Source: a virus. Taken from it: a stretch of DNA of 64,000 nucleotides. A program made the position numbers and the translations under genes. The notes beneath the pieces are model-generated. The model was not told the origin of the DNA, did no database searches, and was given only the letters and a program-made list of their open reading frames with translations. This document shows, piece after piece, positions 1-64,000 of this stretch. How positions within the stretch are numbered: the first letter of the stretch is position 1; the number at the start of each line of letters is the position of its first letter. The stretch covers positions 1-64,000 of IMG/VR virus record IMGVR_UViG_3300021077_000136, one strand, 5' to 3'.

Positions 1-4
1 TGAA

Positions 5-1129
5 CTACCCTTGCCTAAAGGCAAGGGCTTCTTGGATCGTCATTGATCCAACATACCGAGGATGATCCTCAATAGCTTGTCCCAAGCAAAAAATGTTTTC
101 AGCAGCATTCTCATCCCTGTCATAAGTACTTCCGCAACTACAAGATATTGTTCTATCTGATAATTTGATAGTATGTATCTTGCCACATTTATTGCAGGTT
201 TTAGAAGTGTTCTTCGGATTCACTAAAATCAAGTGATTAGTTTTGTATCCTAAGAATGACAGAAACTGCGCTAATTTAGCATTACGTAATGCTCTATTCA
301 GGTTCTTCCATTTGCCTTCAGACATTGATTTGACTGATAGGTCTTCTGCATAGATTGTATCATATGTTGAACCGAGTCTTTTAGAGACTTTATGCTGATA
401 GTCATTAATCTTTCTGACCTTAGCATCATACAATCTACTTATTATTTTCTTTACAAACTTGTGCTTTTGAGATCCTTTTTGTAATTGATCTGCTTTGCTT
501 TGTAACTTACTAATTTGTTTGTCAAAATACTTGGAGTCAGTTCTATTTTTGATTTTGGTACCATCGCTTGCAACTACTAAATGCTTCAAACCAACATCAA
601 TTCCAACTTTGCCGGTGCCCTCTTTCTTTTCGATATGATCTGTTGTGATGTTCAGATAGAATTTGTTATTCTTATTAGAGATGCTAACTTGCTTTATTCC
701 ACCTTGTAATTCACGGTGTTTCTCAAATTCAATATTACCATATGCTTTGGTATACATGATTTTGTTATTAATTTTGAAACCAGATTGTGGATAACAAATA
801 CCAAAGAACTTTTCACAACTACGGAACTTAGGAAAACCAGCAACTTCTTTCACCTTCACTCTTCTAAAGAAGGCCTTATAAGATCTATCAAGACGCAATG
901 GCACTTGTTGAAGAACTTGACTATGCATTTCAAGAAAAATTGGATCTGTTGTTTTCAGTTTGGTAAGTTCTAATTGTTGTTCTTTCTGTCCAATTTTGAT
1001 ACCTTGTTTGTAACTCTCAATACGCTGATTGAGAAAATAATTATACAACCAATTGAGCTTATTAGCATGTTGCCAAAGCTTTGATTGTTGTTCCTTATTT
1101 GGATATAATCTGTATTGATAAGTAAGCAT
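5..1129 (-). CDS. tnpB: TnpB, RNA-guided endonuclease of IS200/IS605
   Basis: A 374-residue OrfB/TnpB protein. The N-terminal segment has the family start (YQYRLYP) and helical region. RuvC-like catalytic residues are visible: D178 in GIDVG, E262 in AEDLS and D339 in DRDEN. A four-cysteine zinc finger (C312, C315, C330, C332) sits between the last two. Length is normal for an active TnpB. The family cleaves DNA guided by an RNA from the element's right end, which helps the element persist at its donor site. The start overlaps the tnpA stop by one base. The frame is intact and all three catalytic positions are kept, so it is probably functional. Confidence 0.93.
   Translation of the reverse strand: MLTYQYRLYPNKEQQSKLWQHANKLNWLYNYFLNQRIESYKQGIKIGQKEQQLELTKLKTTDPIFLEMHSQVLQQVPLRLDRSYKAFFRRVKVKEVAGFPKFRSCEKFFGICYPQSGFKINNKIMYTKAYGNIEFEKHRELQGGIKQVSISNKNNKFYLNITTDHIEKKEGTGKVGIDVGLKHLVVASDGTKIKNRTDSKYFDKQISKLQSKADQLQKGSQKHKFVKKIISRLYDAKVRKINDYQHKVSKRLGSTYDTIYAEDLSVKSMSEGKWKNLNRALRNAKLAQFLSFLGYKTNHLILVNPKNTSKTCNKCGKIHTIKLSDRTISCSCGSTYDRDENAAENIFCLGQAIEDHPRYVGSMTIQEALAFRQG
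8..27 (-). repeat. Right-end hairpin of the IS200/IS605 element
   Basis: A perfect 8-bp stem (CCCTTGCC / GGCAAGGG) with a four-base loop sits directly after the tnpB stop codon. In this family the TnpA Y1 transposase recognises such subterminal hairpins. The same region also forms the 3' end of the TnpB guide RNA (omega RNA). Those roles are inferred from the family. Confidence 0.75.
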
Positions 1130-1545
1130 TATTGCTCTTGAAGTGTTCTTTGATTTTCTATGTATTCCTTGAGAATATCTATAGTTACATTTCCGGTAGT
1201 TGATAAGAAATAACTTGGACTCCAGAAACTATCACCCCATAACTTATCTTTAAGAAAGTTCTTGTGTTTCTCACGAAGCATTCGACTTGATCTTCCTTTG
1301 AGGACATTTATGAATTTACAGATATCAAGCGTAGGTTTAGTTCTAAAAAGTACATGAAGATGATCATCGCCACATTCTTGTTCAATCACTTCAACATCAA
1401 ATTCTGAAGCAATAGTATCTATGATTGTTTTCAAATCACTTATGATAACTGCCTCTGTGAATACTTTTTGACGATATTTTACAACTGTTATGAAGTGATA
1501 ACATAAGGAAAACACAGCATTATTTGTCTTATCAGTTCTATACAT
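1129..1545 (-). CDS. tnpA: TnpA, Y1 HUH transposase
   Basis: A 138-residue IS200-type transposase. The HUH motif is H62-L-H64 within DDHLHVLF, and the nucleophile tyrosine is Y128 in LKEYIENQ near the C terminus. Family members act as dimers that excise and insert single-stranded DNA at hairpin-marked ends. Length and motif spacing are typical of a full-length enzyme. It is the first gene of the element, with tnpB directly downstream. The upstream hairpin at 1614-1633 is its likely left-end recognition site. Confidence 0.93.
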   Translation of the reverse strand: MYRTDKTNNAVFSLCYHFITVVKYRQKVFTEAVIISDLKTIIDTIASEFDVEVIEQECGDDHLHVLFRTKPTLDICKFINVLKGRSSRMLREKHKNFLKDKLWGDSFWSPSYFLSTTGNVTIDILKEYIENQRTLQEQ

Positions 1546-1613
1546 TTCTTACCTACTGAAATATATATCGAACTATTGATAGTAATCTCGACTTATTTCA
1601 GACGGCAATTCAT

Positions 1614-1633
1614 CCCCCAGCTAAAGCAAGGGG
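1614..1633 (-). repeat. Left-end hairpin of the IS200/IS605 element
   Basis: An imperfect hairpin with CCCC/GGGG outer pairs and an AGC/GCT-like inner part lies upstream of tnpA. On the minus strand it follows CAAGAAAT, resembling the CAAGAAG that precedes the right-end hairpin. It is the likely TnpA left-end site. It overlaps the stop codon of the small gene upstream. Confidence 0.65.
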
Positions 1634-1821
1634 ATTTCTTGCACGATCAGGTTAAACTTTTCATCGTCTTGCGACACGCTTTCACTAATTAGTAATTCAG
1701 ACGCTGTCCCAATTAATTTTGCTAAACTAACTCTATCAAATACAGATAGAACCAGTTCCCCACTATCAACCATTATTCTTATCTTATTTAAATCTCCTAC
1801 AATACTTACAATGTTGTTCAT
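1621..1821 (-). pseudogene. Small gene after dnaE, 3' end replaced by the IS element
   Basis: A 66-residue open frame that starts with an ATGA overlap on the dnaE stop, behind the SD GAGGAA. The body is a small beta/alpha protein of unknown function. The last codons and the TAG stop lie in the left end of the IS element, so the natural C terminus is probably lost or changed. The start is convincing. What is uncertain is how much of the gene is missing; the rest may lie just left of this window, beyond the IS right end. I do not recognise a family. Confidence 0.6.
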
Positions 1822-4800
1822 AATTCCTCATCGTCTTCATCAACTGTTGAGATTCCAGCATCTAACATTTCATCTTCAAGTTTCTCTAAAAGTTCTTCCT
1901 TATCCAATTGTTCTATTTCTTCTTTGGTAACCTTCTTAGATCTTGACATCTTAACTTTCTTTGATGCGCGATCTTTTGGAAGGCAAGGTGGAGCTTTATA
2001 TTCTAATATATCACTCAAAATAAAACTGGTGGAATGTTCATTCTCCCATTGAAACTGTCCTAAAAACCTAATTGCGATTCCAGGTTCTATCTTCTGCGCA
2101 TATGGATACCCAGATAGTTCCTTTTCAATCCGAATTTTCATGGACTCCCATGCCTCAGGGAAGCACAACAATGCCGACTCATCTCCCCATGGATCTTGTA
2201 GGGTCAGCCTGGCCATTTCCTGACCAAATATCTTAGAGTCTTCCTTTTTTACTGTAAATGAGAAGACGCTGGTAATTACGCCCTCCAACGGACGTATCTT
2301 ATGGTTGGCAAGATAGTGAGTATTTGCCTTCCTATTTGCCCGCTCATCATCTTCGAATTTTCTTTCCCATGGAAACATCTGGGGTAAGGCTGAGAATGGA
2401 ATTGTCTTCTTCTTATCAAAGAATTTCGGGTACCTATCGAAGATATCTCCACTGATACCCTCACCCATGTAAAACTCTTCAAAAGCAAACAGCTCCTGGA
2501 CACTCCAAGGATCAACTTCTGGAAATGGATACTTGAACTCAGCTAATTGCAATTCTACGCGCTCTGGTGAGATTGCTACGTCTTCATTACCAGATTTGGC
2601 CCATACCTTATCCAGCTTCGCCATATGACTACGAAGCTTTGCGCGATAGTCAGAAGCGTAATGGAACATCAACTTCCGATTAACACCAACCAAATCCAGA
2701 ATGTTAAAATCGAATCCAAGCTGGCCAACCACACCAAATGAATCCAAACTACCTGACGCAGCCATGGCCTGAATACTTGGAGATCGAACTTTTGAAGCAT
2801 CAGTTCGATAAATCAAGTCCTGGAAGCTAGTAAATGGACGCTTAGAAATCAGCTCTGGGATTGCGTCCTTTCCCATGTATTTCAAAGAATCTAACCCGGT
2901 CATCAGGGTCTTGTCGTCAATGATCTTCCAAGATAATTCTGAAGTATTAACATCTGGCGGAACAATTTTCACTTTGTGATTTCTGATCTCCGTCTTGATC
3001 TTGAGAATATTGTCCTTGGATGCCTTGGCATTAGAACTCACCTCGGATATCAAATTGGCAACCAGAAACTCAATTGGATAGTTGGCTTTGAGATAAGCTG
3101 TATGAAAGGAGATCATTGAATACAACGTGGCATGACTCCGATTGAACCCGTAGCCACCGAACTGCGCAATGGTCTCATCCCAAATCTTGGTGGCAATTTC
3201 CTCAGGGATTCGCTTGTTCTTGACCGCGCCCTCGATGAATTCAGACCTCCACTTCTTGACCTTCTCAGGATTCTTACCCTTCTCTTTGGTAAGTTTCCTC
3301 AACTTATCTGCATCATGCAAATCCCATCCGGCAACATCCTGTGCCAGATACATTAGGCTCTCTTCATACAAACCAAAGCCATAGGTACTAGCGAAGGCTC
3401 TGGTTAGCGAAGGATGCATGAGTGAAATCTCGTCATCACCATTTCTAACCTTCAATAGACCAGGGATGGTGTCTTTCGCTGCCGGGCGTACTAGAGCTGA
3501 AATAAGCGCAATGTCAGCCACGCTTTTCGGCTTTACCTTCTTGCAAACATGAATTGCAGTGGAGCCTAATTGGAATACACCAAAGGTATCTCCCTCTCCA
3601 ATCAAGTCATAAGACAAAGTATCGTTAAGTTCATAATCAAACTTATCAGGGATTTGCTTACCTGTCTCTTTGATTAGCTTGTATGTATTTCCAATAATAT
3701 CAAGAGTTTCCACTCCCAAGATATCAATCTTTACAAGGCCATTCTCTTCAGCCTTCTCTTTATCGTACTCAAGAACAAGAGCCCCAGAAGTATCACGTCG
3801 AAGCGGTACAAGTCCGGTAAGCGGCCTCTTAGAGATGATAATGCCGCCAGCATGCGTTGACCAAGCACGTGGCAAGCCACAAAGATCCGCATATTGTACT
3901 AGCTCCGGATATTGCTTTGCGTATTCTGCAAATAACGGAGCATCTTCCAAAGCCTGTTTGATACTGTGCATTTCGTCTGGTAATGAATCAGCAATGTTAT
4001 TACCAATTTCTACAGCTGCACTTCTACCCTGGCCTCCGAATTCGAAAACACGAGCAATATCTCTGGCATATACTTTTGGAGTTATCGTGTTGATATTAGA
4101 CACATGGCAAACATTCTCCGTGCCATACTTACTACATAGATAATTGTATAGCTTCTCACGGCCAGATGATGCAATATCATTGTCAATATCCGGAAATGCT
4201 TCCTTGTACTTATTCAAGAAACGAGCGAAGATTAGGCCATACTTTTTCGGATAGGCCATGTGAATGTTATTGCAATAGGCGGAAAGAGAACCTCCAACGC
4301 TACCACGGCCAGGACCAATTGGGATTTGGTTATCGCGGCACCATCCCAAGAACTCTGCCGTAATCAACATGTAACTTGAGAAGTTTCGATATTCTAGAAC
4401 ATCAAACTCTTCCTTCATGGAAGCGTAGCTTTCGTCCCTATCAGCTTCAGGAATTTTTCCTTCTTTGATCTTCTTCTCAAGACCAACTTCACTACGATAG
4501 CGATAGAACTGTGCGTCATCTCCGAGCTTGGAATTGGTGTGCTCAACAAGCTTGCCACTACCCTTCCATTCCTCAAACTCTTTGATGTCTGGTTCGTTTT
4601 GGTATGGGAAATCTGGAAGCTGACTCTTTTCACCAGTTGAAACAGCTGGGTCAATCCAGTCTGGATTCTCGCATTTATCAGAGAAGTAGATAGTATTTTC
4701 GAAAAGCGATTCTACAAACTCCTCTCCCCAGAGTTGAATATGGCGAGAGAAATGTTCGAAGATTTGATCTGAGTTCTTGATGTAAAACTCGTGCTTATCA

Positions 4801-5540
4801 TAAATCAATCTTGAACCGGAAGTCTTCGGTTGACCTGATGCGATACAAGTATACACATCATGTTTCGCATGATTTTCTTGCTTTGTATAGTGAGCATCGG
4901 TGGCAACGATACAGCGAATGCTGTACTCCTGGCCAATCCGCTTGAGTGCCATATTGATCTTCTGCTGATTGACTACCCCTGAATATGGAGAAGAGCGGCG
5001 TTGTAAATTATGAGGTTGAAGCTCTAAAGCAAAGTCATCGCCGAAGATAGTTTTGAATCGCTGGGCAGCAGCCTTCGCTTCGCTAAGCTGATCGGCCATG
5101 ATATACTGGGAAATCACGCCACAACCGCATGCTGAAGTGCAGATCAAACCATCGCGAAACTCTTCTAGCATTTCCCAATCAATGCGTGGGATAGCTCGCT
5201 TAAATGCCACAGTGAACTTGTCGAAGCCCCGTTTATTCAGAGTCAACAAGTTCTTGTAGCCAACTGCGTTCTTTGCCAATAAAACAAGATGACGAAGAGT
5301 TGTATCTTCGTCATCATTTGAATTATCAACAAAATAAACTTCACATCCAGCAATTAGCTTGATGTCAGTCTTCTTTGTAGCTTTGTATGTGTCCCAAAGG
5401 GAAGCACAAGATCCATGATCTGTAACAGCAACAGCCGTTTGCCCCGTCTCTTTTATCGCCTCAATCAAACCTTTTGGAGAGATTGTGCTATCACCAATAG
5501 ATCCTGTTGTGTGATTATGCAGACTTACGAATGGTCTCAC
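1818..5540 (-). CDS. dnaE: DNA polymerase III alpha subunit (DnaE type)
   Basis: A 1240-residue C-family replicative polymerase, the probable phage replicase. The N-terminal PHP domain shows LHNHT (7-11), VAVTDHG (37-43) and ATDAH (213-217). The polymerase core has GPGRGSVGGS (409-418) followed by the catalytic aspartates of PDIDND (D451, D453), a later KIDILG motif with the third carboxylate, and YGFNRSHA. After the core come a helix-hairpin-helix region and an OB-fold-like region. The C terminus is a lysine-rich then acidic tail, which may bind partners. GTG is used as start and overlaps the upstream gene by 26 bp. Host-type DnaE polymerases occur in several huge phages, but most phages use A- or B-family enzymes. 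Confidence 0.95.
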   Translation of the reverse strand: MRPFVSLHNHTTGSIGDSTISPKGLIEAIKETGQTAVAVTDHGSCASLWDTYKATKKTDIKLIAGCEVYFVDNSNDDEDTTLRHLVLLAKNAVGYKNLLTLNKRGFDKFTVAFKRAIPRIDWEMLEEFRDGLICTSACGCGVISQYIMADQLSEAKAAAQRFKTIFGDDFALELQPHNLQRRSSPYSGVVNQQKINMALKRIGQEYSIRCIVATDAHYTKQENHAKHDVYTCIASGQPKTSGSRLIYDKHEFYIKNSDQIFEHFSRHIQLWGEEFVESLFENTIYFSDKCENPDWIDPAVSTGEKSQLPDFPYQNEPDIKEFEEWKGSGKLVEHTNSKLGDDAQFYRYRSEVGLEKKIKEGKIPEADRDESYASMKEEFDVLEYRNFSSYMLITAEFLGWCRDNQIPIGPGRGSVGGSLSAYCNNIHMAYPKKYGLIFARFLNKYKEAFPDIDNDIASSGREKLYNYLCSKYGTENVCHVSNINTITPKVYARDIARVFEFGGQGRSAAVEIGNNIADSLPDEMHSIKQALEDAPLFAEYAKQYPELVQYADLCGLPRAWSTHAGGIIISKRPLTGLVPLRRDTSGALVLEYDKEKAEENGLVKIDILGVETLDIIGNTYKLIKETGKQIPDKFDYELNDTLSYDLIGEGDTFGVFQLGSTAIHVCKKVKPKSVADIALISALVRPAAKDTIPGLLKVRNGDDEISLMHPSLTRAFASTYGFGLYEESLMYLAQDVAGWDLHDADKLRKLTKEKGKNPEKVKKWRSEFIEGAVKNKRIPEEIATKIWDETIAQFGGYGFNRSHATLYSMISFHTAYLKANYPIEFLVANLISEVSSNAKASKDNILKIKTEIRNHKVKIVPPDVNTSELSWKIIDDKTLMTGLDSLKYMGKDAIPELISKRPFTSFQDLIYRTDASKVRSPSIQAMAASGSLDSFGVVGQLGFDFNILDLVGVNRKLMFHYASDYRAKLRSHMAKLDKVWAKSGNEDVAISPERVELQLAEFKYPFPEVDPWSVQELFAFEEFYMGEGISGDIFDRYPKFFDKKKTIPFSALPQMFPWERKFEDDERANRKANTHYLANHKIRPLEGVITSVFSFTVKKEDSKIFGQEMARLTLQDPWGDESALLCFPEAWESMKIRIEKELSGYPYAQKIEPGIAIRFLGQFQWENEHSTSFILSDILEYKAPPCLPKDRASKKVKMSRSKKVTKEEIEQLDKEELLEKLEDEMLDAGISTVDEDDEEL

Positions 5541-5892
5541 CGAGTACCTCTTTATGAATCAGATAGCTAGCCGCCATAGCGCGCGACCAGTGATAATCAC
5601 TGACTCCATCCGAGGTACTCGACACCAATTCATTATACAGATCACTATCTACATCTGCAACAATCACCAACAGGCCAGCTAGCTGAATATCAGAAATAGG
5701 ATTCTCTTCCGAGACTAGCATTAAACATTGGTTCAAAAGATACTTTGCAAATCTTACAATATTACGAGCCAGCATAGTAATTTTGCTGTAATCTTCATAA
5801 TTTCTAACAAAATCCACTATATCGCTAAGAGTGTTAGGCTCAAAGCTCTCAAGATCTTCAATTAAGTTGTCAAGGCAAGGATTGATTTTCAT
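5515..5892 (-). CDS. Hypothetical protein, 125 aa
   Basis: A predominantly helical, mildly acidic protein with no motif I recognise and no membrane segment or cysteine cluster. It overlaps the polymerase start by 26 bp and abuts the next gene upstream, so it is co-transcribed with dnaE. Position suggests a replication accessory role, but that is only guilt by association. Confidence 0.7.
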   Translation of the reverse strand: MKINPCLDNLIEDLESFEPNTLSDIVDFVRNYEDYSKITMLARNIVRFAKYLLNQCLMLVSEENPISDIQLAGLLVIVADVDSDLYNELVSSTSDGVSDYHWSRAMAASYLIHKEVLGETIRKSA

Positions 5893-6186
5893 TTATTGTC
5901 CGATTGGTATTTGATTAACCATCTTAAATGTATTCTCAAGATTGTCCATAAGCTGAGCGCAATTCGCCGATCCACTACAGCGAACTTGAATTTTAGTGCC
6001 CCCATACGGGCCGGTTGCGATCAGCCCGTTTTTCTCAACATAAAAAACACCAACTCTTGTATATGTCTCAGAGGATCCAAACCCCTCTTGCTTGAATATA
6101 TTCAAGGCATTTTTAGTAATGGGAGCATCTAGTTCGAAGATATACCCCTTACTACCGCAACAAGACTTTACTAGAGTTCTTTTCAT
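5893..6186 (-). CDS. Hypothetical protein, 97 aa
   Basis: A small, probably beta-rich protein with four cysteines: an adjacent pair at C9-C10 and two more near residues 69 and 76. These could bind a metal or form a disulfide. No family recognised. It overlaps the upstream gene by 4 bp, showing translational coupling within the dnaE operon. Confidence 0.7.
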   Translation of the reverse strand: MKRTLVKSCCGSKGYIFELDAPITKNALNIFKQEGFGSSETYTRVGVFYVEKNGLIATGPYGGTKIQVRCSGSANCAQLMDNLENTFKMVNQIPIGQ

Positions 6187-6533
6187 TCGCTATCCTCATC
6201 ACTATTCGGTGTAACAATCATACCGCGAGAATTAAATAGGAATACACAAAAGTCAATCTTTGCTTTTTCAATATCGATTGTCTCAGTATAGAAAGATCTT
6301 CTCTCTTTCACATCAGCCTGCAATACCTCCAGTTTTGCATCATTCTTCATATCGAATGATGTATTTGACATATTTCGAACGGCCTTAATTAGGTCTCGTT
6401 CCAACTCATCTGTCTGTTTTGCCTGGGCGGCATCTCTCCAAGCCTCGCTCAACTTGTTCCAGGATTTATCTGAAAATCCATCGGGAGCCGTAGACTTCTT
6501 CTTACCCTTACCACTATTCTTTGGTCTTGCCAT
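6183..6533 (-). CDS. Hypothetical protein with a basic N terminus, 116 aa
   Basis: The N terminus is a lysine/serine-rich tail (residues 3-16) that could contact nucleic acid. A helical body and an acidic C terminus (NSDEDSE) follow. It lies 12 bp after trigger factor in the same operon. No recognised domain. Confidence 0.7.
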   Translation of the reverse strand: MARPKNSGKGKKKSTAPDGFSDKSWNKLSEAWRDAAQAKQTDELERDLIKAVRNMSNTSFDMKNDAKLEVLQADVKERRSFYTETIDIEKAKIDFCVFLFNSRGMIVTPNSDEDSE

Positions 6534-6545
6534 AACAACTTTCCT

Positions 6546-7979
6546 TTATTCTATAACGTTTGCTTTATCAGCAACCCATTGCAAAGTGAACTCATCCTTA
6601 ATTGAACTCATTAACATAGCATATACAGCTGGATTATTAAAAACTTGTTCCGGGTTTCCACCTTGAGCTTGGATATTATTTGCAATAGCATTCCTAGCCT
6701 CAACTTCATTTAGAACAGAGTCTGGCTCGCTTTCACGAACCGAATCCAAAATCAAAGATAAACGAGAATTCTTTTCTCCTTGATCAAGATACTTCTTCTT
6801 ATCTTCATCCGAAGCTGTATCAAACGAGATACCAGACTTGGAAGCAATATACTTTGCCTCTCCTTCGATAATGAATTTTGGAATTTCGAACTTGTTGTTC
6901 TCTAATAGCTTTGTGGCCACCTGACCACGAATAGCTTCTTGCTTACTGCGCACCAACGAAGCCCTTGAAATAGCTCGTAGTTTTTCCATTAGCTCTTCAA
7001 TATTTTGAAGACCCATCATTTGATAAAACTCATCATTTATCTGATGAGGCTTGCGCTTTGTTCCCATATGAACAGTTATAGAGAACTTTGCAGTTTTCCC
7101 AGACAAAGCGCCATCTTCAAACTTGAAATCGAATTCGCGAGTCTCGTCAGCTTTCATTCCCAATATGTTTTGATCAAAGCCAGTCCAGCGATTTGATCCA
7201 ACCGTATACATCTCTCCTTCTACGGTATTTCCATCAAATGGTTCACCATCAATCGTGGCTACGAAAGAAAAGGTAATCTGGTCACCAACCTCGACCAAAT
7301 CATTCTCTTCATATGGCTCTGCTTCGCCAAGACGAAGACGAAGATCGTATAGAGACTTCTCTACCAATCCCTCCTCATTAAGCACCTCAACTGGCTTTGA
7401 AACATCAAACTTGATATCACCTAGAGTAAATTCAGGTTTCTTATGCAAATCAACTTTACAAGAGAAATTGTTCTTTGAAATTTTTACATCGCCAAATGAT
7501 GGCTGTCCAATAGGTTTGATGTTAAGTTCGAAGATGATATCGTCAATTGCATGAGTTGCCATCTCTCGCACAACAAACTGATTAATTTGCGGCCTAAGCC
7601 TGACCTTGATGGCTTGATCGGGAGCTTTGCCGGGTCGGAAGCCTGGCACTCGAAGCTTGCGGCATTCGGCCACTGCCTCATCAATCTTGCCAATTACAAC
7701 TTCAGGATCAGCTTCGTAGTGAACCTTTAGCTTGCAATATTCCGGTTCCTCAAGAATCTTCACGATCGGGTATTTTACTTCTCCAGGAAGACTAAGTTCT
7801 TCTGCACTCCAACTCTTGCCGGCAACATCAATCTCTTTTGGATAATTTGACTCACTAGAATCCTTATCCGCTTTTCTGGCAATTCCCTGATAAGGAATAT
7901 TATCAGTGATAGGAACTAAGCCAGTGGTGGCCCCCACGGATCTGCCCTTATTAATAACAACTTTTTCTGAATCTTGCAT
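6546..7979 (-). CDS. tig: Trigger factor-like ribosome-associated chaperone
   Basis: A protein of about 477 residues with trigger factor architecture. The ribosome-docking signature appears as VPGFRPGKAP near residues 111-120. A peptidyl-prolyl isomerase-like FKBP segment follows (VGDQITFSF, later FDQNILGM), then a long helical substrate-binding C-terminal domain. Trigger factor sits at the ribosome exit tunnel and assists nascent chains. About 70 extra residues precede the usual N-terminal domain. The first ATG (7988) overlaps the upstream stop; the ATG at 7979 is preferred because the SD AAGGA lies about 10 bases upstream of it. With deformylase, IF-3 and bS21 homologues nearby, it fits a translation-takeover gene set. 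Confidence 0.9.
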   Translation of the reverse strand: MQDSEKVVINKGRSVGATTGLVPITDNIPYQGIARKADKDSSESNYPKEIDVAGKSWSAEELSLPGEVKYPIVKILEEPEYCKLKVHYEADPEVVIGKIDEAVAECRKLRVPGFRPGKAPDQAIKVRLRPQINQFVVREMATHAIDDIIFELNIKPIGQPSFGDVKISKNNFSCKVDLHKKPEFTLGDIKFDVSKPVEVLNEEGLVEKSLYDLRLRLGEAEPYEENDLVEVGDQITFSFVATIDGEPFDGNTVEGEMYTVGSNRWTGFDQNILGMKADETREFDFKFEDGALSGKTAKFSITVHMGTKRKPHQINDEFYQMMGLQNIEELMEKLRAISRASLVRSKQEAIRGQVATKLLENNKFEIPKFIIEGEAKYIASKSGISFDTASDEDKKKYLDQGEKNSRLSLILDSVRESEPDSVLNEVEARNAIANNIQAQGGNPEQVFNNPAVYAMLMSSIKDEFTLQWVADKANVIE

Positions 7980-7981
7980 AA

Positions 7982-8818
7982 TTACCATTTCCTTATTCCG
8001 ACCATCGGCTTCTTCTTTTCTAAAACACCCTTTTTGGTCAAATAATCTTTACCAGATTTACAATGATCTAAATAATCACAGTATTTACATAGGAACTGCG
8101 GATTTGGTCTCCACAATTTCTCTTCTTCGATATTGGACGCAGCCTTCATAAACTTCTCGCCCACAGAAATTACTTCTTCTCTGGTAAACTCCTGTGTAAG
8201 ATAATCAAAGTTATGTCGCAATAGAATGAATGAAGCCCTAATTCTTTTTATTGATTCATTCTCAAGACATAATGCATAACAATATGTCATTACCTGAAAG
8301 AAGTCTCTCAAATACTTTGGATTTTTAGTTGTCTTGTAGTCAGCGACATGAAGAAGTCCATCTGGATCTAATTGGACTCTGTCAATAAATCCATTCAACA
8401 GAACCTTATTATTCAGATTTATATAAAATGGCTTTTCAACATCAAGTACGTTCGGGAGGCCCTCCTCTTTCAATATGGCCTTATATTCCTCTACGATTTC
8501 ACGAGCCTCCTTGTACTGAAGCCCGGTCATCTGATTCTCATATTCAGCGTAGGCTGACTCCCACGCAGCGTCCATTACAGGAAGCCAATCCTCTCGCTTC
8601 GAAGGATCTTCAATAAGCGCACGATGGAAGTTCTCCAAAACTTGATGGAGATACTTTCCGAATATATGAAAATCTCGCTCTATCCTTGGTAGTTTGTCTA
8701 TGTAGCAGAATTTGAATTTTGCTTTGCAGTCCTCAAAAGTTTTGGTTTTGCTGACAGATAAGCTTAAGTCTGTATTGCTCTCATCTTTGAAAGATAAGAG
8801 ACACGCTGTAACTAACAT
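7982..8818 (-). CDS. RecB/Cas4-like PD-(D/E)XK nuclease with probable Fe-S cluster
   Basis: A 278-residue nuclease of the PDDEXK_1 / Cas4 / RecB-C type. Visible features are an early helical segment with cysteines (DCKAKFKFC), a GFIDRV motif, then ADYKT carrying the catalytic D-x-K pair, a following Q near FFQVMTYCYAL, and a C-terminal C-x2-C-x5-C cluster (CKYCDYLDHC). The N- and C-terminal cysteines together look like the four ligands of a 4Fe-4S cluster. Such enzymes trim DNA ends in recombination and repair. Its stop overlaps the first trigger factor ATG. Confidence 0.85.
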   Translation of the reverse strand: MLVTACLLSFKDESNTDLSLSVSKTKTFEDCKAKFKFCYIDKLPRIERDFHIFGKYLHQVLENFHRALIEDPSKREDWLPVMDAAWESAYAEYENQMTGLQYKEAREIVEEYKAILKEEGLPNVLDVEKPFYINLNNKVLLNGFIDRVQLDPDGLLHVADYKTTKNPKYLRDFFQVMTYCYALCLENESIKRIRASFILLRHNFDYLTQEFTREEVISVGEKFMKAASNIEEEKLWRPNPQFLCKYCDYLDHCKSGKDYLTKKGVLEKKKPMVGIRKW

Positions 8819-8831
8819 TATAATCTAACCT

Positions 8832-9875
8832 TTAAATAAGCCGTCTATACTTGAACGGAATCCACTTAAAGACTAGACCAACACCCTGCTCTCTGCTCGA
8901 CCTCGTAACAATACCGGCTAAGTTAGATGTAGGATTCTGACTTTGATGATAAGGTTCTGTTGATATAATCCATCTACCAACCCTATTATCATAATAGTAA
9001 TATGTCATCGTATTATGAGTTGGATTATAATGAGCTTTGACAAAGCTACCCGCCGGAGTAATGGCCCCAACATCATTCGTTAACAACGACCCATCGCGCG
9101 CTTTCGCCTGATCTTCTAAATCAAAATACGGGCGATTGATCTTTGGAACGCTTGGGTCATATGGTTTTTCCCTAGAGTCCTGGAATATGACCATAGCCCT
9201 CGGATCAAAGAATGGCCTTTGTGCATTCGAACTTTCTTTTTGTATATTATCGTTGCGCGGCTTCACATACAACACGCGACCTGGCAGCGTTCCAATGCCC
9301 TTGCCTGTCTGCCCAATTTCATCTGTTTCTGAGAATAGAATCTCATATTTACGCTTTGGCTTTATGAAATATGCAGCGCCACCACCTGGCTCATAAACTT
9401 CATATCCATCAGGAGTATTAGGGTTATACGATACTGGCGTAGACTGAACCTTAAATCCATCAGGTTTTCTGTGTGGATTATCTTCTTGATCGACTATAAC
9501 TCCAGCAGTATTCCCGAACGTTGTTGGGTTCGGATTTTCAAAATTATCACCGAAAGGATAAGTAGCCCCTGTCATTGGATGAGTGAACGCTCTATCATGA
9601 GGGTTGCGCCCACCAATTACACTTGTCTTATATTCTTGACTAATTACCGGGCTATGATCAATTCCATCTGTGGCAAATGCCTTCAATAGCACATATGCCG
9701 AATCCGTTGGCATTTCGATTGGCCCAACAGCAACAAATGAATCTACGGTAGGATCTGTACCATCAATGGTATAGAAAATCGTAGCCGGCATATTGGTATC
9801 CAAAGTTACATTTGATGGAATACCAGCAAGCAAATGTAATGGGGATTCTACTATAGATATGGTAATTGTAGCCAT
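8832..9875 (-). CDS. Probable virion surface protein with a chitobiase-like C-terminal-type domain
   Basis: A 347-residue protein. Residues about 10-85 match the CHB_HEX_C-type Ig-like domain by the YTIDGTDPT motif and the following ALKAFATDG-like strand. The rest is rich in Asn, Pro, Gly and Tyr, with tyrosine runs (YYYYDNR), typical of secreted or structural beta proteins. There is no signal peptide. A role in the phage particle, for example decoration or fibre, is an inference from composition. It stands among non-structural genes. Confidence 0.55.
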   Translation of the reverse strand: MATITISIVESPLHLLAGIPSNVTLDTNMPATIFYTIDGTDPTVDSFVAVGPIEMPTDSAYVLLKAFATDGIDHSPVISQEYKTSVIGGRNPHDRAFTHPMTGATYPFGDNFENPNPTTFGNTAGVIVDQEDNPHRKPDGFKVQSTPVSYNPNTPDGYEVYEPGGGAAYFIKPKRKYEILFSETDEIGQTGKGIGTLPGRVLYVKPRNDNIQKESSNAQRPFFDPRAMVIFQDSREKPYDPSVPKINRPYFDLEDQAKARDGSLLTNDVGAITPAGSFVKAHYNPTHNTMTYYYYDNRVGRWIISTEPYHQSQNPTSNLAGIVTRSSREQGVGLVFKWIPFKYRRLI

Positions 9876-9878
9876 GCT

Positions 9879-10187
9879 TCACTTTATGGAGTCCAAGAAT
9901 TTCTTGTTCACCGGATATCCAGGAGTTTTTCTCTTTCCATCCCTGTATAACCTATGCGCGGCTCTGCGTAGTAATTTGCCAATAGTGAAGTAGTTTGAAT
10001 CTCCAGTGGTTCGAAAAAGCACAAAAAAAGCCTCAGACTGTTCGAGCATCGTAATTTCCGGATACTCGTAATGTCTTCGAGCTAAAACACCCTCCCCAAA
10101 AACGTGATTGAAAAATCTATTTTCGCCAACGTCCCGAAGCAATGTCTCGTACTCCTCTTGAATACGCTTTGTAACTTTCATTGGCAT
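9879..10187 (-). CDS. Hypothetical protein, about 102 aa
   Basis: A small basic, probably helical protein (many Arg, Lys, Tyr). Several starts are possible: TTG at 10205, ATG at 10187 and ATG at 10181. No strong SD decides; the first ATG is used here. It lies 3 bp before the structural-looking gene at 8832-9875. No family recognised. Confidence 0.6.
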   Translation of the reverse strand: MPMKVTKRIQEEYETLLRDVGENRFFNHVFGEGVLARRHYEYPEITMLEQSEAFFVLFRTTGDSNYFTIGKLLRRAAHRLYRDGKRKTPGYPVNKKFLDSIK

Positions 10188-10270
10188 CAACAAAATGCCC
10201 AACAATTAGCATATCAAACCTTCGTGTTCTCAAGATATAAAGTAACGAACTTTTTAGTATCACTAAATAG

Positions 10271-10582
10271 TTATAAGTCCTTCTCCAAACTCACCACTTG
10301 CAAGATATCCATTTTGGGTATAATTGTCGGAGGGTTACTTACATCTCTGGTAACCAAGCCTAGACTCTGAGCCAAAGATATACCTTCCCGGAAATCTCGG
10401 CAGCGCGGACCAACTGGAGTTTTCGTTACTGGAAACTTCTTGGCAAACAAATTGTCCGGCAATGAATCAACCAATTCACCAAACTTCAATGTATTAAATG
10501 GTACTGAAGTTCGATATCCTGAAGTAACAATAAGCGCAGCGAGAAACATACTGATGATATTAACTTGTTCAGTCTCAGTCAT
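10271..10582 (-). CDS. Hypothetical protein, 103 aa
   Basis: The ATG at 10582 overlaps the stop of the dNMP kinase-HNH gene (ATGA), with GGA about six bases upstream. The protein starts with an acidic turn, then an amphipathic helix (IISMFLAALIV) and a basic middle. No motif I can name. It is translationally coupled to the kinase gene. Confidence 0.65.
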   Translation of the reverse strand: MTETEQVNIISMFLAALIVTSGYRTSVPFNTLKFGELVDSLPDNLFAKKFPVTKTPVGPRCRDFREGISLAQSLGLVTRDVSNPPTIIPKMDILQVVSLEKDL

Positions 10583-11889
10583 ATTTTCCACAAATCTGCC
10601 CTTTGGGCCAACTCAATAACTGTATCTGAAAATTCTTTAATACTCATAGACCTTTTCATCATATTTATTATATATGAACACAATACTATATTATCGACTG
10701 TATAACCTTTAGAAGAATCAATACGATCAATTGTAAGCTTATCTCGCGCTCCAGGCTCAAATTCCAGATTTCGCCCGCTATAAAAGCATTTACCTTCCTG
10801 CTTGGTAAAAATAGATTCTAATATCTCAAGTGAGATATCAAAGTATATATCTCTATATTTAGATGATCGTTTGGCATTATCAAAAATTCTTCTCAGCGTA
10901 TCTATTTTTGAATATGCTAAATATCTAGACTTATTATGTTGTGATGCGCACAATCTGCACAATCCAGCCAGCCCATCCCAACTCTTAGTATTAGAATTAA
11001 ATTCACCTAATATTTTCCAATCAGAACATGTGCCACACCATTTATATGGAACATTATCATATATTTTATGTGCGACACGTGTAGCGTTTTGACGACGAAT
11101 CGGCACCCCATAATACGTTAATATATTTTTCAAACAATAAGGATCTTTATGATTTTCACCTAATATTTTTGCACTATCCTCTAAACTATTACCGTTTTGA
11201 TATGCTAAAATAGCTTCCTTAGCCGCTCGATAATCATAACGCTTTGCAGAACTGAATTTACCCATAGCAATAAGTTTTGCCACTCTAATAGGCAATGACA
11301 AATCCCCAGTTCTAACACCAACTACTAGATCTGGTTTAATTAAAGATCTTTCTGTCTCAGATGAGTGTAAATCCCCTGATTCCGGAAGATCTATCCTAAT
11401 AATCTCTATAATCTTACCATGAATAGAACGAATTCCGTCTGCTTCTTTTACAAATCTAGTATCTGGTATTATAGCTTTTTTTGAAGCCGCAATCTTACTA
11501 ATTGTTCTACAAATCCAATAATCATCTTGAATACTACGAACATATTCTGTACCAAATAATTGCATAACATCACGAGGACTTTTTGCAACAAATCCCTTAG
11601 TTACAATTGGAAGTCCTGTTTCAGTTACCATCGCAGGTACAAATAAATCTAACTCTAAAGGAATCTTAAATGGTATCTCTTTTTTAGATGGATCTATAAA
11701 ACATTCAAAAGGAATACTAAAGATTCTAGAGGCCATCTTCTTTAAGTCATCAGCAAAATGCAAGACATCAAAAGATTTACCCCTACTATTTTCTAGCACT
11801 AAATTACAAAAAGTATCTTTACCATGTCCTTTTGCACCAGATATTCCATATAATTCTAATACTCTAGTTGATGATTTCCTATGTGTCAT
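10579..11889 (-). CDS. Deoxynucleoside monophosphate kinase fused to an HNH endonuclease
   Basis: A 436-residue fusion. Residues 1 to about 215 resemble T4 gp1-type dNMP kinase: P-loop GAKGHGKDT (18-26), FADDLKKMA and SPRDVMQLFGTEY. The kinase phosphorylates dNMPs for DNA synthesis. The remainder is unlike any kinase. It has a four-cysteine finger (CGTC, then CRLC) and an HNH core with FYSGR, the metal-site motif TIDRIDSSKGY, and NIVLCSYIINMMK. That tail resembles homing-type nucleases that recognise a specific target. No intein splice motifs are seen, so this is a plain fusion, perhaps from in-frame capture of a free-standing endonuclease. T4 gp1 is about 240 residues, so the tail is clearly extra. 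Confidence 0.85.
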   Translation of the reverse strand: MTHRKSSTRVLELYGISGAKGHGKDTFCNLVLENSRGKSFDVLHFADDLKKMASRIFSIPFECFIDPSKKEIPFKIPLELDLFVPAMVTETGLPIVTKGFVAKSPRDVMQLFGTEYVRSIQDDYWICRTISKIAASKKAIIPDTRFVKEADGIRSIHGKIIEIIRIDLPESGDLHSSETERSLIKPDLVVGVRTGDLSLPIRVAKLIAMGKFSSAKRYDYRAAKEAILAYQNGNSLEDSAKILGENHKDPYCLKNILTYYGVPIRRQNATRVAHKIYDNVPYKWCGTCSDWKILGEFNSNTKSWDGLAGLCRLCASQHNKSRYLAYSKIDTLRRIFDNAKRSSKYRDIYFDISLEILESIFTKQEGKCFYSGRNLEFEPGARDKLTIDRIDSSKGYTVDNIVLCSYIINMMKRSMSIKEFSDTVIELAQRADLWKI

Positions 11890-12182
11890 AAGCTAATCCC
11901 ATTACGTTTTCTAAGTCTACGTTCCCTCTTACGCAGAAATGGTTCTAGTTCTGTATCTGTTGAATAGAATCTTTGGCCGGCATTTCTACATTTATGCGGT
12001 TTATTTGCCTTATCTAAAGAAGGATGCCAAAACTCACCGAACCCTGACATTGGTTCGCAATCATTCATTACGCAATGGCAACGCTTACAGACTGCTTTTC
12101 GATCTCCCCAATTGTTAGTTCTAGGAAAATCCTCATCGCGCGCAATCGCTTGCTCGCGTGTCATGTTTATTCTATTGTCCAT
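11886..12182 (-). CDS. Hypothetical zinc-finger-like protein, 98 aa
   Basis: A small protein with clustered metal ligands: CKRCHC around residue 35, then D-C, and later HKC near residue 83. This suggests one zinc site. The C terminus is strongly basic (RKRERRLRKR), so nucleic acid binding is likely. It overlaps the kinase-HNH start by 4 bp. No named family. Confidence 0.65.
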   Translation of the reverse strand: MDNRINMTREQAIARDEDFPRTNNWGDRKAVCKRCHCVMNDCEPMSGFGEFWHPSLDKANKPHKCRNAGQRFYSTDTELEPFLRKRERRLRKRNGISL

Positions 12183-12205
12183 TGCTAAACCCCTGACGCT
12201 CTTCT

Positions 12206-12583
12206 TTACGCCCTCTTATCACCATGCTTATACGGGCGAGTCTGGTTGTAGGCATCCTTAGCAGCAATAGCCTCACCAATATCAATTCCAAGCGTGACTG
12301 CGGTGTCCATCGCACGAATTACGATATCAGCAAGTTCCTCTGCAGCACAAGTAAGTGTAACTGCTTTATCGCACTGCTTATGAAGATTGCCTTTTCTATA
12401 CGCTTCCCAGAGTTCGCTTACCTCACCATGAAGGTTGGCACAAAACTCACCAAATCTACCATTTTGCATATCCTCATCATTCTCATGGAAGCCTGAGATA
12501 GTAGCTATTTTGTATACGTGTAGAGCAACTGCAGATAATGCAGATATGCTATCTTGTGGAAATTCAATTACTTCGCGGGTCAT
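12206..12583 (-). CDS. MazG-like nucleotide pyrophosphohydrolase
   Basis: A protein of about 125 residues with the all-alpha NTP pyrophosphatase pattern. The metal-binding motif is HGEVSELWEAYRKG, followed by AEELADIVIRAMD. These acidic residues bind Mg and hydrolyse NTP or dNTP to the monophosphate. Phage MazG-like enzymes clean the nucleotide pool or lower ppGpp-type signals. The longer frame from 12643 overlaps the upstream gene by 80 bp. The ATG at 12583 has the SD AAAGG five bases upstream and is preferred. Confidence 0.85.
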   Translation of the reverse strand: MTREVIEFPQDSISALSAVALHVYKIATISGFHENDEDMQNGRFGEFCANLHGEVSELWEAYRKGNLHKQCDKAVTLTCAAEELADIVIRAMDTAVTLGIDIGEAIAAKDAYNQTRPYKHGDKRA

Positions 12584-12794
12584 AATTACCTTTGTACTCT
12601 CTGATGGCATCATAATCTTCTCTTGGCATCCACATTCTGGCAATGCCGTCCTTACCTCTAAATTCTACTAATCCATCCGGATCCTCTTCATCAACCAGAG
12701 AGGTAGTATATGGGCCATGCTCTTTTGGTAATATTGGAGAGTCCCAAGATTCAATAATCTCTTTTAGCTTCTGTAATTCTTCTTTGCTTACCAT
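12564..12794 (-). CDS. Hypothetical acidic protein, 76 aa
   Basis: A short protein with a helical N terminus (EELQKLKEIIESW) and an acidic body. It overlaps sbcC by 7 bp and the MazG gene by 20 bp, which supports real co-translation. No domain recognised. Confidence 0.6.
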   Translation of the reverse strand: MVSKEELQKLKEIIESWDSPILPKEHGPYTTSLVDEEDPDGLVEFRGKDGIARMWMPREDYDAIREYKGNYDPRSN

Positions 12795-14935
12795 GACGTC
12801 ACCACTCTTGCTTCGGCTCCATCATCGCCTTCCTCGACAAGAATTGCGTGAGAGAACTTATCTTTCAGATCTTTATTGTGAGTAATAACAAAGATAGTGA
12901 AATCATTTTGCCACTTGCGAATAGCATTCGCAAAAGCATCAACCCCCTCTTCATCCAAATGAGAATCGACTTCATCAAATTCCAACATACGAATATCAAT
13001 GCCCAAACGTTTCTGAATTACCCTTGAGGTACCACGCTTGAATGCCAGTGCGATATACACGTGTTGGCCATGTGATAGCTGGAAGTAATCCCTGACAACG
13101 CCATTGCGGCGATACTCGAAATTCAAATCCTGATCTATCCTGACATCCAATTCAGGCCTAAGCTCTTTGAGTGCGCTATTAGCTTCAAATTGAAGTTCAT
13201 CCAGTACAGTCTGAATAATGAAGTTTGGAATACCTCTATTACTAAAGGCATCAACTACCATTTGTCGAATCCTGAGTTCCCTCTGAGATTTTACCAAAGA
13301 GGATTCAAGATTTGCTAACTTGACCTTATCAGCTTTACGGGTGGAGATTCTCTCTTCCAAACCACCTTTAACTGAACTGAGTCCTGAAATTCTGCGATTA
13401 TAATCGATGATCTCATCTTGAGCGAGGGAGACTTCCTGATTGAGCGCAAAGATCTTATTATTGATCGTAATGGCATTTGATTTTTCAACGGCCTCTCGGA
13501 GAGCTTCAAGTGAACTGATTGTTTCTTTGATTTGGCGTTCTTCATCTTGAATCTTTTTTGCGATATCATTTTGGTCAACACACAACCTATCAATTTCCTC
13601 ACGCAACGATCTCTGCTCATTACCCAGGGTTTTGATCAGGGTTTCTAATTTACCAATATCATTAATTCTAGTACGAACGACTTTCAAAGATTGATCAAGG
13701 CGAAACTTTTTACGACGACATTTTGCAAGAGCATCTTCGAGAAACTCTATATGTTCCTCTTGTTTCTTGAGTTTTCTAGTTGCTTCATCACACATCTCTT
13801 CACGATACTGGGAAGTGATTGACTGATGGCACGTTGGACACTCATCACTATCTGGCAAAGATTTTTTGATGAATTTGATTTGGGCCTTGGCTGTGGCGAT
13901 GATCTCACTGCCCTTAACTTCATCTACGCAGACGCTATCGTACTTCTGCTGAAGATCATCAATATCTCCTTCTGGAGATAAATCACCAACTAAAGCCGAA
14001 AGACGTTCCTGTGCTTGAAACTCCTCTTCTTTATTTTTCTTTAATCTGTCTTCCTTATTTGTAATTATGCCAGACAGGTCATCAAACTTCTTATCATTTG
14101 TCTTGGTATTTTCCCTCAACTTCTTGACTAGCAGTTCTTGTTCAGAAACTTTTCGGTGAATATCTATATCCTGTTGGCCAAGAGATTGCTTCAAGTCCTC
14201 AACTAATTGACGTTTCTGTTCGGTGCTTAGACTTGCAGATTCAATTAAATCACGATGATTTTTTATCTGGGTCATCGTGACAATCAGCTCTTCTTCAGCT
14301 TTTTTGATATCTATATCTGGATTTCCAATAACCGATATAGATCCTTCGAGCCTATCAATTTCTTTTTTGATAGGTCTAACCTTCTTTGTTGCTAATTCTT
14401 CAAGCTTTGTATATGGCGCAAGATTTAGTGGTTCTTTTAGAACTTCCTTACGCTTCTTCGGATCTGTTACTGAAGTGATGCCAGTCAAGTCAGCTTGCCT
14501 AAACAAAACCGAATATGTAAATGCTTTGTGAGATATCTTAATCAGATTATGAATGAGAGTGTCTGTACAGCTCGGTGTTCTGCCGCTTATCGAATCCCAT
14601 TGGCCAGCGGCATTCTTCTTATAAAGTCTGACATCAGAAGATCCTGTATCGCAACGATGTCTGTATATTCTATAGATCTCTCCTTCAAGTTCGAAATCAA
14701 ATTCTACAACAGCTTTTCTTTTGCCATCTCTGACAATTTTATCCAAAATTGTAGCGTGAGACTGATTGAACAAAACATATTCAATTGCTCTGAATATTGT
14801 TGTTTTACCAACGCCATTAGAGATTCGATCGTTTTTATTACTACGCCCTACAATCAAAACACTTTGGAAATTAATATCAATATCCGTAGTGTTGTGATTC
14901 ATGAAGTTCTTAAGATAAATTCTAAGAGGTCTCAT
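12788..14935 (-). CDS. sbcC: SbcC/Rad50-type ATPase (T4 gp46-like)
   Basis: A 715-residue SMC-like protein. Its Walker A is the extended phage form, IVGRSN then SNGVGKTT (39-46). A long coiled coil holds the zinc hook CPTC in DECPTCHQS. The C-terminal half carries FQLSHGQ, an ABC signature equivalent, and Walker B MLEFDEVDSHL. With SbcD it forms the Mre11-Rad50 type complex that opens and resects DNA ends, feeding recombination-dependent replication. The start overlaps the sbcD stop by 4 bp, and the two genes form one translational unit. Confidence 0.95.
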   Translation of the reverse strand: MRPLRIYLKNFMNHNTTDIDINFQSVLIVGRSNKNDRISNGVGKTTIFRAIEYVLFNQSHATILDKIVRDGKRKAVVEFDFELEGEIYRIYRHRCDTGSSDVRLYKKNAAGQWDSISGRTPSCTDTLIHNLIKISHKAFTYSVLFRQADLTGITSVTDPKKRKEVLKEPLNLAPYTKLEELATKKVRPIKKEIDRLEGSISVIGNPDIDIKKAEEELIVTMTQIKNHRDLIESASLSTEQKRQLVEDLKQSLGQQDIDIHRKVSEQELLVKKLRENTKTNDKKFDDLSGIITNKEDRLKKNKEEEFQAQERLSALVGDLSPEGDIDDLQQKYDSVCVDEVKGSEIIATAKAQIKFIKKSLPDSDECPTCHQSITSQYREEMCDEATRKLKKQEEHIEFLEDALAKCRRKKFRLDQSLKVVRTRINDIGKLETLIKTLGNEQRSLREEIDRLCVDQNDIAKKIQDEERQIKETISSLEALREAVEKSNAITINNKIFALNQEVSLAQDEIIDYNRRISGLSSVKGGLEERISTRKADKVKLANLESSLVKSQRELRIRQMVVDAFSNRGIPNFIIQTVLDELQFEANSALKELRPELDVRIDQDLNFEYRRNGVVRDYFQLSHGQHVYIALAFKRGTSRVIQKRLGIDIRMLEFDEVDSHLDEEGVDAFANAIRKWQNDFTIFVITHNKDLKDKFSHAILVEEGDDGAEARVVTSW

Positions 14936-16146
14936 CGATACTTGTCCTCATATTCCAATCTGATTTCGTGAGCCGCCTTTTTGAATTCTTCTCGTTCAAT
15001 ATCATTTTCAAAGATATTCTTTCTAGTGTCAGCCCACTTATTGATACTTTGATCAATCTCCATTGTATTATCAAATACATCCTCTGGATCTATTTGAATT
15101 GCAGATATACATCTCATCTCAGTAAAACCACAGATATGATGTACTTCAAGGTTAGTTTTTAGGTAAGACTCTACTTTCTCTCTGTTAACATTTTCTAATT
15201 CTGCACCATTGAGTTGAATTTCAATTCTGGTAATAGAACCCTTGAAATCAAGCCTTTTTGACATTAGGCAAAGCTCATTGATAACAAACTCAGTTGAGTC
15301 CTTACCTGGCGGCACATCAATCTTCACAGGTCTTAATGCTCTCGTCGGAAGCCGAATCTCAATGAATTTGTTCTTGCTTTCTGAATCTAATAAAATTGCA
15401 ACCTTATCGTTGTCAACTTCCGACTTGGAGAAATCGGAGCGATCTAAACTTCCAATATGGGCTGCATATGGATTGTGATGTTGAATTACTTGAGGATGAT
15501 GAATATGGCCCATCCAGACTAAATCAAACCATTCAAACATCTCTGGAGGAACGTACAACTCATTCATTGTATCGCTAATCTCATCTCCAATTGGAATAGA
15601 ACCTTCAAATGCCAAGTGTCCAATTGCCACCTTGATTTTGGAAGATGGCTCCTCAATCACTTTGGCAAGCTCTGCTGTAAGAGCCACAACACCTTCATCT
15701 TTGGTCTTAGAGTCATACATTCGCTTATCGCGAAATGGCACAAACACAATTGTGAAGTCATCCAACTCTAGACGAGTAAAGTTTTTGTAGACAGTAGCGC
15801 AGTCCATCTCAAGCTCTGAGACTAAATCCAATGCTGAAACAACATATTGTCCGCTGCGCAAAATGTCATGATTACCCATGACGATATGGACATCTATACC
15901 GGATCGCTCGCACTTCTTGAGCCAGCGCATGAAGATTCCAATGACAGCAGGGTGCGGGCGAAAATCTTGGTATACATCACCAGTAATCGCAATAATTTTA
16001 GTTTTGGTTTCCTGACACTTATCAAATGCCCAATCCAATAAATCTACTTGATCCTGAATCCTACTATTCAGTTGACCAAGTTCCGCAGATTTTCCGATTG
16101 AAATACCCTTCCCAAGATGTATGTCGCCTAAAATCAAACACTTCAT
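14932..16146 (-). CDS. sbcD: SbcD/Mre11-type nuclease (T4 gp47-like)
   Basis: A 404-residue metallophosphoesterase. Motifs in order: GDIHLGKG near the N terminus, ITGDVYQD, MGNHD, GHLAFEG and GHIHHPQ. These supply the two-metal site for exo- and endonuclease activity. The C-terminal third is the cap and Rad50-binding part. The gene lies directly upstream of sbcC with an ATGA overlap, so equal synthesis of both subunits is likely. It also overlaps the primase zinc-finger gene by 4 bp. Confidence 0.95.
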   Translation of the reverse strand: MKCLILGDIHLGKGISIGKSAELGQLNSRIQDQVDLLDWAFDKCQETKTKIIAITGDVYQDFRPHPAVIGIFMRWLKKCERSGIDVHIVMGNHDILRSGQYVVSALDLVSELEMDCATVYKNFTRLELDDFTIVFVPFRDKRMYDSKTKDEGVVALTAELAKVIEEPSSKIKVAIGHLAFEGSIPIGDEISDTMNELYVPPEMFEWFDLVWMGHIHHPQVIQHHNPYAAHIGSLDRSDFSKSEVDNDKVAILLDSESKNKFIEIRLPTRALRPVKIDVPPGKDSTEFVINELCLMSKRLDFKGSITRIEIQLNGAELENVNREKVESYLKTNLEVHHICGFTEMRCISAIQIDPEDVFDNTMEIDQSINKWADTRKNIFENDIEREEFKKAAHEIRLEYEDKYR

Positions 16147-16763
16147 ACCAATTCCTTAATACGATCAATTCTAAGTTGAAGTTTTTCTGTAGTTACGCGC
16201 TTTTTAGGAACTGCAATCATAAAATAGAAATCAATCCACCAAATCAGTTTATTGATTAATTTAAGTTTTATAGGATCGTTTTTGTACTTCTGTATTAGAT
16301 GTTGAAGATGTTTAGACCCATCAAACAATATCGGTGATATGTCATCTGAGTAATCAATTTCATCATCATCAGAAATATCATTACCATATTTAGATAGAAC
16401 TCTTTCTGCAACAACAGTTCTTGGCAGCCCCTCATAAAGGGAAATGAATTCAACACCTCGACCAGATTGACCACAGCCGAAGCAATTAAAATGGTCTGAC
16501 ACGAAATTATAAGCAAAAGATGGAGTTCTTTCCTTCGCCCCTTTGTGACTTGGTAATGGGCAAGTGATATTATTGCTCCATTCAGGGCGCTGATAGTTTT
16601 TCTCTATCTTAAAGCCATAATTGCGGAGAACCTCAATCAATCTTATTTTTCTGTTTGCCGACTTGATATCGGCAAACATTTCAGAACCATCTCCAGAGTT
16701 TGTACTTTCGCCTGTACGACTGCCTCCGGAATTTGGTCTGGTACTATCTGGAACCTTGAGCAT
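16143..16763 (-). CDS. Stand-alone primase-type (CHC2) zinc-finger protein
   Basis: A 206-residue protein with the DnaG-type zinc motif: NNITCPLPSHKG, later FNCFGCGQSG, giving C-H-C-C ligands. The flanking pattern (RTPSFAY, VEFISLYEG) matches the primase N-terminal domain that reads template DNA. No TOPRIM or RNA polymerase core follows, so this is half a primase. It may supply template recognition to a catalytic partner elsewhere, or act in another DNA-binding role. Two starts are possible: ATG 16763 with AAGG four bases upstream, or ATG 16679 after GGAG. The longer form overlaps the upstream gene by 121 bp. Confidence 0.75.
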   Translation of the reverse strand: MLKVPDSTRPNSGGSRTGESTNSGDGSEMFADIKSANRKIRLIEVLRNYGFKIEKNYQRPEWSNNITCPLPSHKGAKERTPSFAYNFVSDHFNCFGCGQSGRGVEFISLYEGLPRTVVAERVLSKYGNDISDDDEIDYSDDISPILFDGSKHLQHLIQKYKNDPIKLKLINKLIWWIDFYFMIAVPKKRVTTEKLQLRIDRIKELV

Positions 16764-16843
16764 AATGCCTTATATGCCGACAACGATTCTTTCTCTTCAG
16801 TAATCATTTTGATTATCTGATTGCGAAGATCATTTGGCTGCAT
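16643..16843 (-). CDS. Hypothetical small helical protein, 66 aa
   Basis: A helical protein of unknown function with two internal cysteines. It overlaps the upstream gene by 14 bp, and overlaps the primase zinc-finger gene by 37-121 bp depending on that gene's start. Coding status is plausible rather than certain because of the long overlap. Confidence 0.45.
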   Translation of the reverse strand: MQPNDLRNQIIKMITEEKESLSAYKALCSRFQIVPDQIPEAVVQAKVQTLEMVLKCLPISSRQTEK

Positions 16844-17372
16844 TGGACATCTGCTGCGCAGGTTGGCTCGACAATTTACTTAATTCTCGCTTTAATTGTT
16901 GAACTTCAAATTCCATATCGTTCAACCTATCACGATAAACTAGTAATATCTTAGTAACAGCACTCAAGACAACAACAGAACCTTTGCCGTTATCTTCCTC
17001 ATTCTCATCGTTATTCATGTCGAGAGCTAAATTGATAATTTCTTGCCTAATTTCTCTTTCAACATCATTAGCTATACTGCCACGATTCCTCTTGAGAGTT
17101 TTATCCTCAGTCATCTTGAGGTAACGAGAAATTATATCAATTGCCTTCTTTGACTTTTCGTCATGGTATTTGATAGTCTTTTCCGCATTCTCTTCAAAAC
17201 GCGCCTCGTACTCTTTGCGCTCCTGCGCATCTTGCTCTTTTTGAGCAACAGCTTTCGTCTTTAACTTAACGCTACGAGTCGCTACAATTTCCTTATTGGT
17301 AGGCATAAACCCCATTCTCTTATTAGGATCAGGGGCAGCCAATCCAGGTCCGTTTACAAGGCTTCTAGGCAT
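16830..17372 (-). CDS. Hypothetical coiled-coil protein, about 180 aa
   Basis: The ATG at 17372 overlaps the upstream stop by 8 bp and is preferred over a longer frame from 17405. Residues about 30-110 are highly charged and helical. A second coiled coil (DRLNDMEFEVQQLKREL) lies near the C terminus, which ends in a Gln/Ser-rich tail. Likely a structural or scaffold-like protein, but no family is recognised. Confidence 0.65.
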   Translation of the reverse strand: MPRSLVNGPGLAAPDPNKRMGFMPTNKEIVATRSVKLKTKAVAQKEQDAQERKEYEARFEENAEKTIKYHDEKSKKAIDIISRYLKMTEDKTLKRNRGSIANDVEREIRQEIINLALDMNNDENEEDNGKGSVVVLSAVTKILLVYRDRLNDMEFEVQQLKRELSKLSSQPAQQMSNAAK

Positions 17373-17748
17373 CTTCGTCAATCTCCACAACCATTCTCTG
17401 TTCACCAGGAACTAGAGGCTCATGTGGTCCTATAACATTCCCACCAATCTTGGTGCGAAGTGAAGAGATTAATTCATCAGCAAAAGACTCTATAATGGAT
17501 CCGATCTCTCCAGCATCTGCAGTCTTGCCAAAATAATCTTGGGTTCGAACAGCAGCTTTCCAAAGCAAATCTTCTACATCATTATACAATTCACTTCTTG
17601 AATAGATGTATTCTTCAGAGTCTTGGCGAATAGGAGTGTTATTGACCTGATGATTCAGTTTCATAGCCACTTTTTCAAGCCCATGAAAATTGGCCTCTTC
17701 AGCCTGGGCCAATAGTCGTAGCTTTAGATTTTTAGAAATAGTACGCAT
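17365..17748 (-). CDS. Hypothetical protein, about 127 aa
   Basis: A longer frame begins at 17811, but the ATG at 17748 has a textbook SD (AGGAG at about 17756-17760) eight bases upstream, so it is the better start. The leader then contains hairpin repeat copy 1. The protein is helical with a conserved-looking acidic C terminus; no domain recognised. Confidence 0.7.
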   Translation of the reverse strand: MRTISKNLKLRLLAQAEEANFHGLEKVAMKLNHQVNNTPIRQDSEEYIYSRSELYNDVEDLLWKAAVRTQDYFGKTADAGEIGSIIESFADELISSLRTKIGGNVIGPHEPLVPGEQRMVVEIDEDA

Positions 17749-17775
17749 TGAAAGTCTCCTATTATTCATATTGCA

Positions 17776-17802
17776 GTTGGTGGGCTGCACCCCATTAATT
17801 AA
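17776..17802 (-). repeat. Hairpin repeat, copy 1 (leader of the 17365-17748 gene)
   Basis: One of three related repeats on the minus strand. The stem is TGGG/CCCA around a six-base loop. Compared with copies 2 and 3, a C-G pair has become T-A, so the pairing is kept while the sequence changes. It lies between two genes, just upstream of a strong SD. Confidence 0.65.
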
Positions 17803-17803
17803 A

Positions 17804-18085
17804 TCACTCATAAACGTTCGGGTTTCCCACTAAGAACTCTTCCATTTCCATATATCCGTAATTATCTCCACCTCGACGCTGCGGGCTGACATATACTTGG
17901 CGAGGCCCTTCTTGATTGAAAATTGGAGCTAGTGGTGTCTTTGAGCTATCCACCTTTCCATCCAAAATCATTTGGATGACCTCAAAAAGCCTTTGTCGGC
18001 GCTCTGAACGATTACGCCGCTCAACCGCTTCTTTTGCTTTATCGATTACAGTTGACGGGCTGTACCCCGTTGGTTTTGCGATCAT
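17804..18085 (-). CDS. Hypothetical protein, 93 aa
   Basis: A basic, helical N-terminal half (SPSTVIDKAKEAVERRNR) and a Gly/Tyr/acidic C-terminal tail. Codons 4-12 are formed by hairpin repeat copy 2, so the start of translation is structured. No family recognised. Its start overlaps the TGA of a possible upstream mini-frame without an ATG. Confidence 0.6.
   Translation of the reverse strand: MIAKPTGYSPSTVIDKAKEAVERRNRSERRQRLFEVIQMILDGKVDSSKTPLAPIFNQEGPRQVYVSPQRRGGDNYGYMEMEEFLVGNPNVYE
18051..18077 (-). repeat. Hairpin repeat, copy 2 (start of the 17804-18085 gene)
   Basis: The stem is ACGGG/CCCGT with a six-base loop. It begins eight bases after the ATG of the downstream gene, where a folded hairpin would interfere with initiation. 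Closely matches copy 3. Confidence 0.65.
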
Positions 18086-18165
18086 CTAGGCATATGCCAC
18101 TTTATTGGTACATTGATAGATGTTAGCCCCACCGGTTGTTTCTGGTTCAGTTGCCCACTATTGCT

Positions 18166-18192
18166 GTTGACGGGCAGCACCCCGTTGGTTTT
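18166..18192 (-). repeat. Hairpin repeat, copy 3 (intergenic)
   Basis: The stem is ACGGG/CCCGT with a six-base loop, in the 130-bp gap between the genes at 17804-18085 and 18216-18569. It differs from copy 2 by loop changes only. Confidence 0.65.
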
Positions 18193-18215
18193 AAGTGCTA
18201 TCAGGGCGGCGGCGG

Positions 18216-18569
18216 CTATTCCACTCTACGGAATTTGCCCTTACCACCCTTTAGTTTCGAATTACTCTCCCCATAGGCCTCAGCCTGCTTCTCCTTCATG
18301 TGGTCTTCCATGCAGGCCAAAACGTCACGAGCAATCTCATCTGGATCTTGACCGTCTTGTAATCTGAACTTAAGGTCTTGATATATCGATACTTTTTCTT
18401 CTTTAGAGAAGGCAAATGGAACTTTCTGCTTTATTTCCCCATCTTCACTACTACCAAGGGTTTCAACTATCCTTTTATAGGTCTCGTCCGTATAGTCCCT
18501 GTCTGGCTTGGTAGAGAATTTGTTATCGCCAAGTAACTCACGAACTGACGTATTACCATTTGGTTTCAT
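18216..18569 (-). CDS. Hypothetical protein, 117 aa
   Basis: A charged, helical protein with a Lys/Gly-rich C-terminal tail (LKGGKGKFRR), possibly nucleic-acid binding. It overlaps the upstream gene by 4 bp. No recognised domain. Confidence 0.65.
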   Translation of the reverse strand: MKPNGNTSVRELLGDNKFSTKPDRDYTDETYKRIVETLGSSEDGEIKQKVPFAFSKEEKVSIYQDLKFRLQDGQDPDEIARDVLACMEDHMKEKQAEAYGESNSKLKGGKGKFRRVE

Positions 18570-18811
18570 GCATCCCCCATACCGCTAGTGAAAATATTTA
18601 GTTGTACTTGTACGGCATCAGAGGAACCAAATAATTGCTCGGCAGTCCTAGCTGAAATCGCGAAACTACTACTAGCAACATCAACATTCTCCCTAAGTTC
18701 ATCAGTAAGACCGTTAGGGCCAATCCTACCCAACTCTTCTTGTAATAAATGTAGTGTTAATGTATTTATATACAAATCAACAATCGATGGGTGTATTGGA
18801 TGAAAACGCAT
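18566..18811 (-). CDS. Hypothetical protein, 81 aa
   Basis: A small helical protein without recognisable motifs. It is linked by a one-base stop/start overlap to the gene upstream and a 4-bp overlap to the gene downstream. Confidence 0.6.
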   Translation of the reverse strand: MRFHPIHPSIVDLYINTLTLHLLQEELGRIGPNGLTDELRENVDVASSSFAISARTAEQLFGSSDAVQVQLNIFTSGMGDA

Positions 18812-19254
18812 TAGTATTTCCGATTTCTTATCAAATCCGTAGTGATCTTCCTTTCTTTTCTGTGAATTTCGGGAATGCCTCTAACAAAAGATATATCCTC
18901 ACCAACTTGAGGGACAGTATCTTCGTCTTGTACCAAAACTAACTGTGCATAGAGCCCACAAGGTTTATGCATTTGAATGAATCTTTCGAGCAAATGATAT
19001 TCGTGATCAGTCCACATTCGTTTGAACTTTTGATCGAATCTATCTTGAAGATTGTATACCAAATGGCGAATAGCATTTTGATCTAGCATCGGGCGATCAA
19101 AAAGTTTCACCGCATCAAGGTAATTTATAACTCCATCAAGATTTACCAAAGAATCATCTAGTTTGAGTATGCGGTTCTGTGTAGTAGAACAAAGAATGAA
19201 TCCATTCTCTATTCTACCGTAACAGCCTAGAATTAAATAAGCATTTTCCTCCAC
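18811..19254 (-). CDS. Hypothetical protein, 147 aa
   Basis: A mixed alpha/beta protein whose N terminus looks like short beta strands (AYLILGCYGRIENGFILC), with helices after them. No catalytic motif identified. First gene of the tightly coupled run that reads down to about 16 kb. Confidence 0.65.
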   Translation of the reverse strand: MEENAYLILGCYGRIENGFILCSTTQNRILKLDDSLVNLDGVINYLDAVKLFDRPMLDQNAIRHLVYNLQDRFDQKFKRMWTDHEYHLLERFIQMHKPCGLYAQLVLVQDEDTVPQVGEDISFVRGIPEIHRKERKITTDLIRNRKY

Positions 19255-19283
19255 ATTTCAACTCGCGCTAGATAGCTAGCGAA

Positions 19284-19601
19284 TTATAGATCTCTTGGAA
19301 TAACCTTAACTACAATATACTTATTCTGTTGTGATATTTCAAATCTCTCATTTTTGGAGATCTTGACCATCCTGCGTGCTTGAGCGTTTCCAAGAGCTTC
19401 TTCTAGAGCCGGAAATGCCGCTGCCGAACGCAAAATCAAGTAAACATCATTAGGGAATATCTTGTCCATTCCCTCTTCGCGCATCGCATGATCTTTTACT
19501 GTTTGATTTGGCAGTGCAAAAATATCAATTGGTAGATCCTTAATTTGGTCCCAAATCTCAGACGCTCTGGTTTGTTCGGCCTTTTCTTCCGTATTTGCCA
19601 T
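19284..19601 (-). CDS. Hypothetical protein, 105 aa
   Basis: A small acidic-to-basic protein with helices and a beta-rich C terminus (YIVVKVIPRDL). It lies 14 bp downstream of the thioredoxin gene, so is co-transcribed with it. No family recognised. Confidence 0.65.
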   Translation of the reverse strand: MANTEEKAEQTRASEIWDQIKDLPIDIFALPNQTVKDHAMREEGMDKIFPNDVYLILRSAAAFPALEEALGNAQARRMVKISKNERFEISQQNKYIVVKVIPRDL

Positions 19602-19615
19602 ACTTACTTCTCCTA

Positions 19616-19915
19616 TTATGCTGCTTTTTCTTTATCTTTAACAGCATCTCTCAAAACTTTACGCAGGGCATCTATTTTCAAAGCCCCTGTTAATGTGGTG
19701 ATAACTTCACCATCTTTAAACAATATAACAGTAGGAACGCTTCTGATCTTATAATCTTTTGCAAGTTTTGGGGCATCATCTACATCAACCTCTTGAAATC
19801 TTATAGTGGGAAACTCCGGCTGTACTTTCTTTATTGTATTAGCCACTGTCTTACATGGAGCACACCAAGTTGCGGCAAACTTAACAAGACTGATTCCATT
19901 ATCAATATCCAACAT
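19616..19915 (-). CDS. trxA: Thioredoxin
   Basis: A compact 99-residue thioredoxin with active site WCAPC (18-22), the DVDD segment, and the cis-proline loop SVPTVILF. It reduces disulfides, for example in ribonucleotide reductase, or could act as a polymerase processivity partner as host thioredoxin does for T7. No reductase gene is visible in the window, so it would rely on the host enzyme. It begins shortly after an intrinsic terminator, so it needs its own promoter or read-through. Confidence 0.93.
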   Translation of the reverse strand: MLDIDNGISLVKFAATWCAPCKTVANTIKKVQPEFPTIRFQEVDVDDAPKLAKDYKIRSVPTVILFKDGEVITTLTGALKIDALRKVLRDAVKDKEKAA

Positions 19916-19956
19916 TCAAATCTCCTTGTAGATATCTCTTGCGCTAATTCTTGCTG

Positions 19957-19999
19957 AAAAAGAAAAAGATCGATGTTCACTAATGAACATATCGATCTT
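19957..19999 (-). terminator. Intrinsic terminator after the 70-aa gene
   Basis: A stem of 9 + 5 bp (AAGATCGAT / ATCGATCTT outer, GTTCA/TGAAC inner) is followed on the minus strand by the run TTTTTCTTTTT. It starts right at the stop codon of the gene at 19998-20210. This is the clearest rho-independent terminator in the window. Confidence 0.85.
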
Positions 20000-20210
20000 A
20001 GATTCGACTCTGAACTTCTGCCGCCTTACGCAATGCTTCCTGAGTTTTCTCGGCAAATTCCTTACCCAGAACTCGTGTTCCCTCTATAACTTCTGTCTCT
20101 GTTATAATTTTCTTATCCAACAACAGTTTTTCTAACACTGAAATACGAAGAGCTAACGTGGCGATAACCTGGCTCTGACTTACAAATAATTCCTGGATAG
20201 CTTTGTCCAT
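19998..20210 (-). CDS. Small coiled-coil protein, 70 aa
   Basis: A helical protein with leucine heptads (LALRISVLEKLLLDKK) and an alanine-rich C-terminal helix. It stands alone between a 77-bp upstream gap and a strong terminator, so it may be a separately controlled transcript end. Function unknown; oligomerisation is likely from the heptads. Confidence 0.65.
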   Translation of the reverse strand: MDKAIQELFVSQSQVIATLALRISVLEKLLLDKKIITETEVIEGTRVLGKEFAEKTQEALRKAAEVQSRI

Positions 20211-20287
20211 CTCTTCGCTCCGTAGTAGCTAACCGAGATAATGCCTAGTTCCAAACGAACTTAAATATCGCAATGATTTTCAATAGA

Positions 20288-20722
20288 TTACTTAGCAATG
20301 GCAACGTCAGGAAGAAGTATACCGTTGAGATGATCTATTTCATGCTGAATTATCACTGCCACAAACCCGGTGGCTACGAACCTATACGGCTGTACCAGGT
20401 TCCCCTCGACGACAATCTCTTTGTACCTAAGAGTTCTCTCATACCTATCAGGGAAACTCAAACAGCCCTCTCCATCAAATTCGAATTGATAATCAAAAGA
20501 TATTATCTTAGCATTTACCAAATCTAGTTTGATATCATCAACACGGACAATTGCCATTTGTTTGGCAACTCCAACCTGAGGACAGGCTAGCCCAATGCCA
20601 GGACGGCCATTCTTTTCAGACCACTTCAATGCATTCTCAAGTTTTGACCTTAGATAATCTACCTCGGATGATAATACAGGTTCACATTCCACCCTCAGTA
20701 AACTTTCATTAGTAATAATCAT
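20288..20722 (-). CDS. def: Peptide deformylase
   Basis: About 144 residues with all three family motifs: GIGLACPQVG, EGCLSFP and QHEIDHLNG. The cysteine and two histidines bind the metal; the glutamate is catalytic. It removes formyl groups from new N termini. The ATG at 20722 overlaps the stop of the tiny membrane peptide gene (ATGA); an upstream TTG at 20728 is less likely. Phage deformylases are usually shorter than host forms, lacking the C-terminal helix, and this one is also compact. Confidence 0.93.
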   Translation of the reverse strand: MIITNESLLRVECEPVLSSEVDYLRSKLENALKWSEKNGRPGIGLACPQVGVAKQMAIVRVDDIKLDLVNAKIISFDYQFEFDGEGCLSFPDRYERTLRYKEIVVEGNLVQPYRFVATGFVAVIIQHEIDHLNGILLPDVAIAK

Positions 20723-20844
20723 CGCCAATTCCAGATTGCTATCGCAGTTATTATAAGTAATAGACCAGAAAAATCTAATGGCGGAACTAAAGCCAAAAGA
20801 AATATCATAATAGCAAATGTTTCTCTAAGTGCTATCTTATTCAT
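20719..20844 (-). CDS. Tiny hydrophobic membrane peptide, 41 aa
   Basis: A short frame between IF-3 and deformylase. The start is ATG 20844, three bases past the infC stop; the TGA overlaps the deformylase ATG. The product is almost all hydrophobic, with two runs (AIMIFLLALVPPL, then LLLIITAIAIW) around a Pro-Pro turn, so one or two membrane spans are likely. Function is unknown; inner-membrane or lysis-related roles are possible but unsupported. Coupled starts on both sides argue that it is real. Confidence 0.6.
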   Translation of the reverse strand: MNKIALRETFAIMIFLLALVPPLDFSGLLLIITAIAIWNWR

Positions 20845-20847
20845 AAA

Positions 20848-21420
20848 CTACATTCCGGCTCTGGCCTCTTGTTGCTTTTGTTCACCCTTGAATAAAACCA
20901 CAGTCATATTACGTCCAGTAACAGTTGGATCGCTTTCGTACTGAGCAGAAATCAGTTGAGCAAACTTCTTCATAGTTTCTGCCCCAATGTCACGATGGGC
21001 CATCTCTCGGCCTCTGAATTGTACTGTTACCTTGAGACGATTACCATCTTCAATAAACTCTTTGAGCTGACGGGCTTTAACCTCTAAATCATGCTCACCA
21101 GTACTGGGGCGCAATCTAACCTCTTTTATTTGGATTACGTTATCGCGCTGCTTCTTCTTGGTAACCTTTTCTCTCTTCTCTTGTTCGAATTTGTACTTAC
21201 CAAAATCAAGTATCTTGCAAGTGGAAGGTTTCCCGTTTTTACCCTGTGATACCATTACAAGCTCTAGACCTGAACTGTGAGCCATCCGTAAAGCTTCTTG
21301 AGTATCAATGACACCAATGTTATTATTATCCTGGTCTATACAAACTACCTTTGCTTCTCTAATAAAACGGCCAAAGACATATCGGTGATCAGTTCTGGGT
21401 TGTGGTCTGGAATATCTCAA
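20848..21420 (-). CDS. infC: Translation initiation factor IF-3
   Basis: A 190-residue IF-3 with both domains. The N-terminal domain has the VVCIDQDNNNIGVIDTQEA region and GKPSTCKILDFGKYKFEQ; after a lysine-rich linker, the C-terminal domain has KEVRLRPSTGEHDL and LKVTVQFRGREM. IF-3 binds the 30S subunit, keeps it free of 50S and checks initiator tRNA and start codon. The start is TTG, supported by the SD AGGAG six bases upstream. A phage IF-3 could shift start-site choice toward phage messages. It lies with deformylase in one operon. Confidence 0.95.
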   Translation of the reverse strand: MRYSRPQPRTDHRYVFGRFIREAKVVCIDQDNNNIGVIDTQEALRMAHSSGLELVMVSQGKNGKPSTCKILDFGKYKFEQEKREKVTKKKQRDNVIQIKEVRLRPSTGEHDLEVKARQLKEFIEDGNRLKVTVQFRGREMAHRDIGAETMKKFAQLISAQYESDPTVTGRNMTVVLFKGEQKQQEARAGM

Positions 21421-21429
21421 GTAAATCTC

Positions 21430-21729
21430 CTAATTGAAAGTAATAACGTGTCCATCGATGCGTCTTGGCGTTGAGTACATCTCCTCAAGAAGATTAGGCC
21501 AACGCTTTTCCAGTTCTTCCAAACTGCGTTGAAGCCCAGTCGTCACCTTAATGCTACCAATTAGCATTGAGTCACCATCCAACTCTTCTTTCAGAGTTGT
21601 ATGAATCTCGCTCACTGCGCGAATCGCAAGCATCAGAGCCTCGTCTCGGCTCTCGATATCATTAAAAAAATCGCTATCTACTGTGTAGATGCCCTCTTCC
21701 TCTTTAATAAAGAACTTTTTTCGCGCCAT
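21430..21729 (-). CDS. Hypothetical protein, 99 aa
   Basis: An acidic alpha/beta protein. Its stop overlaps the SD of infC, so the two are tightly coupled. It has no recognised motif. The gene lies 10 bp after the preceding gene. Confidence 0.65.
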   Translation of the reverse strand: MARKKFFIKEEEGIYTVDSDFFNDIESRDEALMLAIRAVSEIHTTLKEELDGDSMLIGSIKVTTGLQRSLEELEKRWPNLLEEMYSTPRRIDGHVITFN

Positions 21730-21739
21730 GTTAGCTATC

Positions 21740-22066
21740 CTAATTCAGAATTATTGCATCAAGTTGCTTGTGTAGATCTATATCGATGCATTCCAAGCTT
21801 CTTTCAAGGTCTTTTATTATATCAAATTCAACATCCCCAATATTATTTTCATATTGTATAACTGGGAATCCCATAATTTGAGATACAGATACTATTTTTG
21901 ATATATCTTTTATTGAAGATAAATGATCAAATATACAACATACCCAAGCTTGTGGTATATCTTTGAATGATATATTAGAATATTTCTTAGACAGAAGGTC
22001 AGAATCATCATATTCAAAGTCGTGTCTTTCTGACCACTGCTCATGAAATTCTCGAACGGAAATCAT
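21740..22066 (-). CDS. Hypothetical protein, 108 aa
   Basis: The ATG at 22066 is chosen over an earlier start because it overlaps the uracil-DNA glycosylase stop (ATGA) and has the SD AAAGGAG five bases upstream. The protein is acidic and mixed alpha/beta, with no recognised domain. Confidence 0.7.
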   Translation of the reverse strand: MISVREFHEQWSERHDFEYDDSDLLSKKYSNISFKDIPQAWVCCIFDHLSSIKDISKIVSVSQIMGFPVIQYENNIGDVEFDIIKDLERSLECIDIDLHKQLDAIILN

Positions 22067-22620
22067 GTAATCTCCTTTACAACTTCTTGAAGGGCCTTCC
22101 ATGCCGGAGCCTTCCAATTAGGATTACGCAAAAGAGCTGATGGGTGATAACATGGCATTATTTTCCAATAAGCACGTTCTTCCCAATTGCCACATCTGGT
22201 GGTAATTCCGCCCTCAATCCCAGTCAAACTACCAAGGGCGCTATTACCTAGCGCAACTATAACTTTTGGATTTACTACTCTAATCTGGTCTAATAGATAT
22301 GGCTTACAATTTTCCATTTCATCCTGGTAAGGCTTGCGATTACCAGGCGGACGGCACTTACAAATGTTCGCTATATAAACATCCTCGCGCTTCATCCCCA
22401 TACTCGCGATCATATTGTCTAATAGCTTTCCAGCCCTTCCAACAAAAGGACGCCCCGTTTCGTCCTCGCTCTGGCCTGGAGCTTCACCAACGAACATCAC
22501 CTTAGCGTCAACATTTCCCTCGCCAAAGACGGTTTTAATTCTGCTCCCCTCTAGCCTGCAGAGCTGGCAGTTGACAACTTCGTTATTTAATACATCAAGA
22601 CGTTTCTGTTTCGAAGACAT
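22063..22620 (-). CDS. Uracil-DNA glycosylase, family 4 type
   Basis: A 185-residue Fe-S uracil-DNA glycosylase. It has the C-x2-C pair NCQLC (18, 21), GEAPGQSEDETGRPFVGRAG spanning the active site, the KCRPPGNR segment with a cluster cysteine, and CYHPSALLR near the C terminus. It removes uracil from DNA. Together with dUTPase and the MazG-like enzyme it keeps uracil out of the phage genome. Confidence 0.93.
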   Translation of the reverse strand: MSSKQKRLDVLNNEVVNCQLCRLEGSRIKTVFGEGNVDAKVMFVGEAPGQSEDETGRPFVGRAGKLLDNMIASMGMKREDVYIANICKCRPPGNRKPYQDEMENCKPYLLDQIRVVNPKVIVALGNSALGSLTGIEGGITTRCGNWEERAYWKIMPCYHPSALLRNPNWKAPAWKALQEVVKEIT

Positions 22621-22663
22621 GGTAACATGAATGGACCCACGCCGACTTATCCCTCTCGACAGG

Positions 22664-22948
22664 TTACGATCTACCCAAGTAAATCAACATCTCATCTATT
22701 AAACTTGATTCAATATATCCAAGAGCAACATTGCATCTATTGCATAACAAACCACGAAATTTTCCAGTTTTATGGTCATGATCAATATATACTTTGGTAA
22801 GATAAAAAGATATTTTACAAATTGCGCACGCATTATTCTGAACAGGAAAATCACTATTCGACAGTACTTCAGCTACTTTATTAGCCGAATACAGTTGATT
22901 CACATACAAATCAATTACCTTGTCGTGAATTTTAGATAGATCCTTCAA
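22664..22948 (-). CDS. Endonuclease VII-like HNH protein
   Basis: A 94-residue protein with C-x2-C (CAIC), the core IDHDHKTGKFRGLLC and C-x2-C (CNRC), the pattern of T4 endonuclease VII. Such enzymes resolve Holliday junctions and branched DNA. T4 gp49 is 157 residues and has a C-terminal dimer domain; this short form may be a free-standing HNH nuclease instead. The start is TTG and overlaps the methyltransferase gene by 17 bp. Confidence 0.75.
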   Translation of the reverse strand: MKDLSKIHDKVIDLYVNQLYSANKVAEVLSNSDFPVQNNACAICKISFYLTKVYIDHDHKTGKFRGLLCNRCNVALGYIESSLIDEMLIYLGRS

Positions 22949-23702
22949 CTAACCCATAAATTACATTATCGATGTGTTCAAATCTTCGTCTCATAACTTC
23001 AATAGCAATAGGGTTTTCGTCAATCAAGATACAATCTCTACTATGTTTATTTGCAGCCTCTCCGAAAGAGCCACTACCAGCAAAAAAATCCATAACCATA
23101 TCACCCGGCATCGAATGAACTTTCACAATTCTTTCTAATATTTTAAGTGGTTTTTGAGTGGGATATCCGGTCTTTTCCTTTCCATTAGTATGAACTATTG
23201 TATTCCACCAGCTATCCGTAACTACCTTGCCCTTTGATGCTTTATCTTTACCTACTAAACCAGGGGCCATATAGGGTATTCTGTCAGCTTCATCGTAATT
23301 AAAAGTGTAGTTCTTACTGTCTTTTGCATACCAGAAGATGTTATTATGCTTTGCTGACCATTTCTTTTTGCTACGCCCACCATAATCAAAAGACCAGATG
23401 ATTTCATTCATGAAATTTTCTCTGCCGAAGATTTCATCAGTCCATACTTTTACGTAGTGACATTCACGCCAATCTAAATGAATGAAGAAACTTCCATCAT
23501 CAGTTAGTAGGCGATGAGCTTCCTGTATTCTTGGTACGATGAAATCCTTGAAGTTATCAAAGGAATCTTTATAAGATTTATCTGCTCGCGCCTGAACTTT
23601 TCCGGTATTGAATGGCGGATCGATATAAATCAATCTAGCAAACCCATCTTGAAATGTACTCATAATATCTAAGTTATCGCCGTGGATGATTTGAATTGAC
23701 AT
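22932..23702 (-). CDS. DNA methyltransferase (amino-group, DPPF type)
   Basis: About 256 residues. The catalytic motif IDPPFNTG comes before the SAM-binding motif DFFAGSGSFGEAA, an order typical of beta-class N6-adenine or N4-cytosine methylases. The closing motif DENPIAIEVMRRR is also present. No partner restriction gene is seen, so it probably protects phage DNA or regulates it. The start at 23702 is preferred because a longer frame would overlap the deoxyribosyltransferase by 38 bp. Confidence 0.9.
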   Translation of the reverse strand: MSIQIIHGDNLDIMSTFQDGFARLIYIDPPFNTGKVQARADKSYKDSFDNFKDFIVPRIQEAHRLLTDDGSFFIHLDWRECHYVKVWTDEIFGRENFMNEIIWSFDYGGRSKKKWSAKHNNIFWYAKDSKNYTFNYDEADRIPYMAPGLVGKDKASKGKVVTDSWWNTIVHTNGKEKTGYPTQKPLKILERIVKVHSMPGDMVMDFFAGSGSFGEAANKHSRDCILIDENPIAIEVMRRRFEHIDNVIYGLVEGSI

Positions 23703-23703
23703 A

Positions 23704-24369
23704 TTACTTATATAAAGTGTTCGACAAGTACCCAAGTGCATCTAAGGATGATTCAAAGATTTTACCGCAAGTAGCACCATGAATCATCAGATTGTCGATC
23801 ATTTCGAAATCCTCAATAAGCAAGCCGTCCGGCTTAACTCTTTCCTTGTAGAATGTCTTGTTTATTGTATATCCAACCACAATCAATCCATTAGCCAATC
23901 CATATCCAATTTCGAATGCCGTACCAGCGTCAATAGATGGTCCACGAAATGGCGAGATATTAGCCAGCACTGCTACACATGATTTGATGAGGCTAAGATT
24001 GCCTTCATAAATCAGATAGCCATTTTTCTCTTGATTGATAGGCTCTTCCAACTTGACCTCTGAATCAAGCGGAAATACCCCTTCAAATCCACAGATATTA
24101 CATTGTGCTTTTAGAAACTCTGCGCGCTTTATAACATCAGGGAAAAATACATCAGGGCCAGCAAGATATATTCTATTATTCATATTATTCAATTTTTTCA
24201 GACTACAGGTCGCTTCATAATTACCATCAATCATAGTATGTACTACAGTTACTACGAGATAAACTGTATTACCATCAAAACTTACACCAGATTCAACTGT
24301 TGGCACTGATGGTATATCTGTTGGAATTTCTCGGTCCTCCTCTTCAGGAATAAGAAATATGACTTTCAT
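23704..24369 (-). CDS. Nucleoside 2-deoxyribosyltransferase with an added N-terminal domain
   Basis: About 221 residues. The C-terminal 155 residues match the family: RIYLAGPDVFF at its start and the active-site region SPFRGPSIDAGTAFEIGYG. The enzyme moves deoxyribose between bases and can salvage or hydrolyse deoxynucleosides. An unrecognised beta-rich domain of about 65 residues precedes it. The ATG at 24369 sits at the dUTPase stop. It is coupled to dUTPase and a DNA methylase, fitting nucleotide-pool control or synthesis of an unusual base; the latter is speculative. Confidence 0.85.
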   Translation of the reverse strand: MKVIFLIPEEEDREIPTDIPSVPTVESGVSFDGNTVYLVVTVVHTMIDGNYEATCSLKKLNNMNNRIYLAGPDVFFPDVIKRAEFLKAQCNICGFEGVFPLDSEVKLEEPINQEKNGYLIYEGNLSLIKSCVAVLANISPFRGPSIDAGTAFEIGYGLANGLIVVGYTINKTFYKERVKPDGLLIEDFEMIDNLMIHGATCGKIFESSLDALGYLSNTLYK

Positions 24370-24370
24370 A

Positions 24371-24838
24371 TCAAGTTCCGTGTTTGATAAAGCCTGTACT
24401 TCCAAACCCACCAGTTCCACGCTCAGTATCTGTCAATGAATCAACAATTATGAAGTGAGCTTGTACAACAGCAGATATAATCATTTGAGCAATACGATCT
24501 AGAGGATTGATCGTGAACACATCCACACCATGATTGATAATGATTATACCAACAGGTCCACGATAATCACTATCGATGGTTCCTGGAGAGTTAACAATAG
24601 AAATACCATGCTTGAGAGCGAGTCCAGAGCGCGGACGAATTTGACCTTCGAAGCCCTGTGGTATTTCGAATATCAAACCAGTTGGAATCAATTCCCAATT
24701 CTTGGAACTGTATCCACGCGGACAAATCTTAATTGGGCCTTCAATTGCAGCATGAAGATCGAAACCAGCCGATCCTTCTGTTTGATATTGTGGAAGAGGA
24801 ACTTCAACAGACCCAGTACGCTGTACATTAATCAACAT
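24371..24838 (-). CDS. dut: dUTPase
   Basis: A 155-residue trimeric-type dUTP pyrophosphatase with all five motifs in order: AGFDLHA, RPRSGLA, GTIDSDYRG, RIAQMI and the C-terminal RGTGGFGSTG arm. It converts dUTP to dUMP, limiting uracil in DNA and supplying thymidylate precursor. It is complete and adjacent to the deoxyribosyltransferase. Confidence 0.95.
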   Translation of the reverse strand: MLINVQRTGSVEVPLPQYQTEGSAGFDLHAAIEGPIKICPRGYSSKNWELIPTGLIFEIPQGFEGQIRPRSGLALKHGISIVNSPGTIDSDYRGPVGIIIINHGVDVFTINPLDRIAQMIISAVVQAHFIIVDSLTDTERGTGGFGSTGFIKHGT

Positions 24839-24841
24839 AAT

Positions 24842-25333
24842 TCAAACCCGGTAAATATTCGTTAGAATGTCGCCAAATTCACGACTGTTGACAGGCTCAA
24901 GGCCAACAGCCGCTTCCTCGACCTCGAATTTGATCTTCTTGATTTTTGCCTTAACATAATCAGAATCGGTTGTTATCTCAAGAGAGATATCTGAGATTGC
25001 GGAAATCGGAGTTTGTGTTTTATTATCATAGATAAATAGTTCATCAATTCCGTAAACAACATCGCCTATCTTTTGTTCAACTTCATTAGTTACTATTCTT
25101 ATTTCAGCATCATAGACATTACACTCTTTATCATTCAAATCAAACTCATGAATTTCAGCCATTGCAACAACATCAATAGGAACCTTAACAAGATCTATAG
25201 TTGTATATACAAGAAAGTCTCGAATACTAGCACTACAAGTAATCTTTTGGACAAACTGAATAGTCTTACCAGAAATTTCATCAATCAGTTTTGTACCAGT
25301 ATTAGTTCCATCAGATATAATCTTAAGCTTCAT
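24842..25333 (-). CDS. Hypothetical protein, 163 aa
   Basis: A beta-rich, acidic protein with many short hydrophobic strands and no cysteine cluster beyond two isolated residues. It lies 3 bp upstream of dUTPase. No family recognised. Confidence 0.65.
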   Translation of the reverse strand: MKLKIISDGTNTGTKLIDEISGKTIQFVQKITCSASIRDFLVYTTIDLVKVPIDVVAMAEIHEFDLNDKECNVYDAEIRIVTNEVEQKIGDVVYGIDELFIYDNKTQTPISAISDISLEITTDSDYVKAKIKKIKFEVEEAAVGLEPVNSREFGDILTNIYRV

Positions 25334-25342
25334 TATAACCTC

Positions 25343-25765
25343 TCATTCGTATCCATCTTTTCCCCCATATCTTTCATCTAAATCTTTAAGTATCTCTTGA
25401 ACAGCCCTTTCTTTTTCAGCTGTCTGTAACATCTTCCTAGATGTTACATTGATAATAGTTTCTTTGTTTGCAATCTTAATTAAGATCTCGGCAATTTCTC
25501 GATACTCTTTAAATTGATCTTCTGTATTCTTTCCCTTACCATATTTAGCATGGAAATCATCATGATGAAAAATACACAGAGTAACGCCATTAGCCACATC
25601 ATATCTCTCTGCTGGGAAATCTGCCCAGGCATTAAGATGATGTGAATTTAGAGCTACGCCTTTTCGATTGCAAATGATGCAGGAATAGTTATCTCGGCGC
25701 TTTACATCTTGCGCCCAGCGAATGTAGCCGTAGTCATCTTTCCTATCGAAGAATGTTCCCATCAT
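25343..25765 (-). CDS. HNH endonuclease, 140 aa
   Basis: An HNH core with C-x2-C (CIIC), SHHLNAWADFP, then GVTLCIFHHDDFHAKYG. The C-terminal part is a charged helix. Likely a small free-standing homing-type nuclease. It overlaps the tandem HNH gene by 4 bp. Confidence 0.85.
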   Translation of the reverse strand: MMGTFFDRKDDYGYIRWAQDVKRRDNYSCIICNRKGVALNSHHLNAWADFPAERYDVANGVTLCIFHHDDFHAKYGKGKNTEDQFKEYREIAEILIKIANKETIINVTSRKMLQTAEKERAVQEILKDLDERYGGKDGYE

Positions 25766-26652
25766 TCCACCGCCTTATGTGGACAAGTCCTATCTATTCC
25801 CTTTGCCATATTACAATTATGACAAAGCACCTGATAATCAGGCGGATATCCGTTCCGCTTAATCCAATAATAAGTAAGGGCAGTTCCTTGAGATTTAAGT
25901 TCTCTAGCTTGAGCCCTACCACCACCATTAATGTGATCAATGCAAAGAACCTCTAACTCATCATCTCCGCAACAAGAACACTTGCCGCCATAATGCCCAA
26001 TTACATCAGATCTTATTTTAATACGTTCTTTGTAATCTTGACTATTTGTATCTAAATTATAGATCCTCTGCTTATGATTACAATTATGACACAGTACGCG
26101 ATATCCATCTGGGTATCCATTACGCTTAAGAGCACACCAAAGAGAACTTTGACCTCCGTGCTGCTTTATATCTTTTGTCCCTCCGCCATTAATATGATCT
26201 AGAGCTAAAAATTCTAGATGGCTCTCCATACACAAAGCACATTCCAAACTTGTAGAGTACGCAGATAAGACCTCGGTTCTGAATTTGATATGCTTATTTC
26301 TAACACAAATCTTACACAAATAATCTGGTTTTGATTTGACCAAATAATATTGACCAAGTTCTAATAAACCATGATGTTTACAATATCTTTGACCATTCGC
26401 TTTTGCTAGTTCATATTCTTCTAATGTAATACCTAATCTAATAGCTGCCCTCTGTAATACTCCACATTCAGGACACCCATCTTTAAATACAAGATGATTA
26501 TCTGGAAGTTTCTGAAACGAGCCATGTATTTTGCATACAAGAGTCACCTTAGACCGGCGATTCCTATACTCCACCAAAGAATAGTCCAATACATCTCCAA
26601 AAATCTTTTTGGATTGCTTGATAAATTCTTCTTGAGTTTTCCTGATAGCCAT
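25762..26652 (-). CDS. Tandem HNH protein with an N-terminal zinc-ribbon module
   Basis: A 296-residue protein. Residues about 8-70 form a module with CKIHG and CPEC, seen in phage and giant-virus endonucleases. Two similar HNH units follow, each with C-x2-C, a DHINGGG motif, a KRNGYP(P)DY stretch and CHNCN. The internal duplication is clear to the eye. Such proteins are usually mobile endonucleases; two nuclease units in one chain could cut both strands or be part of a duplication in progress. Confidence 0.85.
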   Translation of the reverse strand: MAIRKTQEEFIKQSKKIFGDVLDYSLVEYRNRRSKVTLVCKIHGSFQKLPDNHLVFKDGCPECGVLQRAAIRLGITLEEYELAKANGQRYCKHHGLLELGQYYLVKSKPDYLCKICVRNKHIKFRTEVLSAYSTSLECALCMESHLEFLALDHINGGGTKDIKQHGGQSSLWCALKRNGYPDGYRVLCHNCNHKQRIYNLDTNSQDYKERIKIRSDVIGHYGGKCSCCGDDELEVLCIDHINGGGRAQARELKSQGTALTYYWIKRNGYPPDYQVLCHNCNMAKGIDRTCPHKAVE

Positions 26653-26924
26653 CAGTCTCCGAGCAAAGACCTAATTGCTCGCAGACGCTTCTCGGGATCC
26701 TTGGAAGATGCAGCGATTTTTACGATATCCTTCAGAATATCGGCAGCGTCTTTGAATGAATCCTCGGCAGTCTTAGAAAGACATTCCTTGCAAACAACGA
26801 TGGAATTATCAAAGCCTGATAGCTTAACTGTTTTGAGATCGTGCACAAAACACTCGCCACCGCAACCCTGGCAATTCATCGACGCTGTATTGCAGCCGCT
26901 GTCTATAAAGTCTTGTTCGGTCAT
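26652..26924 (-). CDS. Small zinc-finger-like protein, 90 aa
   Basis: Cysteines in C-x2-C pairs (CQGC, then CKEC) suggest one zinc ribbon, followed by a helical, charged C terminus. It overlaps the tandem HNH start by one base. Function unknown. Confidence 0.65.
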   Translation of the reverse strand: MTEQDFIDSGCNTASMNCQGCGGECFVHDLKTVKLSGFDNSIVVCKECLSKTAEDSFKDAADILKDIVKIAASSKDPEKRLRAIRSLLGD

Positions 26925-26974
26925 AGTACCGCCTCACAAAGGATACACAAATATCCCATATATCAAGGCGGAAA

Positions 26975-27520
26975 CTATGACGCGATTTTCTCTAATTCTG
27001 CTCTGATTCCGGCGCTTTCGCTATTAACACCAGGGAAATATTCACCCCATTGAGGATGAGGATTTGGAATTACAGCATATTCCATAGCCAAAGAGTCATG
27101 CGGAATTACTGGCTTTCGAAGTAATTTCAGCCCAGCTTCCTCTGGAGTTCGGTTACCTTTGGCAGCGTTGATGGCCAGGGAAGCGGTTACGCAGTTCTCC
27201 CAGACGCTTTTCCCGCCACGAGCCTTCGGTATTATATGATCAACCGTCAACTGAGACGGAGGAAGAATAGCGCCGCTATACTGGCAGCGATACAAATCTC
27301 TGCGGAAGACACCACGGAAATTGAACCTTGGCATGAGTGGCTTCTTCCGTACGTATTGCTTCAGAAGAATAATTGCAGGGTAGTCCATGTCCTTGTACAT
27401 GGGCACGCCTTTCCACGTAGCAAGAACGTCAGCCTTGCCAGTCATGACCAAACGAACCATTCTGGAAAATGACAGAAAGGAAATAGGTCTGTATACCTTA
27501 TCAAGAAGTAAAGTTTTCAC
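26975..27520 (-). CDS. HNH endonuclease (HNH_5/McrA-like), 181 aa
   Basis: The N terminus (LLLDKVYRPISFLSFSRMVRL) and core (RCQYSGAILPPSQLTVDHIIPKARGG, then WENCVTA) match bacterial HNH_5 proteins. Host relatives are common genes of unknown duty, so this could be a captured host-type enzyme rather than a homing nuclease. It overlaps the MT-A70 methylase gene by 4 bp. Confidence 0.85.
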   Translation of the reverse strand: MKTLLLDKVYRPISFLSFSRMVRLVMTGKADVLATWKGVPMYKDMDYPAIILLKQYVRKKPLMPRFNFRGVFRRDLYRCQYSGAILPPSQLTVDHIIPKARGGKSVWENCVTASLAINAAKGNRTPEEAGLKLLRKPVIPHDSLAMEYAVIPNPHPQWGEYFPGVNSESAGIRAELEKIAS

Positions 27521-28188
27521 TGGTTTTTCAATCTGTCTATTGACACTCTGATATCTTCGCCAGGCGTACTTGGGGCCTCAAGTCCCACGCACGTCCATCC
27601 AGCCTTATCTCTCCTAGCAAATAATTCTAGACAATTCCCAGTTGGGAACATCTCGCCTAGCATATTTTGTAATAAATCTGGTTTTATAGAATGCTTTGTT
27701 GCTGGGAAGAAATGAACTGATCTCTGAGATTTATTTGCTAGATGGTCGTATATCTTACCACGAACCCCAACCAAAACAAGCTCGTGAGTTTGTCTGAACA
27801 ACCGGCCCATTCCAAACGAAAGAACATTAGCCAAGTCAAATGACTTAATGTCTTCTAATGAAAATATACCATTGCCTTTTTTCATCCACAATTTCAAATC
27901 TTTATATAAGTCTTTAAGATGAAATTTCTTTGTCTTAATCCAAATATGTGTTTGTGTTTGCCTAAATCCCCAAGCCTTCATTACATCAAGTCCTTCTTGT
28001 AGTAATGAAGATGGACACCAAAGCAAAAGAATCGCATCGTCTTCAGCGATATCTTTAACAGGTAATGCTTTCAAGTCTTTAATTGAAAGAGTGGCATATA
28101 CAGATGCAGCTCCTCTTTTTGTCTCGGACATTGTGAGCTTATCGGAGAATGGCCATGGGCAATCTGCATCAATTACTCTGAACTTCAT
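27517..28188 (-). CDS. MT-A70 family adenine methyltransferase
   Basis: A 223-residue protein with MT-A70 hallmarks: the N-terminal catalytic motif, here DADCPW instead of the usual DPPW; LLLWCPSS; the target-side GRLFRQTHELVLVGVRG; and the C-terminal CLELFARRDKAGWTCVG that completes the SAM site. The family methylates N6 of adenine in DNA or RNA. The Pro-to-Cys change in the catalytic loop is unusual, so activity is uncertain. Confidence 0.85.
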   Translation of the reverse strand: MKFRVIDADCPWPFSDKLTMSETKRGAASVYATLSIKDLKALPVKDIAEDDAILLLWCPSSLLQEGLDVMKAWGFRQTQTHIWIKTKKFHLKDLYKDLKLWMKKGNGIFSLEDIKSFDLANVLSFGMGRLFRQTHELVLVGVRGKIYDHLANKSQRSVHFFPATKHSIKPDLLQNMLGEMFPTGNCLELFARRDKAGWTCVGLEAPSTPGEDIRVSIDRLKNQ

Positions 28189-28211
28189 GATTATTCTTTC
28201 TAATGTAGATA

Positions 28212-28691
28212 TTACTTAGCTGATTGGACAACTTGAGCAAATGGAGGTGGCGATTGAGAAACTGGGCGAGGAGATATGCTTGGCAAAGGAGGAACTTCAG
28301 ATTGTTCTGTACTTGCAACTGTTCCATCTATTTTGGCAATATCATCAATAGATGGAATTCTCTTAATTGGTCTAAGCGCATGAGAAGCTATTTTACTTGG
28401 CTCGGCTTGAACTATTGGCTGTAATGGTTGTTTTAGTGCATTAGAATATTCAAGATAGCCAGTAAGACGGGCAATATCATCGTGATTATTCTCAGTTTCC
28501 TTCGCAAGAACATTAATTCTTTCAACAAGAATTTCGTAACTCTTCTGGGTTACTTTTGTATCTTGTGGCTTTGCTAATGTATATACGGCCGTTACAATTG
28601 CAGCCACTGCCACCAATAATTCCTTTATACTTATAAAGTAAGATATTGCTTTAAAGAATTTACTTTGAGGTTTACATTCATCGTCTGCCAT
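28212..28691 (-). CDS. Single-span membrane protein with a Pro-rich tail, 159 aa
   Basis: One transmembrane segment near residues 22-42 (SIKELLVAVAAIVTAVYTLA), then a helical region and a proline/serine-rich C terminus. There is no signal peptidase site, so it is likely membrane-anchored with the tail on one side. Function unknown; a spanin-like or superinfection-related role is possible but unsupported. Confidence 0.65.
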   Translation of the reverse strand: MADDECKPQSKFFKAISYFISIKELLVAVAAIVTAVYTLAKPQDTKVTQKSYEILVERINVLAKETENNHDDIARLTGYLEYSNALKQPLQPIVQAEPSKIASHALRPIKRIPSIDDIAKIDGTVASTEQSEVPPLPSISPRPVSQSPPPFAQVVQSAK

Positions 28692-28694
28692 GGC

Positions 28695-29030
28695 CTAACC
28701 TATTGATTTGATTGTATTAAGCAACATATCTATTTTTGCAACATTTAATTGCACCTTAAGATCTTCAAGCTCTTCCTTCTTCTTTTCGTGTAGCCTTTTT
28801 AGTGCAAATTTATGGCGCATATCATGAAGAGAATACTTCTCTCTTGGTCTTTGATTATCTCGATTCAAAGAATCAGATAGAGTTTCTATTGGCATTGAAT
28901 GAAGCCAATTCATAGCATCATCATCTGTAGAATAATGAAAACAATACCTATCATGCTCTTCGGCGATAGCTTTGAGATCGAGACCTAATTCCTCTACAGT
29001 CTCTTGAAGGTGTTTAACGCTCGATAACTT
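28695..29030 (-). CDS. Hypothetical helical protein, 111 aa
   Basis: The ATG at 29030 is preferred to a start at 29129 that would overlap the upstream gene by over 100 bp. It is highly charged, with a coiled coil in the second half (RLHEKKKEELEDLKVQLN). No family recognised. Confidence 0.6.
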   Translation of the reverse strand, partial: KLSSVKHLQETVEELGLDLKAIAEEHDRYCFHYSTDDDAMNWLHSMPIETLSDSLNRDNQRPREKYSLHDMRHKFALKRLHEKKKEELEDLKVQLNVAKIDMLLNTIKSIG

Positions 29031-29445
29031 CATAACCAATCTCACGTAAGAAAGCAGCCGTATATTCCCGGAAACTAGTATGTCCGCCGCGCTCCCAAGA
29101 CAGCAACGTGTCTCCATCCTCAAACCCAATTATTTCTTGAATAGTCTGGCCTGTTTGCTTAGACTCAGCTTCCAGCGTGACTTTGAAGTCAGCAAGACGA
29201 GATAAATATCCAGTAACGAAATCATCACCAGCTTTCTTCATCAAGACGTCATCACCGTCAGCGTCTTTCTTGGCTTTGTAATAATTCCAGTACACATCTC
29301 CTGGAGATAAGAATTCATGGCAAATCTTACAATCATATCCACATTCATTTTCCAGATTCTTTGGCTTTGATGGAGAAATTCCAATCTTTCTTCCTGGTCC
29401 ATGAACTTCTGGTTCCCAATATGAGGCTGTGTAAAGAGTAATCAT
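29014..29445 (-). CDS. Hypothetical protein, 143 aa
   Basis: Starts with beta strands and a C-x2-C pair (YDCKICHEF) that may bind zinc, followed by helices with acidic surface. It follows a strong hairpin at 29463-29508. No domain recognised. Confidence 0.6.
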   Translation of the reverse strand: MITLYTASYWEPEVHGPGRKIGISPSKPKNLENECGYDCKICHEFLSPGDVYWNYYKAKKDADGDDVLMKKAGDDFVTGYLSRLADFKVTLEAESKQTGQTIQEIIGFEDGDTLLSWERGGHTSFREYTAAFLREIGYEVIER

Positions 29446-29462
29446 CTTTATATTTCCTTAAA

Positions 29463-29508
29463 TAGCAAAGGCTGGTGTCCTAGATAACTAGGCATCACCA
29501 GCCTTATT
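29463..29508 (-). terminator. Hairpin after the 29539 gene, possible terminator
   Basis: A 10-bp stem (AAGGCTGGTG / CACCAGCCTT) with an inner CCTAG/CTAGG helix. On the minus strand it follows a gene end but only a weak T-run comes after it, so it may be a terminator or an mRNA-stabilising hairpin. Confidence 0.5.
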
Positions 29509-29538
29509 GCCTGGGCCTTAGCCCATCTCGACTAGCGT

Positions 29539-29778
29539 TTATAGTTCTTCTTCAAGAACTGTAATGGAATTTTCCAAGTCGCCGATTTTCTCTTGAACGA
29601 TAAAAGATAAATCAGAAATTTCTGCTAATAGATCATGAATCTCATCAATAAATTCTCTCAGAGCAGAGACTTCTTCTTCAACTATTTCACGATTCAAAGG
29701 AACAACTGTCCTTTGTATTCGTACTCGTTCATCTGATTTTCGAAATGAAGTATTACTTCCATAACGATATTTTGACAA
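29539..29778 (-). CDS. Small coiled-coil protein, about 79 aa
   Basis: The first possible start is GTG 29790, but an almost full-length SD (AAGGTGGTGAT) overlaps it. The SD sits seven bases upstream of TTG 29778, so TTG is the likely start. The body has an acidic coiled coil (EEEVSALREFIDEIHDLLAE). Function unknown. Confidence 0.6.
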   Translation of the reverse strand: MSKYRYGSNTSFRKSDERVRIQRTVVPLNREIVEEEVSALREFIDEIHDLLAEISDLSFIVQEKIGDLENSITVLEEEL

Positions 29779-29798
29779 ACAAATCACCACCTTCCAAA

Positions 29799-30461
29799 TT
29801 ATCCCATATCAATTGAATATGGGTCAAGCTCTAACGGGGTATCCGAAAGAGGCACGTTAATCTGGTACATTGTATCAACTGATTTCCTTCCACTATCAGG
29901 AGGGAATCTCTTGGTAACATGTACCCGATATTCTCCAGGGGCCAACGCCATCAACCATCGACCCTTTGTATTAGTTCTAGTTTGACTTATCAGGTCATTA
30001 TTATCATCTAATACTTCTACGTTGGCTAAAAACAATGGGTCATTTCCACGATTCAATATTTGAGTAACAGAAGATTTTGGACCCTTAGGTTTTGGACCCC
30101 TCTGTACACGAGCTGGCAATCTCAATGTAGACTCGCTCATCTCACCAGAATGCTCAGCGGGTTTAGCTATAAGTGCTCCTTGGCGCTCATCAATCGTAAC
30201 CCCTTTAGAGGCAGCCATTTCTGCAAATCGATTCGTCCTTGGACGACTATCAAAGTTATCTTTATTGATTGTATCTAATGGTAGAACTTTACGTTCTGGT
30301 ATAACAGATGGCGGAGGAAGAATAGATGGAGTCTTATTAAGCTTGCCTAGCAAGATCTTTAATATATTCTCACTATTCTGTTGACGTTTCTCAAGCGTTA
30401 TAAGCTTGGCCTCTATCGACAATAGAATATCAGTAGCTAATCTTTTTTCATCGTCCGCCAC
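29799..30461 (-). CDS. Coiled coil plus carboxypeptidase-regulatory-like domain protein
   Basis: 220 residues: an N-terminal coiled coil (about 10-45), a Pro-rich linker, and a C-terminal beta-sandwich resembling CarboxypepD_reg (VEVLDDNNDLISQ, then GRWLMALAPGEYRVHV). Such domains occur in secreted and virion proteins, so a structural role is likely but not proven. Confidence 0.6.
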   Translation of the reverse strand: MADDEKRLATDILLSIEAKLITLEKRQQNSENILKILLGKLNKTPSILPPPSVIPERKVLPLDTINKDNFDSRPRTNRFAEMAASKGVTIDERQGALIAKPAEHSGEMSESTLRLPARVQRGPKPKGPKSSVTQILNRGNDPLFLANVEVLDDNNDLISQTRTNTKGRWLMALAPGEYRVHVTKRFPPDSGRKSVDTMYQINVPLSDTPLELDPYSIDMG

Positions 30462-30465
30462 TATA

Positions 30466-31500
30466 TTACTCCCCTAGAATGATTCCAAAATCAATCTTGA
30501 TTCTTTTTATTAACTGAATCCTATCAATTTCCAAATTCTCATTCAGAAGAAGATCACTAATAAAATCGCGAACAGTTCCGGCATCCTCTTCTATGTTGAC
30601 AAGCTTTCCATCCACAATGACTGCATAGTGTCCTTCGGGAATGGCTGCCGGACATGCAGGTTCCGCAGCAACTTCCTCAGAATCACTCTGATCCTCTTCT
30701 TGAACTTCTTCTTCATCTTCGTCATCATCCTCATCAGGCGGTGGTCTGACAATTTGCGCCATTTCCTCTGGCCACTCAGTAATCTGACTATCTTCCTCAG
30801 CCTCAGACGTCAGCTCAAATTCCTTACCACCAATCTCAAGATCTAACTCTGAATACATATTGCTGACTAATTCGCCAATTACAACCTTATCAACCTTTAA
30901 TGTATCCAATTGTTTTACGATATCAGTAAATATACCCTTGGGTCCGAATGTATTCTCGCGAAGATTTTTTAGCTCTTGAAGATCTGTAATTTCAGATAAT
31001 TCTGCAACTACTAAACTCTTTACGTGTTGTAATCTTTTGGTAAAGAACTTAATTGATTCGGCCGTCTTTGGATTTTTCATATCAGCTAACGGATTAATAC
31101 CCTGCAACTTCTCAATATCAACCTCTTCATTATTGTCGATAATTCCGGTTACCTTATCATCATACCAGGCATGTTCAACATTACCAACAGATACAAAGTT
31201 ATTCTTTGGTGGAATAAACTTATCATCGTCATCAGCAGACTTCTTGATTTGTTTTCTGAATGTAGGCTTAGTGGGATTGGTTGACGTAGCTGGCGAGGCT
31301 TTAACAACTACCGGCTCTCCACTAATCTCCCTAGTAGAAGGAATATTGCGTCTCTTCTCACTTCCAACCTTAGGAAAACCAAACTCATCATGTAGTAATG
31401 GTTGTCCACCAACTTTAGGTTCAATATCAAGCCGCTGATATTCTGGCTGCCGCGTCTTAGCTTCTAGCATCCGCTTTACGGAATCTTTTTCATCGGTCAT
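30466..31500 (-). CDS. Acidic hypothetical protein, 344 aa
   Basis: A low-complexity, very acidic segment (DEDDDEDEEEVQEE region) lies near residues 250-275. The N terminus is disordered and basic and the middle is helical. It overlaps the bS21-like gene by 4 bp. It could be a scaffold or a DNA-mimic style protein; neither is shown. Confidence 0.55.
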   Translation of the reverse strand: MTDEKDSVKRMLEAKTRQPEYQRLDIEPKVGGQPLLHDEFGFPKVGSEKRRNIPSTREISGEPVVVKASPATSTNPTKPTFRKQIKKSADDDDKFIPPKNNFVSVGNVEHAWYDDKVTGIIDNNEEVDIEKLQGINPLADMKNPKTAESIKFFTKRLQHVKSLVVAELSEITDLQELKNLRENTFGPKGIFTDIVKQLDTLKVDKVVIGELVSNMYSELDLEIGGKEFELTSEAEEDSQITEWPEEMAQIVRPPPDEDDDEDEEEVQEEDQSDSEEVAAEPACPAAIPEGHYAVIVDGKLVNIEEDAGTVRDFISDLLLNENLEIDRIQLIKRIKIDFGIILGE

Positions 31501-31823
31501 ACCAGCACCTCAGATCTCTTTTCATCTCGGCTAATCTGCTTCTGTGACTTGACCTTCTGACGTCGATCCCATTCACCAGTCTTCACTAGATTTTCTCTAA
31601 TCTGCGTCATCACCCTCCGATCAACTGCTTCTCGGCGCTTACGACGCTTCTTCATGCTCGGCTTCTCAAAAGCCATGCGCTCTTTGATTTGCCCAACTAC
31701 GCGTTCCCTTTGAAATAATGCCTTGAACTTACGGAAGGCATATTCAAAATCCTCTCTTGAGGACCCCTCCACAGTAACCTCAATAGGTCGAACCCAGTTA
31801 GGATCTAAAATACTTCCTCTCAT
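31497..31823 (-). CDS. rpsU: Ribosomal protein bS21 homologue
   Basis: 108 residues. The first 60 follow the bS21 pattern: IEVTVEGSS, then DFEYAFRKFKALFQRERVVGQIKERM in two helices, then FEKPSMKKRRKRREA. Host bS21 is about 70 residues and sits near the mRNA 3' anti-SD end of the 30S platform. This copy has a short N-terminal extension and a long basic C-terminal tail. Phage-encoded bS21 is known in other large phages and is thought to replace host bS21 to favour phage mRNAs; that role is inferred here. It overlaps the AAA ATPase gene by 4 bp. Confidence 0.85.
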   Translation of the reverse strand: MRGSILDPNWVRPIEVTVEGSSREDFEYAFRKFKALFQRERVVGQIKERMAFEKPSMKKRRKRREAVDRRVMTQIRENLVKTGEWDRRQKVKSQKQISRDEKRSEVLV

Positions 31824-33151
31824 AAAACATCTCCATCATCTTCTTCTTCGAAATCATCTGTTAAGTCACGCTTCTTAGAACTAAAATCTGAATCAGCATT
31901 CTTCTTTTCTTCTAAGACTTGTTTCAAAGACAAATCAACATTTGCTGCACTAGGGACTTCTCGACCTTCTGGTATAGCAATAAATACAGCATTGAAATAT
32001 AACTCTTGCAAATGAGCATATGTTAACTTATTCTTTACTGACTTCTTTGCAATTGATTCAATCTTCTTAGTTGATAATATATCAGCTAAATATTTATTCA
32101 AATACTTTATCGTCTGATCAATATCAGGCAATGGGAATTCGAAAAAGCTATCAAAGCGCCTTGGCCGGCTCTTGATATTCTCCTCCAAACTTGAAAAATC
32201 ATTCCCAGTAACAATTGTCAGGATACCATCCCTCTTCTGCAATCCGTCCAAAAGCTGCAGAAAATGTCGAACATCAACGGTCTTTATCATTTCCTGAAGG
32301 TCTTCGAAGAATAGAAGAGCCGGTGAATGTTGCTCAGCATATTCGAACGCCTCTTCCAACAACTCATCAGGATTTGGATGGCCAGGTTGAATCGTTACAG
32401 GTTTCAGCTGGGGGTATTGAGCCATGATCACTCGCAAGCATGATGTCTTGCCACAGCCACGATTCCCCCAAAATCCGATGCCTCGCCGCCACGGAACCTT
32501 CAACTTCTCATAGATTGACTTAGAATTAAGAAACCCATCTATGGTAGTTACAATACGTTCCTTTAAATCTCCATGAAGGAAAATATCTTCCCATGAAATG
32601 CTAGGATCATAAGGAATCGAATCACCACCGATTACCTCAATCTCCTGGCTATCCCTCTCTCGTTTGTTTTGCCAAGCCTCATATTCATTGCGAAGATCTA
32701 TGTAAGTCTTATAATCATTTTTCTTAACCAAAACAAAGAAGCTAACCTCATCCTCATTTTGATTTCCCTTATGAAACAAACCGCAATGATAGAATTTCAA
32801 ATCACCTTTTGTGATGCGAAAGATACCTACACCAACAAAATGTTCATCATGGTGATCACTCTCCCATGAAGTAATAGCATCTGTATGAATTGCTTGTGTT
32901 GATATTCCTGACTCTTCACAAAATTGCATAAATGATCCATCGATGCTAATCTTGTTATGAATAAATGGTATCCAATCTCCACAATATCCAGGATCCTTTT
33001 CATTCACAAAGAGCATAGCCCAATGCATTACTTCTATAAGGCTCTGTTCTGGACGTGCTAATTTGGTATTGTAACCAACAGAAATATTCTGCAATCTAGA
33101 AATAGTCAAAGATTCCTGAGCAGAAATCTGCTTTTCGGAAAATCGATTCAT
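31820..33151 (-). CDS. AAA family ATPase
   Basis: A 443-residue protein: an unknown N-terminal domain (about 1-190), then an AAA module with Walker A GNRGCGKTS, Walker B LLFFEDLQ, sensor TGNDF and arginine finger RPRRFD. The C-terminal tail is acidic. The module is closest in feel to Bcs1/FtsH-type AAA remodelers rather than helicase loaders. Substrate unknown. Its stop overlaps the bS21-like start by 4 bp. Confidence 0.85.
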   Translation of the reverse strand: MNRFSEKQISAQESLTISRLQNISVGYNTKLARPEQSLIEVMHWAMLFVNEKDPGYCGDWIPFIHNKISIDGSFMQFCEESGISTQAIHTDAITSWESDHHDEHFVGVGIFRITKGDLKFYHCGLFHKGNQNEDEVSFFVLVKKNDYKTYIDLRNEYEAWQNKRERDSQEIEVIGGDSIPYDPSISWEDIFLHGDLKERIVTTIDGFLNSKSIYEKLKVPWRRGIGFWGNRGCGKTSCLRVIMAQYPQLKPVTIQPGHPNPDELLEEAFEYAEQHSPALLFFEDLQEMIKTVDVRHFLQLLDGLQKRDGILTIVTGNDFSSLEENIKSRPRRFDSFFEFPLPDIDQTIKYLNKYLADILSTKKIESIAKKSVKNKLTYAHLQELYFNAVFIAIPEGREVPSAANVDLSLKQVLEEKKNADSDFSSKKRDLTDDFEEEDDGDVL

Positions 33152-33390
33152 ATATAATCCCTCGGCTCTCCGTACTTCTTTCCATTAATCATTATCTTGT
33201 AATAATTAACAGTAAGACTAAGTGGAATCTCTTCAAAAGAGACATCAAGACCAATGCCACTGGCACACCTAAATATATGCTTGGCTATATCTTTCTCTCG
33301 ATGTATTATGCAATAATCACCATTCAACTCTGTACACTCAACATTCATATTAGATGATAAGGTATCAACTATATTTTTTATTTTTCTCAT
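33148..33390 (-). CDS. Hypothetical protein, 80 aa
   Basis: A small alpha/beta protein, likely a single beta-sheet domain; no recognised motif. It is coupled by 4-bp overlaps to its neighbours on both sides. Confidence 0.6.
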   Translation of the reverse strand: MRKIKNIVDTLSSNMNVECTELNGDYCIIHREKDIAKHIFRCASGIGLDVSFEEIPLSLTVNYYKIMINGKKYGEPRDYI

Positions 33391-33575
33391 AATATAAGCA
33401 TTCCATTCTTGATTATGTTCTTGAATTTCTTATAGTTGCGCGGCGTATCTCTATTAGCCACTACTTCTGACCCTAGAAGAATCATTGTCTGTCTGGCAGG
33501 TATATCTGTCGCTAACTTATGATGACGAAATGCCCTTGGCTTATTGATGAGCTTTTCCAGATCTGTTTTATTCAT
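33387..33575 (-). CDS. Hypothetical basic protein, 62 aa
   Basis: The ATG at 33575 overlaps the upstream stop by 8 bp and is preferred to the longer frame from 33590. Strongly basic with His and Arg, possibly nucleic-acid binding. No family recognised. Confidence 0.55.
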   Translation of the reverse strand: MNKTDLEKLINKPRAFRHHKLATDIPARQTMILLGSEVVANRDTPRNYKKFKNIIKNGMLIL

Positions 33576-33849
33576 ACAGATCCAATTCACATCTATTAAA
33601 TACTGTAGGCCCTACATGCAATAAGCCACATAATGATGCATACAAGTCAATAGTTATCATATTCTTAGATACTTTAATTACGTCACCAGAGTTGTATGGA
33701 TTAACCTTAGACACACCAACTTTAATTCTTCTTTTGGCATTTTTTGACTGCCAAATACGAAGGCACTCAGGACAACCATCAGGATTTAGGTTGGTCTTTA
33801 TTGGTTTTTTTATTGCCTTATATGTTGGGTGTTTTTTGCACTTCAGCAT
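33568..33849 (-). CDS. Small zinc-binding-like protein, 93 aa
   Basis: The N terminus has CKKH, then CPECLRIW, resembling the zinc-ribbon module at the start of the tandem HNH protein. The rest is beta-rich. It may be a remnant or relative of an HNH-associated DNA-binding module. A small hairpin (33912-33932) and a TATAAT-like box lie upstream, but no matching -35 was found. Confidence 0.55.
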   Translation of the reverse strand: MLKCKKHPTYKAIKKPIKTNLNPDGCPECLRIWQSKNAKRRIKVGVSKVNPYNSGDVIKVSKNMITIDLYASLCGLLHVGPTVFNRCELDLYE

Positions 33850-33938
33850 GGCTATTTAGAACTTTCTCTGCTTTTTTAATATAAAAGTAGACCCTTATTA
33901 TAATCTAACGTCTCAACTTATAAGGTGTTGAGCTACCA

Positions 33939-36074
33939 TTACTTCAACAGTTTTTCTATTTTTCGATCATAAGTAGGAGGTGTAACTTCTTTATAGTTAA
34001 TCCAATTTACATTGGCCCCTTCTGGTAACTCCTCGACATTTTTACAATCTGGATATCCCATACATGCTAATTTCAATTTACCACTCATCAATGTTGCATA
34101 TAATTCATTTCCACATTTAGAACATTTCTTTCCAAATGGCATCTTCCTTTTACCAAGACACTTAGGATAATTAGAACATGAATAGAATGGTCCGAACCGC
34201 CCATCTGGACGAGGCACCATCCCAGCCCCGCAATCTGGGCACTTTACGCTCTCATCTATTTTTGACTTTTGAGACTTTGGAATTGCCTTTCCATCCTCAA
34301 CTGAAACATTTACAATTCCATCACATCCAGCTTTGTACTTAATGCAACCAGCAAAAAATCCGTACTTTGATTTACGAAGAACAGTATCGCCCCCACATTT
34401 GGGACATGGGATTCCTGTAGGTTGGCCTTGGCCTCCACGTGCCTTCTGAAACTCTTCCTTGAACTTGTCAAAGAACTTAGTCATCATAGATAAGTAATCA
34501 AGCTTGCCATGAGCAATCTTATCTAATGACTTCTCCATCTCCGCCGTATACAAGTAGTCCATGAAGGAAAATATCTCCTTCAAGTCATTAGATACTTGCT
34601 TGCCAAGATCAGTTGGAAAAAATCCAGCAGATGTATTCTTTACATACTTCCTATTTGATATCTTAGCTACAATAGTTGCATATGTTGATGGCCTACCAAT
34701 TTCTTTACGCTCTAACTCTTCCGTAAGACTGGCTTCAGCGTAACGAGGTGGAGGTTTAGTCTGTGACTTCTCCATTTTCACTTTAGGTGGAACCAGATCA
34801 ACCACATCGCCAACAACAAGTGGAGGTAAAGTTACATCCTTATCTTTTTTAAGGAACTCTTTAGCGATAAACATCCAGCCCTCATCGCGAAGAATCTTGC
34901 CCTCAGCAATCAGCTTGTGATTGCCATTGCTTGTTTGTACCGTTACCCTAACCGTATCAAAGACAGCTGGTAACATCTGACTGGCAACGAACATTCTCCA
35001 GACTAGATTGTATATTTGTTGTTGGTCACCGGTTAGAGCAATCTTATCTGGATGCTTTTCAATATGAGTTGGTCTAATTGCTTCATGAGCATCCTGCGCC
35101 TGGTCCCTATTCTTGAACTCGTTCGGGTCTGATGGAATCTGGAAGCCATTCTTGGAAAGGAAATCTCGAACTTCAATGATAGAATCTGCAGAGTTACGCA
35201 CAGAATCAGTACGAAGATATGTAATATGGCCGGCTTCATACAATTCCTGAGCCGCCTTCATGGTTCTTTCACCAGAAAACTTCAATTTGATTGAAGCCTG
35301 CTGTTGCAATGTGGATGTAATCAACGGCGGAGGGGCTTTTCGTAGCACTTGTTTCGCCTGTACATCTTCAATCTTATATGTTGACACATCTAAATCGGCT
35401 TTTATACGACTGGCATCTTCCTCTTTATCAACTCTAGTTGGGTATTTTGCTACAAATTTTTCTGTTTTAGCTAGAGTTGCACTGATATTATAAAACGATT
35501 CTGGTATGAAGGCTTCTATTTCAGCTTCTCTATCAACAATCATTCTTAGGGCAACAGATTGAACACGTCCGGCGCTAAGCTTATCCCCAAGCTTTTGAGA
35601 AATATAAGGAGACACCATGAACCCAACAATACGATCCAAAACTCTGCGAGCCTGTTGAGCGTCATAGAGGTTCTGATCAAACGGACGTGGATTAGCAATA
35701 GCTTTTCTGATAGCTTTTTCGGTAATTTCATGAAATTCAACCCTCTTTAGTGGTTTGTTTAAGCTCTTCAATTGTTCAGCTATATGAAACGCAATAGCTT
35801 CACCTTCTCGATCAGGGTCGGACGCAACGAATATTTCATCGGCGGTTCTTGCCGCGTCCACAATTGCTTTGATCTTGTCTCGTTTATCAGGGCTGACTTC
35901 ATATCTAGGCTTAAAACCATTCTGAATATCAACACCAATATCACCGCCACCGTGACCTTTGGATAGATCTATTATATGTCCACCAGTTGGCCTAATTGTG
36001 TAGCCAGCTCCCAAGTACTTACTAATAGTCTTGCTCTTTGCTGGAGACTCTACGATAACAAGAGCATTAGTCAT
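33939..36074 (-). CDS. topA: DNA topoisomerase I (type IA)
   Basis: About 711 residues. The TOPRIM domain has ALVIVESPAKSKTI and DPDREGEAIAFH; the catalytic tyrosine lies in GHITYLRTDS; KLSAGRVQSVALR is also present. Three C-terminal four-cysteine fingers follow (starting at CPKCGG, CPDCGA and CSKCGN). The enzyme relaxes negative supercoils via a 5' phosphotyrosine link. The ATG at 36074 overlaps the small upstream gene by 8 bp; a longer frame to 36113 is less likely. It appears complete, so the phage controls its own DNA topology. Confidence 0.95.
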   Translation of the reverse strand: MTNALVIVESPAKSKTISKYLGAGYTIRPTGGHIIDLSKGHGGGDIGVDIQNGFKPRYEVSPDKRDKIKAIVDAARTADEIFVASDPDREGEAIAFHIAEQLKSLNKPLKRVEFHEITEKAIRKAIANPRPFDQNLYDAQQARRVLDRIVGFMVSPYISQKLGDKLSAGRVQSVALRMIVDREAEIEAFIPESFYNISATLAKTEKFVAKYPTRVDKEEDASRIKADLDVSTYKIEDVQAKQVLRKAPPPLITSTLQQQASIKLKFSGERTMKAAQELYEAGHITYLRTDSVRNSADSIIEVRDFLSKNGFQIPSDPNEFKNRDQAQDAHEAIRPTHIEKHPDKIALTGDQQQIYNLVWRMFVASQMLPAVFDTVRVTVQTSNGNHKLIAEGKILRDEGWMFIAKEFLKKDKDVTLPPLVVGDVVDLVPPKVKMEKSQTKPPPRYAEASLTEELERKEIGRPSTYATIVAKISNRKYVKNTSAGFFPTDLGKQVSNDLKEIFSFMDYLYTAEMEKSLDKIAHGKLDYLSMMTKFFDKFKEEFQKARGGQGQPTGIPCPKCGGDTVLRKSKYGFFAGCIKYKAGCDGIVNVSVEDGKAIPKSQKSKIDESVKCPDCGAGMVPRPDGRFGPFYSCSNYPKCLGKRKMPFGKKCSKCGNELYATLMSGKLKLACMGYPDCKNVEELPEGANVNWINYKEVTPPTYDRKIEKLLK

Positions 36075-36252
36075 TATCGATGAGCGCACTCCTGCCGGTA
36101 TTCTCGACCCCAATTCTGCGGATCAATCCATCAATTCGACTAGAAATGTTTCGATACAGAGCGGCCTCTTCATCATCTTCACAGGCAAAAGACTTAAGCA
36201 TACACTCATTAGAGATGTTTTGTAATAAATTAGAAGCGTATTTGGCAAACAT
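36067..36252 (-). CDS. Hypothetical small protein, 61 aa
   Basis: A helical, mildly acidic protein between the phosphoesterase-like gene and topA. It overlaps topA by 8 bp and follows the upstream stop by 9 bp, supporting translation. No motif recognised. Confidence 0.55.
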   Translation of the reverse strand: MFAKYASNLLQNISNECMLKSFACEDDEEAALYRNISSRIDGLIRRIGVENTGRSALIDND

Positions 36253-36261
36253 ATTATTATG

Positions 36262-37038
36262 CTAAGCTATTGATTCTTTAACAAGCCTAGCCTTACCTTT
36301 ACGAGCTGAGAATATTTCTCTCGAATTAAGCTCAAGCACATACAATCTCTCGGCATAACTTCCATCCAAAGTGATGAATTTATCACTGATTAAAGGTTTT
36401 CCGTCTAATTTACCAATCCCACCAGTTATTATTGTTTTTTCCCATGGACATTTGAATTTACAATCATTATTTACCAAATTAAATACACTTCTATCTTTTA
36501 TTAATACTTCATGATTATGTTTAGATAACGGTACATTAGGATCACATCCGCCATGTACAAATATATATTCTTCTGTTTCATGGTACGCATGTAATGATTT
36601 GATAAAATCTAAATGTTCTATTGGAATAAATCTAGATAAATATTGTCTTTGTACCAAGTATGGATTATGATTATCTGAATTTATTCTTTGTAAGTATCCA
36701 ATAATAGATTCTTCACCACCAGATGATAACCAATTCTTGTATTCTTCTGCCTTCGTTGGACCAAAATACTCAATAGAATTTAAAAGACCAAGATCATTAT
36801 CACCACAAAGATAAATAACTTGGTTTGGATTATCTTTCTGTATCTTCAACATCAGGTCTAATGTCTCATGAGATCTTGTACCGCCCATATAGTTACCAAG
36901 AAATATCAGTGTATCTTTTTGCCCGCCTGTTTTTCTTAGAGGTAGAATACGGCTAAGAATTAGTTCAAGTTCACTATGCATCCCGTTAATATCTGATATC
37001 ACGTACTGGCAATTATTTGATGGTCTCCAAAACGACAT
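36262..37038 (-). CDS. Calcineurin-like phosphoesterase with degenerate active site
   Basis: About 258 residues with the outline of PrpE/ApaH-type phosphoesterases, but the metal motifs are altered. SDINGMHSE stands where GDIHG is expected, GNYMGG for GDxxDR, and GDND for GNHE; VHGG near residue 180 is kept. Several metal ligands are therefore changed, so it may be inactive or work differently, perhaps binding a nucleotide or protein. The ATG at 37038 is preferred to TTG 37089. It is transcribed away from the helicase gene with only about 50 bp between. Confidence 0.7.
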   Translation of the reverse strand: MSFWRPSNNCQYVISDINGMHSELELILSRILPLRKTGGQKDTLIFLGNYMGGTRSHETLDLMLKIQKDNPNQVIYLCGDNDLGLLNSIEYFGPTKAEEYKNWLSSGGEESIIGYLQRINSDNHNPYLVQRQYLSRFIPIEHLDFIKSLHAYHETEEYIFVHGGCDPNVPLSKHNHEVLIKDRSVFNLVNNDCKFKCPWEKTIITGGIGKLDGKPLISDKFITLDGSYAERLYVLELNSREIFSARKGKARLVKESIA

Positions 37039-37088
37039 AACCCTGGATATATCCGGTCGATTCGTGTAGGCTGCGCGAGATAAATCCA

Positions 37089-38336
37089 ATGAGCGATTTC
37101 ACTCTCTCCGATGATCAGGGATCTGCATACGAAACAATGGCCAAGTGGCTGGCCGGTGGAGGTAAGGTCCACCCAAAGCAAACGAACCCTAGCCTGCTTA
37201 GTCTTGGTGGTTATGCTGGCTCTGGAAAATCAACTTTAGTTTCCGTTCTAGCCAAACAATTTGGCACTTCGATTCGTTTTGCCTTCTGCGCGCTATCTGG
37301 AAGGGCCGCCTCAATATTGGGTACCAAGCTTCGAGCTCAAGGAATCACCTTTGGAGATGGCGGTCACTATTGCGGAACCATTCATCGTCTCATATACAAA
37401 CCAATTGAAGATGAGACAGGAGAGGTAGTCTTCTGGGCAAAGAACCCAAAACTAGATTTCGATGTAATAATACTTGATGAAGCTTCAATGATATCAGCAG
37501 ATATTTTCAGAGATCTTTCTTCATACGGTATAGACATCCTCGCGGTTGGTGATCATGGACAACTTCCACCAATCGAAGGTAGATTTTCATTGATGCAGGA
37601 GCCTATTCTGCGTCTAGATAAGATCCATCGGCAAGCTCAAGACAATCCAATTATCAATTTATCGATGGTGATTAGAGAAACTGGTAAAATACCAAAGTCA
37701 TTAGCTGATAATAAACATATATCAATCGTACCAAAGTCTGAATCAGTGGATTTCCTACGTCAAGTATATAAGGGGAAACAAGATCCTGAGGATATACTTG
37801 ATTCAGCCGTACTCTGCTATAAGAATGCTACAAGAGTAATGCTTAATACAATGATTAGGAATGTTGTATTTGGTAATATAAGCAAGATTCCACTATCAAA
37901 TGACCTAGTTATATGTCTAAGAAACGTTACAAATAAAAATTCAAAGGAACCACCTATGTACAATGGGTACCGTGGATACTTTGAATCGGGGGTTACTAAA
38001 ATAGACAATGATTTCTGGTCAGCTAAAATCAACTTCCCATATGAAGGAATAAAGGTAAAGGTCAATAATATTTGCAAACATCAATTTGGATTCCAGAAAA
38101 CATTCAGTTCATTTGAAGAACTGGCACAGTTCGGAATGGAAGTTAATCATTGGAATGATGTTGGACTACTATTTGACTATGGATACGCCCTTACTGTCCA
38201 CAAAATGCAAGGCAGCCAGGTCGGAAACGTCATTTTATTCAACGAAAGACCAGCTCCAGTTAGCGAGGACAACTATCGCCGTTGGCTTTACACCGCTGTG
38301 ACCCGCAGTACCGACAAACTAACAATCATCCCTTGA
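37089..38336 (+). CDS. SF1 helicase, Dda/RecD-like
   Basis: 415 residues, the first plus-strand gene. Motifs: Walker A GGYAGSGKST (40-49), ILDEASM with the DExx box, VGDHGQLPPI (motif III), and C-terminal YALTVHKMQGSQ with YTAVTRSTDKL (motifs V/VI). Dda-type enzymes move 5' to 3' and push proteins off DNA during replication start. Length is close to T4 Dda (439). The SD is weak (GAGA about ten bases upstream). Its stop contains the -35 box of the promoter for the next gene. Confidence 0.92.
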   Translation: MSDFTLSDDQGSAYETMAKWLAGGGKVHPKQTNPSLLSLGGYAGSGKSTLVSVLAKQFGTSIRFAFCALSGRAASILGTKLRAQGITFGDGGHYCGTIHRLIYKPIEDETGEVVFWAKNPKLDFDVIILDEASMISADIFRDLSSYGIDILAVGDHGQLPPIEGRFSLMQEPILRLDKIHRQAQDNPIINLSMVIRETGKIPKSLADNKHISIVPKSESVDFLRQVYKGKQDPEDILDSAVLCYKNATRVMLNTMIRNVVFGNISKIPLSNDLVICLRNVTNKNSKEPPMYNGYRGYFESGVTKIDNDFWSAKINFPYEGIKVKVNNICKHQFGFQKTFSSFEELAQFGMEVNHWNDVGLLFDYGYALTVHKMQGSQVGNVILFNERPAPVSEDNYRRWLYTAVTRSTDKLTIIP

Positions 38337-38360
38337 CAGAAAAAATCGAGTATTTAGATT
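38333..38360 (+). promoter_or_regulatory. Sigma-70-type promoter for the small heat-shock gene
   Basis: A consensus -35 TTGACA (38333-38338), a 16-bp spacer and -10 TAGATT (38355-38360, 4 of 6 matches). The predicted start lies about 32 bp before the ATG. The -35 overlaps the TGA stop of the helicase gene. Confidence 0.65.
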
Positions 38361-38398
38361 GCCTTCTGTTCAGAGAAAGATTTGAACGAGGAGATATT

Positions 38399-38743
38399 AT
38401 GATTAAGAATATTTTTGATGCATTCAATGCCATTGATGAGGCTATTAATGCTGGTGTTGAAAATGTCGTAGCCTTTACACGTAAAGTAAAGGACAACGGA
38501 AATAGTTATTCATTGAAAATTGACCTACCTGGTTTCGAAAAAGATGAAATAGAAATTGATATCATTGAAGATATATTAAACCTAAAAGCAAAAAACGCTG
38601 AGGATAGTAAGTCTTTTTCATTCTATATTCCAAGTGATATCAATAAGGAAGCTGTTGAGGCTTCCTTAAAGAATGGTCAACTTACTATAACTTTACCAAA
38701 GATAGTAAAATCTACAAATACAAAGAAGGTTAGAATTACATAA
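38399..38743 (+). CDS. Small heat-shock protein (Hsp20/alpha-crystallin type)
   Basis: 114 residues. The central domain fits the alpha-crystallin fold: SYSLKIDLPGFEKDEIEIDI, later SFYIPSDINKEAVEASLKNGQLTITLPK. The start is ATG 38399, with the SD GAGGAG just upstream, rather than the longer frame. Hsp20 proteins hold unfolded proteins and prevent aggregation. It has its own promoter and is convergent with the nucleotidyltransferase gene, two bases apart. Confidence 0.88.
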   Translation: MIKNIFDAFNAIDEAINAGVENVVAFTRKVKDNGNSYSLKIDLPGFEKDEIEIDIIEDILNLKAKNAEDSKSFSFYIPSDINKEAVEASLKNGQLTITLPKIVKSTNTKKVRIT

Positions 38744-38744
38744 A

Positions 38745-39842
38745 CTACCAAGAAGCTTCAACCATTTGAATACTTAACTCGCTTATCTTCTTCATATTTG
38801 GAGTATTTGGGAGTGGTGATGATGCATAAAGAGTATCAATCTCTTTAGTTTGTTTATCAAACCACTCCATTAACTCAAAGAATGTCCATGCACCATTACG
38901 AATAGACAGAAGCTCTTCTGCATCTGGCCTACGTACACGCATAATACCATCAGTCATTAATTCCTTGCAGCATCTAGAGAGGCGCACAAGGTGCATGGCA
39001 TGCTTACAATCGAAACCAAACTTAGCCTCTAGCTCTGCGCGAGCTGGGTTTCTATTCTTCTCCCAATCATTGAAGTGCTGCCAATCCCGCAGGCGGTTAG
39101 TATACAGCCTTTCCTTATCTAGGAATTCAATAAAGTTAGTTGAGAAACCAAGACTGTTAGCTGCAGCCAACCAAATCTTATCATCCACCTCCTCCACGCT
39201 CCAATTGGTAATCTCAGTAATACGACGTAGGAATTCATCCTGTATTTCTTGACGTACAGATGGCGTTAGACTCTCCATCTCATGCCAATTCCACTCATCA
39301 CAGCGCCTTTTGACAGCTGCATTGGCAGCCATAATCTGATCGGTTGGGATGACAGTCCTAGAAGGCAATCCAAATTCCTCCCGAGTAGGCTGATGAGTTA
39401 TGGGGTTTAATAACCACCGCCGATGAGTAAGAATTCTCTTCATCTGAGCATTAGCATATCCTTGGAAGGTAAACTTAACTCTCTTAGATAGAAAAAACTT
39501 CCTGCTATCAAGTAGCATTTGTCCTATTTTAGATACGTGGAAATGGTCCTGCTCATCAGTAAATATGATTTCAAGAGCATTTGGATTACATTCCGATGCC
39601 AACTTGAGGAACTTGCGCAATTCAAATATAACCAAATCAGGATCTTTAGAGGTGGCTTGTTCGAAGTTATTGGTCATTCCTAAGTAGTATTCCTTAGGAG
39701 CAATTGCAATACCACGAATATCCAAATCACTAGCTGGAGTTGATGTGCCATAGCACTGACTCCCGTGCCGTGTAAGATAGATAGTTCTTTCCCTAAGCCA
39801 ATCAAGATTACCTATATATGTAGACCAATCAAAATCTAACAT
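38745..39842 (-). CDS. RlaP-like nucleotidyltransferase
   Basis: 365 residues with the DNA polymerase beta-like nucleotidyltransferase core: GSQCYGTSTPASDLDIRGIAI near residues 28-48. The rest is helical and matches the predicted nucleotidyltransferase family PF10127 by overall layout. Family members may modify nucleic acids or proteins; phage versions have been suggested in RNA repair. It lies 2 bp upstream of the kinase-bL12 fusion stop, so the pair may act together. Confidence 0.8.
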   Translation of the reverse strand: MLDFDWSTYIGNLDWLRERTIYLTRHGSQCYGTSTPASDLDIRGIAIAPKEYYLGMTNNFEQATSKDPDLVIFELRKFLKLASECNPNALEIIFTDEQDHFHVSKIGQMLLDSRKFFLSKRVKFTFQGYANAQMKRILTHRRWLLNPITHQPTREEFGLPSRTVIPTDQIMAANAAVKRRCDEWNWHEMESLTPSVRQEIQDEFLRRITEITNWSVEEVDDKIWLAAANSLGFSTNFIEFLDKERLYTNRLRDWQHFNDWEKNRNPARAELEAKFGFDCKHAMHLVRLSRCCKELMTDGIMRVRRPDAEELLSIRNGAWTFFELMEWFDKQTKEIDTLYASSPLPNTPNMKKISELSIQMVEASW

Positions 39843-39844
39843 GA

Positions 39845-40636
39845 TTACCTAATTTCTACTTTAGCCCCAATAAACTCCAGCCCCTGTTTGGCAAGATCTG
39901 CATCCCATTTAGATATTCCTGATAGAACATTCTTTGGTGCATTCTCAACCAATTCTTTTGAAGCTGCCAATGACAAATCAGTATTCTCCCTAACCCATCT
40001 AATAACACGAAGTTTATTCATTCCAACTTCGGTAAGAACTACATCGAATTCGGTTTTATCTTCACACCCATACTTTCCATCAGCTGCTAAACATCCGTAT
40101 GCAGGAGCAGCTCCGTAAATTGGAATAACCTTATAATTTACTTCATTTGGTGAACCATCATCGATTGAACCATATACAAATTCAATCGGTGGGAAGTCTT
40201 TAGGCCATACCTCAAACAAGAATTCAAAATTCTTTTGTATCCTATCGTAAGCTGAATCAGGAACATTATGAACATTCCTTGATTTAGCTACATCGATATC
40301 GGTATCCATGCACTTCACTTCAACATCACAACCATATACCTGGGCTATTCTTATATATGGTGAAACATCATGGATTCTAACATTGGTATTATCAACGATA
40401 ACCGTATCTGGTCGTCTTTCAGGATCCCCACTAATAGGTCCAGGTTGGAATACATTTATAAATCTACGTAAACAATCCTCATGCCCCTTGTGAGCTTCTT
40501 CCACACTCCAATGGTAATTCCCATCGGGATCTGTGAAGTAGTTGTCAGATGATACTATAATCTTTGAGCCTTTAATTGCCTTTGCCCACGTACTTTTGCC
40601 TGAGCCTGGCAGGCCCATCATAATAATAACTTTCAT
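39845..40636 (-). CDS. P-loop kinase fused to a ribosomal bL12 C-terminal domain
   Basis: About 263 residues in two parts. Residues 1 to about 150 are an AAA_33/polynucleotide-kinase-like P-loop kinase: GLPGSGKST (8-16), VIVDNTN and a following helical lid. Residues about 192-263 match the L7/L12 C-terminal domain: KTEFDVVL, then KLRVIRWVREN, LVENAP and AKVEIR. The Lys, Ile, Arg and Lys positions that contact EF-Tu and EF-G in bL12 are kept or conservatively changed. The ATG at 40636 is chosen by SD spacing. The bL12 tail suggests delivery to translational GTPases or the ribosome stalk. I know no described fusion of this kind. Confidence 0.85.
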   Translation of the reverse strand: MKVIIMMGLPGSGKSTWAKAIKGSKIIVSSDNYFTDPDGNYHWSVEEAHKGHEDCLRRFINVFQPGPISGDPERRPDTVIVDNTNVRIHDVSPYIRIAQVYGCDVEVKCMDTDIDVAKSRNVHNVPDSAYDRIQKNFEFLFEVWPKDFPPIEFVYGSIDDGSPNEVNYKVIPIYGAAPAYGCLAADGKYGCEDKTEFDVVLTEVGMNKLRVIRWVRENTDLSLAASKELVENAPKNVLSGISKWDADLAKQGLEFIGAKVEIR

Positions 40637-40681
40637 AAACATCCTTCTAGCGACCGCCCGCTAAACCCTTGTCGCTCTTTT

Positions 40682-41344
40682 CTATGGCTTTTTTGCTTCA
40701 TCATCATCATTTTCGCGCTTCCAACGAGCACTCTGTTCATCGAGCGCTTTCTTATGCGACTCACGCGTATGCCATTCAAATGGCTTTATCATTCCAAGAC
40801 CTCGCATCATCAGGAACACAGCAGTCCACAATGACTCGGAAGAATGAATCTCTGCAGAGAATTGCCGATTGTTATCACTGAAATATCCAAACACACGCGA
40901 TTCCGGAAACCCCTCGAAGTATACAGAATTTAGAGGATCACCAGTGTAGTCTGGTTCAATTGGTGGCGTTGTATGAAATAGTCCAGAAAAATCTGCAGTA
41001 ATTGGAGTTTTTGAATCTACAGACAATTTCCAATTGTAGTAATTATCTCGCAATGTTAATTGTAACCCAATGTCCATACGAGTAAGTGAATACACTGGCA
41101 AACGAACACTCTTGGATCGGTGTTCGCTAATTACTACAGCACTTTCTCGACAATCGCTACGCGGCGGTGGTACCTTTGGCCTATCGTAATAAGATATCCC
41201 AGCCCAAAAGAGTGCTGAAATATCATCACGAATGAAGTGTACTTGTTGAAGCCTTGGGCCATCTTTGCTTTTGGCGTAAATCAAATCCGTTTCTTTATGT
41301 TCTTCTAGCCACTTATCATACCAAATCTGAAGATGTTCACTCAT
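40682..41344 (-). CDS. Hypothetical protein, about 220 aa
   Basis: A beta-rich protein with Trp, Tyr and Asp scattered throughout; no membr ane span or clear catalytic site is evident. The ATG at 41344 overlaps the upstream stop by 8 bp. The C-terminal tail is highly charged. No family recognised. Confidence 0.65.
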   Translation of the reverse strand: MSEHLQIWYDKWLEEHKETDLIYAKSKDGPRLQQVHFIRDDISALFWAGISYYDRPKVPPPRSDCRESAVVISEHRSKSVRLPVYSLTRMDIGLQLTLRDNYYNWKLSVDSKTPITADFSGLFHTTPPIEPDYTGDPLNSVYFEGFPESRVFGYFSDNNRQFSAEIHSSESLWTAVFLMMRGLGMIKPFEWHTRESHKKALDEQSARWKRENDDDEAKKP

Positions 41345-41600
41345 GATTACTATCTTTCTGGTCTGTGCAATCATCTTGATCGATACCGCAGTAATCACAT
41401 ATAGAACTGTCTGCAGCTACATGTCCGCCACATTTGACACACTTAAAACACAAAGGTAAACCCATTAATGAAAACTCAGGATCTCTACAAATGTAGCAAT
41501 CACTTTTGTAAACTGTAGTTTTTGAACATTTACTAGGATCGTTGATACCTTCTAGCAGCATAAAATATGCTGGATCGGAAGTCTTTAAAGGAACGCTCAT
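41337..41600 (-). CDS. Double zinc-ribbon protein, 87 aa
   Basis: Two zinc ribbons: CYIC with a partner CFKC, then CVKC with CDYC. Eight cysteines are spaced as in ribbons that bind nucleic acids or act as protein adaptors. ATG 41600 with the SD AGAGG is preferred to 41663. It lies directly downstream of the protease gene. Confidence 0.7.
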   Translation of the reverse strand: MSVPLKTSDPAYFMLLEGINDPSKCSKTTVYKSDCYICRDPEFSLMGLPLCFKCVKCGGHVAADSSICDYCGIDQDDCTDQKDSNHE

Positions 41601-41602
41601 TA

Positions 41603-42427
41603 TTACCTCTTTGAGAAAACGGTGCCCATCGTTGGTACCCAAATATCCTGAGTCTGATCCCATGCAATGTATTCTGGAGAAAAATAGCTAAAGCCTCCAT
41701 CGGCCCACAACTTACCCCACGAATTCTTTACCTTGAATTTTCCATTAACCCATCCAACAATCACTTGAGCATGACCACCTTCCGAATCGGTTGGAATGCC
41801 ACAGACATACGGAGCTTTGATGTTGCTGAATGTCTTGCTAATCAGAGTCCCAAACACCACTGGGTGACGACCACGTAGTGCTGCTATGACCTCTGGAATA
41901 CGATCATTACCAGTTTGCTTGATGCGATAGTAACTATGAATGCGATGCCCAACGGCCTGGCGCATAGCTTTGATACTTGGTGGTATGAATACTTTTGTAA
42001 CATCATACGGCCAAATTGTTTCATCACAAATACCAAATCTACTTAATGTATCGAAGCAAAGGCGAATGAAAGTTCCTTGATCTTTATCAATCTGACCATG
42101 GCCACTTCCGTCATCATCCATAATAGAACGGGCCATCGAATACACAAATAATCTTGATAGTTGAGGAACTGGGACTGGTGTGCGACCTTCTTTAGCAGCC
42201 CTATCTGCCTCTTCAATAGCCGAAACAATTTCTACCGAATCTGCAGTAGAGTTGCCAGCACAAGCGGATAATTGATATTGATTGGTTGGCGTTGAGAATG
42301 GAGATAGATCAATATCACCACTGCTTGCCGAAACCAAGTAAGGCTTAAGCTGCGTTGTAAAATCTCTATCTTGTGCGAGAAGATCTCCATGCTTTGGATC
42401 TGGTTGATATCCGTATTTAATATCCAT
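41603..42427 (-). CDS. Papain-like cysteine protease (C1A fold)
   Basis: About 274 residues. Catalytic elements: the oxyanion Gln and nucleophile Cys in NQYQLSACAGNSTAD, His in GGHAQVIVGW, and Asn in KNSWGKLWADGGF. These are the three C1 hallmark blocks, in order. No signal peptide is seen, so it acts in the cytoplasm or is packaged. Possible roles are cleaving host or virion proteins. ATG 42427 is supported by the SD AAGGAG. The lipoprotein gene lies just upstream. Confidence 0.85.
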   Translation of the reverse strand: MDIKYGYQPDPKHGDLLAQDRDFTTQLKPYLVSASSGDIDLSPFSTPTNQYQLSACAGNSTADSVEIVSAIEEADRAAKEGRTPVPVPQLSRLFVYSMARSIMDDDGSGHGQIDKDQGTFIRLCFDTLSRFGICDETIWPYDVTKVFIPPSIKAMRQAVGHRIHSYYRIKQTGNDRIPEVIAALRGRHPVVFGTLISKTFSNIKAPYVCGIPTDSEGGHAQVIVGWVNGKFKVKNSWGKLWADGGFSYFSPEYIAWDQTQDIWVPTMGTVFSKR

Positions 42428-42438
42428 GATCATTCTCC

Positions 42439-42774
42439 TTACTTGCAAGTGCTAGGATTTTTAGCTCTAGCCAATTCTATTTGATCACAACTCTGAACTT
42501 GCAAGACACAACGTGGGTTCATTGATATGCCGCTGTCTTGAGTGATCTTACAAAATTCTGAACAGCTCTCATTCGGAACATCTTTTGGACCAGGCTTATC
42601 AGAATCATATACCGGATTGCCCTCTTCACAATCCAGTCCGCCCTGCGCTTTTGGTCCAATATGCTGGCACATGGCCGCGCAAATATCAGAATCTATTGCC
42701 TTCGGCGTTTGGTTTACTGTATTTTGGTTACATGCACATCCCAATAGACACAATGCAAGTATGATGCTTTTCAT
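42439..42774 (-). CDS. Lipoprotein, 111 aa
   Basis: A short signal peptide with a lipobox (CLLGC at 9-13), then a cysteine-rich mature part (about eight cysteines). Lipid attachment at C13 would anchor it at the membrane. Extracellular cysteines likely form disulfides. Phage lipoproteins can act in superinfection exclusion or as lysis spanins; no direct evidence of either. It overlaps the upstream gene by 4 bp. Confidence 0.75.
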   Translation of the reverse strand: MKSIILALCLLGCACNQNTVNQTPKAIDSDICAAMCQHIGPKAQGGLDCEEGNPVYDSDKPGPKDVPNESCSEFCKITQDSGISMNPRCVLQVQSCDQIELARAKNPSTCK

Positions 42775-42962
42775 TTCATCTCCGTAATTGTAATCTTTGT
42801 CTCCGTCGATCCTCCTGGAAGAATCTTAATATGAATATTCCTATTATGCCAGGAAAATCTATAAATGAATTTGAATATATTTCTATTGCAAGATTGCCAA
42901 AGAATCTTTAGAGAGAAAAGATATACATACATATATGCTAAAAAATATCTAGGCTTCATCAT
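42771..42962 (-). CDS. Small basic membrane-like protein, 63 aa
   Basis: The N terminus is aromatic and hydrophobic (YFLAYMYVYLFSLKILW), likely membrane-associated. The rest is basic. It is coupled by ATGA overlaps to genes on both sides. No family recognised. Confidence 0.5.
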   Translation of the reverse strand: MMKPRYFLAYMYVYLFSLKILWQSCNRNIFKFIYRFSWHNRNIHIKILPGGSTETKITITEMK

Positions 42963-43258
42963 TTAATCACATCTTGTTCAATAAATCCATACTTAGCCAT
43001 TCTACTATTCAAGCGTTCTTGCCCACCTTTAGCCAGGAACTTTTGGTATTTTTCCATACCAATATTGTATCCTTCTTCATCATATAAGAAACCCTCTTGA
43101 TCTTCTGTTTCGGCAATGGCGGTTATTGCAAGCTGCCTCTTGTTATTACGATCAATATCAACAACCATAGCCAAGCCTAGAGGATGAAGAACCTTTCGAT
43201 TGATTTCAAATATCAAACCATTATCTATTAGGTATTTAGGATACTTACTTGATTCCAT
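42959..43258 (-). CDS. Hypothetical protein, 99 aa
   Basis: An alpha/beta protein with a central beta hairpin (RQLAITAIAET). No motif recognised. It overlaps the upstream gene by 14 bp. Confidence 0.6.
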   Translation of the reverse strand: MESSKYPKYLIDNGLIFEINRKVLHPLGLAMVVDIDRNNKRQLAITAIAETEDQEGFLYDEEGYNIGMEKYQKFLAKGGQERLNSRMAKYGFIEQDVIK

Positions 43259-44729
43259 CTGATCCTTTTAGTGGACGAACTTCACCATGAAGTCTCTTAT
43301 ATATACTATCAACAACCCTACGGCGAACCCTTTGCAGATTCACAAGAGAATACATCTCGTAATGAGGTGGTATTCTAAAATGAGTAACTCTTACCTGGGT
43401 ATTTTGAGGTACAGTACTCTTCATTTTTATATTGGAAAATGTATAATATTCTACTTCTGATAATAATGACTTACCACTTTCATCAGTAATATCGCAAAGC
43501 AAACCAATGAAGCATGGACCGTTGCACTTAGCCCCCACGAATATCTCGTAGGTATTATTGGAAACAAGTCCACTTTCTCTTACGTATGAGTTGTATTCGC
43601 TGGTTCCCAAAAACAGATTTAGGCAGGGATCGAGTAGAGAAAATACTTCAATGAGATGACCTTCGTCATCTACCACCTCAAATGGCAAACGGCTTTCAAT
43701 AAGCTGAATATACTTTTGGAAAATCAAACTTTGTATTGGCCGTTCACCAAGCGATTTACCATGGATAAGATATCCAATCATTCCTGCAGGATCTTGATTA
43801 AGAAGAGATTCGAATGCTTGGTACATCAAATACTTTTTGATAATCTTAGACATTGGCAACTTTGAAAAATTTGCCTTCTGAGCAGAAATAACAGACTTAG
43901 CAATCTTCAATTCCCTATTATATTTTTCCGTTTGCTCAATTTTGATATCTGGATTTATCTCTTGCGCATCCAGTCTGTCTTGAAATTCAGGAACGTGTGA
44001 ACCATATGAATTGCTAATCGGAGCATTCAAACTCACAGTAGAACCAGAGCTTTGTCCTAAAGGATGCGCCATCGCATCCAGCTCAGGCATTATTCCAAAC
44101 CAAGAGCAGGTATCGTATGGGCAACTAACTCGAATTGACTCGTTGGATTTCAAATACGATTCTGGAATGAATCTTTCGCATCCAGGACATCTACAACCTC
44201 TCCTAGAATGTATTGAAAATACCTTCCTAAGTCTGTAGGCGTATTCATCCCTGGAGCCTCTATTCTTGGTAGTTTCAAGCCGAATACTTTCTTGAGTACA
44301 TGTTTGGCAACGAAGCATCTTCCCGTCATAGACCAAATATTCGCGCTCCCCCAACGCCTTACAGGCTGGACAAATTGGAATTGAGATCTTCTTTATGAAA
44401 TCTACATCTGACTTCAGACTATCAGCTAATTTTGAAAGGCAGGTGAGAAGATAAGGTCCAATGCTTCTACCAGATCTCCAGTGCTGGCTCTTGAATATAA
44501 ATGTGTATATACCTTTGCGCAGGGTGGTAGCTGCATATTCCTTGAATGCAGATAAAGCAACACCATGTCCAGCTCCATAGACATAAGATGAAAGGGTATG
44601 GACCCTTGAAGAAAAATGATCCATCAATTCATCAACTAACGAATCAGGAACATTTTCCCATGATCTAATGTCGTCTTCAGCTAGCTTTGATGCATTACTA
44701 TTGATGTTATTGATTGGATTGATTTCCAA
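43245..44729 (-). CDS. Zinc-finger protein, 494 aa, unknown
   Basis: A TTG start (44729) with a weak SD and a candidate promoter immediately upstream. Two zinc sites are visible: CPAC with CQTC, then CPGC with CPYDTC. An N-terminal helical region (TLRKGIYTFI, SIGPYLLTCL) vaguely recalls a sigma-factor region 2; that link is weak. The C-terminal part is beta-rich. It could be a transcription or DNA-binding factor. Confidence 0.55.
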   Translation of the reverse strand: MEINPINNINSNASKLAEDDIRSWENVPDSLVDELMDHFSSRVHTLSSYVYGAGHGVALSAFKEYAATTLRKGIYTFIFKSQHWRSGRSIGPYLLTCLSKLADSLKSDVDFIKKISIPICPACKALGEREYLVYDGKMLRCQTCTQESIRLETTKNRGSRDEYAYRLRKVFSIHSRRGCRCPGCERFIPESYLKSNESIRVSCPYDTCSWFGIMPELDAMAHPLGQSSGSTVSLNAPISNSYGSHVPEFQDRLDAQEINPDIKIEQTEKYNRELKIAKSVISAQKANFSKLPMSKIIKKYLMYQAFESLLNQDPAGMIGYLIHGKSLGERPIQSLIFQKYIQLIESRLPFEVVDDEGHLIEVFSLLDPCLNLFLGTSEYNSYVRESGLVSNNTYEIFVGAKCNGPCFIGLLCDITDESGKSLLSEVEYYTFSNIKMKSTVPQNTQVRVTHFRIPPHYEMYSLVNLQRVRRRVVDSIYKRLHGEVRPLKGSDGIK

Positions 44730-44921
44730 ATTACACCGAATAAATTATATAGAGATACCAAGGATAGTAAATCTATCCGTCCGCGTAGCATCTCTCGACG
44801 GCCATCTTCAGGCCATCAATATTCCGAGTATATAGAAGCTAGAGATAGTGCCCAAGCAAACAGCTCGAAACTTGTTGCATACTGCACCAAAGCCTATCGT
44901 GTTGCAACCATGGATGTTTTA
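44730..44921. other. 192-bp gap with candidate promoter and hairpins
   Basis: Between the DUF192 gene stop and the TTG start of the zinc-finger protein. A possible minus-strand promoter has -35 AGTAAA (reverse TTTACT, 44766-44771), 16 bp, and -10 ATTATA (reverse TATAAT, 44744-44749). Its transcript would start only a few bases before the gene. A GTTGCA/TGCAAC inverted repeat and a GGCC/GGCC hairpin are also present. No tRNA could be folded, and a plus-strand frame here lacks a start. Confidence 0.4.
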
Positions 44922-45311
44922 TCAAAAAGAAACACCGTACTTTCGTTGGCGTTCTGCCGTAATTTCGGTGGGGGTAAACCCTACATAATCTCCAATGCTT
45001 AGGCCTAAATTGGCCGCAGTACCAGCAGGAAGCTCAACTACAAGATCTGCCGGCTCGTTAGGCCCAACCAATTTCGTCGAAAATGGCTCTCCTTTAAATA
45101 TTCCGACAACACAATTTCCTCTACAGAATACGATGTCTAATGGACTTATGGTATTCTTCATCCAGAATTTCCTGGTGGCTGCACGTCTGTATGGAAACGC
45201 CATAATTGGAGGTGGCCATTTTTGATACATCAATCCCTGACATTGCTCAGATTCAGTAACAGCAACTAGAGTAGGAAATACTTGACCCTTGATACTGATT
45301 ACATCACTCAT
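44922..45311 (-). CDS. DUF192 family protein
   Basis: 129 residues with the family signature: CQGLMYQK, then FWMKNTISPLDIVFCRGN, then later strands. DUF192 proteins are small beta-barrels found in many bacteria; function unproven. No signal peptide here, unlike many relatives. It overlaps the upstream large gene by 8 bp. Confidence 0.8.
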   Translation of the reverse strand: MSDVISIKGQVFPTLVAVTESEQCQGLMYQKWPPPIMAFPYRRAATRKFWMKNTISPLDIVFCRGNCVVGIFKGEPFSTKLVGPNEPADLVVELPAGTAANLGLSIGDYVGFTPTEITAERQRKYGVSF

Positions 45312-47205
45312 TCTTTCCTTCTAATGTATTGGATGTTTCAGTAATTGAACCTTCTAATTCATGAAGCTTTTGAATACCCATTCGATCAGTTTCCAAATAT
45401 CTCTGCATCATTCTCAAAGCATTGATATCAAGAGTTGGAATTAAATCATATGGCATTCTATCATGCTTCTGCTTTCGATAAGCCTTCTCAATTCTCATGC
45501 TTGAGTTATACATATCTGCTAAATCTGCAAGAGCTTCATAGCAATTAATTAGTGAATCATAAAATAATTCGCTAGTAGCTGATAAGCGTCTGAAATTCAA
45601 ATGTCTATCTTCAAGCGTATCCATCATACCCTGCAAACCATTTCTGGCCTGACGAATGTTTCGGCTAATCATCAATCGTAGATTCCTATCTCGTCTAGGT
45701 ATGATGTGAGTAATCATACGTTTAATGAATCTAGAAGCCGAAGTACTTGCTTGAGAAATCTTAGCCGTTGTAATATCTCGATACTTAGAAAATTCTGCCT
45801 TGGCAAAATTATCAGCTTGTGAATTTACATCGCCTTCATTTATTGTTGTAACATCCGGTGGTTGTACAGATGCCATATATTCAATTGATTTTATAGCACC
45901 AACAGATTTCAAAAATTCAAGATAATCAAATTCGTAATCTTCACCATTACGAATTTTTGATACCATCAACTCTCCAAGCTTATAAGCTGTTCGATATTCT
46001 TGTTTAACTCTAGAACCCCATGGCTCTGCTAAGTTGCTCAGAATAACATCATGAGACTCTCTAATTAGAGCATCAACATTACCATATAGATATTTAGCTA
46101 TTTCTCGATAGCGATTTTCATATTGAGCCTGCTCAAAATCAGAATCAATAAATTCACTCTTTGGAGCTTCTGGTACTGGAGCTACAGGGATTTTCCTCTT
46201 CCTTCTAGTTCTGCCAGGACTGCCAGGACTTACTCTTCGCGATGGAGTGGAAGCTTTCTCTGGTTCTGCTGCTACCTCTGGTGATGGCTCTTTTGATAGC
46301 TCCTTCTTCAAATCTTCTTCTGAAGGAAGTTTGATTGGCTTATCGCTCAATGGAGGTTTATCATCTTTGGTTTTTGGAACCGCTTCCGGAAGCGGTTCAT
46401 TGATAACGCTTTGTGCATCATCTATTCCCTCAAGAATAACCTTTCTCTGAGTAGAATATATAAGTGGCTTTACTTTCTCTGGTTTTTTCTTCAGCTCTTC
46501 TTTCAATGTTTCCAATTGATTATTTGTGGAAACTAACATTTCTTCTATGTTTTTTCTGAACTCTCCGAAGAATGAAGATTTAGCATCGCTGTACAATTGT
46601 TTAGCGATATAAATAGAATCTAGCAATGAAGACTCACCCATAGTAAGAACGTTATCTTCAATATCCCTAAGATTTTTATCTATTCTTGCTAGTGACTTCA
46701 ATAAATATAGTCTTTGCCCACGATTCTTTTCACTTACAAAAGGATTATAGGCTGTTATGTAAGTCCATATTCTTGTTAGCGGATTACTTGCCGTCTTTAA
46801 AAACTCATCCACAACTGCAGCCGCTGCTACCTGTTGAGCATTATCATTGGAAGGTACAACAGGCGTTGGAGCTTGCTCTTGAACTTGCTTTAATTTATCA
46901 GCTCTTTGGGTACGAGATACTGAATAATTATCCTGCAATGCTTTGATTTGTCGAAGTGTTTGAATAATATCTGATAACTCTTGGACAGCAGAATCCCCAG
47001 TTGTAGGAATTACATCTGGAATTGGCTGCGTAAGATTGAACTTATCAACACCAAGATCTGGCGATGGGCCACCATTCCATCCCTTCTTCAAAGCAATTAG
47101 TAGGGTTATAAGCTTAGAGGTACGCCTATTTATCAAATCCTTGCTATTGACAATTGCCTTTTGCTGAGGATTTTTTCTTTCCTGTCTAGCGTAAACTTCG
47201 ATCAT
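45304..47205 (-). CDS. Large helical protein with a Pro/charged linker, 633 aa
   Basis: Mostly helical (coiled-coil-like early and late regions) with a central disordered linker rich in Pro, Glu, Lys and Ser (about residues 265-350). The C-terminal third is basic and helical. There is no catalytic motif. Size and architecture resemble internal virion or scaffold proteins; an analogous layout is seen in the 747-aa protein at 54.6 kb. Function unknown. Confidence 0.55.
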   Translation of the reverse strand: MIEVYARQERKNPQQKAIVNSKDLINRRTSKLITLLIALKKGWNGGPSPDLGVDKFNLTQPIPDVIPTTGDSAVQELSDIIQTLRQIKALQDNYSVSRTQRADKLKQVQEQAPTPVVPSNDNAQQVAAAAVVDEFLKTASNPLTRIWTYITAYNPFVSEKNRGQRLYLLKSLARIDKNLRDIEDNVLTMGESSLLDSIYIAKQLYSDAKSSFFGEFRKNIEEMLVSTNNQLETLKEELKKKPEKVKPLIYSTQRKVILEGIDDAQSVINEPLPEAVPKTKDDKPPLSDKPIKLPSEEDLKKELSKEPSPEVAAEPEKASTPSRRVSPGSPGRTRRKRKIPVAPVPEAPKSEFIDSDFEQAQYENRYREIAKYLYGNVDALIRESHDVILSNLAEPWGSRVKQEYRTAYKLGELMVSKIRNGEDYEFDYLEFLKSVGAIKSIEYMASVQPPDVTTINEGDVNSQADNFAKAEFSKYRDITTAKISQASTSASRFIKRMITHIIPRRDRNLRLMISRNIRQARNGLQGMMDTLEDRHLNFRRLSATSELFYDSLINCYEALADLADMYNSSMRIEKAYRKQKHDRMPYDLIPTLDINALRMMQRYLETDRMGIQKLHELEGSITETSNTLEGKNE

Positions 47206-47232
47206 ACACTAATGTTTAAATACACCCTAAAT

Positions 47233-47508
47233 TTACCAAAGTAGAGGGATACCTGTCTTTCTAGATTTACCGCATCTGGTACATATTCTAGTCAAACCAT
47301 CAGCGGATTCCAGATCATAGAATTTTCTTATTGTCATTTTTCTAGACTTGCTGAAAATAGGCTTATAATCTTCTTTGATATTTATAGGTATTTTGAATTT
47401 TATGTTTTCACGTATTAAAAATACCGCCATTGAAGAATCTGCATAACACCTAGAACAACGAACTCGATTAGCTAGCAACCTAATTTTGTTGGATATCCAA
47501 TTATTCAT
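47233..47508 (-). CDS. Small zinc-ribbon protein, about 91 aa
   Basis: Four cysteines in two pairs (CSRC near residue 20, CTRC near the C terminus) suggest one zinc site. ATG 47508 overlaps the clpP stop by 8 bp. Basic overall, so may bind nucleic acid. Confidence 0.6.
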   Translation of the reverse strand: MNNWISNKIRLLANRVRCSRCYADSSMAVFLIRENIKFKIPINIKEDYKPIFSKSRKMTIRKFYDLESADGLTRICTRCGKSRKTGIPLLW

Positions 47509-48199
47509 CTGTTTCTTCATCTGATTCTTCGGTATCCTCAGCAACATCTTCAACGTTATTGGTACTACCCTTCTTAACTTCCCTCTTGAGCAGTTCTGGT
47601 TGTTTTTTTGCTGTAGGTAGAATTTTATCTATCAAGCCATATTCGAGGGCTTCATTTGCTGATAGATACTTATCCATCTTAGTATCTCTTTTAATCTTGG
47701 CTTTGGTATGTCCAGTGTGTCTTGCCAGTATCTCGGTAAGACGATCTTGAAGTTCTTTGAGTTCTTTTGTGCCTATTTCTATTTCGGCATTTGAGCCAGC
47801 CAGACCTTCGACTTGAATTTGGTGAATCATGATTCTGGCATTAGGCATTGCGTAACGCATACCCGCCGACCCCGAGGCTAGAAGTATTGCCGACGCCGAA
47901 CTTGCTTCGCCAATACAAACCGTCTCTACCGGGGCCTTGACTCTCTGAATCATATCATAAATAGCAAAGAAACCCTGAGCTAACCCGCCGGGACTATTGA
48001 TCCATAGCTTTATTTTCTGCTCGCTATTTTCCCTGTCTAGTAAAAATATCAATGAGGTAATTTCACTAGTAACTTCCTCGTCTATTTCACAATCTAAACA
48101 AATCACTCGGTCTTTCATCAGCCGAGATGACACATCGTATATCCGTTCTCCGTCCTTAGTCTTCTCAAAAAAAATTGGATTAAGATTGGTTTTCCGCAT
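47501..48199 (-). CDS. clpP: ClpP-type serine protease
   Basis: About 232 residues. The catalytic triad is present: Ser in CIGEASSASA, His in RIMIHQIQVEG, Asp in KRDTKMDKYLSANEALEYG. ClpP forms a barrel that degrades proteins fed by AAA unfoldases. The C terminus carries an extra acidic tail (about 30 residues) beyond host ClpP, which could alter partner binding. No ClpX/ClpA is seen in the window, so it would use host unfoldases or the phage AAA ATPase at 31.8 kb. ATG 48199 is preferred because GAGG lies at good spacing. Confidence 0.93.
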   Translation of the reverse strand: MRKTNLNPIFFEKTKDGERIYDVSSRLMKDRVICLDCEIDEEVTSEITSLIFLLDRENSEQKIKLWINSPGGLAQGFFAIYDMIQRVKAPVETVCIGEASSASAILLASGSAGMRYAMPNARIMIHQIQVEGLAGSNAEIEIGTKELKELQDRLTEILARHTGHTKAKIKRDTKMDKYLSANEALEYGLIDKILPTAKKQPELLKREVKKGSTNNVEDVAEDTEESDEETDE

Positions 48200-48280
48200 A
48201 TTTAGCCTCAACGAGATACTGCGTTATTGCTCTGTAGGTTCAAGACGGCATATATTCCAATATACCTGTAATTATCAACT

Positions 48281-48616
48281 CTATCTGCGCACTTCTGAGA
48301 GTTCTGCACAACACACACAAATGGTTACACCTGGAATAGCCTCCAGGCGTTTTACTTCGATCGGCTCTCCGCACTCAGAACAATCCCCATATTCGCCTCT
48401 TGATATCATCTCAATCGCCTCATCGATTATCCTAAGCTTCGTAAGATTGTTTTTTGACAATCGATTCTGAATATTGACCAAGCTTTGTCCTTGAAGTTGA
48501 TCAACGGCATCTCCATCAATATCAATTTCATAATCAGAATTCTCAAGCGTTCTAATAATCTGCGCTCTAAGCTCTGAGTATTTCTTCAACAGGTTTTTCT
48601 TCTCTCGTACTTTCAT
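48281..48616 (-). CDS. DksA/TraR-type zinc-finger protein
   Basis: About 111 residues. Helical N terminus, then the DksA-type finger RGEYGDCSECGEPIEVKRL, later TICVCCAE, giving C-x2-C-x17-C-x2-C. DksA and TraR bind the RNA polymerase secondary channel and alter promoter choice. A phage copy may redirect host transcription. ATG 48616 follows the SD AAGGAG. Confidence 0.85.
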   Translation of the reverse strand: MKVREKKNLLKKYSELRAQIIRTLENSDYEIDIDGDAVDQLQGQSLVNIQNRLSKNNLTKLRIIDEAIEMISRGEYGDCSECGEPIEVKRLEAIPGVTICVCCAELSEVRR

Positions 48617-48698
48617 GTTCTCCTTTTGCATTCACCGCGATATTGGCTCTCGACACTTTAGAATATGCATAGACCTATCAGCCGGCCAATGCCTTAAA

Positions 48699-48734
48699 CA
48701 GCAAAAGCCGGAGTGGTTAGCTCCGGCTTTGCTG
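48699..48734 (-). terminator. Terminator after the 48753 gene
   Basis: A 10-bp GC-rich stem (AAAGCCGGAG / CTCCGGCTTT) around a 7-base loop, extended by CAGC/GCTG with a bulge. On the minus strand it is followed by TTTT and a T-rich stretch. Good intrinsic terminator shape; it closes a single-gene unit. Confidence 0.7.
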
Positions 48735-48752
48735 GGCGATTAGCTTTGCTGA

Positions 48753-49334
48753 TTACGCAGATGCTCGCTTGATCACTTTGAGGTCTTCTGCCCTTATAGC
48801 CTCGGCCTTCTTCAGCTTCGGTTTTGGCGTCTTGACATTCTTGTCAGCACGCTCATCAAAGAGAATCGAGAAAAGATCATCGTCTTGATATGTTACACCA
48901 TTGGCAGTAAAGCCTTTGATGCCGTTTCCGTAAACGATCCATCCGTGATACTCGGCCTTGACGGAAGTCGTCGTCGGACGAAATAGAGATGCAGGAACTG
49001 TAACGCTAATGCGTGAAGAATCCGACACTCCAGTGCCTTTGACTAGATAGAATCCTTGGCCACCCCCAACATCTTGCGAAGCAATTCTAGCACCAGATGG
49101 GTCAAAGATATTTTGCCCATATTCAACTGTGATTGACTTGCTATCGATACCTTCATGAGCTTTTGTAAAGCTACCGATAGCCGAATCTGCATCATCAGCT
49201 TGCACGCAGCCCATTACGATCTTCTTGTTTAGTAATGCTGAACAAACAAAGAACTTTGCTCTGGGGCCACGGGTTCCCTTTTCACCCTTCATGCCCTGTT
49301 CGGTGTTCTCAATTGCGTTATCTGAGTGAGACAT
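48753..49334 (-). CDS. Unknown protein in a single-gene transcription unit, 193 aa
   Basis: A beta-rich protein with a Gly/Asp-rich middle; the C-terminal 40 residues are basic (KTPKPKLKKAEAIRAE). It has its own promoter (49384-49412), a good SD (GGAG six bases upstream) and a terminator, an arrangement typical of an abundantly made protein. No family recognised; a virion or DNA-bound protein is possible. Confidence 0.65.
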   Translation of the reverse strand: MSHSDNAIENTEQGMKGEKGTRGPRAKFFVCSALLNKKIVMGCVQADDADSAIGSFTKAHEGIDSKSITVEYGQNIFDPSGARIASQDVGGGQGFYLVKGTGVSDSSRISVTVPASLFRPTTTSVKAEYHGWIVYGNGIKGFTANGVTYQDDDLFSILFDERADKNVKTPKPKLKKAEAIRAEDLKVIKRASA

Positions 49335-49383
49335 ACACTACTCCGTTCTGTCTTTGAATTAGGCTTATCGCCCAGTATTCGTG

Positions 49384-49412
49384 ATATTACTCAATTCGAA
49401 GATTAGAGTCAA
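49384..49412 (-). promoter_or_regulatory. Sigma-70-type promoter for the 48753 gene
   Basis: On the minus strand: -35 TTGACT (49412-49407), a 17-bp spacer and -10 TAATAT (49389-49384, 4 of 6 matches). Predicted leader about 43 bases. The -35 overlaps the TGA stop of the HU-like gene, as at the small heat-shock promoter. Confidence 0.6.
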
Positions 49413-49729
49413 GAATTATCATCATCCTTTTGTCGAAAACGTTCTTGGCGATCCTGAATAAGACTGGTGAATGCTTCGTGTGGATGAAACTTGACCGACT
49501 TTATCGAGCGTAACTTCCTTATCATACCTGTGCGTACATTGTACGCAAGATGAGCCCTACGTACATGTGGGCTCAAGGTACCAAACCTACGTGCAGTAAC
49601 CACCTGATCATTCACCAAGTCATTGGCGATCTGCTCAATGATTATACCGACCGCTTGGTAAATTTTACGATGCGAAATGCTGCCGCCCAATCTTTCATGG
49701 ATGGCATTCGCTAAATCAACTCGATTCAT
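49409..49729 (-). CDS. HU/IHF-family DNA-binding protein
   Basis: 106 residues following the HU pattern: NRVDLANAI helix, AVGIIIEQIA, then the RRFGTLSPHVR strand and the TGMIRKL arm with KFHPHEAF. It bends or compacts DNA. The C-terminal tail is acidic. It overlaps the SPOUT gene by 4 bp. Confidence 0.85.
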   Translation of the reverse strand: MNRVDLANAIHERLGGSISHRKIYQAVGIIIEQIANDLVNDQVVTARRFGTLSPHVRRAHLAYNVRTGMIRKLRSIKSVKFHPHEAFTSLIQDRQERFRQKDDDNS

Positions 49730-50040
49730 GCTAGTCCAAGTTCAGCGGCCAATTCGGCGTTCTCAGGGAAATCAAACCGCTGTTCGGCCAGACAATCGGC
49801 AATAGTAAGATCCGGTAATAGTTTCACTTGTCTATCATATAGCACAAGATAGACTGCCGCAGCTAAATTAACACAATGCTTAGTTGGAATGACTACAAAT
49901 CGATGACACTCCTTAAGAACTGATTGCGGAATTGATCCGTCCTCTGGGCCGAAAATGTACAGCGCCTTCGGATTCACCATTGCTACCGCCGGAGTAACTC
50001 CCAATCGCTTGGCGTTCTTCCCATAAATCTCTGATTTCAT
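49726..50040 (-). CDS. Half-size SPOUT (TrmH/SpoU) RNA methyltransferase-like protein
   Basis: Only 104 residues, with the C-terminal SPOUT knot motifs: LYIFGPEDGSIPQSVL (motif 2) and FVVIPTKHCVNLAAAVYLVLY (motif 3, with Asn in place of the usual Ser-Leu-Asn start). The N-terminal half and motif 1 are missing compared with the roughly 155-residue TrmL. The knot binds SAM and forms dimers, so it may bind RNA or SAM without catalysis. The frame shows no frameshift. Confidence 0.75.
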   Translation of the reverse strand: MKSEIYGKNAKRLGVTPAVAMVNPKALYIFGPEDGSIPQSVLKECHRFVVIPTKHCVNLAAAVYLVLYDRQVKLLPDLTIADCLAEQRFDFPENAELAAELGLA

Positions 50041-50330
50041 ACTATTTGTCTTTTGCTTTCTCTATAAAGTTCAAATCTAAATTCTTGCGGAGTTCTTCCC
50101 TTCAATATTTCGTCAGAAAATGCCATCCGCTCCTCTTTGAAATCATCTAAAACAAGATTTCGACCAAGCCTGATCTCAAAGCAATTTATGCAAATCATAT
50201 CCCTTGGACAATCTGAATACGCTTTCCATAACTCATTTTTAACTGCAAAGTAATCAGTCATACACATTTTACGAAAACAATCTTTACATTTATCTGAAAA
50301 TCGATATATTTCATCTTTTACTTCATGCAT
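50037..50330 (-). CDS. Small cysteine-rich protein, 97 aa
   Basis: Cysteine groups CKDCFRKMC and CPRDMICINCFEIRLGR suggest two zinc sites. The second resembles a short conserved motif in phage proteins ending in C-E-x-R-L-G-R; this memory is not verified. ATG 50330 has the SD AAGG eight bases upstream. It overlaps the radical SAM gene by 13 bp. Confidence 0.6.
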   Translation of the reverse strand: MHEVKDEIYRFSDKCKDCFRKMCMTDYFAVKNELWKAYSDCPRDMICINCFEIRLGRNLVLDDFKEERMAFSDEILKGRTPQEFRFELYRESKRQIV

Positions 50331-51187
50331 AAAGCACCTTCTTTGATCCATGAATAGCATACATCACCATTTTGGAACACTACAAGCTGTCTAACGAAAT
50401 CTTTCTTTGGATCATGTTTTGTAACGTAATCTGTCAATCTAAGAATATTCCCATTGAAATCATATACGCCACCGCCCCATACATGTCCGTGACACAACTT
50501 TGCATGTATATTAAGCCAACGCTTAATACCCCATAAACCAAGTCTAGATGGTGTATATTCATTACGAGTACCATCTGGATTACCAACTGGCCATGATGTT
50601 ATGTTTCTGTACCCAAGAGTTGTTGTTAGTTCAATAATTGATTTCTCATACGTCTTAGCATCACAAACTTCATCCTTACGAAGAAGTAGCGTTGCCCTCA
50701 CTCCAATTCCATATCTTTCTATGTTAGATCGAATATGTTTGAATGATGGATATGATTTCAATCCATATGCTTCAGCTTGCTTCTTATTATCAGTTGAATG
50801 AATTGATAAAGCAACATTACCCAACCCAAGGTCTTTCCATATCGGAAGCCATTGCTTGCAGAATTCTTCATCCCCTAGTAATATTCCATTTGAAAATAGA
50901 TTCACATTCGGGAAATATGCTCCCTGCGATGCACATTTTGAATATACTCCAAGTGCCGTTGTTACGTCTTTTGGTGAGCAAGTTGGTTCACCACTTGATG
51001 TCAATGATAAGCTCCATCCTCCATATCGAGCAGAAAGCTTAATCGCGGCCTCAAGATTCTTGAGATACAAATCAGTAGTTCGCGCTTGCTTTCTAAGATA
51101 TTTACCTGCGCAGAAAGCACAGTTTCCATTACATATTCCACTTCCAACCAAAGCTGAAACGCTATAAATCTTTTCTATACAGGCCAT
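50318..51187 (-). CDS. Radical SAM enzyme
   Basis: About 289 residues. The 4Fe-4S motif CNGNCAFC (C-x3-C-x2-C) is near residue 20, followed by the GGE-like SSGEPT and later strands of the partial TIM barrel. A C-terminal FQNGDVCYSW pattern suggests a second cluster or substrate site. Substrate unknown; it lies near an RNA-methylase remnant and could modify RNA, but that is conjecture. ATG 51187 is preferred to TTG 51205. Confidence 0.85.
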   Translation of the reverse strand: MACIEKIYSVSALVGSGICNGNCAFCAGKYLRKQARTTDLYLKNLEAAIKLSARYGGWSLSLTSSGEPTCSPKDVTTALGVYSKCASQGAYFPNVNLFSNGILLGDEEFCKQWLPIWKDLGLGNVALSIHSTDNKKQAEAYGLKSYPSFKHIRSNIERYGIGVRATLLLRKDEVCDAKTYEKSIIELTTTLGYRNITSWPVGNPDGTRNEYTPSRLGLWGIKRWLNIHAKLCHGHVWGGGVYDFNGNILRLTDYVTKHDPKKDFVRQLVVFQNGDVCYSWIKEGALCMK

Positions 51188-51229
51188 GTTAATTAATCCG
51201 GCCAATCAGGAGGCATCGACTTAAATGAC

Positions 51230-51265
51230 TAGGAGTCCTCAAATCTAAATGAAATGGGACTCCTA
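51230..51265 (-). terminator. Hairpin after the NADAR gene
   Basis: A 9-bp stem (TAGGAGTCC / GGACTCCTA) with an 18-base loop, directly after the NADAR gene stop. No T-run follows, so it may be a weak terminator or a processing/stability hairpin. Confidence 0.4.
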
Positions 51266-51284
51266 ATGGGAAATTTATAGAAAC

Positions 51285-52061
51285 TTAATCCATATTACTG
51301 GAATCAAAATCAAATTCTTCGTCATCATCCTCGTCATCATCCTCGTCTTCATCTGATGATGCTTCATCACTTGGACTTTCCAACAATTCTTCTACCTTCG
51401 TGATGGTCTCGGCGAAGTTCTTAACCTTCCTAATTGCGTCCTCAATCAAAGAAAGTTCCTTGCCGGTTTTGCTAGCTATGTATGCTGCATTGTAGTCATT
51501 GGCATCGACCAATGACATAACAGCCTTTGCACCCAAGAATAGATCTTGGCAAACATTTGCCAATACCTCATCAACACCAAACTTAAGAAGTGCCTGTTCC
51601 AATGTTGGAACTTCTTCTTCGTCAGATTTACTTTCATCAGGATCAATTCCGTAAATGAATTGAAGATCTGAACGGAGATCTTGTAGAAGTTCTCCCATCA
51701 TATTCTGGCCTTCACCGCTTCTACCAGTTCCCCAGAATTCATCATAACCCTCCATGACGATTGGTAATCCGCCTGTCTTCACAAGCATTTCAGATAAAGA
51801 AATCGCTTCAAACTTCTGACGTATAAGAAGCTTCATGATCTCTTCACCATTAAAATTATCTCTCTTCTTCAGAGAGCGGACAATCTTGCGGGCTTCACGA
51901 ACACTTTCAGTCTCGGCAATCTGCTGCCTAATCTCACGGTCATTTGTCTTAGATGCCTGATAAGCATGTTCAAGAGTTGGGAATGTTATACCGCCAAGAA
52001 CGATATTAATCCTGTAATCATTTCGAAGCCAATCGATATTACCAACAATAATCTTTTCCAT
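51285..52061 (-). CDS. NADAR-domain protein
   Basis: About 258 residues. Residues 1-140 follow the NADAR (YbiA/DUF1768) pattern: GITFPTLEHAYQASKT, EARKI, FEAISLSEMLVKTG, then DEFWGTGRSGEGQN. NADAR enzymes cut N-glycosidic bonds; some phage and bacterial members remove ADP-ribose from nucleic acid, countering toxin systems such as DarTG. The C-terminal half is helical and ends in an acidic tail. ATG 52061 follows the SD AAGGA. Confidence 0.85.
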   Translation of the reverse strand: MEKIIVGNIDWLRNDYRINIVLGGITFPTLEHAYQASKTNDREIRQQIAETESVREARKIVRSLKKRDNFNGEEIMKLLIRQKFEAISLSEMLVKTGGLPIVMEGYDEFWGTGRSGEGQNMMGELLQDLRSDLQFIYGIDPDESKSDEEEVPTLEQALLKFGVDEVLANVCQDLFLGAKAVMSLVDANDYNAAYIASKTGKELSLIEDAIRKVKNFAETITKVEELLESPSDEASSDEDEDDDEDDDEEFDFDSSNMD

Positions 52062-52501
52062 TATATTTCCTTCTTCCAATTTTTACCCGGCTGAACTCGC
52101 ATCTCTAAATCACGTGATACAATTTCTTGATCACCAAGCCATTTTAAGGCACGCATGATCAGAATATCCTGATCATACCCACCAACTTTATGAATCAAAT
52201 CTCTGACTTCTATTGGTGAAAGTTCACCAACAACATCAATAATCTTCTGAAGTAATTCTGTATTGTTATTAACATCTATATCTTCAGACGATTGAGTTGT
52301 GTTCATTCTACGACGACGGTATGTGTAATCTCCTAAATGATCCAATACAGAACACAATTTCATTCTACGAATTTTTAGTTGTTCTGCTCTATTTAGAGTT
52401 TCATCAATCTCTTGTATTTCTAACTTTGCCGCTTCTGCTGCATTGAAACCTTTAATTGAAGACTCAGCAATGAATGTTGAAATGAATTCCGCATCCGACA
52501 T
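52061..52501 (-). CDS. Hypothetical protein, 146 aa
   Basis: An N-terminal coiled coil (AAEAAKLEIQEIDETLNRAE) and a C-terminal region that looks like a winged helix (SPIEVRDLIHKVGGYDQDI). Possibly a DNA-binding regulator. It abuts the NADAR gene with a one-base overlap. Confidence 0.6.
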   Translation of the reverse strand: MSDAEFISTFIAESSIKGFNAAEAAKLEIQEIDETLNRAEQLKIRRMKLCSVLDHLGDYTYRRRRMNTTQSSEDIDVNNNTELLQKIIDVVGELSPIEVRDLIHKVGGYDQDILIMRALKWLGDQEIVSRDLEMRVQPGKNWKKEI

Positions 52502-52713
52502 TACAATTCACCTACACTTATCTCATACCTATGATATGAAGGATATTGTTTCTGTAAGTTATCTAAACAGACTTTATCTGTTGCTATTTTGGTGGTAGCC
52601 GATTGGATCGCATACATAATATCATCTGGTAAAAAATCAGATTGATTATTTGCGTGCGCCGCCTCTATTTTATGAGGCGTCAATATCCAGAAGACCATAT
52701 TGTGTCCGCTCAT
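52501..52713 (-). CDS. Hypothetical protein, 70 aa
   Basis: A small mixed protein without motifs. One-base overlap with the downstream gene; 23 bp after the upstream gene's stop. Likely translated given the coupling. Confidence 0.55.
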   Translation of the reverse strand: MSGHNMVFWILTPHKIEAAHANNQSDFLPDDIMYAIQSATTKIATDKVCLDNLQKQYPSYHRYEISVGEL

Positions 52714-52736
52714 TAGCTAGCAGCGGCATGGTACCA

Positions 52737-53267
52737 TTAGGCACTTTTTTCGTCAACCTCGATTATCTCAGCTAGATCTTTCTGAAGTTCTTCCGGAATA
52801 TTCGAAGATGATTGCCACAATATTCCATCTTGCACCATTGTCTCAAACCCCAAAATTAGTTGCAGCCGCTGGGCCAAACTTATTGGAAGCCATTTATCTC
52901 CGGCTTTCATCACAATTGTTCCTGGGTCTTCATCATTTGCCCAGTCGTAATGAAAAGACATTCTAATTGAATCTGATTGAAATTCACCACTAAAATCTTT
53001 GAATCCAATAACACATGCAAACTCAAGTTTATCTGGATCAACATCAAGTCCTGACAGTAAACAGCAAACAGTTCCTTCTGATCCTTTTGCCTCTCCGTAC
53101 CAAATTGGAATTTTTCTAACTACACCATCTTCATCTGATACATTCAACATCTTCTTAGTCAAAAGATCTGAATGAGTCAAACTAACCTTTCCAATAGAAA
53201 ATGGAGTGGCTCCAAGATCCTTTGCAAGCTTTAATGATAATTCTTTACATAATGCAAATTCTCTCAT
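52737..53267 (-). CDS. Hypothetical protein, 176 aa
   Basis: An alpha/beta protein with an acidic C-terminal helix. No catalytic motif. It overlaps the upstream gene by 4 bp. Confidence 0.65.
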   Translation of the reverse strand: MREFALCKELSLKLAKDLGATPFSIGKVSLTHSDLLTKKMLNVSDEDGVVRKIPIWYGEAKGSEGTVCCLLSGLDVDPDKLEFACVIGFKDFSGEFQSDSIRMSFHYDWANDEDPGTIVMKAGDKWLPISLAQRLQLILGFETMVQDGILWQSSSNIPEELQKDLAEIIEVDEKSA

Positions 53268-53518
53268 AGTATTTTCCCCATTGATGATAATGAGGCTAGT
53301 AATGTAGCCAACCCATTATTAGCTCTGGACTTCTCATTGTTCTCGTCTACGATCCTAATTTGATCTTCTATGAATTTCTCAAATTCAAATGGATCTTGTT
53401 CATCTTCTCTTCTTCGCATTAATTCACTCATGCAAGATTTTGCTTCATCTGGACATAGACCAAGAACTCTGTTGCTAACAATAACAGCCGCTAGTGATTC
53501 TGAAGTTGGTTTATCCAT
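53264..53518 (-). CDS. Hypothetical protein, 84 aa
   Basis: A charged, helical protein (ELMRRREDEQDPFEFEKFIE). No motif. It overlaps the HU-like gene by 8 bp and the downstream gene by 4 bp. Confidence 0.6.
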   Translation of the reverse strand: MDKPTSESLAAVIVSNRVLGLCPDEAKSCMSELMRRREDEQDPFEFEKFIEDQIRIVDENNEKSRANNGLATLLASLSSMGKIL

Positions 53519-53828
53519 TGTTTAGTCTTTTAGATAATGATTTCTTGCATTTGAATTTAGGGAATACCTTCTTTGTATTTGAGGTAACCTTTGGACTAGA
53601 TATGAAGAAAGATCCAAATCCCCTTATATCAACAGACTGACCACTTAACATAAATGTTCTAATCTCCTGAAAGAATAAGGATAGAACTCTTCTCGATTGA
53701 TCTTTATTGAATCCACAATAAGCAACTATAGCTTCCGAGATATGATCAAGCTCAGATATATCTATAGGATATCCATTTGCCCTAGATGCTAAGTATTCTT
53801 CTATTCCTGGTAGGCCATTAAATTCCAT
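53511..53828 (-). CDS. HU/IHF-like DNA-binding protein, second copy
   Basis: 105 residues. The C-terminal two thirds follow HU: VLSLFFQEIRTFM helix, VDIRGFGSFFISSP strand and arm, then KKVFPKFKCKKSLSKRLN. It has a short N-terminal extension. It differs clearly from the copy at 49.4 kb, so the phage has two divergent HU-type proteins. First gene of its operon. Confidence 0.75.
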   Translation of the reverse strand: MEFNGLPGIEEYLASRANGYPIDISELDHISEAIVAYCGFNKDQSRRVLSLFFQEIRTFMLSGQSVDIRGFGSFFISSPKVTSNTKKVFPKFKCKKSLSKRLNNG

Positions 53829-54015
53829 TGGTCACTAATAAAAAATTGAATTCTTTGGTAACAAAATAATTTTCACGTGCAAATCAGCGCAACAATTACT
53901 TCGTAATTGTTATTAATTAACTATTAATTAATTAATGATCTTAAGATCTTCCTTCTCCAAATCCCCTTTAAAAGATCTTGGTGAGCTTAGAGCCCTCGAC
54001 CGAAAGTTATATTCA
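53829..54015. other. AT-rich gap with hairpin and ATTAATTA repeats
   Basis: Upstream of the HU-like operon. It holds a perfect 9-bp hairpin (53891-53911, AACAATTAC/GTAATTGTT, 3-base loop), a run of ATTAATTA units and two AAGATCTT palindromes. It likely carries the operon promoter, but no clear -35/-10 pair was found. It could also end the HNH-AP2 transcript. Confidence 0.45.
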
Positions 54016-54549
54016 TCACCCAAAATCAAAAGGAAAGTTTATTTTAGCGAATTCTCCAAAGTATTTAATTGCTGCTATATCATAAGCTTTAGCCGCTTCA
54101 ATTTCTTTATCAAAATAACCAAGATTTATTGTTTTATGTTTTTTGCTATTTGGCCTTAAATCACCAGCCGCAATTGACGAGTGCCATTTATTAAGTTTAT
54201 TAGACCAAGACACACCTTTGTATTGAGAGGAACAGTTTTTTCTTTTTGCTTTATTCCTATTATTATCTAATGATCTTGCTTCTCTTAAATTATTAGATTG
54301 ATTATTAATGCCATTTCTATCTCTGTGATCCAATTGTACAATTTTTCCATTTACATTTGGATATAATAACCACCATATTTCATGGTGCATTTTAATTACT
54401 TTTTGTTTACCATTTTCAAGCGAAATTACTCTGCACGCATAATATGTAAGATGATCTTTGACAGCAAACCATTTCCATTGGTTTATATATGAAAAATGTT
54501 TATCGTCAATTAAAGCAATTTGGCACTGAGTTAATGATATCTCTTTCAT
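54016..54549 (-). CDS. HNH-AP2 homing-type endonuclease
   Basis: About 177 residues. An N-terminal module (KEISLTQCQIALIDD) is followed by HNH_3 (VQLDHRDRNGINNQSNNLREA) and an AP2-type DNA-binding domain (SSQYKGVSW, INLGYFDKEIEAAKAYD). Such free-standing endonucleases spread themselves by cutting alleles lacking them. It is a paralogue of the gene at 59.5 kb. ATG 54549 is used. Confidence 0.9.
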   Translation of the reverse strand: MKEISLTQCQIALIDDKHFSYINQWKWFAVKDHLTYYACRVISLENGKQKVIKMHHEIWWLLYPNVNGKIVQLDHRDRNGINNQSNNLREARSLDNNRNKAKRKNCSSQYKGVSWSNKLNKWHSSIAAGDLRPNSKKHKTINLGYFDKEIEAAKAYDIAAIKYFGEFAKINFPFDFG

Positions 54550-54621
54550 TATTCGTCCGATCCTGACCATGACACGCGAATGATACTTGTTAGATTATCC
54601 ACGAAGCCTCTACGTTAGCGA

Positions 54622-56865
54622 TTATGATTCGTGCCGGCTGACGGCCGTCAATTCGTTAGAGCTTGCCAAAGCGGCATACTTTGAAAAAACAGAAACCATC
54701 TCAAGAGTCATTCTCGCAGAACTGAATTTTTCCTGATTAAGTTTTGCTTTTGCCTTATCGAAATACTCTGGAATCTTAGTTATTGCATATTCAAGAGCCT
54801 TAATTACAAATGGATTCATTCCATCAACATCCTTTATATCGTCATATTCATGTTGGAATTTTTCAATCCTTGCATCAAGTAATGTTTCTTCTATCTTGCT
54901 CAATATATCTTGTGGCAAATTCGACTCGCCAATACGCTTGTATAATTCTTCTGTTCTATTTTCTTGTAGTCTTAATAGGTTCGTAATTTGATTCCTAATA
55001 TCTGGAACATTATTTGGATCCATTGAGGCCAATTTTCTCCACTTAACAAGCTCAAACTTATTCCTCTTGTACTCTGGTTTTCTAATTCGATCCATTTCTT
55101 CTTCTGTCTCAATTCTTTTTATGTATTGAGCATGAGTCTCTTTTGGTCTTCGTTCCAATCTATATTGTTTCTTTCGCTCCAAATAACCAAGGGCATCTCC
55201 GCGAGCTAAGATTCTTTGTAAATAACGATGTCGAGAAGTATCCGCTAAATCCTTCTCGTGTTCCTGTCTGGCTTTATAATCATCTTCAGATTCATCTATT
55301 CTCTTATGTCTTGGATTCTTCTTACCAAAAAGTGGATCCGGTGATGTTACCATAGGCGCACCAGGATCTTGATGCAAGCCAGCTTCTGCACTTTCAGCAA
55401 TTGACATATTTTCAACACCACTATCAGCAGCTCTAGCTTCTATATTCTTCCAAATCAAATAAACATCAGAGAATTGATCATGAGCTAATTTTATATATTC
55501 TGGGTTCACTACGAATATTTGACGCACAAGATCGCTAATTACATCAAAGATATCTTGTAATGCATCCTCTGCTGCAGCAGTTCTCTCGTCTCCTTTTCCA
55601 ACCTTTAATTCAAGAAAGTCCTTTACTTTGGCGAATTTTATAGTCTGCCTTCCAAATTCAGAAATAATTTGAGTCAGTCTATCTGCACTATCTTTCGGGA
55701 TGGCTGACAGATCCACATCGCCCTCGCTAAGAGGTTGTGCTAATGTCTCCAACTCATCATCTGGGTCTGCTTTGATATCAGGAAAGATTTCGTCTAATTG
55801 CTTATCTGAAACATTTAGAGATTCAACTGATAGGCTTCCAGTCTTAATGGCTTCAGAATAATTTACTATTGATCTTTTAGCATCAACAAAGGCTTTCCCA
55901 GCAAGGAGCTCTTGAGCACCAATATTCTTTAGATTGTTTTTATCTACATCACTATATTCCGGAACTAAACCACTGACAAGTTCTGAAAGATTATCCCATT
56001 CAGTTTGCGCAGTTTGTTCAGCTTCATCAATTGTAATTCCTAATTTCATCAATCTAATAGCTCTGTTGTTCACAAAAACAAGTTCGGGACCATACCATTT
56101 GCTTTTCAATTCTCTGATTGGCCCGCGCTTACGTCCTATGGTCAGCTTGGATACTTCCGAATCAAAGCGCTCTTGATATCGCACAGGAAGTTTCTTTGCT
56201 TCTTTCCCAAAGTGATCTCGTAATATTTGAACCGCAGATATTCCCTTTTCCTTACCTTCACCAAAAACAACATCAGCATGATTAATCAAACCCATAAGAT
56301 GGGCAGTGACCAATGCCAATACAGTAGAAATAAGCTTCTTGTTACCGTAGTTACTTCTGATTTCCTCATCAGCATAATTCAATGCGGTTATCGCATCGGC
56401 CAAATGAGACTCTTCTGGAAGCGATTCTAGATATTGTTGAGCTTCCTGAACTGTCATTGCTGGTTCGGGCTCTGGCTTAACTTCGATAACTGGTTCCTGC
56501 TTAGGCTCTTGAACAGGTTTTATCTCAGGCTCTTCATCATCAGGAAGCTTTGTCCAATGGGAGGTTGGAAACTGGTCTTCAATTTTGAACTTCTTGATAG
56601 GCGTCCAGGCTGGATCGAACCATGACGGAAGCTCTTTCTTTGCTGGTTGTGTCGCAACAGGCACAGGGGCAACAGCGGGGGTCTGTACAGGAACTGTCAC
56701 GGGTGGTGTTGGAGCGATCTCCGCAGGAGGTATTGGTACCACCGCAGGTGTGTTCTTGGGTGTTGTGGGCGGAGTATACAGAGGGAAATCGAAATCTTCA
56801 TTATCCTCTGATGTCATCGCTACACTTTCAAGCAGATTATTTAATAGCCCATACCTATCCAGCAT
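54622..56865 (-). CDS. Large protein with Pro-rich N-terminal region, 747 aa
   Basis: Residues about 30-140 are a disordered Pro/Val/Thr/Glu stretch with repeats of short PVP/APV and EPK/EPE types. The rest is helical, including a long charged region (540-640) that may be coiled coil. No enzyme motif. Probably a virion or scaffold-like protein. The ATG at 56863-56865 lies inside a 9-bp hairpin. Confidence 0.55.
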   Translation of the reverse strand: MLDRYGLLNNLLESVAMTSEDNEDFDFPLYTPPTTPKNTPAVVPIPPAEIAPTPPVTVPVQTPAVAPVPVATQPAKKELPSWFDPAWTPIKKFKIEDQFPTSHWTKLPDDEEPEIKPVQEPKQEPVIEVKPEPEPAMTVQEAQQYLESLPEESHLADAITALNYADEEIRSNYGNKKLISTVLALVTAHLMGLINHADVVFGEGKEKGISAVQILRDHFGKEAKKLPVRYQERFDSEVSKLTIGRKRGPIRELKSKWYGPELVFVNNRAIRLMKLGITIDEAEQTAQTEWDNLSELVSGLVPEYSDVDKNNLKNIGAQELLAGKAFVDAKRSIVNYSEAIKTGSLSVESLNVSDKQLDEIFPDIKADPDDELETLAQPLSEGDVDLSAIPKDSADRLTQIISEFGRQTIKFAKVKDFLELKVGKGDERTAAAEDALQDIFDVISDLVRQIFVVNPEYIKLAHDQFSDVYLIWKNIEARAADSGVENMSIAESAEAGLHQDPGAPMVTSPDPLFGKKNPRHKRIDESEDDYKARQEHEKDLADTSRHRYLQRILARGDALGYLERKKQYRLERRPKETHAQYIKRIETEEEMDRIRKPEYKRNKFELVKWRKLASMDPNNVPDIRNQITNLLRLQENRTEELYKRIGESNLPQDILSKIEETLLDARIEKFQHEYDDIKDVDGMNPFVIKALEYAITKIPEYFDKAKAKLNQEKFSSARMTLEMVSVFSKYAALASSNELTAVSRHES

Positions 56866-56880
56866 GTAGATATGCTGGAT
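56857..56880 (-). promoter_or_regulatory. Hairpin over the start codon of the 747-aa gene
   Basis: A perfect 9-bp inverted repeat (ATCCAGCAT / ATGCTGGAT, 6-base loop) includes the ATG at 56863-56865. If folded it would hide the start codon. It may regulate translation; a start at 56817 (ATG) is an alternative that avoids it. Confidence 0.5.
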
Positions 56881-56886
56881 AATTAC

Positions 56887-57531
56887 TTATAGACCAAGGG
56901 CTTGGAACTCTTCTGGGGGTAGTTTTTCTGCCAATCCCCTAACTACCTGCTCATATAATTTATCCACATCTCTTTCATCATTCCTTTCCCAGCCTTTTGG
57001 GCGAATAATTTCAAGATATTCCTTGGCTTTATCAGGACTTCCCCTCTGGATTAAGCCAATAATATGTCCAATGTGACTATCAATAAGTCTTGCTAGTCGA
57101 ATTTTTGCTGCAACATTACCATCTGTTGATTTTTGAATATGATCAGCAACTTTTAATAACCTATCTATATTGGACGCTATTCTTCTTTGTGGAACGTTGA
57201 CATCAACACCAGAGTCTCTTGAGCACCATTTATTCCATTCTTTAATGAAACCTTCAAACTTATCAGGTCTAGTTTCATGCCCAAGATCATTGAGATAAAA
57301 ATTGACAATATTATTGCCCTTAGTGTCTTTGATCTGTTGCAGGGCTAGAATGGCTTTTACCCAATGAGGATCTGGTCTTTCAACACCACGCGCAGCATCA
57401 TAGATCATTTTCCCGACATTGATAGACTTAGCTAACTCTGTTCCCTTTTCAGTGAGCAGAGATCCTTTTGTTACCAAAAAGATATGATTATTCAACGCCG
57501 CTACTAATTTCAATACTCTTTCAACGTCCAT
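56887..57531 (-). CDS. Hypothetical helical protein, 214 aa
   Basis: An all-helical, basic-to-neutral protein with no motif recognised. Its stop is 21 bp before the 747-aa gene, so the two are likely co-expressed, perhaps as a structural pair. Confidence 0.6.
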   Translation of the reverse strand: MDVERVLKLVAALNNHIFLVTKGSLLTEKGTELAKSINVGKMIYDAARGVERPDPHWVKAILALQQIKDTKGNNIVNFYLNDLGHETRPDKFEGFIKEWNKWCSRDSGVDVNVPQRRIASNIDRLLKVADHIQKSTDGNVAAKIRLARLIDSHIGHIIGLIQRGSPDKAKEYLEIIRPKGWERNDERDVDKLYEQVVRGLAEKLPPEEFQALGL

Positions 57532-57617
57532 GTATCAATGTTGGTTTATTGGCATGGCAGATTAAATGACAAAGGCCACCAGATTTCCCGGCAGCCTTCA
57601 TCAATTACCCGAAACGA

Positions 57618-57839
57618 TTACTTCTTTGGAGCTGCGCTTGCCACAGGAGCCGCTACCGGAGCGCTTGCTACGGGAGCAGCCGAAACCACGGGGGCAGCAC
57701 TTGCGGCAGGGGCCGAGGCTTCCGGGGCAACGCTTACGGAGGTTATCTGGGTTGAAACGGCCGGAGCCGGGGCAGCAGCGGGAGCAGATGAACCGCCGCA
57801 ATTGAGTAGAAGCAGAGATAGGACTGTGAATAGTTTCAT
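57618..57839 (-). CDS. Ala/Pro-rich lipoprotein, 73 aa
   Basis: A lipoprotein-type signal (KLFTVLSLLLLNC, Cys at 14) with Asn before Cys, a less usual lipobox. The mature part is almost entirely Ala, Pro, Val and Ser, likely an extended stalk. The higher GC and Gly/Ala reverse-strand frames come from this bias. It has its own promoter. An anchor or surface-masking role is possible. Confidence 0.65.
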   Translation of the reverse strand: MKLFTVLSLLLLNCGGSSAPAAAPAPAVSTQITSVSVAPEASAPAASAAPVVSAAPVASAPVAAPVASAAPKK

Positions 57840-57894
57840 TTGATTTTTACTTTCAATGAGATGTGCGCGATTCATCAGCGCAACTTAGGGCGCG

Positions 57895-57923
57895 ACGATA
57901 GTGCAAAAGTGAAAGAGAGTCAA
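57895..57923 (-). promoter_or_regulatory. Sigma-70-type promoter for the lipoprotein gene
   Basis: On the minus strand: -35 TTGACT (57923-57918), a 17-bp spacer and -10 TATCGT (57900-57895). Leader about 50 bases. Confidence 0.55.
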
Positions 57924-57926
57924 CTA

Positions 57927-58433
57927 CTATGTGTTACAAACTGATTGGCCGGATTTTAGCACTTCAATTAGTTCATCAAGCCCGGTACACAATTTCCTAT
58001 CCGCTAGATAAAATGTATCGGTTATTTTTCTAGTTCTATCGAATTTAGATTCTTTTGACCACAAATTTGATGTTGATGACATTAGGCAGATCATACATCC
58101 AGTAGGTCTAGAGATGAATACATATGCTAATGGCTTTACTTTTTTCCCATCAAATCCAGATACCGTATCTACGAATAAGGTTTTGTAAGGAAAGGATAAT
58201 GTATATGTAAATGCTTCGTTGCGGCTTTTCGTTTCGATCGTATGTCCATTGACAATTAAGTCTTTGGAAGACATGTACGCGCCGGCATCTTTGATTGAAT
58301 CCCGAATCGTAAGCTCGGGCATCTCAACTTTCAAACCGTGCAACTCGAAGAATAGTTTCGGCAATTTTTGCCATTCGAAACCCTCTTTTAGTTGGGAGAA
58401 GAATAAGTCGTCATTATCAGACCAGTTTGTCAT
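57927..58433 (-). CDS. PD-(D/E)XK-like nuclease candidate, 168 aa
   Basis: An alpha/beta protein with a possible PD-(D/E)XK core: DAGAYMSSKDLIVNG, then HTIETKSR, placing Asp ahead of an E-x-K pair on adjacent strands. This matches the nuclease fold minimally; a non-nuclease is also possible. It lies just downstream of the RNA array, and the last element copy (58455) sits in its leader. Confidence 0.5.
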   Translation of the reverse strand: MTNWSDNDDLFFSQLKEGFEWQKLPKLFFELHGLKVEMPELTIRDSIKDAGAYMSSKDLIVNGHTIETKSRNEAFTYTLSFPYKTLFVDTVSGFDGKKVKPLAYVFISRPTGCMICLMSSTSNLWSKESKFDRTRKITDTFYLADRKLCTGLDELIEVLKSGQSVCNT

Positions 58434-58616
58434 TTATAATTTTTGAACAAGATTGCGTGTAAGAACCTTATGCATTCTTGCGAGCACTAAGTATCTTAGT
58501 AAAACACACTCAATAGGTCATTTACAATCAAATGTAGTTCCTGCTTGTATTCGTTGCAATTTGGACCGGCAAATGTAGATAATAAAAGTTTCGCAGTCGA
58601 GGTGAAATGCTTGTTT

Positions 58617-58690
58617 TGTTGCAAATGCAGGAATTGAACCTACTATTTTTCTTTTCAAGAGAAATGCCTAACCATTTGGCATAATTGCGT
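58617..58690 (-). tRNA. tRNA, anticodon GAA or UGA (ambiguous)
   Basis: D-arm GCC-loop-GGC (loop AAATGGTTA), T-arm GTAGG-TTCAATT-CCTGC, and an anticodon stem readable two ways. The TTTCT/AGAAA stem gives loop CTTGAAA (anticodon UGA); a one-base shift gives loop TTGAAAA (anticodon GAA, Phe-like). The acceptor is imperfect and the 3' end reads AACA rather than CCA, so function is uncertain. Element halves flank it on both sides. Confidence 0.6.
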
Positions 58691-58715
58691 GTATGCATCT
58701 CGGATTTGACTGCGT

Positions 58716-58823
58716 TGGTGGAGCTAGCCGGAATCGAACCGACTTATTCGTGTAAGCATTAAAGGATGCGTCATAAATGACGCGAGTGGTAACGCTAATT
58801 ACTTGATTTTAACCTTTAGCCCC
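58716..58823 (-). tRNA. tRNA-like gene A, element inside, encoded CCA
   Basis: 108 nt. The 7-bp acceptor GGGGCTA/TAGCTCC (one G-U), T-arm GTCGG-TTCGATT-CCGGC and an encoded ACCA end are good. Instead of D and anticodon arms there are about 20 nt and then the element (P2 GCGTCA/TGACGC). No anticodon arm could be folded. It may be a spliced tRNA precursor or a tRNA mimic. It lies in the P2 loop of the element joining its two tRNA neighbours. Confidence 0.5.
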
Positions 58824-58867
58824 AGAGTGTAATAAAAGTTTACGCAGTCGAGGTGAAATGCTTGTTT

Positions 58868-58942
58868 TGGTACGTAATATAGGAATTGAACCTATTGATG
58901 TTTTCGTGATAGGAAAACGCTCAACCATTGAGCAAATTGCGT
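58868..58942 (-). tRNA. tRNA with encoded CCA, anticodon loop reads AUC
   Basis: 75 nt and complete. Acceptor ACGCAAT/ATTACGT (6 of 7), D-stem GCTC/GAGC, anticodon stem TTTTC/GAAAA with loop CTATCAC, T-stem ATAGG/CCTAT, then discriminator A and CCA. The loop gives anticodon AUC by strict position, an unusual A34. Its first bases are part of the element's 3' motif (ACGC). Best tRNA in the array. Confidence 0.75.
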
Positions 58943-58970
58943 GTAAGCATCTCGAATTTGACTGCGTTAG

Positions 58971-59099
58971 CGCGGGTGCGTGGAGTTGAACCACGGCGTG
59001 TAAGCTTTGCTTGATGTATCCTTCTGAGGGGACACGAGTAAAAAAGCTGAATGTATCTGATTAAATGTCAGGCGAAGCACCGAGCTTCTATACACCCGC
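58971..59099 (-). tRNA. tRNA-like gene B with element between anticodon and T arms
   Basis: 129 nt. Acceptor GCGGGTG/CACCCGC is perfect, T-stem CGTGG/CCACG perfect, D-arm-like GAAGC/GCTTC. An anticodon-like stem (CTGA/TCAG) has loop CATTTAA; position 33 would be A rather than U, with UUU in the anticodon place. An element of about 55 nt (P1 AGCTTT/AAAGCT, P2 GTGTCC/GGATAC) follows before the T arm. CCA is not encoded. Confidence 0.5.
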
Positions 59100-59131
59100 A
59101 AGAGTTTAAGCTATCGAGTAATAGTGCTTTT

Positions 59132-59176
59132 TGGTTGTCCAGATACTCCGATCTGGACGTACGTTATTCCTAGCGT
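59132..59176 (-). ncRNA. Short hairpin RNA ending in ACCA (minihelix-like)
   Basis: A strong 8-bp hairpin (59137-59158, GTCCAGAT / ATCTGGAC, 6-base loop) followed by A-ACCA, between element halves (3' half before, 5' half after) with P1 AAGCACTAT/ATAGTGCTT. It occupies a tRNA position but is only about 45 nt. It could be a tRNA minihelix or a remnant. Confidence 0.45.
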
Positions 59177-59203
59177 GTAAGCACTATATGTTGATAACTT
59201 TAG

Positions 59204-59333
59204 TGGGGCTTTAGGGAGTTGAACCCAAGCGTGTAAGCTTCACAAAGATGCATCCTTTTACCGGGACGCGAGGGATAAAGCTGAGTTTTCCAACTTATGT
59301 AGTAGGTGCGGAACCGATCCGCTGTGAAGCCCC
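59204..59333 (-). tRNA. tRNA-like gene C with element between anticodon and T arms
   Basis: 130 nt. Acceptor GGGGCTT/AAGCCCC is perfect. D-arm GCGG-ATCGGTT-CCGC; anticodon-like arm CCTAC/GTTGG with loop TACATAA, placing CAU at 34-36 but A at 33. An element (P1 AGCTT/AAGCT, P2 GCGTCC/GGATGC) precedes the T arm, whose stem has one mismatch. CCA is not encoded. First of the array in transcription order. Confidence 0.5.
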
Positions 59334-59490
59334 ATGTAGAAAATATATCTAACTATTAGTAGAATTCGAAAAAATATTCGATTTCGAACCGGGAGGGCAT
59401 TCTGTCTGAATCCCAGCCTCTGTCAAACTCGTTTTCTTCTTCTGGTATTTATTGGAGTGAGGCTAAGGTCTCTCGACTGTAAATGAATAG
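59334..59490. other. 157-bp gap upstream of the RNA array
   Basis: Between the HNH-AP2 gene stop and tRNA-like gene C. It has a bulged hairpin (GGGATTC / GAATGCCC) and a second hairpin (TCGAA/TTCGA with a T-rich loop). The first could be a terminator of the HNH-AP2 gene; a promoter for the array may also lie here, but no clear box pair was identified. Confidence 0.45.
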
Positions 59491-60006
59491 TCAACATAAA
59501 GTATTATCAGTGCAATTATTATCTAATGATGAGCATGAAGTGAAATTTAACAATGCGCATTTGCCGTGCAATCTTTTAGATGCGTTATCATAAGCGAACG
59601 CAGCATCTATTTCGTTGTCAAAACTACCAAGATGGATTTGCTGTCCTTCTGAGGTTATGTAAGCGAACCACTTTAAATCTCTTCTAAAAAAGCACACCCC
59701 TTTATATTTAGAGGATCCGGCCCACTTTCTTCTATTAATCTGATTTTCTGATCCTAGACATATTCTAAGATTATATCTTTGATTATTAGTTCCATTATGG
59801 TCTATGTGGTCAATATGCACTTTGGAATTTGTGATACCAAAGATCACTCTGTGCATTCTTATAGTTTTCTTATTCTCTTTGCGTTGAGCATAATATACAT
59901 CCCAGCGCTTATCATAATAAGCGTACCATTTATACTTATTTACCGATTCAAAATCATCGTCATCTACAAGCGCAACCTGTCCTTGTGTTAATTGAATTTC
60001 TTTCAT
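59491..60006 (-). CDS. HNH-AP2 homing-type endonuclease, second copy
   Basis: 171 residues: N-terminal KEIQLTQGQVALVDD, HNH_3 motif VHIDHIDHNGTNNQRYNLRI, then AP2 (KYKGVCFFRRDLKWFAY, IHLGSFDNEIDAAFAYD). Clear paralogue of the 54.0-kb gene but diverged. It lies directly upstream of the tRNA array and just after the nucleoside hydrolase; tRNA genes are common homing targets. Confidence 0.9.
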   Translation of the reverse strand: MKEIQLTQGQVALVDDDDFESVNKYKWYAYYDKRWDVYYAQRKENKKTIRMHRVIFGITNSKVHIDHIDHNGTNNQRYNLRICLGSENQINRRKWAGSSKYKGVCFFRRDLKWFAYITSEGQQIHLGSFDNEIDAAFAYDNASKRLHGKCALLNFTSCSSLDNNCTDNTLC

Positions 60007-60950
60007 TAAGCCACTAGAACTCTATTGAACGCAGAAATATCAAGCTTAATCATTATCTCCGAACCAAATTGCACATCAGATTGATATTGAGAATATTCTT
60101 TACAGCCCCATTCATTATTCTTGGTTCTGTAAAGCGATACAGATTTCCAAGTTCCGATGGACGGTTCGATTGCAGCAGCGGCCGCAATCACATCGTGCAA
60201 GGCTTTCCCGCCCGGGTGCTTCTTGAAGTAATGATTCATCCCAGCCTTAATGAAGTCAAGACCTGGGTGCGCTCCACTTGGGATCATCTCATTCGCTTCT
60301 GGGCTGTGGATAATTCCGTGGCAAACATTTTTTGGAACGAAATTCCTAACTTCAATTGGAGGGCTAATATCTCTGGTTAGATACTCGGCCGCTCGCCAAT
60401 CACCACCTAGATTGAAAGTTGGGCAGGTAAGCCGTCCATCGAACTTGGCCAATCGAAATTCTGGAGGCACGATATTGTCACCAGCAAATCCTCCTTGGCA
60501 AGTCCATTTTGAAAAGAATGATCCTTGTGATATCCTTCCGCCATCTGGAATGTTGGTCATGGCGTGAGCGGCATCTGCAATGTTTGTTAGAGCAGCTCCA
60601 GTCACCAAGTGAAATTCTCGTGGCTCGAAAGATATTCCGCGCGGTGGAATTATGACGTCATGAATTACTTCAGTTGCCGTTCCATCAGGATCTTGATCTG
60701 GGACTCTACCCAACCAATCATAATGGAATTGAGACACTCTTGGTTTATCCCCTTTTGGAGTTCCAACCCCAACAGGAATCTTTTTACCAAGAAGATTCAA
60801 TACATGTTTGACAAGGCCAACTTGATCTTTTCCGCCCGGATGAATGGTGACTGCCACTAGATTAGATCTCGGATGCGTTGCGAGCAATGCCATCGCAAAT
60901 ACATCATCAGGATCTGCAGTCTCCATATCGAAGAGGAAATTAGATATCAT
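60006..60950 (-). CDS. Nucleoside hydrolase-like protein
   Basis: About 314 residues. The N-terminal aspartate cluster is DMETADPDDVFAMALL, close to the DxDxxxDD metal site of the IUNH fold; a later TIHPGG and GVGTPKG fit too. The C-terminal DVIAAAAAIEP contains the last Asp ligand. The family cleaves nucleosides or NAD-like compounds to base and ribose. The first Asp pair is altered, so substrate may differ. ATG 60950 overlaps the upstream stop. Confidence 0.8.
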   Translation of the reverse strand: MISNFLFDMETADPDDVFAMALLATHPRSNLVAVTIHPGGKDQVGLVKHVLNLLGKKIPVGVGTPKGDKPRVSQFHYDWLGRVPDQDPDGTATEVIHDVIIPPRGISFEPREFHLVTGAALTNIADAAHAMTNIPDGGRISQGSFFSKWTCQGGFAGDNIVPPEFRLAKFDGRLTCPTFNLGGDWRAAEYLTRDISPPIEVRNFVPKNVCHGIIHSPEANEMIPSGAHPGLDFIKAGMNHYFKKHPGGKALHDVIAAAAAIEPSIGTWKSVSLYRTKNNEWGCKEYSQYQSDVQFGSEIMIKLDISAFNRVLVA

Positions 60951-61128
60951 CTGTATTATCCAACTCGAACTCTTGGCACTTGCCATCAATGTTTCTCAAA
61001 TGACATGGATGAGAAGTCACTTTGCTACCGCCATTTACATAATCACGTTCTATTTTAACAGACTTAGCACAGCGTAATGACTTAACCCCTTCCTGGCTAT
61101 CTACAATTACATATCCAATTAGTTTCAT
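60940..61128 (-). CDS. Hypothetical small protein, 62 aa
   Basis: ATG 61128 overlaps the methyltransferase stop (ATGA). A beta-rich N terminus and a CHL...C region near the middle may bind metal. No family recognised. Confidence 0.6.
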   Translation of the reverse strand: MKLIGYVIVDSQEGVKSLRCAKSVKIERDYVNGGSKVTSHPCHLRNIDGKCQEFELDNTDDI

Positions 61129-61787
61129 TTCTTCTTGAATAGGCATGTCATACTTCTATTGCTTCTATTTCTTGTATTCAAGCTTACAAAATCGATATGA
61201 CTTTGCAGATAGTTCATCTCGTCAATTGTCATATACATACTATGTATATTATCTGGATTCTTTCTAATGAAATTTTCAATCATTGATAGAGTGCTGTTTG
61301 CGGGAGTTGCTCTAAACTCTGGATAGACATTCGGCAATGAAGTGTGCAAATCTTCTATTACGTAATATCCACCAGGCTTAACAAATGGAAACAGGAAGCC
61401 GAAGCTTACCTGCTGTTGTTCCATGTAATGACCGCCATCATCAACAATGATATCGAAGTCCCCGCCATGAGTATCAATGAAACTTTGTAGCTGGCTACGA
61501 TTGGCCTGATCAGCCACGAATGTTTTCACTATATCAGTGTCATATTCGTTTTTTGGTTCTATATCAATTCCAAATACGCTAGCTTGTCTAAAGTAATTAT
61601 TCCAGAGTTTCAATGAATCTCCGTTGTAAATACCTATTTCCAATATTCTAATTGGTTTGTACATGTACTGAAAAAAGAAGCGCTCATAAATCTCAACGAA
61701 ATTATGATCATGTGCTCCTTTATCAGTGCTATTAGCTAGCGCAGATAAATCACCAAGATGAACATTAACGGATACGGAAGGGTTCAT
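61125..61787 (-). CDS. Class I SAM-dependent methyltransferase
   Basis: 220 residues: SAM motif I ILEIGIYNGDSLKLW, acidic loop GIDIEP, motif VDDGGHYMEQQ, then GGYYVIEDLHTS. It resembles small-molecule O-methyltransferases of the TylF/MycF type by the VDDGGH block. Substrate unknown; sugars or DNA/protein glycans are possible. It has a candidate promoter (61907-61935). Confidence 0.8.
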   Translation of the reverse strand: MNPSVSVNVHLGDLSALANSTDKGAHDHNFVEIYERFFFQYMYKPIRILEIGIYNGDSLKLWNNYFRQASVFGIDIEPKNEYDTDIVKTFVADQANRSQLQSFIDTHGGDFDIIVDDGGHYMEQQQVSFGFLFPFVKPGGYYVIEDLHTSLPNVYPEFRATPANSTLSMIENFIRKNPDNIHSMYMTIDEMNYLQSHIDFVSLNTRNRSNRSMTCLFKKK

Positions 61788-61906
61788 AATGTAAAACAGG
61801 ATTGGCTAATTGCTGAAGTTTGAAGGCTTATGGTTGATGGCTAAAATCTGAACAATCTAACTTCTAACCGCTAGTTTATCTATCGGTAACATTCGCCAGT
61901 TGTATT

Positions 61907-61935
61907 ATTATTCCTGGTACTTTACACAAGTTCAA
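61907..61935 (-). promoter_or_regulatory. Candidate promoter for the methyltransferase operon
   Basis: On the minus strand: TTGAAC (61935-61930), a 17-bp spacer and AATAAT (61912-61907, 5 of 6). Leader about 110 bases. The -35 overlaps a hairpin stem. Moderate confidence. Confidence 0.45.
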
Positions 61936-61974
61936 GGGCACCATTACCCTTGAGCAGGGCCGGCCGAAGCCGGC
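61932..61974 (-). terminator. Tandem hairpins after the 61999 gene
   Basis: Minus strand: a 6-bp stem with a UUCG-type loop (61959-61974, GCCGGC-TTCG-GCCGGC), then a 7-bp stem (61933-61953, TCAAGGG/CCCTTGA). UUCG loops are very stable. There is no long T-run, so termination would rely on the hairpins or they protect the mRNA end. Confidence 0.5.
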
Positions 61975-61998
61975 TTACTCACCCTTCCGTCCGAGTCT

Positions 61999-62508
61999 TC
62001 AAATGGTCAGTTTGACCACTTGGTTAGCTAATTCGACAGATCCATTCAGGGAATCAAACTCTTCCTGAAGACTGTCCGCCAGCTCTGCTCGCTTTGCTTC
62101 TGGCAGCGCGCAGACGGTGGTTGATGTTTTGAGAATATACTTATCAGTATTCTCATCCCAAGATCTTTCTTGGTTGACGGCATTTTCAGTTGTCTGACAT
62201 GGGAGAGCTCTCACCCAAGCAATTCTTCCCTTGAGTTCTTGCAGAACTCTAACTGCATGAGATAAGGAAATCTGGTTTCCTTTGTACTCAACCGTATTCT
62301 CCGCATTTGCAGCAGCCAATTTGCCTTGCAATGCCGCCAACTCAAAGCTTGCAACATCAGCTTTGGTCAACATCTCAGAGAAGGAGAATGCAGCTTGCTC
62401 ACCTAACTTGTAAATCAGTGAGCTTTCGGCACGCTTGCGCGCTTCCGAGATCTGATTCTTTAACTTGCTTGCATATCGCAGCGCCTGTGAAATTGAAACT
62501 TCTGTCAT
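61999..62508 (-). CDS. DIP1984/DUF6847-like protein, 169 aa
   Basis: Helical N terminus (SISQALRYASKLKNQISEAR), a middle with EYKGNQISLSHAVRVLQEL and KGRIAWVRALPC, and a C-terminal helical part with EEFDSLNGSVELAN. From memory this resembles the DIP1984 family of unknown function, but this is not verified. ATG 62508 has the SD AGAGGA upstream. Confidence 0.55.
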   Translation of the reverse strand: MTEVSISQALRYASKLKNQISEARKRAESSLIYKLGEQAAFSFSEMLTKADVASFELAALQGKLAAANAENTVEYKGNQISLSHAVRVLQELKGRIAWVRALPCQTTENAVNQERSWDENTDKYILKTSTTVCALPEAKRAELADSLQEEFDSLNGSVELANQVVKLTI

Positions 62509-62515
62509 AAATCCT

Positions 62516-62896
62516 CTATATACCTTTACCACATTTTAGTCTGTGCTCGTAACAATGATTTGAGAATTCTACAGGAAGTGATTGGCACTGATCTCCGTTC
62601 TCAAATCTATGTATACAAGTAAATGTATGTTTCTTAATCCAATCTTCCTTGGTAATTAGTTTGTTACTGATATTGCAAGGAACATCTTTAGCATCTGTTT
62701 CAACGCCACATTCACAACACTTAAACGTGACGTAATACTCTGAAGACCCATCATAAAAAGAACGTGATGTTTGATATAAATCATCTTGCTCTACCAAAAG
62801 AACAGCACCGCAACCACCATTGCCATTTCCGGCTCCGGTACACGTAAATTCTTTGGACCAACCATTTTGTGGACGCCCTGGAATTATAACCTTCAT
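62516..62896 (-). CDS. Zinc-binding-like protein, 126 aa
   Basis: Cysteines in CGAVLL, CCECGVE, then a C-terminal C/H group (CIHRFENGDQCQSLPVEF, NHCYEHRLKCG). Two zinc sites are plausible. No family recognised; it is 7 bp upstream of the 61999 gene. Confidence 0.6.
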   Translation of the reverse strand: MKVIIPGRPQNGWSKEFTCTGAGNGNGGCGAVLLVEQDDLYQTSRSFYDGSSEYYVTFKCCECGVETDAKDVPCNISNKLITKEDWIKKHTFTCIHRFENGDQCQSLPVEFSNHCYEHRLKCGKGI

Positions 62897-62911
62897 TGAT
62901 TATCTTTGTCA

Positions 62912-62952
62912 AATAAATTGTTCTGGGAACGATCGGTAATCATTCCCAGAAC
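62912..62952 (-). terminator. Terminator after the ubiquitin-like gene
   Basis: A perfect 10-bp stem (GTTCTGGGAA / TTCCCAGAAC) with a 13-base loop, nine bases after the ubiquitin-like gene stop. On the minus strand an AT-rich tail follows. It closes that operon. Confidence 0.65.
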
Positions 62953-62960
62953 AGGTTCAG

Positions 62961-63257
62961 TTACCCAGCGAGCCAACTGGAGAGAAGATGCATACCGAAT
63001 GGAGTCTTCGGACGGAGAAAGATTCGGTTGTATGGAGTCTCTTCCGTAGATGCATATCGATCGACAATGAAGTCTGCGAAGTTTGCATTCGGATCTGCCG
63101 CGATGTTGGCAACTCCTCCTGTACGTACCGCCTCAGTTACCCAAGTGCGAACGTCAGTCTCTGTGGCATCGAAAGAAACGGGGTCGCGAAGATCTCCATT
63201 GTTTCCTGCCCAAGTAACGTTTACGATTGCTTCGTTAGCTGCAATTTGTGTATCCAT
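62961..63257 (-). CDS. Ubiquitin-like (beta-grasp) protein ending in Gly
   Basis: 98 residues predicted to follow beta-beta-alpha-beta-beta: AIVNVTWAGNNGDLRD and PVSFDA strands, TETDVRTWVTEAVRTGG helix, NFADFIVDRY and YNRIFLRPKTPFG strands. The protein ends in LAG, a terminal glycine as needed for conjugation. The best SD in the window (AGGAGG, six bases) precedes its ATG, and a terminator follows, suggesting high expression. Its neighbour is a JAMM protease. I infer a ubiquitin-like modifier; an unrelated beta-grasp protein is the main alternative. Confidence 0.65.
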   Translation of the reverse strand: MDTQIAANEAIVNVTWAGNNGDLRDPVSFDATETDVRTWVTEAVRTGGVANIAADPNANFADFIVDRYASTEETPYNRIFLRPKTPFGMHLLSSWLAG

Positions 63258-63289
63258 GTTATCCTCCTATGAGCGCAACCTTAGTTGCT

Positions 63290-63673
63290 TTAGTAATGAG
63301 AGAGTTCCCTTAACTTGTCCATCCAATCCCAATTATTTGGGATTAGTTCAACTGTGACAATGTGTCTAGCATATGTTCCTTTATCATTATCAAAGAGACA
63401 TAATACTTGTGAATCTGAGCTTAGAATGGGCCAGTTTAGGTGTTTCCCCAGTGCGGCCTCGATGGCCGCGAAAGTTGTTGTATCGGTGTATGATGGTCCG
63501 GGATAACCACTCCCTGGATGAGTATGAGCGAACCCGGTTACTTTATCACGATTTTCCCAAATTACATCCCAAAGATCGCGGCTATCTGGAAGTGCTCCGC
63601 CATTGCGATCGTGAGGCGTGTGCCAATGTATAACGGAATTATTTGGACCAAGCAATATTCCGGCTTCTTGCAT
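63290..63673 (-). CDS. JAMM/JAB-type metalloprotease (deubiquitinase-like)
   Basis: 127 residues. N-terminal E3 in QEAGILLG is the likely catalytic Glu; the metal motif is HTHPGSGYPGPSYTD (H-x-H-P-x7-S-x2-D), the JAMM signature. This fold removes ubiquitin-like tags or trims C-terminal tails. No NlpC/P60 or tail-fibre domain is attached, unlike lambda gpK. The gene lies 32 bp upstream of the ubiquitin-like gene. Confidence 0.8.
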   Translation of the reverse strand: MQEAGILLGPNNSVIHWHTPHDRNGGALPDSRDLWDVIWENRDKVTGFAHTHPGSGYPGPSYTDTTTFAAIEAALGKHLNWPILSSDSQVLCLFDNDKGTYARHIVTVELIPNNWDWMDKLRELSHY

Positions 63674-63685
63674 GATTATTTTTTC

Positions 63686-64000
63686 CTAATCTACATGTCT
63701 GTAAACAACCAAGAGACGATCTCTTATAGCTTCTCTAATTACAGAAGGTAAGCTTTCAAGAGTGAAAAATGTGTCACCCTTTTCTCCGGTATGATGATCT
63801 GTAAGACAAATTCCAGAATCAATTATTCTTAGTGTTTTCTCATCACAAACACATTCAAATCTTCTTTGTTCTAGCCTGAATCTAACAACCATCTCGCCGC
63901 GTCTGGGTGCTCTTCGATGATCAAGATAATGAGCACCACCTACTGCTAAAGCCGCTCTCGCAGCTTCACCGAAGTCAATCTGAGCAAGTTCTCGTCGCGT
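63686..64000 (-). CDS. C-terminal part of an unknown protein, partial at window edge
   Basis: An open frame running in from beyond 64,000; about 104 residues seen. Features: GEAARAALAVGGAHYLDH, RRAPRRGEMVVRF, then RRFECVCDEKTLRIIDSG and CLTDHHTGEKGD. The two cysteines in ECVCDE and a CLTDHH pair might bind a metal or be catalytic. No family recognised. It is 12 bp upstream of the JAMM gene, so it is part of the same operon; an E1/E2-like or target role cannot be judged from the fragment. Confidence 0.6.
   Translation of the reverse strand, partial: TRRELAQIDFGEAARAALAVGGAHYLDHRRAPRRGEMVVRFRLEQRRFECVCDEKTLRIIDSGICLTDHHTGEKGDTFFTLESLPSVIREAIRDRLLVVYRHVD

Follow-up and report, generated by a model that had tools for sequence, protein, structure and literature searches.

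The window analysed here, a 64,000-nt stretch of viral DNA, is contained in a 78,051-base IMG/VR virus record and carries on its minus strand a gene in which a P-loop kinase is joined through a linker to the C-terminal domain (CTD) of ribosomal protein bL12 (Table 1). A second in-frame ATG at 40642, 6 nt upstream of the ATG at 40636, gives a mechanical ORF of 265 aa, from which the residue numbers of the fusion protein are counted throughout. An AAGGA motif has the proper spacing for ATG 40636 only and not for ATG 40642, and the homologue on a second contig (described below) begins at the identical MKVIIMM; ATG 40636 was therefore taken as the best start. The resulting gene limits were those of an earlier note on this DNA, which had also read the last 70 or so residues as the L7/L12 CTD, the rest as an AAA_33/polynucleotide-kinase-like kinase and the gene directly downstream as RlaP, and all of these assignments were borne out by the searches reported here.

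Table 1 Features of the kinase-bL12 CTD locus, translation genes of the same virus, and bL12-CTD-like matches in a huge phage
Feature	Record	Position	Strand	Remarks
Kinase-linker-bL12 CTD gene	Window	39845..40636	minus	263 aa, MKVIIMM start, ATG at 40636
P-loop kinase domain (AAA_33 / N4BP2-PNK-PSTK type)	Window	40175..40636	minus	Residues 3-156 (265-aa numbering)
Walker A motif GLPGSGKST	Window	40589..40615	minus	Residues 10-18; read in the sequence and alignments
Linker	Window	40055..40174	minus	Residues 157-196; mostly predicted disordered (165-195)
bL12 CTD	Window	39848..40054	minus	Residues 197-265
RlaP RNA-repair nucleotidyltransferase	Window	38745..39842	minus	PF10127, 5.2e-23
Ribosomal protein bS21	Window	31497..31823	minus	
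Translation initiation factor IF3	Window	20848..21420	minus	
Peptide deformylase (PDF)	Window	20288..20728	minus	Family search of genome; ORF assigned by motifs
Trigger factor	Window	6546..7988	minus	Family search of genome; ORF assigned by eye
bL12-CTD-like matches	Huge phage G003	70466-70954, 88412-88813, 105195-105551, 108919-109284, 110758-111339, 367645-367878		

Both domains were identified by Pfam, with an AAA_33 match at residues 5-124 (E 6.3e-13) and a Ribosomal_L12 (PF00542) match at residues 199-264 covering 66 of the 67 positions of the profile, with E 8.5e-20 and a score of 71.3 bits where the cut-off is 25.9. In PHROGs the protein matched phrog_2071 'ATPase' (8.5e-23) and phrog_505 polynucleotide kinase (1.5e-11), and a PDB phmmer search with it found E. 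coli L7/L12 (3.3e-15). An AlphaFold2 model built on a 30-row alignment contained two confident domains, with pLDDT values of about 92 for the kinase and about 97 for the CTD, separated by a low-confidence linker mostly below 50 across residues 165-195. The modelled CTD superposed on the E. coli L7/L12 CTD (1ctf) with a Z of 14.5 and an rmsd of 0.9 A over 68 residues at 48% identity. A chance L12 match was ruled out by the Pfam, PDB phmmer and fold-comparison scores.

The bL12 homology was confined to the CTD. NCBIfam TIGR00855 was covered only at positions 45-125 of 125, that is, the CTD without the N-terminal domain, and its score of 68 bits fell below the 84.4 cut-off for real bL12. The N-terminal dimerisation and uL10-binding domain of bL12 is absent and the kinase occupies the N-terminus, which rules out an ordinary phage-captured rplL. 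The fusion consequently cannot stand in for bL12 on uL10, and loss of the stalk-anchoring domain would leave the CTD with its factor-binding role. A ClpS adaptor in place of L12 found no support in the sequence, and ClpS was absent from the fold matches listed for the model, a shared fold still being possible.

We compared CTD positions with those of 80 bacterial bL12 proteins plus that of E. coli. The bL12 CTD binds IF2, EF-Tu, EF-G and RF3 via positively charged helices 4-5 (PMC6753160), and the earlier note had taken the factor-binding positions to be present. This was largely so for helix 4, where K65, the hydrophobic residues at 66/68/69, a basic residue at 70 and R73 were kept in both the window fusion and its homologue, but not for the invariant G79, which was lost in both, or for K84, which the window fusion retains and the second lacks. 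Basic residues of the helix 4-5 segment number five in the window fusion, six in the second and five in E. coli. From these conserved positions we lean towards the view that the CTD of the fusion binds translational GTPases.

The kinase domain was compared with known structures using a profile built from the window kinase together with phage kinases closely related to it. Run against the PDB, this profile matched L-seryl-tRNA(Sec) kinase (PSTK; 1.5e-8), T4 PNK (2.9e-8), C. thermocellum Pnkp (2e-7) and mammalian PNKP (1e-4), and bacterial Pnkp1 was also found, so that, judged by sequence, its nearest known counterparts are RNA/tRNA kinases (PSTK and the T4, Clostridium and mammalian PNKs). Fold comparison agreed with these matches (polynucleotide kinase 4gp7, Z 13.8), yet PFKFB and zeta kinases were tied or nearly so, within 1 Z (e.g. 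PFKFB3). Walker A, D33, D84 (DNTN) and R122 (RNxH) aligned with the T4 PNK motifs, showing the general-base Asp, the second Asp (DxTN) and the lid Arg all to be present; the catalytic roles assigned here to D33, D84 and R122 are those established for T4 PNK. The position of the acceptor-side R38 of T4 PNK is occupied by F in the window kinase and in its nearest relatives (L002, L004, L005 and L006), suggesting that acceptor recognition may differ from that of T4 PNK. The motif pattern SxDxFF, DNTN, RNxHGVP is one that we take to be shared with human N4BP2/N4BP2L1. Taken together, the domain is probably a nucleic-acid-end kinase.

The same fusion was present at 63% identity on a second contig, IMGVR 3300037225_000673. 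The two records agree in gene order for tens of kilobases, and many of their orthologues are 70-95% identical; the fusion holds the only L12 match in the 78-kb record. Between the two proteins the kinase domains were 78.6% identical with a dN/dS of about 0.1, and the faster-evolving CTDs 52.9% identical with a dN/dS of about 0.2, both ratios being rough with synonymous sites near saturation; both domains are under purifying selection. The linker, with about 30 residues predicted to be disordered, differs in length between the homologues. An assembly chimera was ruled out by the second syntenic contig with the same fusion together with the purifying selection. The fusion is thus old enough for two virus species to have it in common, and it has been maintained.

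We also examined the genes around the kinase and its relatives. The start codon of RlaP lies 2 nt past the stop codon of the kinase, and RlaP is a probable co-translated partner of the fusion. On the second contig an HNH gene lies at the downstream junction of the kinase and the contig ends soon after, and no RlaP adjacency was seen there. A small heat-shock protein (HSP20) gene at 38282-38743 of the window lies between a Dda-like helicase gene and RlaP, on the strand opposite to RlaP. An unrelated phage contig of 194 kb (G004) has three consecutive genes on one strand, for IF3, for a free-standing kinase that shares 33% identity with the window kinase across the matched region, and for RlaP. 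Relatives of the kinase directly follow a T4-type RNA ligase in Pseudomonas phages PAK_P1 and Amme-3 and Vibrio phage 184E37-2, with a phosphoesterase nearby, and in Vibrio phage 11895-B1 a relative precedes a gene annotated as tRNA nucleotidyltransferase; in one sampled Vibrio phage, Kuja, no such neighbour was found.

Further RNA-processing enzymes encoded by the virus of the window include RtcB, KptA and a Thg1-like enzyme. RtcB joins 5'-OH ends, which a 5'-phosphate made by a kinase would block. The 78-kb fragment, an incomplete genome, contained no PF09414 or PF09511 match indicative of an ATP-grasp RNA ligase. RtcB (L079:9629-10924; 69628-70923 of the 78-kb record) is 28% identical to its counterpart on the second contig and the genes near it are mostly 73-90% identical between the two contigs, a divergence that probably reflects the replacement of one type of RtcB by a different one. 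The same virus carries the translation genes of Table 1. Among its other features are an IS605-type pair at 5-1545 of the window, comprising a TnpB-like OrfB and a Y1 transposase family match that probably comes from the adjacent ORF at 1129-1545, and a vWA-domain gene, possibly Ro/TROVE-like (L079:5185-6432; 65184-66431 of the 78-kb record), with a neighbouring ORF at 66314-66643. This vWA-domain gene takes the form of two ORFs (415 and 109 aa) in the virus of the window and of a single 619-aa ORF in the second contig.

The distribution of the bL12 CTD in viral proteins was surveyed by scanning IMG/VR for DNA that encodes the bL12 helix 4-5 loop, TGLGLKEAK(D/E). The chance probability of this pattern was estimated to be near 2^-41 per position, so that well under one match was expected. 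The pattern was found in 71 contigs (L160-L230). Seven of the proteins bearing it were rplL-like and 64 were not, save for a possible chance match (L208) and a few fragments. Clustering of the remainder of each protein after masking of the CTD gave 28 attachment groups including the rplL-like one, that is, about 27 other attachments. The largest group, of 24 contigs, has a helical N-terminal domain of unknown kind before a CTD whose best Foldseek match was bL12, though weakly. In the 435-kb genome of huge phage G003 (L074, L075, L076), about six proteins have bL12-CTD-like matches (Table 1), of which the one at 367660-367848 scored below the Pfam cut-off, and one of these proteins has, roughly 0.6 kb away, a free-standing kinase that belongs to the family of the window kinase. 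A bL12 helix 4-5 hairpin was also found in the C-terminal half of a nucleotidyltransferase-like protein on another contig (L069:1048-1842, contig G030), where the motif GS..DSDxD was read by eye and Pfam gave no support; a second copy of this protein was not found in IMG/VR. Tentatively, these observations suggest that the bL12 CTD, often cut to helices 4-5, may be a general address tag on many unrelated large-phage proteins, which would carry them to the translational GTPases and, through these, to the ribosome during translation; the RNA kinase described here would be one example, and the nucleotidyltransferase-like protein and dozens of unknowns elsewhere could be others.

Three roles had been offered for the fusion in the earlier note: phosphorylation of a translation factor, repair of tRNA at the ribosome, and competition with host bL12. 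RNA repair linked to translation best fitted the relatives of the kinase and the gene context, which is one of RNA repair and translation. We hypothesized that the phage protein heals RNA 5' ends as a kinase and is directed to EF-Tu/EF-G/IF2 by its captured bL12 CTD, so that RNA would be repaired at the translation machinery, a reading that we regard as evenly poised between right and wrong. Weighing against it are the F in place of R38, the faster divergence of the CTD and its lost G79 and (in one protein) K84, the lack of an ATP-grasp ligase match in the 78-kb fragment, whose RtcB needs the 5'-OH ends that a kinase would block, and the absence of RlaP beside the fusion on the second contig. 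Most likely, the kinase would transfer the ATP gamma-phosphate to the 5'-OH, or a similar hydroxyl, of cleaved RNA, a candidate substrate being tRNA cut by host anticodon nucleases. The CTD, flexibly tethered as in bL12, would dock onto translational GTPases (EF-Tu, EF-G, IF2, RF3) and so raise the local amount of kinase around tRNA ternary complexes and ribosomes that have stalled, and RlaP, the product of the next cistron, may restore lost nucleotides ahead of ligation. Jumbo phages have been described as countering the cleavage of tRNA at the ribosome with RlaP and PNK (PMC7824862). If our hypothesis holds, an RNA-repair enzyme is tethered to the translation GTPases by a stolen piece of the ribosome, which would explain how a phage could find and mend tRNA cut there by host defences. 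It would also lend a specific and testable meaning to the numerous hairpins of bL12 type in phage proteins that have no assigned function.

That neither homologue has G79, that one of them lacks K84 and that the CTD diverges faster would also be expected of a domain that has ceased to bind translation factors and been repurposed as a generic protein-protein module, for instance for self-association or for binding a phage partner. In Bacteroidetes, vWA conflict proteins carry inserted domains of the L12/ClpS type, for which no ribosome role is shown (PMC7159879). We consider such repurposing unlikely, as both homologues retain the factor-binding positions of helix 4, the sequence is clearly that of L12 rather than ClpS, and the genome holds many genes for translation and RNA repair.

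Alternatively, the CTD could present a bound GTPase to the kinase, which would phosphorylate either that factor or the nucleotide or tRNA that it carries and so redirect host translation. The GTPases bound by the bL12 CTD (PMC6753160), the phosphorylation of translation factors by kinases of T7-like phages (PMC6375957) and the presence in this virus of its own IF3, bS21 and PDF are consistent with such an activity. Beyond the CTD, nothing in the fusion itself pointed to it: the kinase domain falls in the PNK/PSTK/AAA_33 group of nucleic-acid kinases and not in a protein-kinase family, and its relatives adjoin RNA-repair genes, making modification of a factor decidedly unlikely. As for competition with host bL12, replacement at the stalk fails with the missing uL10-binding domain, and titration of translational GTPases off host bL12 and the ribosome by the CTD, with the kinase as carrier or separate actor, is very unlikely: the CTD is complete, predicted to be well folded and free of a stalk-binding domain, and such CTDs occur on unrelated partners in many phages, but a decoy would need high expression and no catalytic partner, whereas the fusion has an intact P-loop kinase whose conservation exceeds that of the CTD, and the virus itself relies on translation and encodes translation helpers.

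We return to the proposed translation-addressed RNA kinase and to how it compares with known systems. Pattern scans of IMG/VR, whose reach is close relatives, yielded the second contig as the only further kinase-CTD fusion, and none of 50,697 phage records covered 80% of the fusion protein. Among annotated phages and plasmids no fusion was found, the CTD matches being mostly bacterial rplL-like with a few phage proteins. No fusion occurred among the 80 best CTD matches in bacteria, which were ORFs of ordinary rplL appearance, and a first bacterial genome scan confirmed no relative. A literature search found no report of a kinase-L12 fusion, the nearest being that of Mizuno et al. 2019 (PMC6375957). 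The presence of bL12 CTDs inside phage proteins is thus already known, and apart from the second contig the kinase fusion turned up in none of the records searched.

Mizuno et al. describe bL12 domains in phage proteins, often within larger polypeptides and with homologues that lack the domain (PMC6375957). Those proteins resemble the fusion in having the CTD embedded in a larger protein, domain-free homologues and mostly conserved factor-binding residues; they differ in that no kinase partner is mentioned in the text searched, and the CTD of the fusion is nearer to bacterial bL12 (50-61% identity for the best matches) than the 28-47% given in their Table 1. Huge phages encode L7/L12, IF3, S21 and PDF (Al-Shayeb et al. 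2020, PMC7162821), with L7/L12 given there as a ribosomal protein, whereas in the fusion it is the tail of a kinase. Bacterial bL12 (L7/L12) itself has the complete CTD with the same fold and a flexible linker before it, but has the N-terminal dimerisation and uL10-binding domain where the fusion has its kinase.

On the kinase side, the phrog_2071 'ATPase'/AAA_33 kinases of PAK_P1, Amme-3 and Vibrio phage 184E37 are homologous short kinases that likewise lie in an RNA-repair neighbourhood. Unlike the fusion they are free-standing, lack an L12 domain and have a degenerate RNxH lid, and their partner gene is a T4-type (ATP-grasp) RNA ligase where that of the fusion is RlaP. T4 PseT, bacterial Pnkp and human N4BP2 belong to the same P-loop kinase superfamily; compared with these, the fusion has no phosphatase, SMR or CUE domain and no equivalent of R38, and its targeting domain is the bL12 CTD. 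Human N4BP2, which contains a PNK domain and is a homologue of the ribosome-stalling endonuclease Cue2, resembles the fusion in joining a PNK domain to a module acting at stalled ribosomes (PMC6598757). If the proposed function is correct, N4BP2, with its PNK domain and ribosome-stalling module, would be an independent parallel to the phage protein.

Follow-up and report, generated by a model that had tools for sequence, protein, structure and literature searches.

A candidate permutable splicing element in the tRNA genes of huge phages

The tRNA cluster at 58455-59333 of the virus record IMGVR_UViG_3300021077_000136, the first 64,000 nt of which form the stretch of DNA analysed here (the window), carries a short motif, GCTTACACGC, in seven copies, and raises the question of what a repeated RNA structure does among, and partly inside, tRNA genes. 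The original prediction was of a new structured RNA with two covarying stems, perhaps a ribozyme or intron that processes the tRNAs. The recurrence was borne out: four copies are exact and three have one mismatch, they span 58455-59238, all lie on the minus strand, and no exact copy occurs elsewhere in the entire 78-kb virus record. The proposed pairings of P1 and P2 are also present, and they covary. The copies are not equivalent, however, as only three have their halves in 5'-then-3' order, three are inverted, and one is a truncated remnant. One pair given in support of covariation, ACTGCG/CGCAGT, does pair but derives from copies with inverted order, and the copies do lie among tRNA genes but on the minus strand, which also encodes the tRNAs. 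The permuted order of half the copies, which had been missed, is the most informative fact of the present analysis.

Layout of the tRNA cluster

When the minus strand is read by hand, the cluster resolves into six units and one remnant. Three copies of the element interrupt tRNA-like genes (Met-CAT, Lys-TTT and an Ala/tmRNA-like body), and only these have the 5' half (X) followed by the 3' half (Y). In the three inverted copies, Y lies upstream and X downstream of an enclosed RNA, which is a 45-nt hairpin RNA (copy D, Y/X at 59200/59108), tRNA-Asp (58966/58843) or tRNA-Ser (58714/58592). A search of IMG/VR with strict patterns retrieved one relative (IMGVR 3300037225_000673, hereafter G001; the window's own phage is G000), and this carries the same cluster with two extra interrupted tRNAs, Asn and Arg. 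The features of the window are as follows.

59205-59333, minus strand: tRNA-Met-like gene (CAT) with the element in its variable region; acceptor GGGGCTT/AAGCCCC, D arm, T arm, anticodon loop TACATAA
59229-59284, minus strand: element in intron order (P1, CUC loop, P2, tail TTACACGC); 62.0 bits with model R1, 55.2 bits with model R2
59173-59200, minus strand: Y (3' half) of permuted copy D, upstream of the enclosed RNA; pairs with 59108-59129 (P1 8/8, P2 7/7)
about 59130-59174, minus strand: enclosed ~45-nt hairpin RNA (GTCCAGA/TCTGGAC), no recognised tRNA; stem pairing kept in G001
59108-59129, minus strand: X (5' half) of permuted copy D, downstream of the enclosed RNA; pairs with Y at 59173-59200
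58972-59099, minus strand: tRNA-Lys-like gene (TTT) with the element in its variable region; acceptor GCGGGTG/CACCCGC 7/7, T stem 5/5
58996-59050, minus strand: element in intron order, inside Lys-TTT; 61.0 bits with model R1
58939-58966, minus strand: Y of the copy enclosing tRNA-Asp; P1 8/8 and P2 7/7 with 58843-58862
58868-58942, minus strand: tRNA-Asp (anticodon ATC), enclosed by a permuted element; ARAGORN, Rfam RF00005 51.7 bits
58843-58862, minus strand: X of the copy enclosing tRNA-Asp; pairs with Y at 58939-58966
58716-58823, minus strand: Ala/tmRNA-like RNA in which the element replaces the anticodon arm; acceptor GGGGCTA/TAGCTCC, G3-U70, encoded CCA
58748-58798, minus strand: element in intron order, in the Ala/tmRNA-like RNA; 55.5 bits with model R1
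58687-58714, minus strand: Y of the copy enclosing tRNA-Ser; P1 7/8 and P2 7/7 with 58592-58611
58618-58689, minus strand: tRNA-Ser (anticodon TGA), enclosed by a permuted element; ARAGORN, Rfam RF00005 48.4 bits
58592-58611, minus strand: X of the copy enclosing tRNA-Ser; pairs with Y at 58687-58714
58455-58498, minus strand: remnant (14.9 bits) of an Asn-type intron copy that has decayed and lost its T arm; the copy is intact in G001 (L012 5140-5190)

The acceptor stem of the Met-like gene covaries with GCCGCTT/AAGCGGC in G001, and the hairpin stem of the D unit stays paired there despite two double changes. ARAGORN finds only tRNA-Ser and tRNA-Asp in the window as written; the remaining tRNA bodies (Met-CAT, Lys-TTT and Ala-like) are masked from it by the element, and Lys-TTT is matched only once the element is removed. 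The tail ACGC of the Y half that precedes tRNA-Asp overlaps the 5' end of that tRNA.

The Ala-like unit (B) and the D unit yield no ordinary tRNAs. Trans-splicing between the two, with D supplying the anticodon arm for B, was considered and rejected, as P1 could form with 7/8 pairs but P2 is left unpaired. The Ala/tmRNA-like RNA lacks an anticodon arm in both phages, where it is conserved, and its Rfam tmRNA score (24.9 bits) is below the cut-off of 47; it is possibly tmRNA-like, or a minihelix charged by AlaRS. HNH/AP2 homing-endonuclease-like genes lie near the tRNA cluster and the repair genes, at 59491-60006 (a Pfam AP2/HNH match) and, as judged from sequence similarity, at 54016-54570 and L140 1689-2225. 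The 168-aa protein encoded next to the cluster (57927-58433) looked by eye like a PD-(D/E)XK nuclease, an assignment that was dropped as there was no Pfam match and the AlphaFold model was unusable (pLDDT 40).

Structure, covariation and distribution of the element

The element is about 50 nt long and consists of an 8-bp P1, an internal loop with a conserved CUC, a P2 of 6-7 bp and the tail ACA[AC]GC. An alignment of 14 rows (seven copies each from the window's phage and G001, counting shared units) has a gap-free core with P1 of 8 bp, NMCUC opposite 5-6 nt, P2 of at least 6 bp and the tail UUACACGC. Compensatory changes are found in 10 of its 14 pairs, 94.9% of cells are paired, the covariation score is 0.686 compared to 0.07-0.16 for slid controls, and RNAalifold, unaided, returns the same fold. 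With 29 copies from four phages, all 14 pairs show compensatory changes (score 0.757; slid controls at most 0.148), and a fitted alignment of 65 distinct rows is 87% paired with a score of 0.573 against at most 0.096. None of 500 shuffles equalled the observed covariation score. The element is a functional structured RNA family, with covariation well beyond chance in independent homologues, as had been anticipated from the seven copies; a chance repeat or mobile palindrome is ruled out by this covariation and by confinement to tRNA genes.

The element has no match in Rfam at gathering or relaxed thresholds, where only tRNA passes, and the sub-threshold matches to tmRNA and YrlA fall on tRNA-like parts. 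Hammerhead, twister, HDV, group I and II introns, GOLLD/ROOL RNAs and riboswitches were all set aside on this basis, in agreement with the earlier remark that hammerhead, group I and twister/HDV features are lacking.

Database scans with patterns and the model, a check of the kind that had been proposed, placed homologues on about 25 other contigs, mostly of very large phages. Three huge-phage contigs and Virus Rctr197k (KX853510) were retrieved through the vWA-domain protein of G001, and in two of these contigs, L143 (377 kb) and L145 (200 kb), the model located the element beside tRNAs. Copies from the last two were the basis of a wider scan pattern, which together with a refined model gave about 60 matches on more than 20 contigs of up to 529 kb, some of them near-duplicates (L156/L170, L159/L176 and L169/L228/L231). 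The wide pattern fixed CTCG, CTNACAMGC and GGTTCGA, so that the added copies share these letters in part through the design of the pattern; the acceptor, D and anticodon arms, the pairing and the permuted order were left free. A scan of 85,000 genomes gave no cellular homologues; its matches were ordinary tRNAs whose variable loop reads TACAC, and an unrelated repeat from Clostridia. This repeat, on four contigs of the rumen Clostridia MAG RGIG3526 (L090, L118, L127 and L129), consists of a hairpin that precedes TTACACGC and then a T-arm-like GGTTCGAATCC; by the model it has no similarity to the element.

Interrupted, enclosed and permuted tRNA genes

Three arrangements recur among these phages. 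The intron order is seen in 53 distinct copies, each placed in the variable region of a tRNA whose acceptor (7/7 pairs), anticodon and T arms are complete. Complete tRNAs are enclosed by the element in 17 distinct cases, and acceptor position 1 is mismatched in 11 of them because the tail of the element supplies the 5' bases. Lastly, at least 16 copies enclose circularly permuted tRNA genes, with the order Y, T arm, acceptor 3' strand, a linker of 4-15 nt or more, acceptor 5' strand, D arm, anticodon arm and X; these occur in L143, L145, L156, L163, L195, L199, L209, L212 and others, and none is in the window. When Y was required to precede X within 150 nt, 62 pairs (43 with a T arm) were counted in 844 kb (83 loci including the window and G001), whereas unrelated loci totalling 922 kb gave 6, of which 3 have a T arm. 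In the annotated GenBank phage KX853510 there is a permuted tRNA whose variable arm is class-II-like, together with an enclosed complete tRNA that is missing from the annotation. By eye, the junction falls in the D loop in one case (L156 1700) and between the acceptor and D arm in another (L220 13110). On the sequence evidence, the element and its arrangements are established.

Rejoining the pieces in silico restores recognisable tRNAs. None of the 16 permuted genes is accepted by ARAGORN as written and 15 are after rejoining; for the interrupted genes the numbers are 0/53 as written and 40/53 after splicing, although the candidates had been chosen for their paired arms (ARAGORN scoring was unused in the choice), and the test is not fully independent. 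Because they are written back-to-front, the scrambled tRNA genes would be usable only if the element is excised and the pieces are joined, and the comparisons strongly support the need for the parts to be joined to yield a tRNA. The relatives, permuted genes included, thus lend support to the intron-like role first suggested for the element.

We consider the element to be a permutable tRNA splicing element (probability roughly 0.8) that would be cut at the base of P1 and religated, probably by RtcB. The X and Y strands are predicted to fold into one module, with P1, the CUC internal loop, P2 and the tail ACA[AC]GC, that would juxtapose both exon ends at the base of P1. With X before Y, an intron of about 50 nt would leave the variable region to give a linear tRNA. 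With Y before X, the enclosed RNA would be closed into a circle, and for the permuted genes this circle would restore the tRNA order and could be opened at the acceptor loop by the normal tRNA end-processing enzymes, as in algae.

We infer the cutting and joining, the exact junctions and the role of RtcB from sequence comparison. On the 3' side the most likely cut is ACA[AC]^GC, which leaves the 3' exon a share of 5 nt of the variable loop in 24 of 53 genes, the commonest length and also the canonical one. On the 5' side the cut would fall at or upstream of the conserved YC that precedes P1. The segment from nt 43 to P1 is 4-21 nt long, forms a small hairpin in 22 of 31 cases (6 when shuffled) and ends in YC in 54 of 59; ARAGORN accepts tRNAs with or without it, which leaves the 5' cut site unfixed. 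This segment might exit with the intron or remain as a small variable arm.

U33 is missing from 20 of 46 seven-nt anticodon loops of interrupted tRNAs (for example TACATAA, CATTTAA, CATCGAA and CGGTAAA, in the window at 59205-59333 and 58972-59099, in L012 and in relatives). Its absence could help these tRNAs to evade anticodon nucleases (compare PMC10264068), or could mark tRNAs that are non-decoding. Short hairpin RNAs other than tRNAs are also enclosed, in the D units of the window and L012, at L143 20080-20160, and in L153 and L169. The L153 hairpin (reverse strand, near 3880) opens with a canonical anticodon arm with the loop CTCATAA. All of these are possible tiny circular RNAs.

An improbable alternative is that the element serves only as a signal for processing or cleavage, either a self-cleaving ribozyme or a nuclease site, and that no ligation follows. 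Enclosed tRNAs would then be released, and end cuts suffice for those that are complete, with the tail overlapping the tRNA 5' end; interrupted tRNAs would be nicked or split but working, or would be decoys, as the frequent loss of U33 might suggest. The permuted genes, of which there are at least 16, argue against this: cutting alone yields no tRNA from them, as the junction between anticodon and T arm has to be sealed. In addition, the intron copies sit in tRNAs with acceptor stems kept paired by compensatory change.

Slightly less probable again is that the element is never removed and forms an extra structured arm, protein-binding or similar to a Y RNA, on tRNA-like decoys or regulators. 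In bacteria, Ro and Y RNAs can be part of rtcB operons, the permuted units are laid out in the same order as bacterial YrlA (T arm, closed acceptor stem, D arm), the G001 vWA protein has 619 aa, a Ro60-like size, and one permuted unit has a YrlA match of 26.5 bits (E 0.0006). This match is sub-threshold, however, and is limited to the tRNA-like part, excluding the terminal stem; no TROVE domain was detected in the vWA protein, and an identification as a Y RNA was rejected on these grounds. A generic decoy would also have no need of the complete, isoacceptor-specific anticodon arms that these phages carry for many amino acids. That the element is a shrunken intron of known class (group I, group II or bulge-helix-bulge, BHB) is very improbable in spite of its intron-like placement and of the permuted tRNA genes supported by BHB introns (PMC3978253), given that Rfam has no group I/II match and their cores are typically above 200 nt, that none of 59 copies can form the 4-bp BHB central helix (on average 0.83 of its 4 pairs, against 0.93 for shuffled sequences), and that the fragmentary records of the two closest phages contain no EndA-type endonuclease.

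Candidate enzymes and comparison with known systems

RtcB joins a 2',3'-cyclic phosphate or 3'-phosphate to a 5'-OH, and is encoded by both G000 and G001. The two proteins share just 28% identity yet have, by eye, similar neighbouring genes, as though one RtcB had replaced another and the function had not been lost. In the G000 protein (69629-70924, equal to L140 6629-7924) the metal-ligand motif, usually GNHF, reads GTGNNFIE, and the activity of this enzyme is uncertain; that of G001 (L141 7467-8882) is a different protein with the usual His. RtcB was found on 11 of 25 contigs with the element (KX853510 counted) and on none of 10 without it (one-sided p ~0.01 by hand; Fisher p = 0.007 for a 24/11 division made when KX853510 was unrecognised as positive), an association that is suggestive only, because the negative contigs are smaller. 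More than half of the element-bearing contigs, some of 370-500 kb, lack RtcB. Joining of the exons would probably be by phage or host RtcB, and the contigs without the gene would need a host ligase. A search for a T4-type ligase gave no match, but was uninformative, as it was silent in every control genome too.

Near RtcB, the window's phage encodes a Thg1-like 3'-5' polymerase and a KptA/Tpt1 RNA 2'-phosphotransferase (L140 8864-9649 and 9950-10480), and G001 also has Thg1. The Thg1-like enzyme could act on enclosed tRNAs to repair their mismatched first acceptor bases, although as a general explanation this was rejected, Thg1 being present in 4 contigs only despite the frequency of the mismatch. 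An RlaP-type nucleotidyltransferase and a polynucleotide-kinase-like protein are also encoded in the window. The vWA-domain protein of G001 (L141 11884-13743) has counterparts in several huge phages, while that of G000 (L140 2185-3644) is divided over two frames (415 and 109 aa) and adjoins an HNH/AP2-like gene.

The ~50-nt module may itself be catalytic, and we would put this at somewhat below even odds. It would be a third natural class of self-splicing intron (or a doubly self-cleaving one joined by RtcB), one that, on the same tentative footing, would be far smaller than group I and II introns, work in both intron and permuted form, and be used for scrambled tRNA genes in huge phages. Equally tentatively, the scrambled order might hide tRNAs from host tRNA nucleases until they are processed.

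To our knowledge, the introns of bacterial and phage tRNA genes all belong to group I or II, and a splicing route via this element would be new to bacteria and phages. If correct, it is a new splicing class, one that supports intron, exon-enclosing and permuted layouts and is spread over about 25 contigs of huge phages, and it would account for many tRNAs missed by annotation tools in these phages. It would also provide a defined phage substrate for RtcB and a natural template for very small RNA circularisation. We found no prior description of permuted tRNAs in phages in open-licence PMC papers (preprints excluded), and a survey of huge phages that used tRNAscan-SE and ARAGORN does not contain the words intron or permuted in its main text (PMC7162821).

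Several known systems resemble parts of this arrangement. Small self-cleaving ribozymes that are used with RtcB, as in retrozyme circles and the engineered 'Tornado' circRNA, likewise have ends that RtcB can join, compact helices and tolerance of permutation; in contrast, the phage element has no Rfam ribozyme match and would need two cuts, not one, with cleavage here being predicted. In the permuted intron-exon (PIE) arrangement of group I introns, swapped intron halves also circularise the enclosed exon, but these are engineered, and the introns are several times longer than the ~50-nt element of the natural phage arrangement, in which no group I feature was found. YrlA Y RNAs (RF02553) have a T arm, a closed acceptor-like stem and a D arm within a terminal stem with an internal loop, and can be linked to rtcB operons; the phage element suggests a link between permuted tRNAs and tRNA-mimicking Y RNAs. 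The YrlA score is, however, 26.5 against a cut-off of 69, over the tRNA-like part only, and the phage permuted units have an anticodon arm and a terminal stem with a different conserved core.

A further parallel is found in the permuted tRNA genes known previously from six algae and one archaeon, which are spliced at a BHB (Soma 2014, PMC3978253). As in the phages, the red and green algal and Thermofilum permuted and intron-containing genes have the 3' half of the tRNA first, a short intervening sequence, a presumed circular intermediate opened at the acceptor stem, and introns at non-canonical sites. They differ in that their BHB is cut by the tRNA splicing endonuclease, whereas the BHB is absent from all 59 copies of the phage element, and in the phages one conserved two-helix element is common to the intron and permuted copies.
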